From: Burkholderiaceae bacterium
GTDB taxonomy: Bacteria; Pseudomonadota; Gammaproteobacteria; Burkholderiales; Burkholderiaceae
Assembly: GCA_018261955.1 (NCBI GenBank)
Contig: JAGTRK010000002.1
Span: 186,001-250,000, forward strand
DNA: 64,000 bases
Reading direction: 5' to 3'
The notes below the pieces were generated by a model, which was not told the DNA's origin, did no database searches, and saw nothing but the letters and a program-made list of their open reading frames with translations. The position numbers and the translations under genes were made by a program. Below are positions 1 to 64,000 of the stretch, in pieces. Numbering within the stretch: position 1 is the stretch's first letter; each line of letters starts with the position of its first letter.

Positions 1-675
1 AAAGTCGAGCAATTGAACCAAGCAATTCTCAATAACGAACGCATGATTTCTGTTGAGCGCGAGCAAGCGTTGCAAGAACAGGCGCGCGCCGCATTTGAAC
101 ACGCGAACAACACCCAAGAGTTAAAAGTATTTTTGATGCGACTACTTGTGACCTTACCTGCTTTGGTGTTGGGTGCTTGGTTGTTTGCGAAAAAACGCCA
201 GTCGCGTTATTGGCCGTTTGTGTGGGGCTTTATCTTTTTTGCACTGATTGCGTTTTTTGTTGAACTCGTCCCCTATCTGCCCAGTTACGGCGGCTATGTG
301 CGCTACATTGTCGGCATTGTTTTGATTTTGGTCGGTGGGCATTATGCCATCACACGCATGCAAACCTATCTGCGTGAAAAACAGACTCAGGAGCAGAAAA
401 TGAGCCAAAGTTCTCAAGCAGAACGGCGCAAAAGTTTTGATAACGAACTGGCTTTGGGACACATCGCTAAGAATGTTTGCCCCAGCTGTGAGCGAGCATT
501 GAGTACCAGTTCGGGTGTGCCCGCGGACTACTGTGTGCATTGCGGTTTGTGTGTGTTTAAAAAATGCACGCAGTGTGGTTCGCGTTGCAGCACCTTTTTT
601 AAATATTGCTCCACATGTGGCAACACCTTGGCAGATGGCGTGAATCAAGCCCATGCGGATAAAATACCGCTGTGA
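1..675 (+). CDS. Zinc-ribbon membrane protein, 5' end cut by the window
   Basis: The reading frame is open from the first base, so the true start probably lies outside the window; the first internal starts are TTG at 13 and ATG at 43, and neither has a good ribosome-binding site. The visible part starts with a Gln/Glu/Ala-rich helical stretch. Two hydrophobic segments follow, then a charged linker, then a Cys-rich C-terminal third with repeated CxxC pairs (CPSC, CVHC, CTQC, CSTC) that should form a double zinc ribbon. This suggests a membrane-anchored protein with a cytoplasmic zinc-ribbon domain. No enzymatic motif is visible and the function is unknown. The stop codon lies about 160 bases before greA, which has its own leader, so the two genes are probably separate units. 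Confidence 0.7.
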   Translation, partial: KVEQLNQAILNNERMISVEREQALQEQARAAFEHANNTQELKVFLMRLLVTLPALVLGAWLFAKKRQSRYWPFVWGFIFFALIAFFVELVPYLPSYGGYVRYIVGIVLILVGGHYAITRMQTYLREKQTQEQKMSQSSQAERRKSFDNELALGHIAKNVCPSCERALSTSSGVPADYCVHCGLCVFKKCTQCGSRCSTFFKYCSTCGNTLADGVNQAHADKIPL

Positions 676-705
676 TGGCTTTGTGGGGGTGTTTTACGCT
701 TAAAA

Positions 706-736
706 TTGCCACATGGCGGCGGCTTATGTGTACAAT
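706..736 (+). promoter_or_regulatory. Possible sigma-70 promoter for greA
   Basis: A TTGCCA hexamer (706-711) and a TACAAT hexamer (731-736) are separated by 19 bases, longer than the optimum of 17. The site lies about 95 bases upstream of greA and just ahead of the leader hairpin. It is assigned by eye only. Confidence 0.35.
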
Positions 737-760
737 GATAAAAGGTTAGTAAAAAACAGC

Positions 761-782
761 CACCGCAGTTGCGACTGCGGTG
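761..782 (+). promoter_or_regulatory. Stem-loop in the greA 5' leader
   Basis: A perfect 9-bp inverted repeat, CACCGCAGT (761-769) and ACTGCGGTG (774-782), closes a 4-base loop. The following bases (ctttactttg) are T-rich but not a clean T-run, so this may be a weak terminator/attenuator or a structured leader ahead of greA. It ends about 50 bases before the start codon. Confidence 0.5.
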
Positions 783-832
783 CTTTACTTTGTATCAGGC
801 ACTCACAACGAGTCCAGCAGTAGGAGAAATAT

Positions 833-1309
833 ATGAGCAAGACCCCTGTTACCAAATTGGGTGAACAATTGTTGCGTGATGAATTGCAACACCTCAAACA
901 CGTTGAGCGTCCCGCCGTGATTACCGCGATTTCAGAAGCGCGCGCGCAAGGCGATTTGTCGGAGAATGCAGACTATGATGCCGCCAAAGAAAAACAAGGT
1001 TTTGTTGAGGGACGTATCATTGAACTCGAAGCAAAACTGGCCAACGCACAGGTGATTGACCCTGCGACACTTGATGCCGATGGGCGCGTGGTATTTGGTG
1101 CAACGGTATTGCTCGAAGATTTAGAAAACAGCAATGAAGTGCGCTATCAAATCGTTGGTGACGATGAAGCCGACATTAAAGTATCAAAAATTTCCATCAG
1201 CTCGCCGATTGCGCGTGCGCTGATTGGTAAGTCTGCGGGCGATGTCGCACAAGTACACGCACCCTCAGGTGTGCGCGAGTACGAAATTGTCGAAGTGCTG
1301 TACATCTGA
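833..1309 (+). CDS. greA: Transcription elongation factor GreA
   Basis: 158 residues, the normal GreA length. GreA rescues backtracked RNA polymerase by stimulating its intrinsic cleavage of the RNA 3' end. The N-terminal coiled coil contains the family signature around residues 38-60 ([19 protein letters not shown]), with the acidic residues at the coiled-coil tip. The C-terminal part ends with the FKBP-like domain ([15 protein letters not shown]). An AGGAG-type ribosome-binding site precedes the ATG. The stop codon overlaps the next start by one base (TGATG), so the downstream membrane protein is probably translationally coupled. Confidence 0.96.
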
Positions 1310-1749
1310 TGACTATGTGGTTGCAACGCTTCGCAAAAATCGCCCTGATGTTTTGGGCGATTGTCACGTGGGTGACGGGGTATGTGTTTGCCCCTGTGAT
1401 GTTTGCCAAGTTTGATAAAGTTCAAGCGGGTTTGAATACAGGTGAGTTGCTTCATGCAACCTATGTACTCAGTTTGCTGTGTGTTTTGGTGTTGTTGATA
1501 GATTTTCGGGTGCGTTTCAAACAACGTTTGCTGCATCTGACTGATTTGTGGTTGACCTTGGGCGCATTGTTCATCGTGATTGTTCAGTACGTCGGTATTT
1601 TACCCAAAATGGCCACACTCAAGCAAACCATGCTCAGCAACCCTGCGGATGCCAGCGCATTCATGCAGTGGCATGGCATCTCACAAGTGCTGTACTTAAT
1701 CACCAGCGTCATGCTGGCAGTTTTGGTATGGCATCGCTTGCTCAAATAA
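1309..1749 (+). CDS. DUF4149-type small membrane protein
   Basis: 146 residues with about four predicted transmembrane segments: the N-terminus, LLHATYVLSLLCVLVLL, LWLTLGALFIVIVQYV and the C-terminal LYLITSVMLAVLVW. The size, topology and position directly after greA match the DUF4149 family often found there in betaproteobacteria; that assignment rests on recall. The start overlaps the greA stop (TGATG), which indicates one transcript. No function is known. Confidence 0.75.
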   Translation: MTMWLQRFAKIALMFWAIVTWVTGYVFAPVMFAKFDKVQAGLNTGELLHATYVLSLLCVLVLLIDFRVRFKQRLLHLTDLWLTLGALFIVIVQYVGILPKMATLKQTMLSNPADASAFMQWHGISQVLYLITSVMLAVLVWHRLLK

Positions 1750-1764
1750 TGTTGGGAATGATTT

Positions 1765-2094
1765 GTGAATACGGTTTTATTGTTGGTGGCTTCGAATATT
1801 TTTATGACCTTCGCGTGGTATGGTCATCTTAAAGACACGCATACACCGCTTTGGCAAGCGATATTGCTCAGTTGGGGCATCGCTTTTTTTGAGTATTGTT
1901 TGATGGTGCCTGCCAATCGCATGGGTTTTACCCATGGTATGAATGGTTTTCAACTAAAAATCACTCAAGAAGTGGTCACTTTGGTGGTGTTTACCATATT
2001 TGCCATACTGTATTTGAAAGAGCCATTGCATCTTAAATACATGCTGAGTTTTGCTTTCGTGATTGCGGCGGTTGCAGCTGCTTTTTGGAAGTGA
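1765..2094 (+). CDS. DUF486/DMT-family small membrane protein
   Basis: 109 residues with four hydrophobic segments, resembling the DUF486 branch of the drug/metabolite transporter superfamily (FMTFAWYGHLK near the N-terminus, EVVTLVVFTIFAILYLKE in the third helix). Translation appears to begin at GTG, 15 bases after the preceding stop, with a GGGA motif just upstream. It probably ends the greA transcript. Proteins this short in the superfamily usually work as dimers. No substrate can be inferred. Confidence 0.75.
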   Translation: MNTVLLLVASNIFMTFAWYGHLKDTHTPLWQAILLSWGIAFFEYCLMVPANRMGFTHGMNGFQLKITQEVVTLVVFTIFAILYLKEPLHLKYMLSFAFVIAAVAAAFWK

Positions 2095-2120
2095 TTGTTC
2101 AACCGCTTGAGTAATGAATA

Positions 2121-3191
2121 CTACAGCAAGCGTGGTTCTTCTTCGGGTGGACTGACCCCAAAATGCTGATAAGTCATGGCACTGGCGATGCGCCCGCGCG
2201 GTGTGCGTTGCAAATAACCTTGTTGAATCAAATATGGTTCAATGATGTCTTCGATGGTGTCTTTGGCTTCGCCTATCGAGGCCGCCAAATTATCCAAACC
2301 GACAGGACCGCCGTTGAAACGATACAAAATCGCTTCGAGTAATTTTTTGTCCATCACATCCAAACCCGCCGAATCGACATCCAGCATTTTCAGTGCGGCA
2401 TCGGCGGTTTTTTGGGTAATTACACCGTTGGACTTGACCTGCGCATAATCACGTACGCGGCGTAGCAAACGGTTGGCAATGCGTGGTGTGCCACGCGATC
2501 GCCGCGCGATTTCAGATGCGCCGTGCTCATCAATCTCACAGTTGAGCAAACCTGCTGAGCGTTTAACGATGTGCGTGAGTTCGGCAATGGTGTAAAACTC
2601 CAAACGCCCGACAATGCCAAAACGATCACGCAAGGGATTGGTCAACATGCCCGCGCGCGTGGTCGCACCGATGAGGGTGAATGGTTTTAAATCCAACTTG
2701 ACCGAACGCGCGGCAGGCCCCTCGCCAATCATAATATCAATTTGGTAGTCTTCCAAAGCAGGATAAAGAATTTCCTCCACCACGGGCGAGAGGCGGTGGA
2801 TTTCGTCAATGAACAATACGTCATTGGTTTCAAGATTGGTCAGCAATGCCGCTAAATCGCCCGCGCGTTCCAACACAGGCCCTGAAGTTTGACGTAGGTT
2901 CACGCCCATTTCCCGTGCAATGATGTGCGCCAACGTAGTTTTGCCCAATCCAGGGGGGCCAAACAATAAGGTATGGTCGAGGGCTTCTTTGCGTGTGCGC
3001 GCCGCACCGATAAAAATATCCAGTTGCTCGCGGATTTTGATTTGCCCAACATAATCATTCAATAATTTTGGACGCAAGGCGCGCTCGGACTGCTCCTCCA
3101 CGGCGGAGAGTGGTTCGGCCTCAATCAAACGTTCTTGTGAATGCTTGTTTGGCAAGTGTTCGGAAAAATCATCGGTGACTATGGTGCTCAT
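2121..3191 (-). CDS. ruvB: Holliday junction branch-migration helicase RuvB
   Basis: 356 residues. RuvB is the AAA+ motor that forms hexameric rings on Holliday junction arms and drives branch migration together with RuvA. The Walker A motif is GPPGLGKTT, the Walker B/DEIH box is LFIDEIHRL, sensor 1 is GATTRAG, and the C-terminal winged-helix domain ends with RTPRGRIA. It lies 20 bases downstream of ruvA on the same strand, so the two form an operon. ruvC is not adjacent in this window. Confidence 0.97.
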
Positions 3192-3211
3192 GGTGTACTC
3201 GCGCAGATTTT

Positions 3212-3799
3212 TTACTTAGATAATTGTTGTAGTGCCCAGCGTATGCCTTCATTGACATCCAAATCACTGGGAAAACTTTTCATAACGGTGTTGACCTCTT
3301 TGTCACCATAGCCCAACGCGACCAAAGCTGCGCCCACATCTGCACGTACAGGATATTCACTTGTGTTCGCGCTGGCTTTGTAATCGAAATTTAGGTTTGC
3401 AACTTTGTCCTTGAGTTCAAGCACCAGCCGTTCGGCAGTTTTTTTGCCAATTCCAGGGATACTGGTTAAGCGCGAGACGTCTTGTTGGGCAATCGCTTGT
3501 TGCAAATCATCCGAGGATAGACCCGACAGAATGCCCAAAGCGGTGCGTGCGCCGATGCCCGTGATTTTAATCAATTGACGAAAACTCGCGCGCTCGGACG
3601 CGCTGGCAAAGCCATACAATACATGCGCATCCTCGCGAATCGCCAAATGTAAATACAGGCTGACCGCTTGCCCGACCTCGGGGAGTGTATATAATGTGCT
3701 CATGGGCACATCAATTTCGTATGCCAATCCCGACGCGGTATCGACCACGATTTGCGGTGGTTTTTTTTCGAGCAGCGTGCCTGTGATGCGTGCGAGCAT
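3212..3799 (-). CDS. ruvA: Holliday junction DNA-binding protein RuvA
   Basis: 195 residues, the family length. RuvA tetramers hold the four-way junction and load RuvB. The N-terminal OB-fold begins [12 protein letters not shown]. Two helix-hairpin-helix motifs follow ([13 protein letters not shown] and [15 protein letters not shown]), and the C-terminal UBA-like domain that contacts RuvB contains the [12 protein letters not shown] sequence. An AGGA ribosome-binding site lies upstream of the ATG. It is the first gene of the ruvAB unit. Confidence 0.97.
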
Positions 3800-3825
3800 G
3801 GGTGTCCTGTGTGTTTTTGTATGTT

Positions 3826-3916
3826 GTCATTGCGAACGTAGTAAAGCAATCCATACAACCTTATTTAATTGAATATAGGATGGATTGCCGCACCGATAAA
3901 ACTGGCTCGCAATGAC
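3826..3916. repeat. Dispersed palindromic element, copy 1
   Basis: The outer arms GTCATTGCGA (3826-3835) and TCGCAATGAC (3907-3916) are perfect reverse complements. Inner arms GCAATCCAT and ATGGATTGC lie within them. The element sits between divergent ruvA and the HExxH membrane protein. Similar elements occur near 44470-44551 and 56715-56808. Confidence 0.85.
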
Positions 3917-3964
3917 GCACGAGATATCTCTGCCAATTATCGCACATCCAAAGTCATCGTTTGA

Positions 3965-4399
3965 ATGAAACCTGTGAATAAAATTTTTGTGTTTTTAGGC
4001 GTTGTGTGGGCATTGCCGATTTCTGTGCTGGCTTTTGCGCTGGCACTGTTGTTGCGTCCAACAGGGACGCGCTGGGCTGTGCTGCGCTATGGCCATATGC
4101 CCGCCGTAGTGGTATGGGGCGGTTGGTTGTCTCCTATCTTGTCTCATTTGCCTTTGGGTTCTGTGTCAGGCATGACTTTGGGTCATGTGGTTTGGCTCAA
4201 TCAAATTTGGTCGGTGCGCCCCATTGGTGCGCATGAATTCGCGCATGTCCGTCAATATGCGTTGTGGGGAGTGTTTTTTTTACCCGCGTACTTTTTAGAA
4301 AGCGCGTGGCAATGGTTGTGCGGACGACATTATTATTGGGACAATCGGTTTGAGGTCGCTGCGTACCGCTGTGGGCGCGAACGATTTTGTCGGCGTTGA
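3965..4399 (+). CDS. Small membrane protein with an HExxHxxQ metallopeptidase-like motif
   Basis: 144 residues. A hydrophobic N-terminal segment (residues 7-30) is followed by two weaker hydrophobic stretches and then HEFAHVRQY (residues 90-98), an HExxHxxQ zinc-protease signature. A second short hydrophobic segment follows, and then DNRFEVAAY, whose Glu at about residue 130 could be the third zinc ligand. The HExxHxxQ...E arrangement resembles small membrane-associated zincins. It is divergent from ruvA and separated from it by a palindromic repeat. The specific family and substrate are not known to me. Confidence 0.6.
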   Translation: MKPVNKIFVFLGVVWALPISVLAFALALLLRPTGTRWAVLRYGHMPAVVVWGGWLSPILSHLPLGSVSGMTLGHVVWLNQIWSVRPIGAHEFAHVRQYALWGVFFLPAYFLESAWQWLCGRHYYWDNRFEVAAYRCGRERFCRR

Positions 4400-4744
4400 T
4401 GTGGTTTTTATGCGGTTTTATTCAGTTTAATGGTGATTTTTGGCGAAGAACTTGACCGCATCAGCGAATTTCAGTATCGTTGTGAGTTCATGCGTATGGG
4501 ATGGCTTTATCCGAGTGATTTAAATACGCATTCTTGTTTGCGGGTGGGCGACACAATCGCTTTATTCGCATCCATTCATTCTCAAAGCACCTCGCACGTT
4601 GGGTGTGTGTTGGATGGATGCTGGGGTGGTAAACGGTGACTGGCTTTGTTTTATTTGCGAAGCATGCACATAAGTTTAGCAACAAAGCATCAATCGCACA
4701 TATTCGTGTGACGAGGCTCGAATTTGACCTTGAAAGGGATTCTC
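4400..4744. other. Gene-poor stretch upstream of ilvI
   Basis: About 345 bases without a convincing gene. A 69-codon frame at 4430-4639 has no recognisable domain and no good ribosome-binding site. I looked for a branched-chain amino acid leader peptide with a terminator, as expected for an attenuated ilv operon, and found none. The only short frame near the end (from ATG 4669) has few Ile, Leu or Val codons. Confidence 0.4.
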
Positions 4745-6520
4745 ATGTCAATCGAACTAACAGGTTCAGAAATTTTAGTACAGTGTTTGCAAGCAGAGGG
4801 CGTTAAGCATATTTTTGGCTACCCCGGCGGTTCTGTCTTGTATATCTATGATGCACTGCATCAACAATCAGGAATTGAACATATTTTGGTGCGCCACGAG
4901 CAGGCTGCTGTTCATGCGGCGGATGCCTATTCGCGCTCATCGAGCAATGGCGAAATCGGTGTGGCACTGGTGACCAGCGGTCCGGGTTTGACCAATGCGG
5001 TTACAGGGATTGCCACCGCTTATTATGATTCGATTCCAATGGTGGTGATTTCAGGTCAAGTGCCCACAGCACTGATTGGCCAAGACGCGTTCCAAGAATG
5101 CGATGCCGTCGGTGTGACGCGCCCGATTGTCAAACACAATTTTTTAGTCAAAGACGTGCGTCAGTTGGCTGTGACCATTAAAAAGGCATTTCATATCGCC
5201 AAAACAGGTCGCCCTGGTCCCGTTTTGATTGACATCCCCAAAGATATTTCTAATAACAAATGCAAATTCGATGGCTATCCTGAGTCGGTCGAGATGCGCT
5301 CGTACAACCCGGTGGTCAAAGGTCACAGCGGACAAATCAAAAAAGCCTTGATGATGTTGATGAACGCCGAACGTCCAGTGATTTACGCGGGCGGTGGCGT
5401 GATTTTGTCAGATGCAGCGCCGCAATTGAATCAACTGGTCGATACACTGGGGATGCCCTGTGTGAATACCTTGATGGGCTTGGGCGGTTATCGTGCGTCA
5501 TCGAATTTGTACCTTGGTATGCCGGGGATGCACGGCAATTACGAATCGAACATGGCGATGCAACACGCCGATGTGATTATCAGTGTCGGTGCGCGTTTTG
5601 ACGATCGCGTGGTCGGCAATGTCAAACATTTCTCACAAGTGTCGCGCAAAATCATCCACATTGATGTGGATCCTTCTTCGATTTCCAAACGCGTGCGCGC
5701 CGATGTGCCGATTGTGGGCGATGTCAAAGACGTTTTGAGCGACATGCTCACGCAATTGACTGAGATGAACGCCATTTCGACCCAAGGTCGTCCTGCTGCG
5801 CGCATCGAAAAATGGTGGAAACAGATTAACGAATGGCGTGAAGTCGATAGTTTGAAATATGACCGTGACAGCCAATTGGTCAAACCACAAAAAGTCATCG
5901 AAACCCTGCACCGTTTGACAGGCGGCGATGCGTTTATTACCTCGGATGTGGGGCAGCATCAAATGTTTGCCGCGCAATACTATCCATTTGAAAAGCCACG
6001 TCGCTGGATTAACTCAGGTGGTTTGGGCACGATGGGTGTAGGCATTCCGTATGCGATGGGCGTGAAAAAACTCCATCCCGAGGCCGATGTCTGCTGCATC
6101 ACGGGCGAAGGCTCGGTGCAGATGTGTATTCAAGAACTCTCGACCTGTAAAGAATACAATCTGCCGATTAAAATTTTCAGTTTGAACAACGGTTACCTCG
6201 GTATGGTGCGCCAGTGGCAAGAATTGATTTACGATGAACGTTACTCACAGACCTACTTTAATGCTTTGCCTGACTTTGTTAAACTCGCCGAGGCCTATGG
6301 TCACGTCGGTATGCGCATTGAGCGCGATGCAGATGTGGAAGGCGCGTTGAAAGAGGCTTTGGCGTTGAAAGACCGTTTGGTATTTATTGATTTTCAAGTG
6401 GATCAATCTGAAAACGTGTTCCCGATGGTACAGGCGGGTAAAGGCATGTCGGAAATGCTTTTGCGCCCACCACCAGAAGTGCTTCAGTCCGCTGGCCCCC
6501 ATTTGAAACGAGGAGAATAA
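4745..6520 (+). CDS. ilvI: Acetolactate synthase, large (catalytic) subunit
   Basis: 591 residues from the ATG at 4745, which follows a GAAAGGGA ribosome-binding site; a TTG seven codons upstream is less likely. The enzyme condenses two pyruvates, or pyruvate and 2-oxobutyrate, using ThDP, Mg and FAD, in the first common step of Val/Leu/Ile synthesis. The N-terminal ThDP pyrimidine domain carries the catalytic Glu (RHEQAAVHAADAY). The central FAD-binding domain is followed by the C-terminal pyrophosphate domain with GEGSVQM...NNGYLGMVRQ, where the usual GDG is GEG. The small subunit follows after one base. Confidence 0.96.
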   Translation: MSIELTGSEILVQCLQAEGVKHIFGYPGGSVLYIYDALHQQSGIEHILVRHEQAAVHAADAYSRSSSNGEIGVALVTSGPGLTNAVTGIATAYYDSIPMVVISGQVPTALIGQDAFQECDAVGVTRPIVKHNFLVKDVRQLAVTIKKAFHIAKTGRPGPVLIDIPKDISNNKCKFDGYPESVEMRSYNPVVKGHSGQIKKALMMLMNAERPVIYAGGGVILSDAAPQLNQLVDTLGMPCVNTLMGLGGYRASSNLYLGMPGMHGNYESNMAMQHADVIISVGARFDDRVVGNVKHFSQVSRKIIHIDVDPSSISKRVRADVPIVGDVKDVLSDMLTQLTEMNAISTQGRPAARIEKWWKQINEWREVDSLKYDRDSQLVKPQKVIETLHRLTGGDAFITSDVGQHQMFAAQYYPFEKPRRWINSGGLGTMGVGIPYAMGVKKLHPEADVCCITGEGSVQMCIQELSTCKEYNLPIKIFSLNNGYLGMVRQWQELIYDERYSQTYFNALPDFVKLAEAYGHVGMRIERDADVEGALKEALALKDRLVFIDFQVDQSENVFPMVQAGKGMSEMLLRPPPEVLQSAGPHLKRGE

Positions 6521-6521
6521 T

Positions 6522-8124
<1,603 letters not shown>

Positions 8125-8167
8125 GGTGTTTTGATAGTTTGGTGGTTTGATGGTGGTACAAAAAAGC

Positions 8168-8198
8168 AGGGGCAAAATGATTTTGCCCCTACTTTTTT
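8168..8198 (+). terminator. Terminator of ilvC formed by a REP-like palindrome
   Basis: Arms AGGGGCAAAAT (8168-8178) and ATTTTGCCCCT (8180-8190) pair perfectly around one base and are followed by ACTTTTTT. The hairpin with its T-run suits a rho-independent terminator. The CTAC at its 3' edge is the complement of GTAG, the tetranucleotide typical of REP elements, and the GTAGGGGC head is shared with the palindromes at 60239 and 60578. Confidence 0.7.
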
Positions 8199-8204
8199 AT
8201 GAGT

Positions 8205-8222
8205 AGGTCATTGCGGGTCAAG
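8205..8222. repeat. Partial dispersed repeat (GTCATTGCGGGTCAAGCC)
   Basis: This 18-base fragment matches the left end of the element near 54724, where the related form is GTCATTGCGGGCTTGACC. No matching right arm lies nearby, so it seems truncated. Confidence 0.4.
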
Positions 8223-8282
8223 CCTACTGCCGTCCCATAAATATTTCACCTCAAAAAGATGATGAAATAGAAATTGAGTACT

Positions 8283-8396
8283 CCGTCATTCCCGCATGAT
8301 TTCAGCGGGAATCCAGTTGTTACCTAATATTAATGGCTTTTAAAAGCGAGTTAGAGTGTTGTGTGGATACCCGCTTAAAACATGCGGGTATGACGG
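8283..8396. repeat. 114-bp MITE-like element with 16-bp terminal inverted repeats
   Basis: The ends are CCGTCATTCCCGCATG (8283-8298) and CATGCGGGTATGACGG (8381-8396), reverse complements at 15 of 16 positions. A second short inverted repeat (CCCGC...GCGGG) follows the left end. The interior has no open reading frame. It lies in the 493-base gap between ilvC and the SIMPL gene. Confidence 0.65.
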
Positions 8397-8492
8397 CGCG
8401 GGGGTTTTAAGTGTAGTCATTATGTTCAACAAAAACCACTATCATGGCTCAATTTGCCGTTTTTGATTGAAAATAGTAGCAGCGCGAAACAT

Positions 8493-8545
8493 CGTCATTG
8501 TTCGAAAAAAATGTGGGACAGCAGTGGGTCAAGCCAGCAATGACG
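8493..8545. repeat. Short palindromic repeat (CGTCATTG...CAATGACG)
   Basis: Arms CGTCATTG (8493-8500) and CAATGACG (8538-8545) flank 37 bases that include GGGTCAAGCC, also found in the fragment at 8205. It belongs to the family with CGTCATTG ends. It overlaps a longer but unlikely N-terminal extension of the next gene, which supports the internal start at 8618. Confidence 0.5.
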
Positions 8546-8617
8546 AAGCAATCAAGTAAACGAAAACCCACCAAAAGCATTACAATTGACTCAACCAACA
8601 CACACAAAGGAGTTCAC

Positions 8618-9355
8618 ATGGCATTCAAGCATACCTTCATTGTTGGCGCATTGTTCGGCATCGCCACATTCACAGCGCAAGCAGAAACCGTCAGCATCAA
8701 TCAAAATGGTTCACTCGTAGAAATGTGCGCCAGTGCAGAAAAACAAGTGGCACATGACACTGCGGTGATGAATATCGAAATGGTGGCGACCGAGCGCGAT
8801 AAGGTGCAAGCCGCAGACAAAGTCAATGCCACGATGGCACAAGCGGTGCGCATGATTAAGCAGAAATACCCAACGGTGTTGTTTGAGAATGCCAACTACA
8901 ACACCTACCAAGAACGTGATGAAGACGGTCAGCCGATTAAAAAATGGACAGTTCGACAATCTTACACCTTAACCAGCAAAAAAATCACTGACATCACCGA
9001 GATTGCTGCGCAACTGCAAGGCATGGGCATCCAAGTCGGTAGTATGAGCACCTATTTGTCGCCTGAGGGTCGCCGTCTTGCAGCACAACAATTGGACGAT
9101 ATGGCGTTTGCTGATGTCAAAGCACGCATCGCTTCGGTCGCTAAAGCCTTTGGTCAACCTGTTTCTGCGTGGCGTGTGGCGCATATGAACACCATGCCCA
9201 ACAACCCATGCAATGGCTACTCAGGGCGTATGTACGCCGCACCCGTAGCGATGATGAAAGCGGAAATGGCGAATGATACTGTGGCTCAACCTGAATTGGT
9301 TGAAGGACGTGAGTCCATGGCGGTGAATTTTTATATTGCCGTGCGTGCAAAATAA
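8618..9355 (+). CDS. SIMPL-domain (DUF541) periplasmic protein
   Basis: 245 residues from the ATG at 8618, which has an AAAGGAG ribosome-binding site. An N-terminal signal peptide (MAFKHTFIVGALFGIATFTAQA) targets it to the periplasm. The remainder is a single SIMPL/DUF541-type domain, seen in stretches such as ASAEKQVAHDTAVMNIEMVATERDK and the VNATMAQAV helix. Family members include E. coli YggE, linked to oxidative stress, but the biochemical role is unclear. It is monocistronic, with repeats upstream and a shared terminator downstream. Confidence 0.75.
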   Translation: MAFKHTFIVGALFGIATFTAQAETVSINQNGSLVEMCASAEKQVAHDTAVMNIEMVATERDKVQAADKVNATMAQAVRMIKQKYPTVLFENANYNTYQERDEDGQPIKKWTVRQSYTLTSKKITDITEIAAQLQGMGIQVGSMSTYLSPEGRRLAAQQLDDMAFADVKARIASVAKAFGQPVSAWRVAHMNTMPNNPCNGYSGRMYAAPVAMMKAEMANDTVAQPELVEGRESMAVNFYIAVRAK

Positions 9356-9377
9356 AACGGTGATTGATTCAATTCAT

Positions 9378-9407
9378 AAAAAAGTGAATGCGAATACTCG
9401 CTTTTTT
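9378..9407. terminator. Bidirectional terminator between the SIMPL gene and lolA
   Basis: AAAAAAGTGA (9378-9387) pairs with TCGCTTTTTT (9398-9407) with one G-T wobble. The stem has an A-run on one side and a T-run on the other, so it can end transcripts arriving from both convergent genes. Confidence 0.7.
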
Positions 9408-9424
9408 ATACTGATTAAGCAGTC

Positions 9425-10057
9425 TCATTTAGAAGTGCGCGTGCCTGCGGGTGGGGTAAAAATGAAGGTGTTCGCTGGAACATTGGGGTTTTTCTGAAAA
9501 CCTGAGAAAAATAAAATCGTGGTTTGACCAAAGTTGTCAAACAGCACCACCGCATCAGGTACGCCGTTTTTCATGCCAATGTTCACGCTCTCGAAACTCG
9601 ATTGTCCGCGTGGTTTAGCGTACACCCAGTTGCGTCCATCGCGCTCGCCCGCGTCGGTCAAGGCAAAGTTTTTCGATAAATCACCACTGCCAAACAACAC
9701 TGCGGCGGGCGACGAGCCGATGGCGCTGCCGAGTGAGCGTTTGGTCACTTGTTTCAAATCTTTGTCATAGATGCTGAGGGTTTTGCCATCGCTGACCAAA
9801 ACTTGTTCATAAGGCGATGTGTAGATCCAGCGGAATTTACCGGGGCGAGAAAAAGTGAATGAGCCTGAACTGGACTTGGTGGTTTTGCCTTTGACCTGCT
9901 GGGTGAAGTTGCCCGAAGCGGTTTTAAAATTGCTATTAAAACTTTGTAAATCCTCAATCGCACCCGCCTGCGCGTTGGTCATCAGGCACACCGCGCTCAA
10001 TGCTACGCCAAAACTGGCAACTGTACGAGTGATGTTTGAATATTTGATTGCTTGCAT
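9425..10057 (-). CDS. lolA: Outer-membrane lipoprotein carrier protein LolA
   Basis: 210 residues with a cleavable signal peptide ending near TNAQA (about residue 31). LolA carries lipoproteins released by the LolCDE transporter across the periplasm to LolB. The family pattern is visible in NFTQQVKGKTTKSSSGSFTFSRPGKFRWIYTSPYEQVLVSDGKTLSIYDKDLKQV and in the C-terminal FTPPAGT. An AAGGA ribosome-binding site precedes the ATG. It is needed for the many lipoproteins in this window, including the Slam cargo at 15378. Confidence 0.93.
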   Translation of the reverse strand: MQAIKYSNITRTVASFGVALSAVCLMTNAQAGAIEDLQSFNSNFKTASGNFTQQVKGKTTKSSSGSFTFSRPGKFRWIYTSPYEQVLVSDGKTLSIYDKDLKQVTKRSLGSAIGSSPAAVLFGSGDLSKNFALTDAGERDGRNWVYAKPRGQSSFESVNIGMKNGVPDAVVLFDNFGQTTILFFSGFQKNPNVPANTFIFTPPAGTRTSK

Positions 10058-10195
10058 GAAAATCCTTTCGTTGATGCTCGATAGTGTTCAACGAGCGTGC
10101 GTATTGTAACAAGTCAATGTGCGCATCAGTTGACGGTCAAATCGGCATTTCCCACCAACTTTACAAACTTTACACTTGTGTTCGGTTTGTGGATG

Positions 10196-12184
10196 TCACG
10201 CTTGACCGCCCTCAAAATGGTTCTCAAAAAATCCACACGCCACTGATTCCTCGCGTGTGCGTGCGAATGGCGGCAATGATTGCCAAATGCGCCCACCGTA
10301 GCGTTTGGTAATCAAACGCGAGTCGCAAATCATCAATACACCACGGTCGGTTTCAGAACGTATCAATCGCCCCGCGCCCTGCTTGAGGTTAATCACCGCT
10401 TGCGGCACTTGATACGCCATAAAGCCGTTTTCACCGCGTGCCTCAATCACGCGCAGACGCGCGGCAAGCACGGGGTCATCAGGTGGTGCGAACGGTAGTT
10501 TGTCGATGATGACCAAGGACAGGGCTTCGCCACGCACATCCACCCCTTCCCAAAAACTTTGTGAACCAATCAGCACGGGATTTTTGGCTTCGCGGTATTG
10601 ATTGAGCAATTCAGTGCGTGAGGACTCGCCCTGTATCAATAACGTCCAGTCCAAATCGTATGCGTCAATTTGCTCGGTCAGCCACGCACCATAGCGTTTG
10701 ACCGCCGCGAGCGTGGTACATAGCAAGAACGCCCGACCATTCGAGGCGCGCAGCATCGGAAAGATTTTTTGCAAAACGATATTGCCAAAATTTCTATCCC
10801 ACGGCTCAGGTAGTCCGTTGGGTACGTAGAGCAAACTTTGCTTGGCAAAGTCAAACGGCGATTCCCACGTTGCGGTGTGCGCATCGTGCAGGCCGAGTTG
10901 TTCTTTGAACAAGGTGAAATCATTGCGCACTGACAGCGTGGCTGAGGTGAATATCCACGAGCGTGGATGGTCGGATTCGCGTTGGCGCGTGAATGGCTCG
11001 GCGACTGACAATGGCGTGGCATTGAGGCGCACGGTGTGTGAGAAGGCTTCAATCCAGCGCACCATATCATCCGATTGTAGTTCTCGCCATTGGGTCAATT
11101 GCTCAGACAGTTGTTCTAAGCGTGTCGATAATTGCTCAATGGTTTCGGCGCGCTCACACACGGGTTCGATGATTTTGAGCGTGTCGTCGATGATGGTTTG
11201 CAATTTGTCCAAAGCATCCCAAATTGGCGAATTGTCGGGCAATTGCGCCACGCTCCAGCGGCCATTGTCTGTACCGCAGGCGATGCGCACGTCTTTGGCG
11301 GCGCGCTCCAACACATCTTTGACCTCACGCCAATCAGCCGCATCGCGTACATGAGTGATGCCCTCGGCTTGAATGTCGCGTGCCCAGTCAATAATCTGTG
11401 CGGTGGAGAATTGTTGCCCAAAAAATATGCTGGCGACTTCGGGTACTTGGTGCGCTTCATCGAATACCACGGTGTTGACTGCGGGTAAAAGTTCGGCAAT
11501 GCCTTCCTCGCGCAACATCACATCGGCAAAAAACAAATGATGATTGACCACAATCACATCGGCTGACTGCGCTTCTTTGCGCGCATTCATGACAAAGCAT
11601 TCTTTGTGATTGGGGCAATCAGAACCCAAACAATTCTCGCGTGTCGAGGTCACTTGCTGCCACACCAATGCGTCATCGGGGATGTCTGGCCATTCGGCTT
11701 TATCGCCGCGTTTGACATGGTTGAGGTCTTTGCGAATGCGCTGGATGTGCGCCGCATCGTCGCGTCCCATCAGTCGCCCATTCATCAAGGTACGGTCAAG
11801 GTGGTAATGACAGACATAGTTTGCTCGCCCCTTGAGCAGGGCAATGGTGACAGGTGCGCCGAGCGCGTCGCGAATGGTCGGTAAATCGCGCTCATACAAT
11901 TGGTCTTGCAGGGTTTTAGTCCCAGTCGAAATAATCGCCTTACCACCCCAAAGCAAGGTCGGCACCAGATAAGCGAAGGTTTTGCCCGTACCCGTGCCCG
12001 CCTCGAGCACGGCACAGGCGGTGTTGTTCAAGGCTTGTGTGACCGCTTGCGCCATTTCGAGTTGCTCAGGGCGTGGATTGAAAAACGGCAAACGGTGCGC
12101 GAGTGTGCCATCCGCACCAAAAATCTGCGTGAGGTTGTGCGATTGCTCAAAGGTAATCGGGGTTTGCTGGCGCGTCGAACTCAT
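10196..12184 (-). CDS. yoaA: YoaA/DinG-type iron-sulphur DNA helicase
   Basis: 662 residues. Superfamily 2 helicases of the XPD/DinG group unwind DNA 5'-3' and carry a 4Fe-4S cluster. The Walker A motif is EAGTGTGKTFAYL, motif II is VVFDEAHQVPE, and the cluster cysteines fall in ANYVCHYH and ENCLGSDCPNHKECF. The C-terminal motifs include LLIGSQSFWEGVDVRGEALS and the QGAGRLIRSETDRG box. Length and N-terminal sequence fit YoaA better than the longer DinG. Its start overlaps the upstream lipoprotein stop by four bases (ATGA), so the two are translationally coupled. Confidence 0.9.
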   Translation of the reverse strand: MSSTRQQTPITFEQSHNLTQIFGADGTLAHRLPFFNPRPEQLEMAQAVTQALNNTACAVLEAGTGTGKTFAYLVPTLLWGGKAIISTGTKTLQDQLYERDLPTIRDALGAPVTIALLKGRANYVCHYHLDRTLMNGRLMGRDDAAHIQRIRKDLNHVKRGDKAEWPDIPDDALVWQQVTSTRENCLGSDCPNHKECFVMNARKEAQSADVIVVNHHLFFADVMLREEGIAELLPAVNTVVFDEAHQVPEVASIFFGQQFSTAQIIDWARDIQAEGITHVRDAADWREVKDVLERAAKDVRIACGTDNGRWSVAQLPDNSPIWDALDKLQTIIDDTLKIIEPVCERAETIEQLSTRLEQLSEQLTQWRELQSDDMVRWIEAFSHTVRLNATPLSVAEPFTRQRESDHPRSWIFTSATLSVRNDFTLFKEQLGLHDAHTATWESPFDFAKQSLLYVPNGLPEPWDRNFGNIVLQKIFPMLRASNGRAFLLCTTLAAVKRYGAWLTEQIDAYDLDWTLLIQGESSRTELLNQYREAKNPVLIGSQSFWEGVDVRGEALSLVIIDKLPFAPPDDPVLAARLRVIEARGENGFMAYQVPQAVINLKQGAGRLIRSETDRGVLMICDSRLITKRYGGRIWQSLPPFARTREESVACGFFENHFEGGQA

Positions 12185-12843
12185 TGAGGCATCAACTTCT
12201 TGGCATCATCTATGCGTTTTTGTTTGATGGCTTCAATGCGTTTGACCTTGGCGTTAAAATCCTCTACGTTTTGCGCGCGTTGGGGTGCATCGGCTTGTTG
12301 CGCCGCTTGTGCTTGCGCGAGTTTGGCTTGATAGGCTTGTTGACGTGCCTGATAGGCGGCGGCATTTTGCGCACGCAGTGGGGCTTTCGCGGCTTCCTCG
12401 CGGTTGTAGGTGTTGAGTTTTTCGGTCAAGGCAAGGCGTTGTGCTTCGGCTTGTTGTTGACGCATGTATAAACGCGCGGCACTGCGCTCCACTTGCGCCG
12501 CATCCCATGCATCGTTGCGGGTTTGATTGACTTGATCTAAACAGCGGTTGACGAAAAACTTGCGGTAGCACGCGACTTTTGCTTGCTCGAGGCTGGTGTC
12601 AGCCAGTTGTTGCTGGTTGATGGCATTGGCTTCGATGTTTTGCGCCTCATCAAGGCTGTGAATTTGACTGGCGCGTGCTTGTAGGTTTTCGTTGGACAAT
12701 GGGTCGTTGTGAATGAGGGCATTATTCGTGCTGGCACAGCCCACAAGGTAAACAGTTGTGGCACAATACGCGACTATTTTCCAAGACCAAGCCCGCGTTT
12801 GGGTGTCGGTGGATTGAAGTAACTGTTTGATTTTTAAAAGCAT
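12181..12843 (-). CDS. Lipoprotein with a Gln/Ala-rich coiled coil
   Basis: 220 residues from the ATG at 12843; a longer frame would overlap the divergent tex start. The N-terminal region ends in the lipobox YLVGC (cysteine at about residue 36), so the protein should be lipidated. Only one further region has Cys pairs ([14 protein letters not shown], about residues 91-104), typical of a periplasmic disulphide. The C-terminal half is a Gln/Ala/Lys/Arg-rich coiled coil. It overlaps the helicase start, and its own start lies only 13 bases from tex on the other strand. The function is not recognised. Confidence 0.7.
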
Positions 12844-12856
12844 AATTGGAACGACA

Positions 12857-15232
12857 ATGAGTGATTTGACTGTGTTGGACATCTTAAGAAAACGTATTAT
12901 CCCCCAAATTGCCAGTGATTTGGGAATTCGTACCGAGCAAGTGGCAGCGACCGTGCAATTGCTCGATGAGGGTGCGACTGTGCCGTTTATTGCGCGTTAT
13001 CGCAAGGAAGCGACGATGGGCTTGGACGACACGCAACTGCGCGATTTGGACGAGCGTTTGCGCTATCTGCGCGAGTTGGAGGAGCGTCGCACGACGATTT
13101 TAAAATCGATTGATGAGCAAGGTAAATTGACCCCCGAGTTGTTAGCAGCGATTGAGGCGGCGATGATCAAGCAGGTTTTAGAGGATTTGTATTTGCCCTA
13201 CAAACCCAAACGCCGTACCCGTGCGCAAATTGCCCGTGAGGCGGGCTTGGAGCCTTTGGCCTTGGCTTTGCTGGAAAATCCATTGTTGGTGCCAGAAGAC
13301 GAAGCGCAAAAATACCTGAATTCAGAAGCGAATATCCATGATGCCAAAGCGGCTTTGGATGGTGCGCGCGATATTTTGGCTGAGAGTTTTTCTGAGAGTG
13401 CCGAGTTGCTGGCGAAATTGCGTGATTATTTGAATAAACACGGTGTGGTCTATGCGTCAGTGATTGAAGGCAAACAAGTCGAAGGGCAAAAATTCCAAGA
13501 CTATTTTGCGTATTCTGAACAATATGCAGGGATTCCTTCGCACCGCGGTTTGGCAATGTTCCGTGGGCGCAACGAAGGGATTTTGAGTGTGCGTTTGGGT
13601 TTGGGCGAGGATTTAGAAAGCATCACGCCGCATCCATGCGAAGCGAGTATTGCACAACACTTTAATATTAAGGATATGAATCGCCCTGCGGATGCGTTTT
13701 TGCTCAACTGTGCGCGTTGGGCGTGGCGTGTGAAATTGCAATTGCATCTTGAGACGGAATTGCTGGGTACGTTGCGCGAGGGGGCGGAAACCGAAGCGAT
13801 TAACGTATTTGGCAAAAATCTACGCGATTTATTGCTCGCCTCGCCTGCTGGGCATAAAGCGATTATGGGGCTTGACCCCGGTATTCGTACAGGTGTCAAA
13901 GTCGCGGTAATTGATGCGACCAGTAAACTGTTGGCGACTGATACGATTTACCCGCATCAGCCGCGCAATGATTGGGAAGGCTCGATCAATACTTTGCTGA
14001 AATTGATTAAACAGCATAATGTCAGTTTGATTGCGATTGGTAATGGCACCGCCAGTCGCGAGACTGAAAAACTCGCCGCAGACGTGATAAAAATTGTTGG
14101 CTCAGGCGTGCAAAAAATCGTGGTCTCTGAAGCAGGCGCGTCGGTGTACTCCGCATCCGAATTGGCCGCCAAAGAGTTCCCTGATTTGGACGTGTCATTG
14201 CGTGGTGCGGTGTCGATTGCCCGACGTTTGCAAGACCCATTGGCGGAGTTGGTAAAAATCGACCCGAAATCGATTGGTGTGGGACAGTATCAACACGACG
14301 TGAATCAACGTGAACTCGCGCGTGGTTTGGATGCGGTAGTCGAGGACTGCGTGAATGCGGTTGGTGTGGATGTCAATACCGCCTCGGTGCAATTGCTCGC
14401 ACGGGTTTCGGGACTGAATGCGGTGTTGGCGAAAAATGTGGTTGAGTTTCGCGAAGCCAATGGCGCGTTTGTGAACCGCAACGAACTGAAAAAAGTCCCG
14501 CGTTTGGGTGAAAAAACCTTCGAGCAAGCGGCTGGGTTTTTGCGCATTGGCATTGAAACCCCCGATTTAACGGATAAAGTCAATCCGCTTGATGCCTCCT
14601 CAGTTCACCCAGAAGCCTACCCCGTGGTGGAGCGCATTTTAAATCGCATTAAAAAATCCATTCGCGAAGTCATGGGCAATAAAGAAGCCCTCAAAGGCAT
14701 CTCGCCCGCTGAATTTACTGACGAGAAATTCGGCTTGCCAACGGTGATGGATATTTTTAACGAACTCGAAAAACCAGGGCGCGACCCGCGCGGTGAATTT
14801 AAAACCGCAACTTTTAGTGAGGGCGTTGAATCGATTAAAGACTTGCAAATCGGCATGGTGCTCGAAGGCGTGATTACCAATGTGGCGAACTTTGGTGCGT
14901 TTGTCGATATTGGCGTGCATCAAGATGGGTTGGTGCATATTTCTGCATTGGCGAATAAGTTCGTGCAAGACCCGCGAGAAGTCGTGAAAACAGGGCAACT
15001 GGTTAAAGTCAAAGTTATGGAAGTTGATGTGGCGCGCGGACGAATTGGCTTGAGCATGCGCATGGACGATGTGCCGAGCAGCATGGGTGGCGCATCCAAT
15101 GTGGGTGCGGCACGTGAACGCGGATATGAGCACCGTTCGGACAAAAACCATTCGGCAGGTCATGCACGCAAATCCAATGCCCCAGTGGCAGAGACTGCAT
15201 TTGCGGCGGCGTTTGCAAAGTTGAAAAAGTAA
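12857..15232 (+). CDS. tex: Tex-family RNA-binding transcription accessory protein
   Basis: 791 residues from the ATG at 12857. Tex binds single-stranded RNA and associates with the transcription machinery in many bacteria. The domain order is typical: an N-terminal helix-turn-helix-like part ([29 protein letters not shown]), the YqgF-like nuclease fold ([18 protein letters not shown]), tandem helix-hairpin-helix motifs ([38 protein letters not shown]), and the C-terminal S1 domain ([31 protein letters not shown], residues 669-735 or so). A basic, low-complexity tail follows. It starts 13 bases from a divergent lipoprotein gene. Confidence 0.96.
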
Positions 15233-15298
15233 AGAAACCCATATAAATATGAATAAATGTTTAGCCAAAATAAATATGCAAGTAATCAATACTTCGAC

Positions 15299-15328
15299 TT
15301 GACAAATCATGTGTGTGTGGGGTAGCCT
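15299..15328 (+). promoter_or_regulatory. Candidate promoter for the Slam cargo lipoprotein
   Basis: A perfect TTGACA (15299-15304) is followed after 18 bases by TAGCCT (15323-15328), a weak -10 sequence. The weak -10 and the palindrome immediately downstream suggest a regulated promoter. It is assigned by eye. Confidence 0.4.
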
Positions 15329-15333
15329 TGCAG

Positions 15334-15347
15334 ACTGAAATTTCAGT
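15334..15347. promoter_or_regulatory. Palindromic operator-like site ACTGAAATTTCAGT
   Basis: A perfect 14-bp palindrome lies just downstream of the candidate -10 sequence, around the expected transcription start and 30 bases before the cargo start codon. The position suits a repressor site. It does not match a Fur box consensus. The cognate regulator is unknown. Confidence 0.5.
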
Positions 15348-15377
15348 GTGTAAACCCTTAAATTAAGAGGAGTGGTT

Positions 15378-16151
15378 ATGAAGCGCGTTTATAAAATGAT
15401 GTTGGTTGCGGCAAGTGTCAGTGTGTTGTTTGCCTGTGGCTCAGGCGGCAGTGGCTCAGGTGCTACAGGTCCAAGCGCGGGTGGAAGCACTGGCGGTGGC
15501 ACGTCTGGCGGTACAACAACCCCCACAACCCCCACGAATTCGGTTTTTCAAGGTGTAAAGTCCTTAGATGGTGCTGCTGCAGGTACAGCAACTTATGATG
15601 CAGCGAATGCCAAGTATGTCTATAACTTTAATGGCAGTCAAATTGATGTGACTTCGCGTGGCATCACGGCGGGCACAGTGGTGGATATGACAGTGGGTGG
15701 TAACAAACAAATGATTGGGGGTACAAGTTATGCCTACTCGCGCTTTGGTGCGATCGGTCCTGTTGGCAATTTAGATGCGAGTGATGTGTTTTATGTCGGA
15801 CAAAAAACCGTCAACATGCCTACTTCGGGCGCGGCTGTGTATAAAGGGCTGGTGATTGGGATGAAGGATGGTGATGGTGTCGCTTTTGATTATGCTCCAG
15901 TTTCCTTTGACGTGAATTTTGGCGCAAAAACCATATCAGGCAAGGTTGAAGATGATTCTGCCATACGTTTTGAACAAGCACCCATCTCGGGCAACTCATT
16001 TGCAGGTAAGTTGTTAGATGATGATAAAGGAGGTAGTTATTCGGGTGCTTTCTTTGGTCCTGCGGCACAAGAATTGGGCGGCATCGGTAAGTTTAATTTA
16101 GACGCTGATGGTGAAAGCGGTGCTTTTTCTTTTGGTGCAAAAAAACAGTAA
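15378..16151 (+). CDS. Putative Slam-dependent surface lipoprotein (cargo)
   Basis: 257 residues from the ATG at 15378, which follows an AAGAGGAG ribosome-binding site. The signal peptide ends in the lipobox VLFAC (Cys20). A Gly/Ser/Thr-rich linker (about residues 21-57) tethers the rest. The body is rich in short beta strands, and the C-terminal part (about residues 170-257) resembles the small beta-barrel handle of TbpB-type surface lipoproteins: alternating Gly/Asp/Ser strands such as AKTISGKVEDD, SGNSFAGKLLDD and GSYSGAFFGPAAQELGGIGKF. That last motif, with its ending SGAFSFGAKKQ, is typical of the transferrin-binding-protein-like family. The adjacent Slam gene makes surface display likely. 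The ligand is unknown. Confidence 0.7.
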   Translation: MKRVYKMMLVAASVSVLFACGSGGSGSGATGPSAGGSTGGGTSGGTTTPTTPTNSVFQGVKSLDGAAAGTATYDAANAKYVYNFNGSQIDVTSRGITAGTVVDMTVGGNKQMIGGTSYAYSRFGAIGPVGNLDASDVFYVGQKTVNMPTSGAAVYKGLVIGMKDGDGVAFDYAPVSFDVNFGAKTISGKVEDDSAIRFEQAPISGNSFAGKLLDDDKGGSYSGAFFGPAAQELGGIGKFNLDADGESGAFSFGAKKQ

Positions 16152-16168
16152 TTTGTAGCACAAATACG

Positions 16169-16200
16169 AATAAAGCGAGGCCATCCTCGCTTTATTTTTT
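16169..16200 (+). terminator. Terminator between the cargo lipoprotein and Slam
   Basis: AATAAAGCGAGG (16169-16180) pairs perfectly with CCTCGCTTTATT (16185-16196) around a 4-base loop and is followed by TTTT. It can end most cargo transcripts, leaving Slam to read-through or to a promoter of its own. Confidence 0.8.
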
Positions 16201-16226
16201 GAATATTTTTGATGGGTTAAGGGTTG

Positions 16227-17687
16227 ATGGACTTGGTTCATAAATTGAAATTTTGGTTCGCGATGACGGGTATGCTGGCTGCGCCTTTGCAGGCTTGGGC
16301 GGATGTGAGTCAATCAAGTCATGTTGCGCCCACGGTGATGCCCGATGAGGTTCGTCCTTTAGGTGGCTCCATTGACTCAGTGCCTCGCATGACTGAAACA
16401 GTTGCGCCGTCTACAGCGCAGACCATTGCGCTTGATGATGCGCTGTTGCAAGAGAACCCCGCTCTGTTTGCTCAGGTTTTAAGCCGTGCGGTCGAGCAGC
16501 AAGCATGGGATGTGGTCGCTCATTTAATCCCACTGTATCAACAAGTCAATCCGCGTGATGAAACGCTGTTGTTGTTTGCACAGGCGCGTTTGTATCACGT
16601 AAAAGGGCATTATGCCCAAGCCATTGAACACTACCGAACAATTTTAAATCAGCAGGCAGAATTAACGCCCGTGCGCATGTACCTTGCGCAGGCTTTATTT
16701 GAAAATCAAGACAATGAAGCGGCACAATTTCAGTTTGAAAAAATTCAGGCAGATCATCCGCCAGAACCTGTATTCAATTTAGTCACTCAGTACCTTGATG
16801 CTTTGCAACGGCGTTCCAATTGGCGTTTGGACGGTTCTGTTAACTATCTCAATGATGACAATGTCAACAATGCCTCAAGTGATAAAAAAATCAGGGTCAA
16901 TGGCGCGTACACAGGCTTTCAACTCAATGATGCGAGTATGCCGCAAAGTGGCAAGGGTTTGAGTTATGGGCTAAATATAGCCAAAGATTTTTTGGTGTCA
17001 GGTCACCATGCCTTGATCACTGGGGTGAATCTCAACGGAAAATATTATTCAAATTTGGATGGGTACGATGATGTGATCGCACGTGTGAATGTGGGTTATC
17101 AGTGGCGCACCGCGCGTCAATCCATTGCTTTGATACCGTTTTATCAAAAACGTTGGTTTGCGGGGCGCGCCTACTCGGACACCTATGGTGTACGCTTGAA
17201 TGGTTCGTATTTAATCGCGCCCAATTGGCAGGTCGCTGGCGGATATGAGTATGGTGAAAATCGGTATGAAGCACGCGATTTTTTAAACGGTCAATATCAT
17301 TTTGTTTCACTGAGTTCGAGTTACACTCTCAACGCCCAAACGCAATTATTTGCAGGCGTGGATACGATGCTTGATCAAACGCAGGATGCAAGTGATTCTT
17401 CATTGCGCGTGGGTTATCGAATGGGACTGATACGTGATTTCCCCCTCAATGTGTCCGCGCAGGTGCAATTGGGCGTGGCGAATAAATTGTTTGATGCGGT
17501 GAATTTTTTTGGTGTGCGCCGTGATGAGCGCGAGTACGGCGGTACAGTGACCTTGTGGAACCGAGGGTGGTATTGGTATGGTGTGATGCCCAAATTAAAC
17601 TTTGAGTTCACCAACACGCGTAGCAACATCAGCATGTATTCATACCAAAAAAATCGAGTGTATTTGACTTTAGACAGACGGTTTTAA
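16227..17687 (+). CDS. Surface lipoprotein assembly modifier (Slam, DUF560 family)
   Basis: 486 residues from the ATG at 16227. Slam proteins are outer-membrane translocators that move specific lipoproteins to the cell surface; the family was characterised in Neisseria with TbpB, fHbp and HpuA. Here a signal peptide (about residues 1-25) precedes a periplasmic TPR-like region (about residues 70-190: TLLLFAQARLYHVKGHYAQAIEHYRTIL, RMYLAQALFENQDNEAAQFQFEKIQ). The C-terminal part (about 195-486) has the amphipathic beta strands and terminal aromatic residue (LTLDRRF) of a 14-stranded barrel. Length is normal for the family. The cargo candidate lies directly upstream. Confidence 0.88.
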   Translation: MDLVHKLKFWFAMTGMLAAPLQAWADVSQSSHVAPTVMPDEVRPLGGSIDSVPRMTETVAPSTAQTIALDDALLQENPALFAQVLSRAVEQQAWDVVAHLIPLYQQVNPRDETLLLFAQARLYHVKGHYAQAIEHYRTILNQQAELTPVRMYLAQALFENQDNEAAQFQFEKIQADHPPEPVFNLVTQYLDALQRRSNWRLDGSVNYLNDDNVNNASSDKKIRVNGAYTGFQLNDASMPQSGKGLSYGLNIAKDFLVSGHHALITGVNLNGKYYSNLDGYDDVIARVNVGYQWRTARQSIALIPFYQKRWFAGRAYSDTYGVRLNGSYLIAPNWQVAGGYEYGENRYEARDFLNGQYHFVSLSSSYTLNAQTQLFAGVDTMLDQTQDASDSSLRVGYRMGLIRDFPLNVSAQVQLGVANKLFDAVNFFGVRRDEREYGGTVTLWNRGWYWYGVMPKLNFEFTNTRSNISMYSYQKNRVYLTLDRRF

Positions 17688-17834
17688 GGGCGGTGTTTGG
17701 CTAGGTGGGCAATGCCCATTCGATACATGCACTTACTTCAATTTAAATGCTCAAATTTTTACCAATTTTCTTCATTTTCCCGTAGAATAACGCTGAAAAG
17801 CACGGGGATTTTCCTCAATACACGCAAAACAATC

Positions 17835-17871
17835 ACACGCCTTTTCACCACAACGAATGGCGTGTTTTTTT
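17835..17871 (+). terminator. Terminator between Slam and hisZ
   Basis: ACACGCC (17835-17841) pairs with GGCGTGT (17859-17865) across a 17-base loop and is followed by TTTTTT. It ends 34 bases before hisZ, so it could terminate the Slam transcript or act as an attenuator for hisZ. I saw no His-rich leader frame. Confidence 0.6.
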
Positions 17872-17905
17872 GTGCGTGCGCTGCGATATTGATTTTGGAC
17901 ACGAT

Positions 17906-19057
17906 ATGAATACCAATGCTTGGGTTTTGCCCGATCAGATTTCGGACGTATTGCCGCGACAGGCGCGCTCTTTGGAGGCTTTGCGGCGTGGTTTGTTGGA
18001 TTTATTTAAGCGGTTTGGTTATGAGTTGGTCATCCCGCCATTGGTCGAGTACACCGACGCGCTGCTCGATGATGAGGACGAGGATTTGGAATTACGCACG
18101 GTCAAATGGGCCGATCATGCGACGGGGCGCACGTTGGCGATTCGCGCCGACATGACACCTCAGGTGGCGCGAATCGATGCGCATTTGCTCAATCGCCAAG
18201 GTGTGGTGCGACTGTGCTACTTTGGCTCGGTGTTTCACGCGCGTGCGGTTGGTTTGCTCACTTCGCGCGAGCCTTTGATGATAGGTGCGGAGGTCTATGG
18301 ACAGCAGGGTTTGGAGGCCGATGCGGAGATTCAAACTTTATTGATTGAGGCGTTGAATTTTTGTCAACTGCCCGGTGTGCGTGTCGATGTTTCGCATGCA
18401 CAAATTGTACGTGCGTTGCTGGCAGATGTGTCAGTGAAAAATACTGCACCTGTGTACGCGGCGTTGCAAGCCAAAGACACTGCGGCTCTGCGCGAATGCA
18501 CGGCTGATTTTTCTGAGGCGGTGCGCACTGCTTTGTTCGCGCTGTTGGATTTGTACGGCGGGGTTGAGGTGCTGGAACGTGCGCGCGCGGTCTTGCCGAG
18601 TGATGAACGCATTGGCAAAGCATTGGATGATTTGAGCACGCTGGCGGGTTTGGATGCGGCGGGCGTGGTGCAGTTTGATTTGGCGGATTTGACGGGCTAT
18701 AGTTACCACACGGGCGTGACCTTTGCGGCGTACTGCGATGGCATGCCGAACGCGATTGCGCGTGGTGGCCGCTATGACCGCATTGGTGAGCGTTTTGGAC
18801 GGGCGCGCCCTGCGACGGGTTTTTCTCTGGATTTGCGCGAAATCACAGAAATTTTACCGACCGTGCCTGCAAAATCAGCGATTGGTGCGCCGTGGCGTTT
18901 GGATGCGGATTTGCGCGATGCAATCAACGCACTGCGTGCGCAAGGTGAAGTGGTGATTCAATTGCCCACGGGCGTGGTGCATGAAGAAGATGAGTTTGTT
19001 TGCGACCGCGAGTTGGTACACGACACGGGCAAGTGGGTGGTGCGGCCTAAAGCATAA
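17906..19057 (+). CDS. hisZ: ATP phosphoribosyltransferase regulatory subunit HisZ
   Basis: 383 residues from the ATG at 17906. HisZ is a catalytically inactive histidyl-tRNA synthetase paralogue that forms a hetero-octamer with short-form HisG and confers histidine feedback control. The class II synthetase fold is visible: the motif 2 region (RADMTPQVARIDAHLL, RLCYFGSVFHAR) and the motif 3-like FGRARPATGFSLDLRE. The anticodon-binding domain is missing, as in HisZ. The partner hisG is not in the window. purA follows after about 90 bases. Confidence 0.93.
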   Translation: MNTNAWVLPDQISDVLPRQARSLEALRRGLLDLFKRFGYELVIPPLVEYTDALLDDEDEDLELRTVKWADHATGRTLAIRADMTPQVARIDAHLLNRQGVVRLCYFGSVFHARAVGLLTSREPLMIGAEVYGQQGLEADAEIQTLLIEALNFCQLPGVRVDVSHAQIVRALLADVSVKNTAPVYAALQAKDTAALRECTADFSEAVRTALFALLDLYGGVEVLERARAVLPSDERIGKALDDLSTLAGLDAAGVVQFDLADLTGYSYHTGVTFAAYCDGMPNAIARGGRYDRIGERFGRARPATGFSLDLREITEILPTVPAKSAIGAPWRLDADLRDAINALRAQGEVVIQLPTGVVHEEDEFVCDRELVHDTGKWVVRPKA

Positions 19058-19127
19058 ATGAGCCGATTGCCTCATGAAGCGGGGTTGGCGCAAAAATGAA
19101 TAAATTTTTTGAATTGAATTAAATTAA

Positions 19128-20477
<1,350 letters not shown>

Positions 20478-20660
20478 TGCGTGGTTTTATGATTTGATTG
20501 CTGTTATTGAATGATTGAATGCACCAGACGAGTTAAATTTAAGGCTAATAGTCAACACCCTCATCATTTATGTGGGTTAAAAGTAGTGAAAATCGGACCT
20601 CTCATTTTTGGCGCGCGGAGAGGAAAATCTTAGCGTCTTTGATAATCTAAGGAGTACTCA

Positions 20661-21086
20661 ATGAAATTGAATCAAATCATCAGCGCAATTGTCGCGAGTT
20701 CGTTACTGATTGGTTGCGCTGGTCGTGAGGCAAAGGTTGTGCCAGCCATTCAACCTGGAGATGATGGTTTAGGTTGCTCGCAGTTGTTAGAAGCGATGGT
20801 ATTGAACACCAAGGAAATCCAAGGTTTGGCAAAAGAACGCAATAATGACATTGCCGGGAATGCTGTGGCGACTGTGGCGGGTGCGTTTTTGCTCATCCCT
20901 TGGTTTTTCTTGGATACTAAGAATGCAGCTTCTCAAGAAGCGCGCGGACTTGTTCGTCGCAATCAGGTATTGGCAGAGCGTTATCGTCTAAAAAATTGTT
21001 CTCCAAAAATTGAAGATTACAAAGAAAATCCAATTTTGTTGGATACCAACTATTCACAAGTTCAATCGCAGACTACCAACCCCTAA
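20661..21086 (+). CDS. Small lipoprotein of unknown function
   Basis: 141 residues. The signal peptide ends in the lipobox SLLIGC (cysteine at about residue 19). After the GLGCSQLLEAMV stretch, a long helix (residues 45-65) precedes a hydrophobic segment AGAFLLIPWFFLD, and a second helix with Arg/Glu follows. The second and third Cys may pair (GLGCSQ, KNCSP). An AAGGAG ribosome-binding site precedes the ATG. It lies between purA and the desaturase, with about 180-200 non-coding bases on each side, so it is probably monocistronic. Confidence 0.7.
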   Translation: MKLNQIISAIVASSLLIGCAGREAKVVPAIQPGDDGLGCSQLLEAMVLNTKEIQGLAKERNNDIAGNAVATVAGAFLLIPWFFLDTKNAASQEARGLVRRNQVLAERYRLKNCSPKIEDYKENPILLDTNYSQVQSQTTNP

Positions 21087-21287
21087 TCATAGGGCGCAAT
21101 AAGCCGATTTTGCACATTGCGCTGTATGTCTGAAATTCAATACCGTCGTTTTTTGGGGCATTTGCGGCAAACATAGTTCTCGGAATTTGTAACCGACATG
21201 GTGCAACGTACAAAAATAATTAATTACTCCGTCGTGCCGTGTGTTGGCATAAATATTTTAACTATTGGATTGGAAGGATGAAGTCTT

Positions 21288-22469
21288 ATGAAGACTGAGT
21301 CAACAGTGAAAATCAAAGCCCCCATCAACTGGCCTGCCACCTTGGTGTTGACATTGACCCCGCTACTCGCTTTAATTTTGATTCCTTGGTACAGTTGGAA
21401 TCATGATTTCAGCACTGCTGCTTGGGTATCGTTTTTTATTATTTTTCCGTTAAATGGCTTGAGCATTACCGCGGGATATCACCGCTTATGGGCGCATCGC
21501 GCGTATGAGGCGAGTTGGTCTGTGCGCTTTGTGTTGATGGTTTTTGGCACGATGGCGGTGCAAAATTCGATTTTATTTTGGTCGGCAGGTCATCGCAACC
21601 ACCACCGTTTTGTTGATGATGTGGATTTAGATCCGTATTCGGCCAAGCGGGGTTTTTGGTTCTCGCACGTGGGCTGGATGTTGCGCGATTATCCGAGCGG
21701 GCAGTTGGATTATAAAAATGTGCCCGATTTGAAAAAAGACAAAATGGTGATGTTCCAACACAAACATTACACCTTTTTGGCGGTGCTGACCAACTTTGGA
21801 ATTCCGTTGGCAATCGGCTATTTGAGTGGTGATGTGTGGGGCGTTATGTTGTTGGCGGGTTTGTTGCGCTTGGTGATTAATCATCACTTTACTTTTTTTA
21901 TCAATTCGTGGGCGCACATCAGTGGCAAACAACCCTATACCGACCAAAATACGGCGCGGGACAATCCAGTGATGGCACTATTCACTTGGGGCGAGGGTTA
22001 CCATAACTTCCACCATATTTTTCAGTATGATTATCGCAATGGCGTCAAATGGTGGCACTATGACCCGACCAAATGGTTGATTTATGGTATGTCGCAACTT
22101 GGATTGGCGCGCAAATTGCGTCGTATTCCGCGCTTTATCATCGAAAAAGCGGAAGTCGAAATGAAGTTCAAACATGCTGAAAAAACGTTGAATGTCTATG
22201 GCATGGAATTTAAAGACGACTTAAACGCGCTCAGAGAAAAAATCTCGACCGAATATGAGTCGTACAAAAAAACTGTGAATGCTTGGTCAAAATTGAAAGA
22301 GCAAGAAATCAACGCAACCAAAGAGCAGATTAACCAAACATTCAGGCAAGCGGACTATAAACTCAAACACGAGCTTCACAAAATGGAACACACCATGCAT
22401 GCGCATTTGCAACGAACGCAAGTATTGTTGGATGTGATGAACAAAAAATTGGGCGCGGCTCAAAGTTAA
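21288..22469 (+). CDS. Acyl-lipid/acyl-CoA delta-9-type fatty acid desaturase with a charged C-terminal tail
   Basis: 393 residues, longer than the roughly 280-330 usual in the bacterial family. Membrane di-iron desaturases introduce a double bond into acyl chains. The three histidine boxes are HRLWAH (H65-H70), HRNHH (H102-H106) and HNFHH (H239-H243), with hydrophobic helices at residues 19-34, 46-62, 80-95, 163-178 and 183-196. After residue 285 there is a highly charged, Lys/Glu/Gln-rich helical tail of about 105 residues that looks like a coiled coil and has no hydrophobic segment. A GGAAGG ribosome-binding site precedes the ATG. A strong terminator follows. Confidence 0.88.
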   Translation: MKTESTVKIKAPINWPATLVLTLTPLLALILIPWYSWNHDFSTAAWVSFFIIFPLNGLSITAGYHRLWAHRAYEASWSVRFVLMVFGTMAVQNSILFWSAGHRNHHRFVDDVDLDPYSAKRGFWFSHVGWMLRDYPSGQLDYKNVPDLKKDKMVMFQHKHYTFLAVLTNFGIPLAIGYLSGDVWGVMLLAGLLRLVINHHFTFFINSWAHISGKQPYTDQNTARDNPVMALFTWGEGYHNFHHIFQYDYRNGVKWWHYDPTKWLIYGMSQLGLARKLRRIPRFIIEKAEVEMKFKHAEKTLNVYGMEFKDDLNALREKISTEYESYKKTVNAWSKLKEQEINATKEQINQTFRQADYKLKHELHKMEHTMHAHLQRTQVLLDVMNKKLGAAQS

Positions 22470-22493
22470 GTGGGCATTGATTGAGTCATCTGG

Positions 22494-22527
22494 AAAATCC
22501 ACCCGTTCGTGGTGGATTTTTCTTTTT
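22494..22527 (+). terminator. Terminator of the desaturase gene
   Basis: AAAATCCACC (22494-22503) pairs perfectly with GGTGGATTTT (22511-22520) around a 7-base loop and is followed by TCTTTTT. It is a clear rho-independent terminator. Confidence 0.88.
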
Positions 22528-22647
22528 AAATTTTGCAAGGTATCAAAACATACCCCGCCAAACGGCAAATCGTAAGCAAAGCATCCGCTAAATGGCTTAC
22601 AATTCACTCTTTATATTTGCGCAAACGCAACCATCGGAGAAATCAAA

Positions 22648-23208
22648 ATGAGCACACAACAGTCCACCGAAACCGATTTGTACATAGATTGGCAGGGCTA
22701 TCATCGTATGATTGAGCGACTGGCTTTGCAAATTTATGAGTCTGGTTGGCATTTTGACGTGGTGTTGTGTTTGGCGCGCGGTGGCTTGGTGGCGGGCAAT
22801 GTGTTGTGTCGAATTTTTGACAAGCCTTTGGCGATTTTGTCCACCAGTTCGTACCGTGAGGCGATTGGTACTTTGCAAGGGGCTTTGGATATTGCGCAAA
22901 ACATCACAATGACACAAGGTGAATTGTCGGGCAGCGTGCTCTTGGTTGATGATTTGATTGACACAGGGGTGACCTTGGCGGCTGTCAAAAATCATCTGAA
23001 AGAATTTTATCCAGCGATTACCGATGTGCGCTCAGCGGTGTTGTGGCAAAAAGGTCATGCGGGGCAGTTGGTGGGCACGGAGGGTTACGAGCCTGATTAC
23101 TGCGTGGATACTTTGGCGAATAGTCCGTGGATTCACCAACCATTTGAAGCGTATGATGCTTTGCAACCACATATGTTGGCGGCTTGGTTGAAAAAAGCGC
23201 AGGCTTAA
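22648..23208 (+). CDS. Phosphoribosyltransferase
   Basis: 186 residues of the type I phosphoribosyltransferase fold. The PRPP-binding loop is VLLVDDLIDTGVTL (about residues 99-112), and a purine-type hood region lies near LARGGLVAGNVL. The position downstream of purA in betaproteobacteria, with a putative purine salvage role, fits a hypoxanthine/xanthine-type enzyme. The exact base specificity cannot be read from the sequence. Confidence 0.85.
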   Translation: MSTQQSTETDLYIDWQGYHRMIERLALQIYESGWHFDVVLCLARGGLVAGNVLCRIFDKPLAILSTSSYREAIGTLQGALDIAQNITMTQGELSGSVLLVDDLIDTGVTLAAVKNHLKEFYPAITDVRSAVLWQKGHAGQLVGTEGYEPDYCVDTLANSPWIHQPFEAYDALQPHMLAAWLKKAQA

Positions 23209-23270
23209 AAACTTTTTAAAATTCAAGTTTGGTTTTTCAATATTATAAAAATTAGTTCGGAGACAACAAT

Positions 23271-23480
23271 ATGGCTGAAGCAGAATTCGCCACATGGGCG
23301 GTGCGTTTGGGTGTGGGCGGTCTGATTGCGTTTATGTTTTTTATTGTGTTTCAGTTGGCACATGAAAACAAAGCAGGCAAGTATGGCACGATGATTTTGC
23401 TCATTGCCTTGATGATGGGCGTGATGGGTTTTGGAATTAAGTTGGCGGTGCAGTTGATACTCAGTCACAACGGGCTGTGA
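23271..23480 (+). CDS. DUF2788-type small membrane protein
   Basis: 69 residues with two transmembrane helices (residues 13-29 and 41-61) separated by the charged AHENKAGKYG loop. The size and layout match the DUF2788 family of betaproteobacteria, an assignment from recall. A GGAGA ribosome-binding site precedes the ATG. The function is unknown. Confidence 0.7.
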   Translation: MAEAEFATWAVRLGVGGLIAFMFFIVFQLAHENKAGKYGTMILLIALMMGVMGFGIKLAVQLILSHNGL

Positions 23481-23526
23481 TGCCTGTACGTATCGGAATT
23501 AATACATTTGCACAGAAAGGTGGATA

Positions 23527-24171
23527 ATGAAAAAATCATCGCATGTGTTGATGGTGGGTAGTGCGGTTGTGGTGGCGGCACTCGTGGTATCGGCGATTGC
23601 GCCGTTTGATCGAGCCACGTGGTGGATGGAAGTTACGCCTGTTTTAATTGTGTTTCCTTTGTTGTGGCTCATGCGACGAGGGCGGCGAAATTTTGAGTTT
23701 ACACGACTGGTATATGTCTTGATATGTGCGCATGCTTTGGTGTTGATTGTGGGGGGTGCGTATTCGTATGCCCGTGTGCCGTTGGGGTTTTGGATGCAAG
23801 ATTTTTTTGGGCTGACACGCAACCCGTATGACAAAATCGGGCATTTTATGCAAGGCTTTGTGCCTGCGATGGTGGCGCGTGAGTTGATGCTGCGTCATAA
23901 ATGGGTGAATGGTGGGCATGTTGCGAGTTTTGTCGGTATCTGCGTCGCGCTGTCGGTCAGTTTGATTTATGAATTGATTGAGTGGTTTGCCGCCCTTATG
24001 TTGGGGCAGGGCGCGGATGAGTTTCTCGGCACACAAGGTGATGTCTGGGATACGCAGTCTGATATGTTGTTTGCCTTGATGGGTGCGGGCGTGGCGATTA
24101 TTTTTCTGAGCGCGTGGCACAATCGGCAAATTCGTCAAATGACCAATGGGTCGCGTAGGGGTGGGTGGTGA
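23527..24171 (+). CDS. YjdF-family (DUF2238) membrane protein
   Basis: 214 residues with about six transmembrane helices. The DUF2238 pattern is visible in NPYDKIGHFMQGFVPAMVARELMLR and in the acidic DVWDTQSDMLFALMGAG near the end. An AAGGTGGAT ribosome-binding site lies upstream. The stop is two bases before the likely ATG of the next gene, so the two are probably coupled. The function is unknown. Confidence 0.83.
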   Translation: MKKSSHVLMVGSAVVVAALVVSAIAPFDRATWWMEVTPVLIVFPLLWLMRRGRRNFEFTRLVYVLICAHALVLIVGGAYSYARVPLGFWMQDFFGLTRNPYDKIGHFMQGFVPAMVARELMLRHKWVNGGHVASFVGICVALSVSLIYELIEWFAALMLGQGADEFLGTQGDVWDTQSDMLFALMGAGVAIIFLSAWHNRQIRQMTNGSRRGGW

Positions 24172-24173
24172 AT

Positions 24174-25178
24174 ATGGATATAAAACAAATGCGCGCGATT
24201 GTGTGCGATGGTGTGGGCGAAGCGAATGTGATGCGCATGGCGACGGTTGAAATCCCCGCGCCTGCATCCACAGGTGCGCCGCAGGTATTGATTCACGTGA
24301 AAGCGGCGGGTATCAATCGTCCTGATTTATTACAGCGCGCGGGTTTGTACGCGCCGCCTGCGGATGCTTCGCCCTTATTGGGTTTGGAAGTGGCGGGCGA
24401 AATTATTCAAATCAATGGCGCGACCGATTGGGCAATCGGCGATGCAGTGTGCGCGCTCACCCACGGCGGTGGTTACGCTGAATACGTGTGGGCGGATGCA
24501 CGGCATTGTTTGCCGATACCGACAGGTTGGACGATGGCGCAGGCGGCGAGCGTGCCCGAAACCTTGTTCACTGTGTGGCTCAATGTGTTTGATCGCGCGC
24601 ATTTGGGACGCGATGGCGCAGAAACTTTGCTCGTTCACGCGGGTGCGAGCGGCATCGGTGTGGCGGCGATTCAGATGGCAAAAGCCTTGGGCAATCGCGT
24701 CATCGTCACCTTGCGCCAAATGAGTAAAGCGCAGGTGTGTCAAGATTTGGGCGCAGATGAAGTCATTGAACTCAATGATGATTGGGCGCAAACGGTTTTA
24801 GATAAAACCGCTGGCAAAGGCGTGAATGTGATTCTCGATATGCTCGGCACAGCGACTGCGGCAGGCGATATGAAAGCCTTAGCGCATGGCGGGCGACTGG
24901 CATGGATTGCGTTTTTGACGGGCAGCAAAGTGGAAATTAAAGTGCACGAAGTCATGGGCAAACAAGCGCAACTCACAGGGGCATTCTTGCGCCCGCAGTC
25001 GGTCAATGTCAAAGCTAAAATTGCACAAGACATTCGCACACACATATTGCCGCATCTGAACAGCGGTGCCATCCAACCTGCGGTGGATAAGGTATTTGAT
25101 ATGACCGATGTGGTGCAGGCGCACGAATACATGGCATCGAACCAACACACAGGGAAATTGGTTTTATCGTGGGAATAA
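24174..25178 (+). CDS. NAD(P)H:quinone oxidoreductase, PIG3-type MDR family
   Basis: 334 residues from the ATG at 24174; an in-frame GTG lies three codons earlier. Zinc-free medium-chain dehydrogenase/reductases of this group reduce quinones with NADPH. The N-terminal GroES-like domain carries GINRPDLLQRAGLYAPPADASPLLGLEVAGEI, and the Rossmann region has VHAGASGIGVAAIQMAKALG. The ATG lies two bases after the YjdF stop. Convergence with other genes does not occur; tpiA follows after about 210 bases with its own promoters. Confidence 0.9.
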   Translation: MDIKQMRAIVCDGVGEANVMRMATVEIPAPASTGAPQVLIHVKAAGINRPDLLQRAGLYAPPADASPLLGLEVAGEIIQINGATDWAIGDAVCALTHGGGYAEYVWADARHCLPIPTGWTMAQAASVPETLFTVWLNVFDRAHLGRDGAETLLVHAGASGIGVAAIQMAKALGNRVIVTLRQMSKAQVCQDLGADEVIELNDDWAQTVLDKTAGKGVNVILDMLGTATAAGDMKALAHGGRLAWIAFLTGSKVEIKVHEVMGKQAQLTGAFLRPQSVNVKAKIAQDIRTHILPHLNSGAIQPAVDKVFDMTDVVQAHEYMASNQHTGKLVLSWE

Positions 25179-25292
25179 AAAATCGAATTTGCACACACCT
25201 TTAGATACCCCACACATATGGTGATTGCCAGCAATATCGTTGATTATCGAGCGATTTGAACTGATAAATCCAAATAAAGGCGTGTGCTAAGA

Positions 25293-25321
25293 TTGACCAA
25301 ATACGCGCAACTGCGTATAAT
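25293..25321 (+). promoter_or_regulatory. Strong sigma-70 promoter ahead of tpiA-secG-tRNA-nuo
   Basis: TTGACC (25293-25298) and a perfect TATAAT (25316-25321) are separated by 17 bases, close to the ideal. It lies about 68 bases upstream of the tpiA start and is the best -35/-10 pair seen near this cluster. Confidence 0.75.
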
Positions 25322-25341
25322 TCACAAGTTGTGCAATATCA

Positions 25342-25369
25342 TTGTTAAAAATGTGTTTTGCCGTATAAA
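25342..25369 (+). promoter_or_regulatory. Possible second tandem promoter of tpiA
   Basis: TTGTTA (25342-25347) and TATAAA (25364-25369) are separated by 16 bases. It lies just downstream of the stronger promoter and about 20 bases before the tpiA start. Confidence 0.45.
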
Positions 25370-25388
25370 TTCCGTCTGTGGAGAGCAT

Positions 25389-26183
25389 ATGCGTAGCAAG
25401 TGGGTGGTTGGCAATTGGAAAATGAATGGTAATTTGAGCGACAATGCCGTTTTGCTCAACGATTTGCTTGCGGGGATGTCGGAGGCTTGCCCAGCGTGTG
25501 CGTGCAAATCCGATGATGCGTGTGCGACTGAATGTCCCGTTTATATGGGTGTGTGCGTGCCGTTTCCGTATTTGGCGCAGGCGCATCGCACTTTGGGCGC
25601 GACTAAAATCGCAGTCGGTGCGCAAAATGTGTCCGAAAAAGCCAATGGTGCGTTTACAGGTGAAGTCAGTGCAAGCATGCTCAAGGACTTTGGCGTAAAA
25701 TTGGTCATTGTTGGACATTCAGAGCGTCGCAGTTTGTATGGTGAAACCGATGCGCTGGTTGCGGAAAAATCTCGCGTGGCATTGGATGCAGGCTTGACCC
25801 CCGTAATTTGCGTGGGTGAAACCTTGGATGAACGCGAGGCAGGTCAAGCGCAGGCGGTGGTATTGCGTCAGTTAAAAGCAGTGAGTGATGTCATCGGTGT
25901 GTCAGGTTTATCGTGTAGCATATTGGCTTATGAACCTGTTTGGGCGATTGGCACGGGTAAAACCGCCAGTCCAGGGCAGGCGCAAGAAGTCCATGCGTGG
26001 ATACGCGCAGCCTTGAAGGAATTGGATGCTGCAATGGCTGACAATATGAGTATTTTGTATGGTGGCAGTGTCAAGGCGAACAACGCAACAGAAATTTTCG
26101 CGCAAGCGGATGTCGATGGTGGTTTGATTGGTGGCGCGGCCTTGGTTGCTGAAGATTTTCTAGCGATTTACAAATCGGCTTAA
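25389..26183 (+). CDS. tpiA: Triose-phosphate isomerase with a cysteine-rich insert
   Basis: 264 residues from the ATG at 25389, where the protein begins in the family manner (MRSKWVVGNWKMNG). The enzyme interconverts dihydroxyacetone phosphate and glyceraldehyde 3-phosphate. Catalytic residues are the Lys in GNWKMN, the His in VIVGHSERR and the Glu in AYEPVWAIGTG; the phosphate-binding YGGSVKANN is present. An unusual insert after the first helix (residues 34-50) has cysteines at 34, 37, 39, 45 and 49, with another at 56. secG follows after 35 bases. Confidence 0.95.
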   Translation: MRSKWVVGNWKMNGNLSDNAVLLNDLLAGMSEACPACACKSDDACATECPVYMGVCVPFPYLAQAHRTLGATKIAVGAQNVSEKANGAFTGEVSASMLKDFGVKLVIVGHSERRSLYGETDALVAEKSRVALDAGLTPVICVGETLDEREAGQAQAVVLRQLKAVSDVIGVSGLSCSILAYEPVWAIGTGKTASPGQAQEVHAWIRAALKELDAAMADNMSILYGGSVKANNATEIFAQADVDGGLIGGAALVAEDFLAIYKSA

Positions 26184-26218
26184 TTGAAGATTAAAGTCGA
26201 AAAAAGAGTGGAATAAAA

Positions 26219-26560
26219 GTGGAATTATTAAAAACATTGATGATTGTGTTGCAGGTGCTGTCAGCCATCGGCGTAATCGGTTTGGTATTGGTACAGCAGG
26301 GTAAGGGTGCCGACGCGGGTGCTGCTTTTGGTTCGGGCGCATCGGGCACAGTGTTCGGGGCAACAGGCTCAGCGAACTTTCTCAGTCGCACGACCGCATG
26401 GTTGGCGACCGTATTTGTGGCGTGTACCATCGTGTTGGCGTTTGTGGTTAGCCCAGCGAGTACGCGTGTGGACACGGGAGTGAATTTGAATGGTGTGAAA
26501 GTAGAAACCGCACCGACAGCACCCGCGACACCCAGCAATACCAAAGGCATCCCGCAATAA
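26219..26560 (+). CDS. secG: Preprotein translocase subunit SecG
   Basis: 113 residues starting at GTG. SecG is the small auxiliary subunit of the SecYEG channel. It has two transmembrane helices (about residues 4-22 and 52-73) around the conserved [21 protein letters not shown] loop. The C-terminal tail is Thr/Pro rich, as in other betaproteobacteria. It lies between tpiA and tRNA-Leu, a conserved arrangement, and works with SecA encoded at 57439. Confidence 0.93.
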
Positions 26561-26579
26561 AAGGACGCATAAAATTTAA

Positions 26580-26665
26580 GCCGACGTGGTGAAATTGGTA
26601 GACACGCTATCTTGAGGGGGTAGTGGCCTTAGGCTGTACGAGTTCGAGTCTCGTCGTCGGCACCA
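26580..26665 (+). tRNA. tRNA-Leu(GAG)
   Basis: The acceptor arm GCCGACG/CGTCGGC closes over a D arm, an anticodon stem CTATC/GGTAG with loop TTGAGGG (anticodon GAG at 26614-26616), a long variable arm typical of class II tRNA, and a T arm ACGAG-TTCGAGT-CTCGT. The encoded CCA end is present. It reads CUC/CUU leucine codons. It sits between secG and nuoA as in other betaproteobacteria. Confidence 0.97.
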
Positions 26666-26774
26666 ATAAGTAGCAATAGTAGTAACAGCAATAATAATAA
26701 AAAGCAGTCCATGCTTCGTGAGACAATTTGTATCGTCAAGTGATGATTAAATCTTTATTTAGGAAGAGAGCGCT

Positions 26775-27149
26775 ATGAATTTAACCAACTACGTACCTGT
26801 GTTGTTGTTCATTTTCGCCGCGACTGGCTTGGGTTTGTTGGTGGTCGCTATTGGTTTTATTTTCGGTCCTCGCAAGCCTGATCCTGCGAAATTATCCCCA
26901 TATGAATGTGGTTTTGAGGTGTTTGAAGACGCACGCATGCGTTTTGATGTACGTTACTACTTGATTACCATTTTATTCATCTTATTCGACTTGGAAACCG
27001 CATTTTTAGTGCCTTGGGCAGTCTCGCTCAAGGACTTGTCAACGCCTGCGGCACCGTTGTATGGTTTGATGGTGATGCTGGTGTTTTTGGCTGAGTTGGT
27101 GCTGGGCTATATCTATATTTGGAAAAAAGGCGCGCTTGAGTGGGAGTGA
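26775..27149 (+). CDS. nuoA: NADH-quinone oxidoreductase subunit A
   Basis: 124 residues with three transmembrane helices. NuoA is a small membrane subunit of complex I near the quinone site. The family loop [38 protein letters not shown] is conserved, including the Cys-Gly pair and the acidic residues. It is the first gene of the 14-gene nuo operon, with an AGGAAGAG ribosome-binding site. Confidence 0.97.
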
Positions 27150-27244
27150 TTTCACGCAGGCGTTTTTTTCGCATTTTTTCGTTGTGATTTTTTGATTGTC
27201 ATGCAAGGTGAGCAACCTGCAAAGAGGCAAAAGAGGTTAAGCTG

Positions 27245-27748
27245 ATGAGTGATACTACCGTCGAAAAGCAAGGGTTTATTACCACCACTGCTGAAAATTT
27301 GGTCAATTGGACGCGCACGGGGTCGTTGTGGCCCATGACGTTTGGTTTGGCGTGCTGTGCGGTTGAAATGATGCAGGCGGGTGCTGCGCGTTATGACCTG
27401 GATCGTTTTGGTGTGATTTTTCGCCCCAGTCCACGTCATGCCGACGTGATGATTGTTGCGGGTACGTTGACCAATAAAATGGCGCCTGCACTGCGCAAAG
27501 TGTACGACCAAATGGCAGAACCGCGTTGGGTGATTTCCATGGGTTCGTGTGCCAACGGTGGTGGTTACTATCATTATTCCTATTCGGTGGTGCGCGGTTG
27601 TGACCGCATCGTGCCCGTGGATATTTATGTGCCAGGTTGCCCGCCGACTGCTGAAGCCTTGATTTACGGTATTTTCCAGTTACAAAATAAAATCACGCGC
27701 AAGCAAAAATCTCAAAACACAGTGTTATTGACGCGAGGTGCGGTATGA
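27245..27748 (+). CDS. nuoB: NADH-quinone oxidoreductase subunit B
   Basis: 167 residues. NuoB carries the terminal iron-sulphur cluster N2, which passes electrons to quinone. The cluster ligands are the adjacent Cys pair in [10 protein letters not shown], the Cys of [10 protein letters not shown] and the Cys of [11 protein letters not shown]. The stop overlaps the nuoC start (ATGA). Confidence 0.97.
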
Positions 27749-28380
27749 GTGAAGTGACAACGCTAAAAGTTGCGACCCCAGAGGCGGCACCACTGTCGCG
27801 CACGGCACAATTTTTGAGTGATTTAAAAGCGATTTTGGGTGACGGCTATCGTTATGCGGATGTGCGTGGTGAAGTGACTTTAGAAGTGCCTGCGGCAGAT
27901 TATGCGCAAGTGGCGCGTACCCTGCATGACCATGAGGCATTGAAATTGGATTTGCTGATGGATTTGTGCGGCATGGATTATTCCGAATACAACGGCGGTA
28001 CGTTTGCCAACCGTTTTGCCGTGGTGGTGCATTTGCTGTCAGTGACACACAATCAACGTTTGCGTGTGCGTGTGTTTGCCACCAATGACGACTTCCCCGT
28101 ATTGCCATCGGTGACAGGTGTTTGGAGTGCGGCGGATTGGTTTGAGCGTGAAGCGTTTGATATGTACGGCATCGTCTTTGAAGGACACAATGATTTGCGC
28201 CGTATTTTGACCGACTATGGTTTCATTGGTCACCCGCTGCGCAAAGATTTCCCTGTGTCGGGTCATGTTGAAATGCGCTATGACTCTGAGCAAAAGCGCG
28301 TGATTTATCAACCAGTGACCATCGAGCCGCGTGAAATCACGCCACGCATTGTGCGTGAAGAAGGTTTTGGGCAAAACTAA
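27745..28380 (+). CDS. nuoC: NADH-quinone oxidoreductase subunit C
   Basis: 211 residues. NuoC is a peripheral-arm structural subunit. The family signature [39 protein letters not shown] is intact. Its start overlaps the nuoB stop by four bases. It is separate from nuoD here, unlike the fused NuoCD of E. coli. Confidence 0.97.
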
Positions 28381-28423
28381 ATCGAACGACCAAATCGACA
28401 GAATCGGATAAATTGAGTACATC

Positions 28424-29677
28424 ATGGCTGAAATTAAAAACTATACATTGAACTTTGGTCCGCAGCATCCAGCCGCGCACGGGGTGTTGCGTTTGGTGCT
28501 GGAGTTGGACGGTGAAGTGGTTCAGCGCGCCGACCCGCACATCGGCTTGCTACATCGTGCGACTGAGAAATTGGCAGAACACAAAACCTATATTCAGTCT
28601 CTGCCTTATATGGATCGTTTGGACTATGTGTCCATGATGAGCAATGAGCACGCCTATGTCATGGCGATTGAAAAAATGCTCGGCATTACCGTACCCCTGC
28701 GCGCGCAGTATATTCGTGTCTTGTTTGATGAAATCACCCGTATTCTCAATCACTTGATGTGGATAGGCGCGCATGCTTTGGACGTGGGTGCAATGACACC
28801 TTTCTTGTATTGTTTTCGTGAACGCGAAGATTTATTGGATGCGTATGAAGCGGTATCGGGCGCGCGTATGCATGCAGCGTACTATCGCCCCGGTGGTGTG
28901 GCGCGTGACTTGCCAGACACCATGCCACAAATGAAAAAAGCGGCAAAAGGCTCGAATGCGCGCGCAGACCGCATCAATGCCAATCGCCAAGGCACTTTGC
29001 TCGATTTTCTCGAAGACTTCACCCGTCGTTTTCCACATTATGTCGATGAGTACGAAACCTTATTGACCGACAACCGCATTTGGAAACAACGTTTGGTGGA
29101 TGTTGGCATCGTGACACCAGAGCGCGCCAAAGCGTGGGGCTTTTCGGGGCCGATGTTGCGCGGTTCGGGCGTGGCATGGGATTTGCGCAAAAATCAACCC
29201 TATGAAGTGTATGAGCAATTGGACTTTGGTGTGCCAATTGGTAAAAATGGCGACTCGTATGACCGTTACCTCGTGCGGATGCAAGAGATGCGCGAGTCCA
29301 ATAAAATCATGGCGCAATGTATCACTTGGCTTAAAGCCAACGCTGGCGCGGTGATTATCGATGACCACAAAATTGCACCGCCGTCGCGCGAAACTATGAA
29401 GTCGAACATGGAAGCTTTGATTCACCACTTCAAACTGTTTACCGAAGGCATGCACATTCCGCCATCGGAAGCCTATGCGGCGGTTGAGCATCCAAAAGGC
29501 GAGTTCGGCATCTACATGGTGTCCGATGGTGCGAACAAACCGTATCGTCTGAAAATCCGCGCGCCAGGTTATGCGCACTTACAGGCTTTGGACGAAATGA
29601 GCCGTGGACATATGTTGGCAGACGTGGTGACGATTATTGGGACACAAGATATTGTATTCGGCGAAATTGACCGCTGA
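28424..29677 (+). CDS. nuoD: NADH-quinone oxidoreductase subunit D
   Basis: 417 residues. NuoD is the 49-kDa subunit that forms the quinone-binding cavity with NuoB. The N-terminal [22 protein letters not shown] contains the conserved His near the quinone headgroup, and [13 protein letters not shown] and [13 protein letters not shown] are also typical. The C-terminal VFGEIDR is complete. Confidence 0.97.
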
Positions 29678-29721
29678 TAGTGCAGACGAAATAGCAGACG
29701 CAAAAACAAGGGGCATCGAAG

Positions 29722-30207
29722 ATGTTATCTGAACAAGCATTACAAAAAATCGCCATTGAGGTGGCGAAATATCCAGCAGAGCAAAAGCAATCTGCGGTGA
29801 TGAGCGCGTTGCGCATCGCGCAGGTTGAGCATGGTTGGTGCTCACCCGAAGTCATGGAGGCGGTGGCAAAGGTTTTGGATATGCCCGCGATTGCGGTGCG
29901 CGAAGTCGCAACGTTTTACAATATGTTTGATACCAAGCCCGTGGGCAAACACAAAATCACCGTGTGCACCAATTTACCCTGTGTGTTGGGTGGCGGTGTG
30001 GTGGCGGCGGATTACCTTAAACAAAAACTCGGGATTGATTTTAACGAAACCACCGCCGATGGTCTATTTACCCTCAAAGAAGGTGAATGTATGGGCGCGT
30101 GCGGTGATGCGCCTGTGCTTTTGCACAACAACCACAGCATGTGTAGCCACATGAGCACCGATAAAATCGACGCGCTCATCAGTGATTTGGCCAAAGGAGG
30201 CAAATAA
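29722..30207 (+). CDS. nuoE: NADH-quinone oxidoreductase subunit E
   Basis: 161 residues. NuoE binds the 2Fe-2S cluster N1a with cysteines in [11 protein letters not shown] and [12 protein letters not shown]. Its stop overlaps the nuoF start by one base (TAATG), preceded by an AAAGGAGG ribosome-binding site. Confidence 0.97.
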
Positions 30208-31499
30208 TGACTTCTTTGCACAACCGACACATTGACCCTGTGATTTTGGCGGGTTTGGATGGTCAAAACTGGGGCTTGGACGACTATGTGGCGCGCGGCG
30301 GTTACTCGGTTTTGAAAAAAATCTTGGCTGAAAAAACCAATCCAGATGACATTATCAACGAAATGAAATTGTCTGCACTGCGTGGGCGTGGTGGTGCGGG
30401 CTTTCCAACGGGGTTGAAGTGGAGTTTCATGCCACGTCAATACCCAGGGCAAAAATACTTGGTCTGTAACACCGACGAAGGCGAACCGGGGACATTCAAA
30501 GACCGCGACATCATTCGTTACAATCCACACGCATTGATTGAAGGCATGACCATCGCGGCGTATACCATGGGCATCAGCCGTGGTTACAACTACATTCACG
30601 GTGAGATTTTTGAAGCCTACGATATTTTTGAGCAAGCCTTGGCGCAAGCGCGTGCAGCGGGCTTCTTGGGGCAAAATATTTTGGGTTCAGGCTTTGAGTT
30701 TGATTTGTTTGCGCATCATGGTTATGGCGCGTACATCTGCGGTGAAGAAACCGCTTTGTTGGAATCCATCGAAGGTAAAAAAGGTCAGCCACGTTTCAAA
30801 CCACCTTTCCCAGCGAGTTTTGGTTTGTATGGCAAACCGACCACGATTAACAATACCGAGACCTTTGCTGCTGTACCTTTCCTGCTCAAAATGGGCGGTC
30901 AAGCGTATTTGGACATCGGTAAACCGAACAACGGCGGCACGAAAATTTTCTCGATTTCGGGTGATGTAAATTTGCCAGGGAATTACGAAGTGCCGATGGG
31001 TACACCGTTTGCAACCTTGCTCGAACTCGCAGGTGGGGTGAAAGGCGGCAAACTCAAGGCGGTGATTCCTGGTGGTTCGTCCGCGCCAGTCTTGCCTGCG
31101 CACATCATCATGGAATGCACCTTGGATTATGACTCAATTTCCAAAGCAGGTTCAATGCTCGGTTCAGGTGCGGTGATTGTGATGAACGATACGCGCTGTA
31201 TGGTCAAATCATTGCAACGCCTGTCGTACTTTTATTATGAAGAATCATGCGGTCAATGTACACCGTGCCGCGAAGGTACGGGTTGGTTGTGGCGCATGGT
31301 GGATCGAATCGAAAAAGGTCAAGGTCGTCCAGAAGATTTGGATTTATTGGATTCTGTGGCTGGCAACATCATGGGGCGCACGATTTGCGCCTTGGGCGAT
31401 GCGGCGGCGATGCCCGTGCGCTCATTTGTCAAACACTTCCGTGATGAGTTTGCTCATCACATTGAGCACAAGTCTTGCATTGTGCCCGAATATCGTTAA
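30207..31499 (+). CDS. nuoF: NADH-quinone oxidoreductase subunit F
   Basis: 430 residues. NuoF holds FMN, the NADH site and cluster N3. The [13 protein letters not shown] glycine-rich motif binds [19 protein letters not shown] binds FMN, and the cluster cysteines are in [15 protein letters not shown] with a later Cys in [11 protein letters not shown]. nuoG follows after 13 bases. Confidence 0.98.
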
Positions 31500-31512
31500 T
31501 TGAAGGTGACGT

Positions 31513-33837
31513 ATGCTTGAATTAGAAATTGATGGTGTCAAGATCGAAATGCCCGAGGGCAGCATGGTCATGGATGCCGTGAAAAAAATGGGTAAATACG
31601 TGCCCCATTTTTGTTACCACGAAAAACTCTCGGTGGCGGCATCGTGTCGCATGTGTTTGGTGGAAGTTGAAAAAGCACCCAAGCCCATGCCTGCGTGCGC
31701 AACCCCGATCACGCCGAATATGGTGGTGCGCACACAAGTCGTGTCCGAAAAAGCCAAGACTGCACAGGCCGACGTGATGGAATTTTTGCTGCTCAATCAC
31801 CCATTGGACTGTCCAATTTGTGATCAAGGCGGCGAGTGCCAGTTGCAAGATTTGTCGATGGGTTATGGCAAAGGTCAGTCGCGTTACAACGAGCCCAAAC
31901 ACGCCGTCACCCCCAAAGATCCAGGCCCATTGATTTCGATGAAAGAAATGAGCCGTTGCATCCACTGCACCCGTTGTGTGCGTTTTGGTCAAGAAATCGC
32001 AGGCGTGATGGAATTGGGCATGATTGGTCGTGGCGAGCACTCTGAAATCACCACATTTGTGGGGAAAACCGTTGATTCTGAACTCTCGGGCAATATGATT
32101 GATTTGTGCCCCGTGGGTGCGATTCTCTCGAAACCATTTCGTTACAGCGCACGTTCGTGGGAACTCTCGCGTCGCAAATCCATCAGCCCGCATGATTCTT
32201 GGGGCACATCGATTGCCGTGCATGTCAAAGATGCGCAAGTCAAACGCGTGGTGGCATTGAGCAACGCAGAGATCAACGATGACTGGATTTCGGACCGTGA
32301 CCGTTTTTCGTATGAAGGTTTGAATTCGGAAGACCGTGTCACTGAGCCGATGATTAAAACCAATGGTGCTTGGAAAAAAGTATCGTGGGACGAAGCGTTT
32401 GCCTTTGCGATTGAAGGCATCAAAGCCGCCAAAGGTCAAGCGGGCGCGGATATGCTGGGCGCATTGGCAAGTGCATATTCAACCACAGAAGAGTTGTACA
32501 GTTTGAAAGCACTCATCAATGGTTTGGGCAGTGCGCACATTGATACGCAATTGCGCCAAACGGATGACAGTCTAAACACGGCTTTGCAAGGCATTCAACA
32601 CTTGGGTCAAGCCATCACTGCGTTTAGTGAAGTCCATGTGGGTTTGGTGATTGGCGCACATTTGCGCGAAGATCATCCATTGTTGGCACAACGTTTGCGC
32701 GCTTCGGTGAAAAACCGTGCGGGCATCCATGTGTTGAGCGATGAAGCATCTGACTTATTGATGCGTGTCAATCAAAAGGCCGTCGCAGCCAATGCATGGT
32801 TGAACGAATTATTGGCGATTGAAGCGGCGATTGCCAACAAAGATTCGGGCGATAGTTTCGCCGCCAAAGCCGCGACAGAGTTAAGTCATCCACAAGCGAG
32901 CAATAAGGTCGTGATGCTCGGTAATGCGGCGATGAACCATCCACAAGCCGCACAAATTTTGGCGGTTGCCAATCGCATCGCGCAAGCAACGGGCGCGGTG
33001 GTATCTGTGTTGACCGATGGCGCGAACACTGTGGGTGCTTATGCAGTTGGCGCAGTCGCAACCCAAGGCAGTTTGACCGCGCAACAAATGCTCGCACAGC
33101 CACGCGCCGCATATGTGACGCTCAACGTAGAGCCCGCGGGTGATGTGGCCAATCCTGCGCAAGCGGTCAAAGCTTTGGGTTCTGCTTTTGTGGTGGCTCT
33201 GAGTCCTTATTTCTCGGCGGTGGCAGATACGGCTGACGTGATTTTGCCAACCACGCCGTTCTCTGAAACGGGTGGTACATTTGTCAATGCACAGGGCACG
33301 GTACAAACATTCAATCCAGTGGTCAAACCGCTGGGTCAGTCTCGTCCAGCATGGAAAGTATTGCGTGTTTTGGGTGAGCGTTTGGGCATTGCCTCACCAG
33401 CCTTTAGCGCAAATGAATTGACCGATGTGCGTGCCGCTGTTGCACCGATTTTGGAACAATTGCCCAGCAAATTAAACAATGCTTGCGTTGCTGATGTTGC
33501 ACCGACTGAGGTGGAGCAGGCTTGGGTGCGCAGCACCAAAGTCAATGCCTATGCCGTGGATGCCATCGTGCGCCGTGCAGAGAGTTTACAAAAAACCCGT
33601 TGGGCGCAAGATGGTCAAAAAATCGGTTTGGCAAGCAATGTGTTTGCGCAACTCGGTTTGAATGATGATTTGGCGGGCGATGCGTGGGTCGTGGTCAAAC
33701 AGGGCGATGCCAGCGTTAAAGCGCAAGCCGTGTGCAATCCTGATTTGGCAGACAATGTTGTGGATATTCAAGCGGGCACTGCCTTGGCATCACACTTGGG
33801 CGATGCCTATGCAACCATCACAGTGGAGCGTGCATAA
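31513..33837 (+). CDS. nuoG: NADH-quinone oxidoreductase subunit G
   Basis: 774 residues. The N-terminal ferredoxin-like domain has the 2Fe-2S ligands ([15 protein letters not shown] and a later CATP). Next come the 4Fe-4S regions [13 protein letters not shown] and [18 protein letters not shown], then the molybdopterin-type domain (SWEL...[27 protein letters not shown]). It passes electrons from NuoF toward NuoB. The stop overlaps the nuoH start (TAATG). Confidence 0.96.
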
Positions 33838-34904
33838 TGGAGTTAATCAATCAATTCACACAATGGGGCACCAGCACTTTTGGCTCTGCTTTGTGGACAG
33901 TTATTTGGGCATTGATTCGCATCGTCCCGTTGATGGTGGCAGTGCTGTTGTCGGTGGCGTATTTGACTTATGCCGAGCGTAAAGTGATTGGTGCGATGCA
34001 AGGGCGTGTTGGCCCGCAAGTGGTCGGGCCATTCGGTTTGTTGCAACCGATTGCCGACGTGGTGAAATTACTGGTTAAAGAAATCATCACGCCGAGTCGC
34101 GCCGATAAACCTTTGTATTATTTGGGGCCTTTGATGGTGCTCGTGCCTGCATTTGCGGTCTGGGCCGTGATTCCTTTGGCAAAAGATTTTGTCGTCGCCA
34201 ATGTCGATGCGTCTTTGTTGTACGTGATGTCGATTGCCTCAATCGGCGTGTATGGCGTGATTTTAGCAGGTTGGGCGACCAACTCCAAATATGCATTTTT
34301 TGGTGCGATGCGCGCATCGGCGCAAATGGTGTCGTATGAAATCTCCATGGGCTTTGCAATTGTTGTGGTTTTGATGATTTCCAATAGCTTGAATTTGACC
34401 ACGATTGTTGAAGTTCAGCAAAAAGGCATGTTCAACAGCATGGGCGCGAATTTCCTGTCGTGGAACTGGTTGCCTTTGTTCCCCATGTTTTTGGTCTATT
34501 TGATTTCAGGTGTGGCAGAAACCAACCGCCATCCGTTTGACGTGGTCGAGGGTGAGTCTGAGATTGTCGCAGGGCACATGACCGAGTACTCAGGCATGGG
34601 TTTTGCGCTGTTTTTCTTGGCCGAATACACCAATATGTTTGTGATTTCTGCGTTGACTTCCATCATGTTTTTGGGCGGTTGGGACGCGCCTGTGGCATTC
34701 TTGTCATTCATCCCTGGGATTGTTTGGATGTTGATTAAAATGACTGCGGTGATTGTTTTCTTCTTGTGGATTCGTGCGACATTTCCACGCTATCGTTACG
34801 ATCAAATTATGCGCTTGGGTTGGAAAGTATTCTTGCCTCTGTGCTTGATTTGGCTGTTTGTGGTCGGCGTTTGGTTGCACACACCGCTGTCCATTTGGAA
34901 ATAA
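33837..34904 (+). CDS. nuoH: NADH-quinone oxidoreductase subunit H
   Basis: 355 residues with eight or more transmembrane helices. NuoH joins the membrane and peripheral arms and lines the quinone entry path. The family sequences [36 protein letters not shown] and [29 protein letters not shown] are intact. Confidence 0.97.
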
Positions 34905-34943
34905 TGTGCGGCACGAATATAGAATAATGCGTAGGTAAACACG

Positions 34944-35432
34944 ATGACATCCATCAAACATTTATTTAAAAGTTTTTTCTTGACTGAGTTATTGCAAGGT
35001 ATGACGATAACGGGCAAGTATTTTTTCAAGCGCAAATTTACGCTCAAATACCCGCAAGAAAAAACCCCAATTTCACCGCGTTTTCGTGGCCTGCATGCGC
35101 AACGCCGCTATGCCAATGGCGAAGAGCGTTGTATTGCTTGTAAGCTGTGCGAAGCGGTGTGTCCTGCTATGGCGATTTCGATTGAATTGGGCGAGCGCGA
35201 GGATGGTTCACGTCGTACCACGCGCTACGATATTGACTTGACCAAATGTATTTTTTGTGGCTTTTGCGAAGAGTCTTGTCCCGTGGACGCGATTGTCGAA
35301 ACCCAAATTTTAGAATACCACGGTGAAAAACGCGGCGATTTGTACTACACCAAAGAAATGTTGTTGGCGGTCGGTGACCGTTATGAGTCAGAGATTGCGG
35401 CTGCCAAAGCGGCAGATGCCAAGTACCGTTAA
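34944..35432 (+). CDS. nuoI: NADH-quinone oxidoreductase subunit I
   Basis: 162 residues. NuoI binds two 4Fe-4S clusters (N6a, N6b) through [16 protein letters not shown] and [16 protein letters not shown]. The N-terminal amphipathic segment [11 protein letters not shown] contacts the membrane arm. Confidence 0.97.
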
Positions 35433-35478
35433 TTTAACGCGTGGTGTCGCGCGTTAAAAATGATTAAGAGAGATTGAG

Positions 35479-36135
35479 ATGGATATTCAAAGCATTGTTT
35501 ACTTTATGTTTGCCGCAGTATTGTTGGCATCCGCGATTGCGGTTGTGACCGTGCCCAATCCCGTGCACTCCGCCTTATATCTGATTGTGTCGTTTTTCTC
35601 AGCGGCGGGTATTTGGATTATGTTGCAAGCGGAGTTTCTCGGTATTTTGCTAATACTGGTGTATGTTGGCGCGGTCATGGTGCTGTTCTTGTTTGTGGTC
35701 ATGATGCTCAATCTAAACACCACACAAAAACGCGAAGGATTTAAGAAAACCTTGGCATTGGCAGTGGGCTTGGGCGCATTGATTGTGGTGCAAATGGGCT
35801 CGGTGATTTTTCAAAAATTGCACCACCCTGCGGTTGCGACAGCGGCGACGGATTTGAGCATCGAAGGCTCAAACACGCGCAAGATTGGTAAAGTATTGTT
35901 CACTGAATACGCGCTGCCGTTCGAGTTGGCTGCTTTGATTTTGTTGGTGGCTTTGGTCGCGGCGGTGGTGATTACCTTGCGCAATCGCAAAGAATCTAAA
36001 GTACAAAACCCATCCAAGCAAGCGCAAACGCGTGCAAAAGATCGTCTGTCTGTGGTGAACGAGCCTGCGGACGTTGCGGCACGCCAAACGATTTCTGCTG
36101 TCCCAACCAATACTCAGAATACTCAGGAGTTATGA
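35479..36135 (+). CDS. nuoJ: NADH-quinone oxidoreductase subunit J
   Basis: 218 residues with five transmembrane helices and the [21 protein letters not shown] motif of helix 3. The C-terminal tail of about 45 residues after the last helix is hydrophilic. The stop overlaps the nuoK start by four bases. Confidence 0.96.
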
Positions 36136-36437
36136 TGCCCAGTTCATTTTATTTGATTTTAGGTGCAGCACTGTTCGCCATTGGCGTGGTCGGCATTGTG
36201 CTCAATCGCAAAAATATGATTGTCCTACTGATGTCAGTGGAGTTGATGTTGTTGGCAGTCAATACCAATTTCATCGCGTTCTCGCACATGCTTGGAGACA
36301 CCGCTGGTCAGATTTTTGTATTCTTTATCCTAACCGTAGCGGCGGCCGAGTCGGCGATTGGTTTGGCGATTCTCGTGGTATTGTTCCGTACCATGAACAC
36401 AGTGGATATGGATAAATTGGACAACCTACAAGGTTAA
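36132..36437 (+). CDS. nuoK: NADH-quinone oxidoreductase subunit K
   Basis: 101 residues with three helices, the family length. It is an MrpC-like antiporter subunit in the proton path; the conserved Glu lies in [16 protein letters not shown], with a second in [13 protein letters not shown]. Two adjacent ATGs (36132 and 36135) are possible starts. Confidence 0.96.
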
Positions 36438-36539
36438 GAGACAATTTGTGCGACTAAAAAAGCGGTGTGTTGCAGTGGTATTGACAACACATCCCACGAT
36501 TAGATTATTAAACTTACATTAAAGTTAAGCGAGAAAACA

Positions 36540-38606
36540 ATGAAAGCGTTGTACCTCATCATTCCATTTGCGCCATTGGTCGGCTCGATTGTAGCGGGCT
36601 TGTTTGGCAAACAACTTGGGCGACTGCCGTCTGCAATTGTGACGATTTTGGGCGTGCTGGTTGCGTTTATTGGTTCGGTCATCGTTTTTAACGATGCGCG
36701 CGCGGGCAATGTCTTCAACGGTTCTGTTTACACGTGGGCGCAGATTGGCGGTTTGCACATGGAGGTTGGTTTTTTAATTGATAACCTCACCACCATGATG
36801 ATGTGCGTGGTCACATTTGTGTCTTTGATGGTGCATATTTACACCATGGGCTATATGGCTGAGGACCCAGGTTATCAACGTTTTTTCTCGTACATTTCTT
36901 TGTTTACCTTCTCCATGCTGATGTTGGTGATGAGCAATAATTTCTTGCAATTATTCTTCGGTTGGGAAGCGGTGGGTTTGGTGTCCTACCTATTGATTGG
37001 TTTTTGGTATACCCGTCCAACTGCAATTTTTGCCAATATGAAGGCATTTTTAGTCAATCGCGTGGGTGACTTTGGTTTTGTTCTGGGTATTGGTTTGATT
37101 TATGCTTTTGCAGGTACTTTAGACTATGCAGAAGTGTTTGCTAAACGCGAAGAGCTTGCAGCCTTGATGTTCCCAGGTATGGACTGGATGTTGATTACGG
37201 TCATTTGTATCTGCTTGTTCATCGGTGCGATGGGTAAATCGGCGCAAGTGCCATTGCACGTGTGGCTGCCTGACTCGATGGAAGGCCCAACCCCAATTTC
37301 TGCCTTGATTCACGCGGCAACCATGGTGACAGCGGGTATATTCATGGTCACACGCATGTCGCCGTTGTTTGAATTGTCCGATACCGCTTTGTCGTTCGTA
37401 TTGATTATTGGTTCGATCACGGCGTTGTTTATGGGTTTTTTGGGCATCATCCAAAACGACGTGAAACGCGTGGTGGCGTACTCGACCCTCTCGCAACTCG
37501 GTTATATGACTGTCGCGCTCGGTGTGTCGGCCTATTCAGTCGCGGTGTTCCATTTGATGACCCACGCGTTCTTTAAAGCCTTGTTGTTTTTGGGGGCGGG
37601 TTCGGTGATTATGGGCATGCACCATGACCAAGACATGCGCAATATGGGTGGTCTGCGCAAATACATGCCGATTACTTGGATCACTTCATTGATTGGTTCG
37701 TTGGCTTTGATTGGCACACCATTTTTCGCTGGTTTTTACTCAAAAGATTCGATTATCGAAGCGGCGGCTGAAGCGATGCATGCACACCAAACGGGCGCAA
37801 CGTTTGCCTACTATGCTGTATTGGCAGGTGTGTTTATCACAGCGTTTTATTCATTCCGTATGTATTTCATGGTGTTTCATGGCAAAGAGCGTTGGATGAG
37901 CAACACCGAGCAGCATATGGCTGCACATGGTCATGACGGTCATGATGACCACGCCGCTCACGATGGGCATGACGACCACGCCAATCACGATGAACACCAC
38001 CACGGTTTAGGGCCGAATGACAAACCGCATGAGTCTCCTTGGGTAGTGACTGTGCCCTTAATTCTGCTGGCGATTCCTTCGGTGATTATTGGTTTTATGA
38101 CCATTGAGCCGATGCTGTTTGGCGAGTTTTTCAAAGGGGTGATTGCCATTGATGTCGAGCGTCATCCTGCGATGGAAGAGTTGGCAAAAGTGTTTGAACA
38201 GCACGGTGGCGCGATGGGTATGGCGATGCATGCAATCTCTACCGCACCATTTTGGTTGGCATTGGCGGGTGTGGTCACGGCGTATGTGTTTTATATGCTC
38301 AAACCTTCGATTCCTGCGGCGATTAAAGCGAAAACACCTTTGCTCAACAATCTCTTGGAAAACAAATATTACTTCGATAAATTCAATGAAACTGTGATTG
38401 CGGGTGGCGCGCGCAAGATTGGTGAGTTTTTATGGAAAGTATCAGACACCAAATTGATTGATGGGTTCGTGGTCAATGGTGCGGCGAAAGTGGTCAATGT
38501 ATTTGCGCAGGCGATGAGTTTGTTCCAATCGGGTTTGATTTATCAATATGCGTTTGCAATGGTGATTGGTTTGGCGTTTTTCTTGCTGATGATTGTCACG
38601 CTGTAA
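36540..38606 (+). CDS. nuoL: NADH-quinone oxidoreductase subunit L
   Basis: 688 residues, an antiporter-like proton-pumping subunit with about 16 transmembrane helices and the long C-terminal amphipathic arm. The family core is visible in FFGWEAVGLVSYLLIGFWY, PLHVWLPDSMEGPTPISALIHAATMVTAGIF and KALLFLGAGSVIMGMHHDQDMRNMGGL. Around residues 459-495 there is a His/Asp-rich loop with repeated GHDDHA and HEHH-like units, longer than in most members I know. Confidence 0.97.
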   Translation: MKALYLIIPFAPLVGSIVAGLFGKQLGRLPSAIVTILGVLVAFIGSVIVFNDARAGNVFNGSVYTWAQIGGLHMEVGFLIDNLTTMMMCVVTFVSLMVHIYTMGYMAEDPGYQRFFSYISLFTFSMLMLVMSNNFLQLFFGWEAVGLVSYLLIGFWYTRPTAIFANMKAFLVNRVGDFGFVLGIGLIYAFAGTLDYAEVFAKREELAALMFPGMDWMLITVICICLFIGAMGKSAQVPLHVWLPDSMEGPTPISALIHAATMVTAGIFMVTRMSPLFELSDTALSFVLIIGSITALFMGFLGIIQNDVKRVVAYSTLSQLGYMTVALGVSAYSVAVFHLMTHAFFKALLFLGAGSVIMGMHHDQDMRNMGGLRKYMPITWITSLIGSLALIGTPFFAGFYSKDSIIEAAAEAMHAHQTGATFAYYAVLAGVFITAFYSFRMYFMVFHGKERWMSNTEQHMAAHGHDGHDDHAAHDGHDDHANHDEHHHGLGPNDKPHESPWVVTVPLILLAIPSVIIGFMTIEPMLFGEFFKGVIAIDVERHPAMEELAKVFEQHGGAMGMAMHAISTAPFWLALAGVVTAYVFYMLKPSIPAAIKAKTPLLNNLLENKYYFDKFNETVIAGGARKIGEFLWKVSDTKLIDGFVVNGAAKVVNVFAQAMSLFQSGLIYQYAFAMVIGLAFFLLMIVTL

Positions 38607-38612
38607 ATAAAA

Positions 38613-38668
38613 GTTGGGTTGGGAGACTTTCCCCCAACGCGGTTTGTTTTGAATGAAGACGTTGGGGG
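38613..38668 (+). promoter_or_regulatory. Overlapping stem-loops in the nuoL-nuoM gap
   Basis: CCCCCAACG (38631-38639) and CGTTGGGGG (38660-38668) pair perfectly over a 20-base loop. An earlier GTTGGG (38613-38618) can instead pair with CCCAAC inside the same left arm, so the two structures exclude each other. There is no T-run, so an RNA-processing or stability element is more likely than a terminator. Confidence 0.5.
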
Positions 38669-38731
38669 TTTGTAAGGTCTACTGACCTCAACAACAAAAT
38701 TCGTATTTAATTTAAATAAAGTGGTAGCGAT

Positions 38732-40237
38732 ATGCATATGCCTTGGTTAAGTTTAGCGATTTGGGTGCCCATCTTGTTTGGTGTGGTGACATTGGTCTTG
38801 GGACGCAACGCGCGTGATAGATTGGCTCGCGTGGTCGCGCTGGTTGGTGCGATTGTCAGTCTCGTCGTGACCATTCCCGTGATGACGCTGTTCCAATCAG
38901 GCACGGCGAAAATGCAGTTCGTCGAAAATCATGCGTGGGTATCGAGCATCAATGCCAGCTACGCGTTGGGCGTGGATGGTTTGTCGATGTGGTTTGTGCC
39001 TTTGACTGCGTTTGTCACAGTGTTGGTGATTTTGGCAGGCTGGGAAGTGATTTCAAACAAAGTCGCGCAATACAACGCCGCATTCTTGATTTTGTCGGGT
39101 TTGATGGTCGGTGTGTTCTCTGTCACCGATGGTTTTTTATTCTACATATTTTTTGAAGCAACTTTAATTCCCATGTACATTATCGTGGGTGTGTGGGGTG
39201 GACCGAACCGTGTGTATGCGGCGTTTAAATTTTTCCTGTACACCTTGATGGGTTCGCTCCTGATGCTGATTGCCATCGCGTATCTGCGTTATGTAACAGG
39301 CACATTTGACATCTTGGCATGGCAAGCTTATCCATTGGCGATGGGCGTACAAAAACTAATTTTCTTTGCGTTCCTCATCGCATTTGCAGTGAAAGTGCCG
39401 ATGTGGCCAGTGCACACGTGGTTGCCTGATGCCCACGTGGAAGCACCGACGGGCGGCTCTATGGTCTTGGCGGCGATTATGTTGAAGCTCGGTGCGTATG
39501 GCTTTTTGCGGTTCTCTTTGCCCATCGCGCCTGACGCATCGCGCTCTTTGGCTTGGCTCATCATCACCTTATCATTGATTGCGGTGGTGTATGTTGGCTT
39601 GGTCGCTTTGGTGCAAAAAGACATGAAAAAACTCGTGGCGTATTCTTCGATTGCGCACATGGGCTTTGTGACCTTGGGTTTCTTTATGTTCAACGCGCAA
39701 GGTTTGGGCAATGATGTGGCGATTCAAGGTGCGATTTTACAAATGATTTCGCACGGCTTTGTGTCGGCCGCGATGTTCTTCTGTATCGGCGTGATGTACG
39801 ACCGTGTGCACAGCCGCGAAATTTCGGCGTATGGCGGGATTGTTAACACCATGCCTAAATTTGCCGCATTCTTTATGTTGTTCACCATGGCGAACGCGGG
39901 TTTACCTGCAACCAGTGGTTTTGTGGGTGAGTTTTTGGTCATCATCGGCGCGACCAAATTTAATTTCTGGATTGCGGCGGCGGCGGCAACGACTTTGATT
40001 GTCGGCGCGGCGTATTCGCTGTGGATGTATAAACGTGTGGTGTTCGGTCCTGTGGCGAACCACCATGTGGCTGAGGTGACCGATGCGAATAAACGTGAAT
40101 TGTTAATTTTGTCGTTGATGGCTTTTGCCGTGTTGTTCATGGGGCTGTATCCACTGCCGTTTACTAATACCATGGACGCATCGGTGAACGAACTCATTCA
40201 ACATGTATCGCAGAGCAAATTACCACTCAAACCCTGA
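38732..40237 (+). CDS. nuoM: NADH-quinone oxidoreductase subunit M
   Basis: 501 residues with about 14 transmembrane helices, an antiporter-like proton channel. The conserved Lys of VQKDMKKLVAYSSIAHMGFV and the FVGEFLVIIGA motif are present, as is MWPVHTWLPDAHVEAPTGGSMVLAAIMLKLG. Confidence 0.97.
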   Translation: MHMPWLSLAIWVPILFGVVTLVLGRNARDRLARVVALVGAIVSLVVTIPVMTLFQSGTAKMQFVENHAWVSSINASYALGVDGLSMWFVPLTAFVTVLVILAGWEVISNKVAQYNAAFLILSGLMVGVFSVTDGFLFYIFFEATLIPMYIIVGVWGGPNRVYAAFKFFLYTLMGSLLMLIAIAYLRYVTGTFDILAWQAYPLAMGVQKLIFFAFLIAFAVKVPMWPVHTWLPDAHVEAPTGGSMVLAAIMLKLGAYGFLRFSLPIAPDASRSLAWLIITLSLIAVVYVGLVALVQKDMKKLVAYSSIAHMGFVTLGFFMFNAQGLGNDVAIQGAILQMISHGFVSAAMFFCIGVMYDRVHSREISAYGGIVNTMPKFAAFFMLFTMANAGLPATSGFVGEFLVIIGATKFNFWIAAAAATTLIVGAAYSLWMYKRVVFGPVANHHVAEVTDANKRELLILSLMAFAVLFMGLYPLPFTNTMDASVNELIQHVSQSKLPLKP

Positions 40238-40334
40238 GTGACGCGTTGTTCCATTATTTAGAAATTTAATTTACAAATACAATCGAGCCTGCTCAAAACC
40301 AAGTGCCAAGTGCTTAAATTGAGGTTAAAACGTT

Positions 40335-41816
40335 ATGCCAAACTTTTTTATTGTTTATCCTGAAATCATCCTCGCTGTCGTGGCGACGTTGGTGCTGTTG
40401 ATAGAATTAGCCACGCACTCTGACGCGTATCGCAAAGTGATTCATGTTGTGAGTTTGCTTGCGATGGCATTGGCGGGCATTTTGACCGCACGATTGTTGC
40501 ACTCGGGTGCCACTTTGATGGCATTTAATGATATGTTTGTCTCTGACCCATTGGCAAATTTGGCAAAAATGTTCTCAATGATTTCGGTGGCGGTTGCATT
40601 GGTGTACGGTCAACGCTATGCCGCTGAGCGCAACTTCCTGCACGGCGAGTACTACAGCCTTGCGCTGTTTTCATTGGTCGGTCAAATGGTGATGATTTCA
40701 TCTTCGAATTTGATGGCCTTGTATATGGGTTTGGAGTTACAGGCTTTATCTTTGTATGCCATGGTCGCTTTGCGCCGTGACCACACGCGCTCGATTGAAG
40801 CGGCGATGAAATACTTTATTTTGGGCGCGATTGCTTCGGGCTTGTTGTTGTTTGGTATGTCACTCGTTTATGGTGCGACAGGTGGCAGTTTGGGTTACAC
40901 GGAAATCGCGAATAAGATTGTCAGCGGTCATGTGGACACGCAAATGCCGATTTTGATTATGGGCTTGGTGTTCTTGGTGGCAGGCGTGGCATTTAAATTG
41001 GGTGTTGTGCCTTTCCATATGTGGGTGCCTGATGTGTATCAAGGTTCGCCCACGGCAGTGACCATGATGATTGCCGCCGCGCCGAAAATTGCAGCGTTCG
41101 TGATGGTGGTGCGCATGTTTGTGCAGGCTTTGCCGAATTTGGCGGCCGATTGGCAACAAATGTTTGCCGTACTTGCAGTGCTTTCATTGATTTTGGGTAA
41201 CTTGAGTGCGATTCGTCAAAAAAGTTACAAACGCATGTTGGCGTACTCTGGTATTTCACACATGGGTTTTGTGTTGCTCGGTTTCTTGTCTGCGCGCTCA
41301 GGGATTGACCCATATCTGACGGCAATTGGTGTGGGCAATGCGTTCTACTACGTCATCATCTATGCGATTATGACCTTGGCGAGTTTCGGTGTGGTCTTGG
41401 CAATGACCAGCGTTGGGTTTGAAGCCGATCAAATCGAAGATTTCAAGGGTTTGAACCAACGCAATCCGTGGCTCGCTTTCTTGATTATGTTGGTGATGTT
41501 TTCATTGGCTGGGATTCCGCCCTTGGTTGGCTTTATGGCGAAATTTGTGGTGATTCAAGGTTTGGTCAATGCAGGTTTATTTAAACTGGCTTTGGTGGCG
41601 GTGTTGTTCTCTTTGATTGGCGCGTTTTACTATTTGCGCGTGGTTAAAACCATGTACTTTGATAAGCCTGATAACAACACACCAATTCATTTCTCAGCGG
41701 TTCAGCATGGTGTGTTGACTGTCAATGCTTTGGTTTTGGTGATTTTGGGTGTGTTGCCCAATGGCTTGATTCAAATGGCGGTCAATGCGGTGCTTAAAAC
41801 TTTGGGTGCGGTATGA
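40335..41816 (+). CDS. nuoN: NADH-quinone oxidoreductase subunit N
   Basis: 493 residues with about 14 transmembrane helices, the third antiporter-like subunit. Family motifs include FHMWVPDVYQGSPTAVTMMIAAAPK and RQKSYKRMLAYSGISHMGFVLLGF. The stop overlaps the DUF2818 start by four bases (ATGA). Confidence 0.97.
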   Translation: MPNFFIVYPEIILAVVATLVLLIELATHSDAYRKVIHVVSLLAMALAGILTARLLHSGATLMAFNDMFVSDPLANLAKMFSMISVAVALVYGQRYAAERNFLHGEYYSLALFSLVGQMVMISSSNLMALYMGLELQALSLYAMVALRRDHTRSIEAAMKYFILGAIASGLLLFGMSLVYGATGGSLGYTEIANKIVSGHVDTQMPILIMGLVFLVAGVAFKLGVVPFHMWVPDVYQGSPTAVTMMIAAAPKIAAFVMVVRMFVQALPNLAADWQQMFAVLAVLSLILGNLSAIRQKSYKRMLAYSGISHMGFVLLGFLSARSGIDPYLTAIGVGNAFYYVIIYAIMTLASFGVVLAMTSVGFEADQIEDFKGLNQRNPWLAFLIMLVMFSLAGIPPLVGFMAKFVVIQGLVNAGLFKLALVAVLFSLIGAFYYLRVVKTMYFDKPDNNTPIHFSAVQHGVLTVNALVLVILGVLPNGLIQMAVNAVLKTLGAV

Positions 41817-42109
41817 GTGTCACAATCGGCATGGTGCTGATTGCAGGTTTTATATTGGCCAGTTTGCCTTTAATGAGTGAACGCGGTTTTTTCAGTATCC
41901 CTGTATTGAAATTCAATAAAAAACCGTGGTTGCGCATTGCTGAGTTTTTATTGGCGTATGCCGTTTGGATTGCGATTGGTAAAGCGTTTGAAGCACAAGC
42001 AGGGCAAGTCGCCAAGCAAGGTTGGGAATTTTATGCGGTCACGTTTTTGCTATTCGTGATTGCGGCATTTCCTGCTTTTGTGTGGCGTTATTTATGGCGA
42101 CGCGCTTAA
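41813..42109 (+). CDS. DUF2818 membrane protein
   Basis: 98 residues with three hydrophobic segments. DUF2818 genes sit directly after nuoN in betaproteobacteria and are presumed, not shown, to have a role linked to complex I. Translation is coupled to nuoN by an ATGA overlap. A strong terminator follows. Confidence 0.85.
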   Translation: MSVTIGMVLIAGFILASLPLMSERGFFSIPVLKFNKKPWLRIAEFLLAYAVWIAIGKAFEAQAGQVAKQGWEFYAVTFLLFVIAAFPAFVWRYLWRRA

Positions 42110-42118
42110 TACGGACTC

Positions 42119-42146
42119 AAACGCGTGGAATTCACGCGTTTTTTTA
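42119..42146 (+). terminator. Terminator of the nuo operon
   Basis: ACGCGTG (42121-42127) pairs with CACGCGT (42133-42139) around GAATT and is followed by six or more T. Flanking AA and TT extend the stem. It ends the tpiA/nuo transcript. Confidence 0.88.
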
Positions 42147-42167
42147 TTGCCCTACACCAAAGACAAT

Positions 42168-42758
42168 ATGACAACAAAACAATACGATTTAAATCTCCTG
42201 CAAGACCCCACGGGCTTGGGCGAAGATACCCTGAGTAGCGAACTGGTGTACACAGGGGATTACTTGAAAGTTCATCGCGACACAGTGCGTTTGCCCAATG
42301 GTGCCACTTCTTACCGCGAATATTTGCAGCACCCTGGGGCGGTGATGATTATTCCTGTGTTTGAAAATGGCGATGTGCTTGTAGAGCGTCAATACCGCTA
42401 CCCCATGCGCCAAGTATTCGTCGAATTTCCAGCGGGGAAAAAAGACGCAGGTGAAACTCCGTTAATCACAGCACAACGCGAATTACTCGAAGAAACAGGT
42501 TACACAGCACAACGCTACACCCACATCACCGACATTCACAACGCGCTGGCGTATTGCGACGAAGTGATTCATTTTTATGTTGCAGAACACTTGCACGATT
42601 CGGGACAACAACAATTGGACGACAACGAGTTTGTGCAGGTCATGCGCGTGCCATTGGCTGAATTGATGAACTGGATACGCCAAGGTTGGGTTCCTGATGT
42701 GAAAACCCAATTGGGCGCGTTTTGGTTACAAGACTATTTATCGAAAAAAGAGATTTAA
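42168..42758 (+). CDS. Nudix hydrolase (ADP-ribose pyrophosphatase-like)
   Basis: 196 residues from the ATG at 42168. The Nudix box is GKKDAGETPLITAQRELLEETGY, matching GX5EX7REUXEEXGU. The flanking EFPAG and VERQYRYPMR resemble ADP-ribose pyrophosphatases of the NudF type. The substrate is probably a nucleoside diphosphate derivative. The next gene starts one base after its stop. Confidence 0.9.
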   Translation: MTTKQYDLNLLQDPTGLGEDTLSSELVYTGDYLKVHRDTVRLPNGATSYREYLQHPGAVMIIPVFENGDVLVERQYRYPMRQVFVEFPAGKKDAGETPLITAQRELLEETGYTAQRYTHITDIHNALAYCDEVIHFYVAEHLHDSGQQQLDDNEFVQVMRVPLAELMNWIRQGWVPDVKTQLGAFWLQDYLSKKEI

Positions 42759-42759
42759 T

Positions 42760-43104
42760 ATGCCCCATTGCATCATAGAGCACACGCCCAATCTTCCGAT
42801 GGACACAGCACAATTGCTGCAAACCGCACATCAAGTGATGATCAATTCAGGACTGTTTGGCACAGCCGACATCAAAACCCGTGCATTCGTGGTGAATGAT
42901 TATGTGCTTGGCGCATCGTCTGTTGGCAAGGGTGAGTTTATTCACATCATCATTCGCCTGTTGGATGGACGAACGATGGAGCAGAAGCAAGCACTCACCT
43001 CAAACATGGCAAAAACTTTGCGCACACGCCTGCCAAATGTCCCGAGCATCACCGTGGACATCATCGACATGGTGCGTGAGAGTTATGCCAAGGATGTGGT
43101 TTAG
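42760..43104 (+). CDS. 5-carboxymethyl-2-hydroxymuconate isomerase-like tautomerase
   Basis: 114 residues. The protein begins MPHCIIEHTPNL, giving the N-terminal Pro after Met removal that serves as the general base in tautomerase-superfamily enzymes. The remainder, including VGKGEFIHIIIRLLDGRTMEQKQALTS, matches the CHMI/HpaF family. No other homoprotocatechuate pathway gene is nearby, so the physiological substrate is uncertain. It lies one base after the Nudix stop and probably shares its transcript. Confidence 0.8.
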   Translation: MPHCIIEHTPNLPMDTAQLLQTAHQVMINSGLFGTADIKTRAFVVNDYVLGASSVGKGEFIHIIIRLLDGRTMEQKQALTSNMAKTLRTRLPNVPSITVDIIDMVRESYAKDVV

Positions 43105-43157
43105 CCACACTGCGTGCTGGTGAGAGGGATTTAATCTGGACAATCCAATTCTTTTCC

Positions 43158-43186
43158 TTGCTTTTTTCAGCAAAAGGGTCTATAAA
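43158..43186 (+). promoter_or_regulatory. Promoter of the aroG leader
   Basis: TTGCTT (43158-43163) and TATAAA (43181-43186) are separated by 17 bases. The expected transcription start near 43193 is about 33 bases before the leader-peptide start codon. Confidence 0.6.
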
Positions 43187-43225
43187 TACGGGTATTGAAT
43201 TTTTGACGCTTTAGAGAGCACCCAC

Positions 43226-43291
43226 ATGCAACACGCACAATCTTTTTATTTCTGGCACTTTACACGAACTGGCGGTGGATCTGTTCGGTGA
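43226..43291 (+). CDS. aroG leader peptide rich in aromatic residues
   Basis: A 21-codon frame with a GAGAG-type ribosome-binding site starts at ATG 43226 and ends at TGA 43289-43291. Codons 7-12 encode Phe-Tyr-Phe-Trp-His-Phe in a row (43244-43261), which is typical of a leader peptide whose translation senses charged tRNA for aromatic amino acids. It lies between a promoter and a terminator directly ahead of DAHP synthase, so the arrangement fits transcription attenuation by aromatic amino acids. Confidence 0.75.
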   Translation: MQHAQSFYFWHFTRTGGGSVR

Positions 43292-43345
43292 GCCTTGTGC
43301 GACCCAAATACATAAAACCGCTAAACCTGTTTAGCGGTTTTTTTA
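43270..43345 (+). promoter_or_regulatory. Attenuator of aroG: terminator with possible antiterminator
   Basis: The terminator is AACCGCTAAA (43316-43325) paired with TTTAGCGGTT (43330-43339) around CCTG and followed by a T-run (to about 43344). The upstream segment TGGCGGT (43270-43276), inside the leader-peptide frame and after the aromatic codons, can pair over 7 bases (one of them G-T) with ACCGCTA (43317-43323). That pairing would prevent the terminator. A ribosome reaching the leader stop would cover 43270-43276 and favour termination. Confidence 0.7.
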
Positions 43346-43386
43346 TGCCATTTTTTAATTTTGATTATTTATTTTAAGGAAACACA

Positions 43387-44463
43387 ATGAATACAACCGA
43401 TGACGTTCGCATCAAGAAAATCGAAGAACTCGCACCGCCCATGCACATCATGCGCGAATTCCCACTGTCAGAAGCCGCCGCGCAAACCACCTTTGAAAGC
43501 CGCGAGGCCATTCATCGTGTGCTGCACGATGCCGATGACCGTTTGGTGGTGGTGATTGGCCCTTGCTCCATTCACGACACCCAAGCGGCGATTGAATACG
43601 CGCAACGCTTGATGGTCGAGCGTGAAAAATACAAAGACACCTTAGAAATCGTCATGCGCGTGTATTTTGAAAAACCGCGCACGACGGTTGGTTGGAAGGG
43701 CTTGATTAACGACCCTGATTTAAACAAAACCTTTGACATCAATAAAGGGCTACGCACCGCGCGTGAGCTGCTCCTGCACATCAACGAAATGGGTATGCCC
43801 GCTGCGGTCGAGTTCCTTGACGTGATTTCACCGCAGTACATCGCTGATTTGGTTAGCTGGGGCGCGATTGGCGCACGCACCACCGAGTCACAGGTGCATC
43901 GTGAATTGGCTTCGGGGCTGTCGTGTCCAGTCGGCTTTAAAAATGGTACAGACGGCAATGTGAAAATTGCGATTGATGCGACCCTCGCGGCGCGTCGCCC
44001 GCACCACTTTTTATCCGTGACCAAAGCAGGGCACTCGGCGATTGTCTCGACCAACGGCAATGCCGATTGTCATCTGATTTTGCGCGGTGGGAAAACGCCG
44101 AATTACGATGCAGCATCTGTGAATGCGGCGTGTGAGCAAATCGCTAAAGCAGGTTTGCCACAGCGCGTGATGGTCGATGCCTCGCATGCCAACTCTGAGA
44201 AAAATCCTGAGCGACAAGTGCCTGTGTGCGAAAACATCGCCGAGCAAATGGCGGCAGGGGATGAGCGGATTTTTGGCGTGATGATTGAAAGCCATTTGGT
44301 CGGCGGTCGTCAAGACTTGGTTGAAGGGCAAGCACTCACTTACGGTCAGAGCATCACCGATGGTTGTATCGATTGGGCGCAGTCGGAGTTGGTTTTGAGC
44401 GTGTTGTCCAAAGCGGTCAAAGCACGTCGCCAAGCCAAGTTGAACAACTACAGCGAGCAATAA
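43387..44463 (+). CDS. aroG: 3-deoxy-7-phosphoheptulonate (DAHP) synthase, class I
   Basis: 358 residues. The enzyme condenses phosphoenolpyruvate and erythrose 4-phosphate in the first step of aromatic amino acid synthesis. The family motifs are VVIGPCSIHD (metal-binding Cys), MRVYFEKPRTTVGWKG, GARTTESQVHRELASGLS and the C-terminal HANSEKNP and ESHLVGGRQ segments. Which aromatic amino acid inhibits it cannot be read with confidence. An AAGGAAACAC ribosome-binding site lies upstream. The 5' leader carries an attenuator that could respond to Phe, Tyr and Trp. Confidence 0.96.
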   Translation: MNTTDDVRIKKIEELAPPMHIMREFPLSEAAAQTTFESREAIHRVLHDADDRLVVVIGPCSIHDTQAAIEYAQRLMVEREKYKDTLEIVMRVYFEKPRTTVGWKGLINDPDLNKTFDINKGLRTARELLLHINEMGMPAAVEFLDVISPQYIADLVSWGAIGARTTESQVHRELASGLSCPVGFKNGTDGNVKIAIDATLAARRPHHFLSVTKAGHSAIVSTNGNADCHLILRGGKTPNYDAASVNAACEQIAKAGLPQRVMVDASHANSEKNPERQVPVCENIAEQMAAGDERIFGVMIESHLVGGRQDLVEGQALTYGQSITDGCIDWAQSELVLSVLSKAVKARRQAKLNNYSEQ

Positions 44464-44469
44464 TCCCAC

Positions 44470-44551
44470 GCCATTGTTGAGCATAGCGAAGCAATCCATA
44501 CGCCGTCAACCAAGGCACACCGTTGGATTACCACGTTTCGCTCGCAATGAC
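44470..44551. repeat. Dispersed palindromic element, degenerate copy
   Basis: The right end TCGCAATGAC (44542-44551) and the inner GCGAAGCAATCCAT match the copy at 56715-56808. The left end GCCATTGTTGA has diverged from GTCATTGCGA. The element sits between aroG and the next gene. Confidence 0.7.
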
Positions 44552-44571
44552 ACTTATTGAAAGGTAGTTTT

Positions 44572-44931
44572 ATGCCCCCATTCGCCAACACCCCGCAGCC
44601 ACCCTACTACGTGGTGGCGTTTACCACCCAACGCACAGAGGGTGACAACGGTTATGAAACCATGGCAGAAAAAATGCTACAACTGGCAGCACAGCAAGAA
44701 GGCTACCTCGGCGTGGAGTCTGTGCGCGGTGCGGACGGCTTTGGCATTACGAATTCCTACTGGGATAGTTTAGAGAACATTGCGGCATGGCGAAATAACA
44801 TTGAGCACACCATTGCGCGCAATCAAGGACGCGCGCAGTGGTATGCGCAGTATTTCACGCGGATTGCTAAGGTGGAGCGCGATTATGGCTTTGTGGCTTC
44901 TGATACCTCTGATACCTCTGATATCAAATAA
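44572..44931 (+). CDS. Antibiotic-biosynthesis-monooxygenase (ABM) domain protein
   Basis: 119 residues from the ATG at 44572, downstream of an AAAGGTAG ribosome-binding site. One ferredoxin-like ABM domain is visible (YYVVAFTTQRTEGDNGYETMAEKMLQLAAQQEGYLGVESVRGADGFGITNSYWDSLENIAAWRNNIEH). Such proteins often act on haem or other small substrates, or have unknown roles. The C-terminus is extended by a short DNA repeat (GATACCTCT twice, then a partial copy) encoding an Asp-Thr-Ser repeat. Confidence 0.75.
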   Translation: MPPFANTPQPPYYVVAFTTQRTEGDNGYETMAEKMLQLAAQQEGYLGVESVRGADGFGITNSYWDSLENIAAWRNNIEHTIARNQGRAQWYAQYFTRIAKVERDYGFVASDTSDTSDIK

Positions 44932-45067
44932 TTGATGAGTACTGTAAAGGGCAGCCATCATCCAAAGTCATTGTGAGCTTGATTCAAAATCGCAACCTTT
45001 TTGAATGAGCGATGCCGTTGTTTCGCCATACCATTCACGAATTAAATTTTGATAAAACACATTTAAA

Positions 45068-45526
45068 ATGATTGCACTCATCCAACGCGTCCAACGTGCA
45101 TCCGTCACCGTTGAGCAACGCATTACAGGTCAAATTGAGCAAGGTTTGCTGGTGTTGCTGTGCGCTGAGAAAAACGATACGCCTGCCATTGGCGAAAAAC
45201 TATTGAACAAAGTCTTGGCGTATCGGGTATTCAGCGACGAGGCGGGCAAGATGAACCGCTCAGTGCAAAACCTCGATGGCAATGGCGCGCACGGCGGATT
45301 GCTCATCGTCTCGCAATTCACCCTTGCCGCCGATACCAACAGCGGCACACGCGCCAGTTTCACCCCTGCCGCCGCACCTGACTTAGCACGAGAATTGTAT
45401 GAAGATTGGGTCAAGCGTGCACAAGCCAAACACAGCATCGTACAGACGGGCGAATTTGCTGCGGATATGCAAGTTTCGTTGGTCAATGATGGACCCGTGA
45501 CGTTTTGGTTGCAGGTGAATAGTTAG
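45068..45526 (+). CDS. dtd: D-aminoacyl-tRNA deacylase
   Basis: 152 residues. DTD hydrolyses D-amino acids mischarged to tRNA. Both catalytic signatures are present: SQFTLAAD (about residues 78-85) and NDGPVTF near the C-terminus. It converges with the DUF2971 gene after about 45 bases. Confidence 0.95.
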
Positions 45527-45570
45527 CAGGTTTTAATGTTATGAGAAAGGCTTAATGCGGTTTGCGCGAA

Positions 45571-46347
45571 TTAGTCGTACTCATTGCAGGTTGTAGGTTC
45601 TATTTCCTGAAAATTAACTTGATAATCGCGATTATCTTTCGTTAACTTATAAAAACTATTACAGCCTGAATAATTTTTTGCCAATTTTGTAATTAAAGTG
45701 ATATCTGATTCATTGGAGCGTAGACCAAAATATACTCGATGCAAGGAGGTTTTTGGCAGTTTAATGCTGCCACTTAGTTTTAAAATTAATCTGCCTTCAT
45801 TTTCATATTGCCATGAAATATTTTTCGTTAAAAGGTACTTGCTAAGTAAAATTTGAGTAAATGACCTCAGCTCTTGAGGAGCTTCAAGAATGGCATTTAC
45901 AATTCCACTGTTTTGATATTCAACTTTATTACATAAGACTAAGTTGTTTTCCGCGTTTGGTGAGATTAGATTATCAATAATAAATTGCTTAGGGATGATG
46001 TACTCTAGACAAACTCCTCTATGCTCATCTGCATAATGTGACCACATAAGAGGGTTAGATAATGTCTCATTACTGATAAATGAAAATGAGTACACTCCTT
46101 TTAGGCTAATCTCATGTTTCCAATTCTCTATAAATTCTTTATTTTCATAGAAAGATTTTATGAAGTTTAATTTTTGACCTGTTGCTGAAGAGATAGCTTG
46201 TTCAAAAGCCTTTTCTAGGTCTATTTGGCAGTCAAAAGGATCATTTAAGTTTTCGGGCTTGGACGCATATATTGAGCAATTGACAATAGCGTCAATTAAC
46301 CACTTATCTATTGGTTTAAATTTGTAGAAGTGAAGATGTTCTGACAT
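45571..46347 (-). CDS. DUF2971 protein, AT-rich and probably acquired
   Basis: 258 residues from the ATG at 46347; a TTG start 39 bases upstream is also possible. The family pattern is visible in LHFYKFKPIDKWLIDAI, SKPENLNDPFDCQIDLEKAF, SNPLMWSHYADEHRGVCLEY and, near the end, LHRVYFGLRSNESD. DUF2971 has no established function, but such genes often lie in accessory regions. The base composition is clearly lower in GC than in all neighbours, and codon choice is AT-biased. It sits between dtd and prpF, just four bases from the prpF stop. Confidence 0.7.
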   Translation of the reverse strand: MSEHLHFYKFKPIDKWLIDAIVNCSIYASKPENLNDPFDCQIDLEKAFEQAISSATGQKLNFIKSFYENKEFIENWKHEISLKGVYSFSFISNETLSNPLMWSHYADEHRGVCLEYIIPKQFIIDNLISPNAENNLVLCNKVEYQNSGIVNAILEAPQELRSFTQILLSKYLLTKNISWQYENEGRLILKLSGSIKLPKTSLHRVYFGLRSNESDITLITKLAKNYSGCNSFYKLTKDNRDYQVNFQEIEPTTCNEYD

Positions 46348-46389
46348 TTTATACTTAGTGAGATATTGGATTAAATCCAAGCCCAAAAC

Positions 46390-47586
46390 TCAAAAACAAT
46401 CCGCAGGCACATGCACCCAACCACTCATCAGCGTGCGTGCTGAACGGCTCATGATGGCTTTGGTCACTGTCCATTGCCCATTCACTTTTTTTGCCTCCGC
46501 GCCCACGCGCAGCGTGCCCGATGGGTGACCAAAGCGCACCGCTGATTTTTCACCCCCGCCCGCCACTGTATTGACCAATGTTCCTGTGACCGCTGCCGCT
46601 GTGCCGATGGCGACCGCCGCCGTGCCCATCATGGCGTGGTGCAGTTTGCCCATAGACAGGGCGCGCACGAGCAGGTCAATATCGCCGGCGTTGACGGCTT
46701 TACCGCTGGACGACACATAGTCGGCAGGTGGGGCGACAAAGGCGACTTTGGGTGTGTGCTGGCGTTTGGCGGCTTCACTGATGTCTTTGATTAAGCCCAT
46801 TTTCACCGCGCCGTATGCGCGGATGGTTTCAAATTTTTCCAAAGCGGCGGTGTCATTGTTGATGGCGTCTTGTAGTTCCGTGCCCGTATAGCCAATGTCG
46901 GCTGCATTGACGAAAATGGTTGGGATGCCAGCGTTAATCATCGTGGCTTTGAAGGTGCCAATGTTGGGCACTTCCAAATCGTCCACAAGATTTCCTGTGG
47001 GGAACATCGCGCCACCATCTTCGCCATCGTCCGCTGGGTCAAGAAATTCGAGTTCTACTTCTGCCGCTGGAAAGGTCACGCCGTCCAGTTCAAAGTCGCC
47101 TGTTTCTTGCACTTGTCCGTTGGTGATGGGTACATGGGCGATGATGGTTTTGCCAATATTGGCTTGCCAAATGCGCACGGTGCAGATGCCGTTTTCAGGA
47201 ATGCGTTCTGCATCAACCAATCCGCTGGCAACCGCAAACGAGCCAACGGCTGAGGATAGATTACCACAGTTGCCAGACCAGTCCACAAACGCAGTGTCAA
47301 TCGAGACCTGACCAAACAAGTAATCCACGTCATGGTCAGGGCGAGTGCTTTTGCTCAAAATCACGGTTTTGCTGGTTGAGGAGGTTGCGCCGCCCATGCC
47401 GTCGATTTGTTTGCCATAAGGGTCGGGTGAACCAATCACACGCATGAGGAGTTTGTCGCGCGCTTCTCCTGCGACTTGCGCGGATTCGGGCAAGTCAGTG
47501 AGTTTAAAAAATACACCTTTGCTCGTGCCGCCACGCATATAGGTGGCGGGGATTTTGATTTGTGGGGCAAATGAGGTTGTGCTCAT
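46390..47586 (-). CDS. prpF: 2-methylaconitate isomerase PrpF
   Basis: 398 residues, complete at the C-terminus (SRSARTLMSGWVHVPADCF). PrpF belongs to the diaminopimelate-epimerase-like fold and isomerises 2-methylaconitate in the AcnD-dependent methylcitrate cycle. The motif GGTSKGVFF, the VDWSGNCGNLSSAVG active-site Cys and the second motif near MGTAAVAIG are present. An AGGAG ribosome-binding site precedes the ATG. prpB, prpC and acnD are not nearby, so the gene is an orphan within this window, and another substrate is possible. Confidence 0.88.
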   Translation of the reverse strand: MSTTSFAPQIKIPATYMRGGTSKGVFFKLTDLPESAQVAGEARDKLLMRVIGSPDPYGKQIDGMGGATSSTSKTVILSKSTRPDHDVDYLFGQVSIDTAFVDWSGNCGNLSSAVGSFAVASGLVDAERIPENGICTVRIWQANIGKTIIAHVPITNGQVQETGDFELDGVTFPAAEVELEFLDPADDGEDGGAMFPTGNLVDDLEVPNIGTFKATMINAGIPTIFVNAADIGYTGTELQDAINNDTAALEKFETIRAYGAVKMGLIKDISEAAKRQHTPKVAFVAPPADYVSSSGKAVNAGDIDLLVRALSMGKLHHAMMGTAAVAIGTAAAVTGTLVNTVAGGGEKSAVRFGHPSGTLRVGAEAKKVNGQWTVTKAIMSRSARTLMSGWVHVPADCF

Positions 47587-47676
47587 AATAATCTCCTAAA
47601 AGTGTGTGAATGGTAACATAACCCATCAGGCTTACGAGATGCCTACATGAATACTTTTGGGATGTTCCACTCATTT

Positions 47677-47701
47677 TTTTTGGAAAATCATATTCCAAAA
47701 A
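47677..47701. promoter_or_regulatory. Inverted repeat upstream of prpF (TTTTTGGAA)
   Basis: TTTTTGGAA (47677-47685) and TTCCAAAAA (47693-47701) are perfect 9-bp arms separated by 7 bases. It lies about 90 bases upstream of the prpF start and could be a regulator site. Confidence 0.45.
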
Positions 47702-47760
47702 TAACGACTGAATATGCTGAGGGAAAGTGTTTTTTGTAGGCAGGTGTAACTTTTCCGAGT

Positions 47761-47791
47761 GTTGTTTACACTTGAAACAATTGTAAACAAC
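47761..47791. promoter_or_regulatory. Inverted repeat upstream of prpF (GTTGTTTACA)
   Basis: GTTGTTTACA (47761-47770) and TGTAAACAAC (47782-47791) are perfect 10-bp arms separated by 11 bases, giving 21 bases from centre to centre. This two-turn spacing suits a dimeric regulator. It lies about 175 bases upstream of prpF and about 70 from the groEL terminator. Confidence 0.5.
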
Positions 47792-47860
47792 GCGTCGATT
47801 TCTTACATCTAAGAGCAGGAGTGAGGCTGTTGAGAAAAATACAGGTTTTTTTAGCGGTTA

Positions 47861-47886
47861 AAAAAAGCCCATTGCTGGGCTTTTTC
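47861..47886. terminator. Terminator of groESL
   Basis: AAAAAAGCCCA (47861-47871) pairs with TGGGCTTTTT (47876-47885) around a short loop. The T-run on the minus strand (A-run here) ends the groESL transcript, and the + strand T-run makes it bidirectional. Confidence 0.85.
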
Positions 47887-47911
47887 GTGTTTTGGATAGG
47901 TTAACAGACCA

Positions 47912-49576
<1,665 letters not shown>

Positions 49577-49621
49577 TTATTGATAATCAAATGGGTTTAA
49601 ATATTCGATAGTTAGACTTGT

Positions 49622-49912
49622 TTAAGCTTGAACCACACCCATGATGTCTTCTTCGCGCATCACGAGCACTTCATCGCCATCGACTTTAACTGATTGGCCT
49701 GCATATTTACCAAACAACACGCGGTCGCCGACTTTCACGTCCAAAGCCACTTGTACGCCTTGGTCATTGCGTTTGCCCGGACCGACTGCCAACACTTCAC
49801 CTTGATCGGGTTTCTCAGTCGCACTGTCAGGAATGACGATGCCAGAAGCAGTGGTGCGTTCGGCTTCAACGCGTTTTACAATCACACGGTCGTGTAATGG
49901 ACGAATATTCAT
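49622..49912 (-). CDS. groES: Co-chaperonin GroES
   Basis: 96 residues. GroES caps the GroEL chamber. The sequence starts [18 protein letters not shown], has the mobile-loop region [18 protein letters not shown] and ends with [17 protein letters not shown]. It is the first gene of groESL, and a CIRCE element lies in its promoter region. Confidence 0.98.
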
Positions 49913-49978
49913 GGATAAACTCCTTTAATAATAATGACAATCAAACAAATGTTCGGATAAAAACTTGCGGAGCGCATT

Positions 49979-50005
49979 TTAGCACTCTTCCGCTTGGACT
50001 GCTAA
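49979..50005. promoter_or_regulatory. CIRCE element (HrcA operator) upstream of groES
   Basis: The sequence TTAGCACTC-N9-GACTGCTAA differs from the CIRCE consensus TTAGCACTC-N9-GAGTGCTAA at only one base. It lies 66 bases upstream of groES and is the binding site of the heat-shock repressor HrcA. A CTTGAAA on the minus strand (50027-50033) with CACCATCAT downstream resembles a sigma-32 promoter, so dual control is possible. Confidence 0.88.
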
Positions 50006-50090
50006 TAATGATGGTGAAAGATGATTTTTCAAGGTTTTAGATGAAATTTTTTTTGAAAAAATTTATGGTCTGTCCTGTGTGGCGCGGGCT

Positions 50091-50146
50091 ACGCCCACGA
50101 AATCGCCTCGCTACATATTTCTCGTTTCTACGCCCCGCGTGGGCGT
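50091..50146. repeat. Stem-loop between groES and the dioxygenase gene
   Basis: ACGCCCACG (50091-50099) and CGTGGGCGT (50138-50146) are perfect 9-bp arms around a 38-base loop. It may be a dispersed repeat; no T-run follows on either strand. Confidence 0.45.
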
Positions 50147-50199
50147 GCATCAGATCAGGGGACGTCAACATGTCGCGCTATTTTATGTGCAGTTTTTAT

Positions 50200-50220
50200 T
50201 TGTACCGTAAATAGGTACAA
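50200..50220. promoter_or_regulatory. Palindrome overlapping the dioxygenase promoter
   Basis: TTGTACC (50200-50206) and GGTACAA (50214-50220) are perfect 7-bp arms with a 7-base spacer, forming a 21-bp operator-like site. The right arm overlaps a TACAAT -10-like sequence (50216-50221), which suits repression of the gene at 50263. Confidence 0.5.
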
Positions 50221-50262
50221 TACGCTCAATCAACACTCGCTTGAAAATGATACAAGGACACC

Positions 50263-51012
50263 ATGCTCGCTACCATACCTGCGCCCATAACACACCCAGA
50301 AAATATTATCTCGACTCTGCAAACGGCAGGCTTCGGCGTTCTTGCGTCGGCAGGTGTTGATGCCTTGATGGGTTTGGGCGAAAACAATCTGAATTTAAAT
50401 GAATTAAATGACAGTTGGAATCATTTGGCGCGGGATGCTTATCTCAAAGACGGTGGGCGTTATCGTCTGCGCCGTCACGCTTGTTTTGTGGCGCGTCAGA
50501 ATGAATTGACCCAAGTGGCGCATCGGGCGCATTTTCAACCCGTTGAATACAACGCCCTGCACGGAGGTATGCACCGTTGGTTTGAGCCCATCAGTACAGA
50601 GGTGACGACAAGTACGGTGTGGCAACAACTGTTGCGCACTTCGGCGAACCTATGTTCTGCAGTGAAACCCGCCAAAGACGACACATGGTATATCGAGGCG
50701 CATCAATTTCGCATCGACACCACCGATGGCATCGGTCGCCCAACCCCCGAAGGTGCGCATCGTGATGGTGTGGATTTTGTCATGGTGTTTTTGCTCAAGC
50801 GCGAGGGCATCAAAGGAGGTGAGACGCGCGTGTTTGATGCACAAGGCACGCATGGCGAGCGGTTTACCTTGACCGAGCCGTGGTCTTTGTTGTGGATGAA
50901 CGATGCGCGGGTCGTGCATGAGTCCACGCCGATACAACCCGTTGGCGAATACGGTTGTCGCGATACCTTGGTGCTGACTTTTCGACGAAATGGGTTTTTG
51001 GGCGATACGTAA
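50263..51012 (+). CDS. 2-oxoglutarate/Fe(II) dioxygenase, amino-acid hydroxylase-like family
   Basis: 249 residues. The Fe-binding facial triad is visible as H166-x-D168 (EGAHRDGVD) and H219 (RVVHESTPI), and the 2-oxoglutarate Arg is probably in GCRDTLVLTF. The pattern matches the 2OG-Fe dioxygenase family that includes bacterial L-isoleucine hydroxylase, an assignment from recall. The substrate here is unknown. An ACAAGGA ribosome-binding site precedes the ATG, a palindrome overlaps the promoter, and a hairpin follows the gene. Confidence 0.75.
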   Translation: MLATIPAPITHPENIISTLQTAGFGVLASAGVDALMGLGENNLNLNELNDSWNHLARDAYLKDGGRYRLRRHACFVARQNELTQVAHRAHFQPVEYNALHGGMHRWFEPISTEVTTSTVWQQLLRTSANLCSAVKPAKDDTWYIEAHQFRIDTTDGIGRPTPEGAHRDGVDFVMVFLLKREGIKGGETRVFDAQGTHGERFTLTEPWSLLWMNDARVVHESTPIQPVGEYGCRDTLVLTFRRNGFLGDT

Positions 51013-51066
51013 TCAGTTCGGGAAAATATGGAATGCGGTGCGATACACGCCCGAAAGACACCCGAC

Positions 51067-51098
51067 AGGCGGTATTTTCAAGTAAAATGCCGCCTTTA
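51067..51098 (+). terminator. Terminator-like hairpin before lepA
   Basis: AGGCGGTATTTT (51067-51078) pairs with AAAATGCCGCCT (51084-51095) with one G-T wobble around a 5-base loop, followed by TTATT. It would end the dioxygenase transcript. Confidence 0.55.
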
Positions 51099-51149
51099 TT
51101 GCGTCTTCATCTGATTTGACACAAAACCGATTCAAACTGAACAACTTTC

Positions 51150-52952
51150 ATGAAAAATATCCGTAACTTTTCCATCATTGCCCACATTGACCATGGCAAA
51201 TCCACGCTCGCAGACCGCATCATTCACATGTGTGGTGGCTTGTCCGCGCGTGAAATGGAGTCGCAAGTGTTGGACTCTATGGACATTGAGCGTGAGCGCG
51301 GGATTACAATTAAAGCACAGACCGCGGCATTGAACTATAAAGCGAAAAACGGCGAGATTTATAACCTCAATTTGATTGACACCCCTGGTCACGTGGATTT
51401 TTCGTATGAAGTCTCGCGCTCACTGTCGGCGTGTGAAGGCGCATTGCTGGTGGTCGATGCCTCACAAGGGGTGGAAGCACAGACCGTGGCGAACTGCTAC
51501 ACCGCGATTGAGTTGGGTGTTGAAGTTGTTCCCGTCTTGAATAAAATTGATTTGCCCGCCGCCGAGCCAGCCAATGCGATTCTCGAAATCGAGGATGTGA
51601 TTGGGATTGAGGCTTCTGACGCGGTGCTGTGCTCGGCGAAAACGGGGCAGGGTGTGGATGAGGTGCTCGAGCGTTTGATTGAGCGCGTCCCGCCACCTGA
51701 GGGCGACCCTGACGCGCCGCTCCAAGCCTTGATTATTGACTCATGGTTTGATAACTATGTCGGCGTGGTGATGTTGGTTCGGGTGAAAAATGGCACGCTC
51801 AAGCAGCGCGATAAAATCCTGATGATGGCAACGGGCGCGCAGCATGGCGTGGAGCATTTGGGTGTGTTTACCCCGAAGTCAAAAAACCTGCCGCAACTGT
51901 CCGCAGGGCAAGTGGGCTTTATCATCACGGGGATTAAAGAATTGAGCGCGGCGAAAGTCGGCGACACCATCACCCATGTGGCGACACAAAAAAACCCCGC
52001 TGCTGCTCAAGCCTTACCGGGGTTTAAGGAAATCCAACCACAGGTATTCGCAGGTTTGTATCCTGTCGAGTCCTCAGAATACGAAGCCTTGCGCGATTCG
52101 CTCGAAAAACTCAAACTCAACGATGCCTCATTGCACTATGAGCCTGAAGTCTCGCAGGCACTGGGTTTTGGCTTTCGCTGTGGTTTCCTCGGATTGTTGC
52201 ACATGGAGATTGTGCAAGAGCGTTTGGAACGCGAATTCGATATGGATTTGATTACCACCGCGCCATCGGTGGTGTACGAAGTCGAGATGCGCGATGGTAC
52301 GGTGATTCCCGTTGAGAATCCGTCGAAAATGCCCGACCCATCGCGGATTAATGAGATTCGCGAGCCGATTGTGACCGTGAATTTATTCATGCCATCTGAG
52401 TATGTCGGTAGTGTGATGACGCTGTGTACGCAAAAACGCGGCGTGCAAATCGCCATGCACTACCACAGCCGTCAGGTCAAACTGACTTATGACATCCCGA
52501 TGGCTGAAGTGGTGATGGACTTTTTTGACAAACTCAAATCCACCTCGCGCGGCTACGCCTCGATGGATTATGAGTTCAAAGAATACCGCGCCGCCGATGT
52601 GGTCAAGGTCGATATATTGATTAACTCCGAGAAAGTTGATGCGCTCGCACTCATTGTGCACCGCTCGAACGCGGCGTTCCGTGGGCGTGCGGTGGCGGCG
52701 AAAATGCGCGAATTGATTCCGCGCCAAATGTACGATGTGGCGATTCAAGCGGCGATTGGCGCGAACATCATTGCGCGTGAAAACGTCAAAGCGATGCGCA
52801 AAAACGTTTTGGCAAAATGTTATGGTGGTGACATCACACGTAAGAAAAAATTGTTAGAGAAACAAAAAGCAGGTAAAAAACGCATGAAACAAGTCGGCTC
52901 GGTTGAAGTGCCGCAGGAAGCGTTTTTGGCGATTTTGCGCGTGGATGATTGA
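51150..52952 (+). CDS. lepA: Elongation factor 4 (LepA)
   Basis: 600 residues. LepA/EF4 is a ribosome-associated GTPase that affects translation initiation and elongation under stress. The G1 motif is [15 protein letters not shown]2 (RGITIKA), G3 ([12 protein letters not shown]) and G4 (NKIDLP) are present. Domains similar to EF-G II, III and V follow, and the unique C-terminal domain ends [25 protein letters not shown]. It leads the lepA-lepB-rnc-era cluster. Confidence 0.98.
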
Positions 52953-53041
52953 TGCGCGTGGTTCAGCAGCGTTATCCTCATGGCGTGCTAAAATGCGCAG
53001 GTTGAAATCAGCGGTGTTGCGCTTTTAATAAGGAAAAGTTT

Positions 53042-53953
53042 ATGTGGTTTGGAATATTGTTGACTGTGTTGTTTGTGGTGACAGGTTTGTTTTGGCTTGC
53101 GGATAAGTTCTACTTCGCACCGCAACGCAAAAAAAATGCCGAGGCGATTTTTGACAAAGCAAAAGCCAGCGGACAAGGGGGTTATGACGGCGCGGTGCGT
53201 GCGGCTTTAGCGCGACCTGCTTGGTTGGAATACACGGCAGGCTTGTTCGGTGTGATTGCGTTGGTGTTTGTCTTACGCTCGTTCATTGTTGAGCCATTTC
53301 GCATTCCATCGGGCTCGATGCTGCCGAATTTGTATGTGGGTGATTTTATTCTCGTGAACAAATACACCTACGGTCTGCGTTTGCCGATTGGTAATCAAAC
53401 CATTGTGCCGATGAACCAGCCGAAAAAAGGGGACGTGGTGGTGTTTCAATTTCCACCTGATAAATCACAAAGTTACATCAAGCGCGTGGTGGGCGTACCG
53501 GGGGACGTGGTGCGCTATGAAAACAAGGTGTTGACGGTCAATGGTCAAACCTATCAGCAAATGCCCAAATCGGGTACCATTCCCGACGCTGAGTATCCAA
53601 CCTATGCCAACACCAACAAACCCGTGCTCGGTGTCATCATGACCAAATCGGTCGAAGAGGGCGCAGTGCCGCACGATATTTTGACCATCGAAAAGCAACC
53701 TGCCATCAACCCCAATGGTTTGACCGAATACCCATTTAGCAAAAACACCAGTGCGTGTACCTATTTCCCAAACAACACGGGCATGGAATGTACCGTTCCC
53801 GCGGGACAGTATTTGATGATGGGCGACAATCGTGACAACAGCACCGATGGTCGCTATTGGGGATTTGTACCCGAGGCGAACATCATTGGCAAAGCCTATT
53901 TTGTATGGATGAACTTCTCGCATCCGTCGCGCATTGGCACATCCATTCGGTAA
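53042..53953 (+). CDS. lepB: Signal peptidase I (main copy)
   Basis: 303 residues. LepB cleaves signal peptides in the inner membrane. Two N-terminal hydrophobic segments (about residues 3-20 and 66-80) precede the catalytic Ser92 in EPFRIPSGSMLPNL and the Lys147 in SYIKRVVGVPGD. The GDNRDNSTDGRYWG box is intact. It lies between lepA and rnc, its usual context. Confidence 0.96.
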   Translation: MWFGILLTVLFVVTGLFWLADKFYFAPQRKKNAEAIFDKAKASGQGGYDGAVRAALARPAWLEYTAGLFGVIALVFVLRSFIVEPFRIPSGSMLPNLYVGDFILVNKYTYGLRLPIGNQTIVPMNQPKKGDVVVFQFPPDKSQSYIKRVVGVPGDVVRYENKVLTVNGQTYQQMPKSGTIPDAEYPTYANTNKPVLGVIMTKSVEEGAVPHDILTIEKQPAINPNGLTEYPFSKNTSACTYFPNNTGMECTVPAGQYLMMGDNRDNSTDGRYWGFVPEANIIGKAYFVWMNFSHPSRIGTSIR

Positions 53954-53963
53954 TCAGTCATCT

Positions 53964-54668
53964 ATGAGCACACGGCGTTTATCCTTGGGATTGTTGCAGG
54001 AACAATTGGGTTATCAGTTCACCAATCCCAAACTCTTGCAACAAGCCCTTACCCACCGCAGTTATGCGGTCGAGCACTACGAGCGTTTGGAATTCTTGGG
54101 TGACGGCGTGCTCAATTGCACCATTGCGTATTGTCTGTATCAGCAATTCAAAGGGCAAAAAGAGGGCGAACTCTCGCGCATCCGTGCGCATTTGGTGCGT
54201 CAAGAAGCCTTGGTGGTGATTGCGCAGAATCTGCAATTGAGTCGTTATCTATTTCTCGGTGATGGCGAGTTGAAAAGTGGTGGCTCCGAGCGACCGTCTA
54301 TCTTGGCCGATGCGGTTGAAGCGATATTCGGTGCAATCTTTTGTGATGCCGATTTTGCCACTGCGCAGAGCGTGGTCACGCGCTTGTATCAGCCGATGCT
54401 CGATGAACTCGACCCAAACACCGCGGGCAAGGACGCGAAAACCCAGTTGCAAGAACGCCTCCAAGCGCAAAAATTGCCCGTGCCGAAATACGATATTCTC
54501 AGCATTGAAGGCGCGGCGCACGAGCAGACCTTTACAATGTCGTGCGAAATTCCTGCGCTAAGCCTCAAAACCCAAGGCACAGGCGCGTCGCGTCGAATCG
54601 CCGAGCAGGACGCGGCAAGCAAGGCGATGCGCTTGTTGGACAAGGGTTCAAAAAAATTGCGAAAGTGA
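53964..54668 (+). CDS. rnc: Ribonuclease III
   Basis: 234 residues from the ATG at 53964, which lies 10 bases after the lepB stop; an in-frame TTG inside lepB is less likely. RNase III cleaves double-stranded RNA in rRNA and mRNA processing. The catalytic motif is ERLEFLGDGVLN, with the acidic partner residues near ILADAVEAIFGAI. A C-terminal dsRNA-binding domain begins around KTQLQERLQAQKLPVPKYDIL. Confidence 0.96.
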   Translation: MSTRRLSLGLLQEQLGYQFTNPKLLQQALTHRSYAVEHYERLEFLGDGVLNCTIAYCLYQQFKGQKEGELSRIRAHLVRQEALVVIAQNLQLSRYLFLGDGELKSGGSERPSILADAVEAIFGAIFCDADFATAQSVVTRLYQPMLDELDPNTAGKDAKTQLQERLQAQKLPVPKYDILSIEGAAHEQTFTMSCEIPALSLKTQGTGASRRIAEQDAASKAMRLLDKGSKKLRK

Positions 54669-54723
54669 AGTTGTAAAAGCGGAAGAAATTAATTTACCCG
54701 ATGCACTCAATAAACGAATTGCT

Positions 54724-54788
54724 GTCATTGCGGGCTTGACCCGCAACCTCCTTGAATCGGGAGATGCCGTTGCTCGCCACGGCATGAC
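54724..54788. repeat. Dispersed palindromic repeat between rnc and era
   Basis: The left end is GTCATTGCGGGCTTGACC, and the right end CGGCATGACGG (54778-54788) is complementary in part (GTCAT/ATGAC). It belongs to the repeat type with GTCATTGC ends; the fragment at 8205 has a related left end. Confidence 0.5.
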
Positions 54789-54808
54789 GGATTAACCAGC
54801 AGAAAATT

Positions 54809-55711
54809 ATGCCGAACACAACACCCGAAACCCCATTCCACACAGGCTTTATCGCCATCATTGGTCGTCCGAATGTTGGTAAATCGACGCTGATGAACCA
54901 ACTCATTGGGCAAAAAGTCTCGATTACCTCGAAAAAAGCGCAAACCACGCGCCACCGCATCAACGGTGTATTGACGCAGGACAACACCCAATACATCTTC
55001 GTCGATACCCCAGGTTTTCAGACCAAACATGGTGGCGCGCTCAACCGTGTACTCAATCGCAATGTCTCGCAAGCCTTGGGTGAAGTCGATGCCGTGGTGT
55101 GGGTGATTGAAGCGATGAAATTCACGTTGCAGGACGAAGCCGTGTTGAAAATCTTGCCTGCGAATACACCTGTGATTTTGGTCATCAATAAAGTCGATAC
55201 TTTAGAGAAAAAGAACGATTTATTGCCATTTGTGCAAAAAATCGCCGAGCGGTTTAACTTCAAACACATCATCCCTGTGAGTGCGAAAAAAGGCGTGCAA
55301 ACCCAAGTATTGCTCGATGAGCTCAAACCGCTATTGCCCGAAAACCCGCCGTTTTTTGACGAAGACGACATCACCGACCGCCCCACGCGCTTTTTGGCGA
55401 CTGAAATCATCCGTGAAAAAATATTCCGTTTGTCGGGCGACGAAGTGCCTTATGGCTGCACGGTCGTGATTGAACTGTTTACTGAAGAAAAAAATATGTA
55501 CCGTATCGCTGCGGCGATACTGGTCGAACGAGAAGCGCACAAAGCCATGATTATTGGGCAGGGCGGCGAGCGTATGAAACGCATCGCTTCCGAAGCGCGC
55601 CAAGACATGGAGCAGTTGTTTGGCTGTAAAGTGTTTTTGGAAGTGTTTGTCAAAGTGCGTGGCGGTTGGGCGAACAATGAGGCGAGTTTGAAGAGTTTGG
55701 GGTATGAGTGA
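54809..55711 (+). CDS. era: GTPase Era
   Basis: 300 residues. Era binds 16S rRNA and helps 30S assembly. The G motifs are GRPNVGKSTLMNQLIG, DTPGF and NKVDTLEK. The C-terminal KH domain has AMIIGQGGERMKRIASEARQDME. It follows rnc after a short palindromic repeat. The usual downstream recO is not present here; a second signal peptidase gene follows. Confidence 0.97.
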   Translation: MPNTTPETPFHTGFIAIIGRPNVGKSTLMNQLIGQKVSITSKKAQTTRHRINGVLTQDNTQYIFVDTPGFQTKHGGALNRVLNRNVSQALGEVDAVVWVIEAMKFTLQDEAVLKILPANTPVILVINKVDTLEKKNDLLPFVQKIAERFNFKHIIPVSAKKGVQTQVLLDELKPLLPENPPFFDEDDITDRPTRFLATEIIREKIFRLSGDEVPYGCTVVIELFTEEKNMYRIAAAILVEREAHKAMIIGQGGERMKRIASEARQDMEQLFGCKVFLEVFVKVRGGWANNEASLKSLGYE

Positions 55712-55748
55712 TGGTTGTTTTATCCATGCATCATTGATGAGGTGAATA

Positions 55749-56678
55749 ATGACAGAGCAAAATAATTGGTGTAAGCCTTGGTTGGCTGCTTTTTTAGGTT
55801 TTTTTGTGGCGCCCATTGGTTTGATGTATGTTGGCAATGGTTTGATTGCGCTGCTCGTTATCTTTGGACTAATTGGTGTTGCGTTTACCGCGGTGTTCTT
55901 TAGTGTGGGAAGTTGGCTTGCGATTGCATTTAATTTATTGACTGCTGTTTTGGCTTTTTATTTAGCCAAGCGTGCGCCTTTAATGCGTCCCGCATACACT
56001 CGCTGGTATGCCTTGCTAGTTGGTTTTATTTTGCTGATAGTTGTATTTATCTCGCTTCGAGCATTTTTTTATGAGCCATTTAGAATACCATCGGAAAGTA
56101 TGTTTCCAACTATAAAGCCGTCAAAAGTTGTTGTTGTAAAAAAGTGGGGCTATGGTCATTATGATGCTTACGGTGTCAGTTTAATCAAAAGAGATGTTTC
56201 AGTCACATTGCAACGAGGCGATGTAATCGCGTATGAACGGATGAACGAGGCAAAACAAGTTCACAAATACATTAGCCGCATCGTCGGATTGTCTGGAGAT
56301 GTGGTTCGTTACGAAAACAATCAACTAAAAATCAATGGTGCAGATATTTTACAAAGTCAAGTCAGTTTGAATGACGCAGACTACTCCGCATATCAAAAAC
56401 TCCATGTTTATCAAACATCAAAAATATCGCCTATTATTTTTGAGCAGACCTTAGATGGTCGTGTATTTCGTGCGTTGGTAATACCTAATGTTGGTATGAC
56501 TATTTCCAAACAATATTTTTCTGGTGATACTGGTGAGTGTCAAGTTTTTGATGCGGGTATTGAATGTAAGATTCCAAATGGCAAGATGTTTTTATTGGGC
56601 GATAACCGACCAAATAGCGTCGATAGTCGCATGGTTGGGTTGGTTGATACCAATAAAATCATCGGTAAAGTTAATTGA
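55749..56678 (+). CDS. Second signal peptidase I-like protein, lacking the catalytic Lys
   Basis: 309 residues with several hydrophobic segments in the first 104 residues, unlike the shorter anchor of the main LepB. The Ser region is FRIPSESMFPT (Ser117). Where the main copy has YIKRVVGVPGD, this protein has YISRIVGLSGD, so Ser176 occupies the position of the catalytic Lys. The downstream box is GDNRPNSVDSR. The AT-richer codons and late branch position suggest divergence after duplication or an acquired gene. It may be inactive, use another base such as Lys173, or have a different role. Confidence 0.75.
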   Translation: MTEQNNWCKPWLAAFLGFFVAPIGLMYVGNGLIALLVIFGLIGVAFTAVFFSVGSWLAIAFNLLTAVLAFYLAKRAPLMRPAYTRWYALLVGFILLIVVFISLRAFFYEPFRIPSESMFPTIKPSKVVVVKKWGYGHYDAYGVSLIKRDVSVTLQRGDVIAYERMNEAKQVHKYISRIVGLSGDVVRYENNQLKINGADILQSQVSLNDADYSAYQKLHVYQTSKISPIIFEQTLDGRVFRALVIPNVGMTISKQYFSGDTGECQVFDAGIECKIPNGKMFLLGDNRPNSVDSRMVGLVDTNKIIGKVN

Positions 56679-56714
56679 TGTTTGGTTAACAACTCGTAAC
56701 CTTATCAAGCACTC

Positions 56715-56808
56715 CGTCATTGCGACTCTCGAATGATTTAGTCGAGGGGAAGCAATCCATGTATGAGTGGGTGGATTGCTTCGCCGATGAATCTGGCTCG
56801 CAATGACG
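56715..56808. repeat. Dispersed palindromic element, copy with intact ends
   Basis: Outer arms CGTCATTGCGA (56715-56725) and TCGCAATGACG (56798-56808) are perfect 11-bp complements. Inner arms GAAGCAATCCA and TGGATTGCTTC are also complementary. It lies between convergent genes. It is the best-preserved copy of the family also seen at 3826-3916 and 44470-44551. Confidence 0.85.
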
Positions 56809-56819
56809 TAGCGTTTTGA

Positions 56820-57296
56820 TTATTTCCGATGCGCCAATAATTTGATTAAAACCGTTCGCACAGGCGCGTCCTCAGGCAAGTTGGCAATCGTTTGCTCAAT
56901 ATGTCGCGCACTGACCTCAGAGATAACCCGCTGATTTTTAACCAATTTTTTATTTGGTGCGCGATTGAGCCACTCGGGGCGGTTGAATTGTGAGACTTTG
57001 ACCACCATATCTTTGATGTCCCAGCCGTACATTTTGAGCCCATCGAGTATCAAAGGTGCTTGCTGTTTGATTTTCATCGCCAGTGCTTGATGCGGTACTT
57101 TGAGCGTGAGGGTGTTGCGCTCTAAATACGCACGCCAACCTTTTTTCAAAGTTGTTGGCATCAGTTCAGAGATGTTCGCCGTCAAGCGTGTCTGGGTTTC
57201 AATGCGCGGCATGGCTTGCGCGAGCACGGGGGTTTTGCGCCAACTGTCTTGGATGGTGTAGAGGTTTTTCGGAAGTTTCGCTTGTGTCGTGCTCAT
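56820..57296 (-). CDS. dciA: DciA-like DUF721 protein
   Basis: 158 residues from the ATG at 57296. DUF721/DciA proteins load the replicative helicase DnaB in most bacteria that lack DnaC. The KH-like core is visible in [44 protein letters not shown]-type sequence, followed by a hydrophilic C-terminal tail. It is divergent from secA, an arrangement common in betaproteobacteria. Confidence 0.75.
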
Positions 57297-57370
57297 GCGC
57301 GGATTATATACTGCCGATGGTGTGTTTCGGGTGTATTTTGGGCGGTTTGGTGTCATTTGCGCTGTGCGCG

Positions 57371-57379
57371 TGGTAAAAT
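57371..57379 (+). promoter_or_regulatory. Extended -10 promoter candidate for secA
   Basis: TGG followed by TAAAAT (57374-57379) forms an extended -10 element about 60 bases upstream of secA. No good -35 was seen at 17 bases. Assigned by eye. Confidence 0.4.
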
Positions 57380-57438
57380 GTCGCGATTTGCGCATGGGGC
57401 TTTTCTCATGCGCCGTATTCTTAAATGTTAAGGTCATC

Positions 57439-60204
57439 ATGGTCAGCGGACTTCTCAAAAAAATATTCGGTTCTCGCAATCAACGTTTGCTCAAGATTTA
57501 TCGCAAAAGCGTCAAAAAAATCAATCAATTAGAACCACAGATACAGGCGTTGAGTGACGAGCAATTGGCCGCAAAAACCGCTGAGTTCAAACAACGCTAC
57601 CAAGACGGCGCAACGCTCGAATCGCTCTTGGTTGAGGCGTATGCGGTGGTGCGCGAGGCGTCGAACCGTGTGTTGAAAATGCGCCATTTTGATGTGCAGA
57701 TGATTGGCGGCATGGTGCTACACGAGGGCAATATTGCCGAGATGCGCACGGGTGAGGGTAAAACTTTAATGTCCACGCTCGCGGTGTATCTCAACGCACT
57801 CACGGGCAAGGGCGTGCATGTGGTGACGGTGAATGATTATTTGGCAAAGCGTGATGCGGTCGATATGGGGGTTTTGTATCAGTTCCTCGGCTTGAGTGTG
57901 GGTGTGAATTTGGCGGGCATGGAGCGTGATGAAAAAATTGCCGCGTATCGTGCCGATGTGACCTATGGTACGAACAATGAATTTGGCTTTGATTATCTGC
58001 GCGATAATTTGGTATACCACCACTCTGAGCGCGTTCAGCGGCCATTGCACTATGCGATTGTCGATGAGGTCGATTCGATTTTAATTGACGAGGCGCGCAC
58101 ACCGTTGATTATTTCTGGACCTGCGGATGACAACACCGAGTTGTATCAAAAACTCAATACCGTGCCTGCGCAGTTGACTGCGCAAACGGTTGAACCCACG
58201 CCTGACAATCCTGAGCCTGAGGGCGATTTTTGGGTGGATGAGAAAGCCAAACAAATCCATTTGTCCGAAGCAGGGCATGAGAAAGTCGAAGCGATTTTGA
58301 CGCAGATGGGCTTGTTGCCCGAAGGCGCGAGTTTGTACGACACGGCGAACATCACGCTGGTGCATTTCTTGTTCGCCGCTTTGCGCGCACACAAGTTATA
58401 CACCAAAGACAAAGAATACGTGGTGCAAAACGATGAAGTGGTGATTGTCGATGAGTTCACGGGTCGTTTGATGGCGGGTCGTCGCTGGTCAGATGGCTTG
58501 CACCAAGCGGTTGAAGCCAAAGAGGGCGTGACCGTGCAGTCTGAATCGGTGACGATGGCATCGATTACCTTTCAAAATTATTTCCGCATGTACGAAAAAC
58601 TCTCAGGTATGACGGGTACGGCGGACACCGAGGCGTATGAGTTCCAGCAAATTTACGGTTTGGAAACCGTGGTGATTCCGACCAATCGTCCGATTGTTCG
58701 GATTGACAAACAAGACTTGATTTATCGCTCTGCCGAAGAAAAATTTGAAGCGGTCATTGAAGACATCAAAGACTGTATCAGACGTGGACAGCCTGCACTG
58801 GTGGGTACAGCATCGATTGAAACTTCAGAGTTGTTATCCGCAATGCTGACGAAAGCGAAGTTAGAGCACAGCGTTTTGAATGCCAAGCAACACGAGCGCG
58901 AAGCGCAAATCATCGCCCAAGCGGGTCGCCCCGGTACGATTACGATTGCGACCAATATGGCAGGGCGTGGTACCGACATCGTGCTCGGTGGCAATGTGAA
59001 AAAGCAAGCCGAATACGTCATGGCGGATGCGAATTTATCCGACGAGGAAAAAGCCCGTCAAGTGCAAGCCCTGCACGATGAATGGCAATCGTTGCATGAC
59101 CAAGTGATTGCGGCGGGTGGTTTGCACATCATCGGTACAGAGCGTCACGAATCGCGCCGCATTGACAATCAATTGCGTGGCCGCGGTGGTCGTCAAGGCG
59201 ACCCTGGGTCGTCGCGTTTTTACCTGTCGATGGATGATTCGTTGTTGCGCATATTTGCAGGTGAACGCCTCAAAGCCATGATGGACAGACTGAAAATCCC
59301 CCGTGGTGAAGCGATTGAATCGGGCATGGTCTCGCGCTCGATTGAATCGGCTCAGCGCAAGGTTGAAGGGCATAACTTCGATATGCGCAAACAATTGCTC
59401 GAATACGATGACGTGGCGAACGATCAACGTCGCGTGATTTATGCGCAGCGCAATGATTTGCTCGATGAAGGTGCGGACGAAAGTGTGCGCGAGTCGGTAC
59501 ACGCGATGCGTGACGATGTGCTCGAGCAAACCGTGCGTGACTACGTGCCGCACGGCTCGATTGAGGAGCAGTGGCATTTACCGCAGTTGCAAACCCATTT
59601 GCGCGATATGTACGCTTTGGACATTCCTGTGGCGCAGTGGATGGCCGAGCACAAATCCGCGACTGACGAGGACTTGATTGCGCACATCCAAGCCGTCGCA
59701 CGCGAGGTGTACCACTCAAAAATTGAGCGCGTGGGTGAGGAAGGCTTCCGAAACTTTGAGCGTGTGCTCATGCTGCAAACCATAGACCACCAATGGCGTG
59801 AGCATTTATCTGCGCTCGACCATTTGCGTCAAGGCATTCATTTGCGTGGTTATGCGCAAAAAAATCCGAAGCAAGAGTACAAACGCGAAGCGTTTGAATT
59901 GTTTAGTATGATGCTCGATCGCGTGAAAGCGAATGTATCGGGCGTGCTGATGAATGTGCAAATTCAAGAAGAAGAGGAAGTTGAGCAAGCCGAGCAAAAC
60001 ATCCTCGCACACGAGCAAGCCGCCCAAGCACAAATGCATTTGCAACATGAGGGCGACGACGATTTAGCCAATGAACAGTCGATCACAGTGGCAGGTGCGA
60101 ATTACGTTGACGAGCAGGGCAATGCCTACCAAGTCGGACGCAACGAGCCTTGCCCGTGTGGTTCGGGCAAAAAATTTAAACAGTGTCATGGGAAGTTGAA
60201 GTAA
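57439..60204 (+). CDS. secA: Preprotein translocase ATPase SecA
   Basis: 921 residues from the ATG at 57439. SecA pushes preproteins through SecYEG. Walker A is [13 protein letters not shown], the [13 protein letters not shown] motif is motif II, and [10 protein letters not shown] and [11 protein letters not shown] lie in the second motor domain. The C-terminal zinc-binding [14 protein letters not shown], which contacts SecB, is intact. The encoded partner SecG is at 26219. Confidence 0.98.
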
Positions 60205-60238
60205 GCCTAAAATGTAGTAAATTGATTGAAGGTTGTTC

Positions 60239-60262
60239 GTAGGGGCGGGTTTGAAACCCGCC
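60239..60262 (+). repeat. REP palindrome upstream of the RAYT gene
   Basis: GTAG (60239-60242) is followed by the 19-bp palindrome GGCGGGTTTGAAACCCGCC (60244-60262). GTAG beside a hairpin is typical of REP elements recognised by RAYT transposases. The element lies 29 bases before the transposase start. Confidence 0.8.
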
Positions 60263-60290
60263 TTGTTTGCAACAAAAGAGGGTGTGATTC

Positions 60291-60815
60291 ATGGCGCAGA
60301 CAAGCAATCCGTGTAGACAATCGATACGCATTCCAAACTACGACTACGCGCAGGCTGGAATGTATTTCGTGACCATATGCACACACAATCGATTGCCGTT
60401 GTTTGGAACTGTTTCAGATGGCGTGATGCACCTGAGCGCGTTTGGTAAAATCGTACAATTGGCATGGATGGATTTACCCAATCATTATTCCAACATGCAA
60501 TCGGATGGTTTTGTCGTGATGCCGAATCATGTACATGGCATCATCACTTTGTCATCCATCGAGAGGACTCGGGAGAAGGCGGGTTTGAAACCCGCCCCTA
60601 CGCGCGTTCATGGCTTGTTTGAAATGGTTCGAGCCTTTAAAACTTTTTCTGCAAAACGAATCAATCAGTTGCGCCAAACATCAGGTACATCCATTTGGCA
60701 GCGTGGTTACTACGAGCACATTATTCGTTCGGACGAATCCTACCGTACTATAGCTGAATACATAAAAACCAATCCACAGCGGTGGTTAGAAGACACGTAT
60801 TATGTTGGTTTGTAA
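60291..60815 (+). CDS. REP-associated tyrosine transposase (RAYT), TnpA_REP/Y1 family
   Basis: 174 residues of the HUH/Y1 transposase fold. The metal-binding motif is NHVHGI (H80 and H82), and the catalytic tyrosine is in WQRGYYEHIIRSDES (Y140 or Y141). A ribosome-binding site (AGAGGGTG) lies upstream of the ATG. Family members act on REP sequences and are usually single-copy domesticated enzymes. The coding sequence itself contains a REP palindrome (60578-60601), which encodes the in-frame peptide KAGLKPAPT (residues 97-104). The frame remains intact. Confidence 0.88.
   Translation: MAQTSNPCRQSIRIPNYDYAQAGMYFVTICTHNRLPLFGTVSDGVMHLSAFGKIVQLAWMDLPNHYSNMQSDGFVVMPNHVHGIITLSSIERTREKAGLKPAPTRVHGLFEMVRAFKTFSAKRINQLRQTSGTSIWQRGYYEHIIRSDESYRTIAEYIKTNPQRWLEDTYYVGL
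60578..60601 (-). repeat. REP palindrome inside the RAYT coding sequence
   Basis: GGCGGGTTTGAAACCCGCC (60578-60596) followed by CCTAC carries CTAC, the complement of GTAG, at 60598-60601. It is therefore in inverted orientation relative to the copy at 60239-60262. The two copies differ at only the central base when aligned. Confidence 0.8.
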
Positions 60816-60857
60816 GCAGTTTACCCCGACTTTTGGATTTGGTTGGAGGGTTTGCAA

Positions 60858-61724
60858 TTACTTGAACACCACGGTCTTTTTGCCATTGAGCACCACCCGA
60901 TGTTCGGCGTGCCACTTGACTGCGCGTGCGAGGGTGATGCACTCAACGTCGCGCCCGATTGCGGTTAACTCTTCTGGACTCATGCTGTGGTCAACACGTG
61001 CGATGTCTTGCTCGATAATCGGACCCTCATCCAAATCAGCGGTGACAAAATGCGCAGTCGCACCGATGAGCTTCACACCTTTGTTAAACGCCTGATGATA
61101 CGGTTTCGCACCTTTGAAACTTGGCAAAAATGAGTGGTGGATATTGATGGCGCGCCCGTTGAGCGCGACGCACAAATCGTTTGAAAGGATTTGCATGTAA
61201 CGCGCCAACACCACAAAGTCGATTTTTTGTTGGTGGAATACTTCCAATACGCGCGCTTCTTGCTCGGCTTTTTGTTCAGGACTTGCACCCAAAAGTGGCA
61301 AGTGGTGAAACGGGATGTTGTAGGACGCAGCCAGTTGATAAAAATCAGGATGGTTGGAGACAATCGCAGCAATTTCCACAGGCAGGTTGCCTGATTTATG
61401 GCGAAACAGCAAGTCGTTCAGGCAATGGCCGATTTTTGAGACCATAATCATCAAGCGTGGTTTCACGCGCTCGTCAAACAGTTGCCAATCCATATTGAAT
61501 TTTTCGGCAATCGGGGTGAATTCGGCTTTGAGTTGCTCAATGCCGACATCGGCGCGACGTTCCTCGAAATTCACGCGCATGAAAAATCGGTCAGAATCCT
61601 CATCGTTAAATTGGGCTGAATCGATGATGTTGCCACCGCGCTCAAATAAAAAACCCGAAACGGTGTGGACAACGCCCATTTGGTCGGGGCAGGACAGTGT
61701 GAGTATGTATTTTGCGTAATTCAT
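60858..61724 (-). CDS. purU: Formyltetrahydrofolate deformylase
   Basis: 288 residues. PurU hydrolyses 10-formyl-THF to formate and THF, balancing the one-carbon pool. An N-terminal ACT domain (ILTLSCPDQMGVVHTVSGFLFERGGNIIDS) precedes the transformylase-like domain with IMVSKIGHCLNDLLFR, SNHPDFYQLA and the catalytic NIHHSFLPSFKGAKPYHQAF and GPIIEQDI. No strong ribosome-binding site was seen. It converges with the RAYT gene and is divergent from ubiE. Confidence 0.96.
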   Translation of the reverse strand: MNYAKYILTLSCPDQMGVVHTVSGFLFERGGNIIDSAQFNDEDSDRFFMRVNFEERRADVGIEQLKAEFTPIAEKFNMDWQLFDERVKPRLMIMVSKIGHCLNDLLFRHKSGNLPVEIAAIVSNHPDFYQLAASYNIPFHHLPLLGASPEQKAEQEARVLEVFHQQKIDFVVLARYMQILSNDLCVALNGRAINIHHSFLPSFKGAKPYHQAFNKGVKLIGATAHFVTADLDEGPIIEQDIARVDHSMSPEELTAIGRDVECITLARAVKWHAEHRVVLNGKKTVVFK

Positions 61725-61854
61725 GGGTGCTTTTTAGTTTACTGTAAAAGGTGAAAATGCTTTAAAATAACGCCCATTATCGCGCACTTTGTGGCTTTTA
61801 TCCATGCGTCGCGCCCTATTTAAAACATTAAAACTGAAACTTCAAACCAAAATC

Positions 61855-62655
61855 ATGAATACACCCGAACACGCTCAAAATTCAAGTGCCAATACCCATG
61901 ACAGCACGCATGAAAGCACAGGCGACAGTACCACGCATTTTGGCTACAAAACCATCTCTGAAGATGAAAAAGAATCCAAAGTGGCCGAGGTGTTTCACTC
62001 GGTTGCGAGCAAATACGACATCATGAACGATGTGATGAGTGGCGGTATGCACCGCTTGTGGAAGTTTTTTACCATCAATCGCGTGGCACCACGTCCAGGC
62101 ATGAAGATGTTGGATTTGGCAAGTGGCACAGCGGATTTGGCAATTGCCTTTGCGAAAAAAGTCGGCGAGTCGGGTGAGGTGTGGGCGACAGACATCAATG
62201 AGTCCATGCTGCGCGTCGGGCGTGATCGCTTGTTGGATAAAGGTTTGGTCACGCCTGTGGCATTGGCAAATGCCGAGCATTTGCCGTTCGCGGACAATTA
62301 TTTTGATGTGGTGACGGTGGCGTTTGGTCTGCGTAATATGACGCACAAAGAGCAAGCACTCAAAGAGATGCACCGCGTGCTGCGTCCTGGTGGACGGGTG
62401 TTTGTGTTGGAATTTTCAAAAGTGAATGATTTGTTGCAAAAGCCGTATGACTTTTATTCATTCAATGTTTTGCCCAAAATGGGCGAATTGATTGCCAATG
62501 ATGCCGACAGTTATCAGTATTTGGCAGAATCGATTCGTATGCACCCCGATCAAGAAACCCTCAAAGCCATGATGCAGGATGCGGGCTTTGAGTTTGTGAA
62601 ATACCACAACATGACTTTTGGCGTGTGTGCTTTGCATGAGGGTGTCAAACTGTGA
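61855..62655 (+). CDS. ubiE: Demethylmenaquinone/ubiquinone biosynthesis methyltransferase UbiE
   Basis: 266 residues from the ATG at 61855. UbiE performs the C-methylation step in ubiquinone and menaquinone synthesis. The SAM motif I is [19 protein letters not shown], with [14 protein letters not shown] and [16 protein letters not shown] further on. A low-complexity His/Asp/Ser/Thr-rich N-terminus (about 30 residues) precedes the domain. It overlaps the next gene by three bases (GTGA). Confidence 0.95.
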
Positions 62656-63431
62656 GTGTTTTAAATCCATTTGAACTGCTCGCCAAGTTGCCCACGCCGA
62701 CCGAGGTGGTGTCGGGCTTGATGCAAGTGCCGCAGGTCTTGAGCGATAAAGACCTTCTGGCTTCGCACGTCGGCTATCGTTTGTCGCAAGCAGCCGCACT
62801 GGCGGTGCGTCAAATGGCGCAACAGGAATCTTGGGTGGGTGAATCCGCTGTGCCGCACTTCAATCGCATCGTTGATGTGGTGTTACCGATTATGAATGTC
62901 AATCACACTCTGCGTTGGCAAATCGTGCCCAACGATATTTTGCGCGCGCAACGGGTTGAGCCTGAGTTGGACGACAGAACCGTGACCGCCAGTCCAGCGA
63001 ACGCCACGCTCACGGTGATGCCGACGGTGTATGACGCGTTGGATGGTTTGCCGTTTGATGTGAACATGGACACACAAGCCATCATGCGTCATGTGCATAT
63101 TTCGGGACCATCGGACTTGGCGCAGTGGGTTAGCCGTTTGGTGGAAAACTTGCGTCCCGATGTGTGGGTGCAGTTGGCAGAGATCATTGGCGCAACACCT
63201 GCGGGTTGGGTTCAGCAAGGTTTTGCGCGTGCCAAGTCCGACATTCAATCTTTGACAGAAAAACTCAAAACACGTTGTTTGGATGGCGACGAATTGCATC
63301 CTGCAGTGGCGGTGCGCCATGAGCAATTGGACGCGTTGTCTAAAAATGTACAAACGGTGCGCAGCGGTGTCGATGCTCTGGCGCAGCGCGTGGCGCGATT
63401 GCATAATCAAAAAACGAAGGCGAACCCATGA
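62652..63431 (+). CDS. ubiJ: UbiJ-like SCP2-domain ubiquinone biosynthesis accessory protein
   Basis: 259 residues starting at GTG that overlaps the ubiE stop. It contains an SCP2-like lipid-binding region followed by a helical C-terminal tail. The position between ubiE and ubiB, and the weak sequence signature, match UbiJ, a soluble member of the Ubi complex that helps hold hydrophobic intermediates. The stop overlaps the ubiB start (ATGA). Confidence rests partly on context. Confidence 0.75.
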
Positions 63432-64000
63432 AGTTCGCCGTGCTCAAACGTTTTGTGCAGGTCGCGGGTGTGCTCAAAAAGCACCAAGTCTTGCACCTTT
63501 TGTTTGAACTCAATCCGAGTGATGGTTGGGGGGCGCGCCTTGCGCGGCGTGTGATGCCGCGCACAAACCATCAAGACATGGCTCAAGAGGCACATTCATT
63601 GCGCACCGCGCTTGAAGAACTCGGTCCGATTTTTATCAAACTCGGCCAAGTGCTCTCAACACGCCCAGATGTTTTGCCTGCGGTTTATGTTGACGAGTTG
63701 TCTCATCTGCAAGACCGCATCACGCCTGTGCCCACTGCAGAGATTCGCGCCATCATTGAGGCGCAATTGGGACAGTCGGTTGACGAGGTGTTTAGTCAAT
63801 TTGAGAATGACAATGTTGCCACGGCCTCAGTCGCGCAAGTCCACCGCGCCACCGTCAAATCAGGTGCGTGGGCAGGGCGAGAGGTCGCAGTCAAAGTGTT
63901 GCGCCCCGATATTGACGATTTAATCAAAACCGATATTGAGTGCATGTATGCGGCGGCGCGGTATTTTGCCAAAAAACACATTGATGGTAAACGCCTCAAA
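63428..64000 (+). CDS. ubiB: UbiB-family ubiquinone biosynthesis kinase-like protein, 3' end outside the window
   Basis: 191 codons are visible and the frame is open to the last base. UbiB is an atypical kinase/ATPase-like membrane protein required for ubiquinone synthesis. The visible part has the KxGQ motif (EELGPIFIKLGQVLSTRPDVLP), the Ala-rich loop region ASVAQVHRATVK and the Lys of VAVKVLRPDI that pairs with it. The start overlaps the ubiJ stop by four bases. The kinase core continues beyond the window. Confidence 0.93.
   Translation, partial: MKFAVLKRFVQVAGVLKKHQVLHLLFELNPSDGWGARLARRVMPRTNHQDMAQEAHSLRTALEELGPIFIKLGQVLSTRPDVLPAVYVDELSHLQDRITPVPTAEIRAIIEAQLGQSVDEVFSQFENDNVATASVAQVHRATVKSGAWAGREVAVKVLRPDIDDLIKTDIECMYAAARYFAKKHIDGKRLK

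Follow-up and report, generated by a model that had tools for sequence, protein, structure and literature searches.

How is entry into aromatic amino acid synthesis controlled in a member of Burkholderiaceae whose aroG gene is preceded by a short open reading frame with six sensor-like codons in succession and by a hairpin? The locus lies in a 64,000-nucleotide stretch of contig JAGTRK010000002.1, the whole of which is referred to below as the window. As argued in the following, the element ahead of aroG is very probably a ribosome-mediated transcription attenuator of the trp type, pooling the charging states of the aromatic tRNAs.

Layout of the region upstream of aroG

Along the window the leader ORF is followed by the terminator and then by aroG, with the antiterminator and protector pairings among them (Table 1). 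The original prediction had placed the elements in this order ahead of a DAHP synthase gene, and both the sequence and the folds agree with it. The 21-codon leader with Phe-Tyr-Phe-Trp-His-Phe, which it had described, is present, the run occupying codons 7-12, and the identity of the downstream gene is secured by the score of its product against the NCBIfam AroG equivalog model. As in other attenuators of this class, the gene downstream of the leader serves the synthesis of the amino acids supposed to be sensed; codons for products of the pathway are clustered, a terminator lies between leader and gene, and an antiterminator competes with it in silico when the incomplete transcript is folded.

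Table 1. Predicted features of the aroG leader region (positions within the window)
Feature	Position	Strand	Basis
Promoter candidate: TTGCTT (43158-43163), 17-nt spacer, TATAAA (43181-43186)	43158-43186	+	sequence; predicted
Ribosome-binding site AGAGAG, weak, 7 nt 5' of the leader ATG	43213-43218	+	sequence; predicted
Leader ORF, 21 codons, product MQHAQSFYFWHFTRTGGGSVR, stop codon at 43291	43226-43291	+	sequence; coding test in relatives
Segment 1, CGCACAA, 5' arm of protector stem	43234-43240	+	fold of untranslated leader
Putative sensor codons Phe7 Tyr8 Phe9 Trp10 His11 Phe12	43244-43261	+	sequence; in-frame aromatic pN/pS 0.18
Segment 2, TGGCGGT, 5' arm of antiterminator, within the end of the leader ORF	43270-43276	+	fold, pairing
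TTGTGCG, 3' arm of protector stem	43295-43301	+	fold of untranslated leader
Intrinsic terminator: 12-bp stem with arms AAAACCGCTAAA (43314-43325) and TTTAGCGGTTTT (43330-43341), CCTG loop, T run to 43344	43314-43344	+	fold; -13.2 kcal/mol alone
Segment 3, ACCGCTA, 3' arm of antiterminator and part of terminator 5' arm	43317-43323	+	fold, pairing
aroG, DAHP synthase, regulated gene	43387-44463	+	NCBIfam AroG equivalog, 599.1 bits (cutoff 568)

As to transcription initiation, a candidate for the promoter proposed earlier does exist and would place the RNA start near 43193, but it scores only 8/12, and the promoter scan of the window region found nothing above threshold because this score lies beneath it. 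On the other side, a layout of this kind (TTG... and TA... hexamers separated by 16-18 nt, scoring at least 8/12) recurs in 80 of the 126 leaders whose upstream sequence is long enough, where shuffles would give 9.8; in 63 of these 80 the first hexamer starts with TTGC, and the commonest second hexamers are TATAAA (35) and TATAGT (22). Close conservation between the window and its sister species L002 starts near 43156. The ribosome-binding site of the original prediction can likewise be pointed to, though as a weak one.

The terminator, described earlier as a perfect 10-bp hairpin, is real, but its stem comprises 12 pairs in the fold rather than 10. A terminator scan lists it on the minus strand only, and we read the plus-strand miss as a consequence of the longer stem, which consumes part of the T run. 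In a consensus of 36 leaders, two-sided changes are seen in three of the nine pairs of the terminator stem. The predicted segment able to form an antiterminator was found as well, segments 2 and 3 being paired when the transcript is folded before its completion; its core is formed by GCGG with CCGC of the terminator 5' arm.

An alternative reading of such a 5' leader is translational control, exerted by an RNA-binding protein or a riboswitch. We find it scarcely plausible: the terminator ends 42 nt short of the aroG start, the aroG ribosome-binding site lies outside it, and the RNAalifold consensus of the 36 leaders consists of the terminator stem alone. A scan of the leader region against Rfam 15 gave no match at the gathering score, and the eleven matches obtained at E up to 5 were all below it (the best score, 21.3 of 39 bits, belonging to NsiR1).

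Occurrence and conservation in relatives

The question whether such leaders accompany aroG in relatives was addressed with 110 aroG loci, 30 of them from 100 genomes of the family of the window (92 of the 100 matched; the window is included) and 80 being the best of at least 594 in named genomes; some genomes are represented twice. The finder required an ORF with at least four Phe, Tyr or Trp codons among seven, followed by a terminator, this threshold having been chosen after the window had been viewed. Both features precede aroG in 99 of the 110 loci, the window among them, and these leaders make up 93 distinct units. The search for leader homologues upstream of aroG, which the original prediction had recommended, was thus successful. 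Nine of the 11 exceptions lack both features (L081, L089, L098, L099, L100 and L106-L109, with Rhodocyclales, Thauera and Sulfuritalea among them). In Candidatus Burkholderia humilis (L052) the reading frame downstream of the run is not the usual one and continues past the terminator, so this leader is perhaps a decayed copy, while L110 offers just 48 nt of upstream sequence.

The same finder detected nothing in the reverse complements of the 110 upstream regions (77 of which still contain a terminator) and nothing in 1362 random 380-nt windows taken off the leader from the loci of named relatives. These controls bear on another reading, in which the hairpin merely terminates the upstream gene and the ORF preceding it arose by chance. 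A terminator-like hairpin alone is indeed met in 47 of the 1362 control windows, but the combination of ORF and terminator, 99/110 against 0/1362, is far beyond chance and by itself argues against a chance ORF; moreover, some 210 nt separate the terminator from the end, at 43104, of the upstream gene, which is CHMI-like (Pfam PF02962). We regard the probability of this explanation as negligible.

Further leaders came from loci found with a covariance model (see below), the 93 units obtained by protein search alone (76 distinct peptides) plus 41 such leaders giving a set of 134. Since leaders found with the model favour resemblance to it, the main counts were repeated on the protein-found 93. 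Substitution rates were compared in pairs of equal-length leaders at least 65% identical. In the protein-found set (177 pairs, 87 distinct ORFs) the aromatic codons have pN/pS of 0.18 (pN 0.119, pS 0.672), against 0.78 and 1.82 in the other two frames, which serve as the control in place of a p-value, the pairs being non-independent; with the model-found leaders added (251 pairs, 127 ORFs) the values are 0.18 versus 0.91 and 1.90. Over all codons, in the latter set, the figures are 0.52 in frame and 0.91 and 1.04 in the other frames. Judging from these comparisons of sequences, selection in the aromatic run acts on codons rather than on bases. The original prediction would have suffered from a loss of the aromatic codons in relatives; they are kept in 99 of the 110 upstream regions and are under in-frame selection. 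Phenylalanine is encoded by TTT in 425 of 558 leader codons (0.76) versus 0.23 in aroG, and the share of TTT is higher in the leader than in aroG in 116 of 127 loci; this preference could reflect tuning of stalling or the keeping of the run unstructured.

Conservation of another kind is observed in the tail of the ORF. Of the 93 protein-found leaders, 92 carry the motif GCGG downstream of their last aromatic codon and ahead of the stop, where shuffles would give 30.2; with the model-found ones included, it is there in 129 of 134 (47.3 expected). It is read in frames 0, 1 and 2 in 63, 9 and 3 of the 76 distinct peptides, one lacking it; in the larger set of 114 peptides the respective numbers are 90, 13 and 6, with five lacking it. 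As the core is present in all three frames, the tail is conserved as RNA. This conservation is relevant to another possible mechanism, arrest by the nascent peptide, of which TnaC is an example: the stall would be caused by the peptide itself, a free amino acid perhaps acting as ligand. The peptide tails do resemble each other within clades (PLADREG, NPKAVE), but they differ between clades, the reading of GCGG in three frames speaks for RNA, and the aromatic residues vary in order and number among the leaders, all of which makes peptide arrest highly unlikely.

When the pairing energy between segment 2 and the 5' arm of the terminator was compared with 100 shuffles per leader, no more than five shuffles reached it in 73 of the 93 distinct leaders; the other 20 did not beat the shuffles at this level. 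The pair adjoining the core is a standard one in 126 of 130 leaders (G-C in 119, G-U in 5, A-U in 2), and the A-U form can be seen in two members of the clade of the window, L003 and L004. Other positions flanking the core pair in 81-89 of the 130 on one side and in 48, 40 and 8 on the other.

The breadth of the family was assessed with the covariance model, R1, built from 36 leaders. Near-identical rows and five minus-strand loci that could not be placed had been set aside to give 40 proposed rows; of these, L075, L091, L092 and L104 were omitted, and the start of L004 was shifted. The window leader scores 58.9 bits (E 2.1e-12), being itself one of the 36 rows. In a search of 300 genomes from the order, run under filters by which weak matches are lost, 135 genomes gave matches at E<=0.01; many of these matches cover the terminator alone, so our conclusions rest on full-length matches at E<=1e-5, found in 71 of the 300 genomes by our count of rows. 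Forty-nine of these 71 (including G190) were inspected, and 47, distributed over 14 family codes, are situated at a locus with aroG. Among 369 genomes of the class, seven match R1 at 1e-5: three belong to the order, the genome of the window being one of them, family f63 contributes three and f68 one, and aroG is present at all seven loci. The finder recognized the leader in five of them; in L145 (with a GTG start) and L148, as in L149, L155 and L164 elsewhere, it missed the leader, which was identified by eye. Weak R1 matches in G278 and G196 were discarded, their loci being without aroG. Dyella (L102), which we take to be gammaproteobacterial, is a named genome with an aromatic leader before aroG.

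Two of the inspected full-length matches, L158 (reverse strand) and L159, the R1 matches of G214 and G346, precede an unknown protein instead of aroG. Here an aromatic leader (..YFYWYRSS..) and a terminator stand before a protein of about 200 amino acids beginning with MNEVSDA, which had no Pfam match in the 180 residues scanned. Four genomes of this genus code match R1 with E of 1.3e-6 to 6e-5, two of them having been inspected.

As for other genes of the pathway, no aromatic ORF was seen by eye upstream of the second DAHP synthase of the window genome (49% identical), and the ORF listing of the pheA and pheS loci, checked by eye, contains no same-strand ORF with four aromatic codons of eight ahead of the gene. 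That the second DAHP synthase and pheA show nothing comparable is a point against the attenuator reading. Ahead of the second DAHP synthase in L112 (1898-1949, reverse strand) a hairpin CGCAACAT...ATGTTGCG followed by T's was noticed by eye; such a hairpin before the paralogue, with no aromatic ORF, is possibly another leader control.

Predicted switch and the amino acids it would sense

Sequence and comparison show the ORF, with its conservation at the level of codons, as well as the structures that compete and how they are spaced. We infer that the leader is transcribed and translated, that ribosomes stall on it, that the antiterminator is first to form and then holds, and that the system responds to tRNA charging. 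RNA polymerase would start near 43193 and a ribosome would translate the leader. Poor charging of Phe-, Tyr- or Trp-tRNA would stall it on codons 7-12, leaving segment 2 free to pair with segment 3 before the 3' arm of the terminator is made, and the antiterminator so formed would let transcription continue into aroG. With all three tRNAs charged, the ribosome would arrive at the stop codon and cover segment 2, and the terminator would form. It would also form when the leader is not translated, as the protector stem would then hide segment 2. Such a leader would act as an OR gate, collecting three tRNA signals at the entry to the pathway, any one of which should suffice.

To model this switch, we treated the RNA as hidden by the ribosome as far as 13 nt downstream of the first A-site nucleotide and folded the remainder as it is before the 3' arm of the terminator exists. 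With the ribosome on the first, middle or last aromatic codon, the antiterminator holds the terminator 5' arm (P>0.5) in 131, 134 and 133 of the 134 leaders, respectively; for a ribosome that has reached the stop codon the count is 6 of 134. When the edge was varied from 10 to 18 nt, the count for the middle codon stayed at 134/134, that for the last codon fell to as low as 107/134 (at 18 nt) and that for the stop ranged over 3-17 of 134. The outcome at the stop codon is largely set by the chosen edge. In L072 and L075 the ORF extends far beyond segment 2, and hence a ribosome at their stop codon would leave this segment uncovered. Without a ribosome, the leader being read from its ATG, the antiterminator is favoured in 92 of 134, and thus the protector stem of the window appears not to be general in relatives.

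In the window itself, the antiterminator amounts to -14.6 kcal/mol with the ribosome at Phe7 to His11 and is weaker, -12.2 kcal/mol, at Phe12; the state with the ribosome at the last aromatic codon is borderline (0.75). The model gives no antiterminator with the ribosome at the stop and the protector stem in the untranslated leader. At equilibrium, however, the complete terminator is favoured in 122 of 134 leaders despite a ribosome stalled on the middle aromatic codon, and in the window it belongs to the minimum-energy fold in all nine ribosome states tried. Control therefore requires that the antiterminator form first and persist.

Which amino acids are sensed is less uniform than the mechanism. 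Phenylalanine and tyrosine codons are near-universal in the eight-codon run, while tryptophan occurs in 33 of the 76 distinct protein-found peptides: 43 have Phe and Tyr only, 32 have all three and one has Phe and Trp. Among the 114 peptides that include the model-found ones, the corresponding numbers are 64, 47 and 2, and one more has Phe only. The claim that three aromatic amino acids are sensed in one leader thus suits the codons of the window and its clade, in which all seven leaders keep Trp, but describes a trait of lineages and not of the family as a whole.

We consider it quite likely that the organism of the window does sense tryptophan through this leader. On the other hand, sensing by this attenuator might be confined to Phe and Tyr, with the Trp and His codons having drifted inside the aromatic run. 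In agreement with this, Trp is missing from the run in 43 of 76 protein-found peptides and in 65 of 114 with the model-found ones; its presence requires at least 17 changes on a quick AroG tree (136 rows, 47 of the 133 inner branches open); and place 11 is His or Tyr in close relatives, for which reason His11 is probably no sensor. Candidate Trp-rich leaders before trpE, present in the genus of the window, in a sister genus and in a Burkholderia-like genome, also imply that tryptophan may be watched there. However, besides the seven leaders of the clade, most of the Burkholderia-type ones retain Trp, and its repeated appearance is not easily neutral, because passing from a Phe or Tyr codon to TGG takes two base changes. 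With the ribosome on the Trp codon the antiterminator is free in 63 of 63 leaders (60-63 with edges of 10 to 18 nt). Sensing of Phe and Tyr only is, in our opinion, possible but rather unlikely.

The candidate peptides before trpE, all noticed by eye, are GRWQVLHGRLGSWR in the genus of the window (L172) and VTRWQRLRWRLGSWR in a sister genus (L174, L175); in L173, RGAWPWRRWSR some distance 5' of trpE is a further candidate. Their Trp residues are spaced and do not form one block. The N-terminal domain of TrpE was not found in the assembly of the window genome (G000), which is 88.7% complete. We set aside tryptophan auxotrophy: since trpA is present, L172 of the same genus has a TrpE frame and the assembly is incomplete, a missing contig is likelier.

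Relation to known systems

TyrR and TrpR are described, in the available part of the source, as highly conserved in many groups of Gammaproteobacteria and absent in other classes (PMC5343134). A broader hypothesis, on which we are evenly divided, is that the aroG leader is an old, order-wide and hitherto undescribed OR gate for Phe-, Tyr- and often Trp-tRNA, by which much of Burkholderiales would mainly control chorismate entry at the transcriptional level, in place of TyrR and TrpR, sensing of Trp having been repeatedly gained and lost and TTT tuning the stalling. The attenuator offers a testable answer to the question of how the flux of aromatic synthesis is set outside the range of these regulators. 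Natural leaders with or without Trp and with varied codon order constitute a series for studying how several tRNA signals are weighed, and the leaders as a whole point to a family without a match in Rfam 15. They may also provide a handle for engineering of aromatic production in hosts such as Cupriavidus.

Among the papers listed for searches of the open full-text literature we found no description of an aromatic leader of aroG, and five peptide strings from such leaders did not occur in that literature; an earlier prediction in subscription papers is possible. The accessible portion of PMC2965389 contains no aro gene. We asked whether ncS35 of B. cenocepacia might be a terminated aroG leader, but discarded this idea, as its published description places it elsewhere (PMC5760752).

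The class of mechanism is known, and attenuation of DAHP synthase genes has been proposed in other organisms; the multi-aromatic sensor and its breadth appear undescribed in the literature searched. In the trpL and pheA leaders of enterobacteria, an ORF with regulatory codons precedes an antiterminator competing with a terminator, and the position of the ribosome decides between them. The aroG leader resembles them in its ORF, in the competition of the antiterminator with an intrinsic terminator and in the predicted switch by ribosome position; it differs in that they respond to one amino acid each, whereas it has two or three kinds of aromatic codons and targets DAHP synthase. To the pheA leader model of Rfam (Phe_leader, RF01859) it does not belong, scoring 17.4 bits against a gathering score of 55. 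Several amino acids of a branched pathway are pooled by the ilvGMEDA (Ile/Val/Leu) and thr (Thr/Ile) leaders. The aroG leader is multivalent like these, but it concerns the aromatic family and another gene, the sequences having been compared by the Rfam scan only.

As to DAHP synthase genes, attenuation was reportedly proposed at E. coli aroF by Camakaris in 1980, as cited in PMC8632094 and PMC2659441. For Shewanella, motifs at aroF and aroH are reported and the aroF attenuator is listed as sensing Tyr-tRNA (PMC2659441, in excerpt), and for the Vibrio gene pair aroF-type>tyrA attenuation or transcription termination was proposed (PMC1173090, likewise). These cases share with ours a proposed attenuation or termination at a DAHP synthase gene, but they belong to Gammaproteobacteria, and the portions of the sources available describe no multi-aromatic leader. 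A further parallel, compared by description only, is uORFC-13-1 before aroF of Acholeplasma, a candidate attenuator uORF beside a terminator, in which a U run encodes at least one Phe; in the accessible text it is known only from Acholeplasma and environmental sequences, with 24 representatives (PMC8632094). With the aroG leader it shares a Phe-coding uORF, a neighbouring terminator and a position ahead of DAHP synthase. Set beside all these systems, the attenuator of aroG is real and conserved, and it represents an ordinary mechanism in an unusual place and with an unusual, pooled input.
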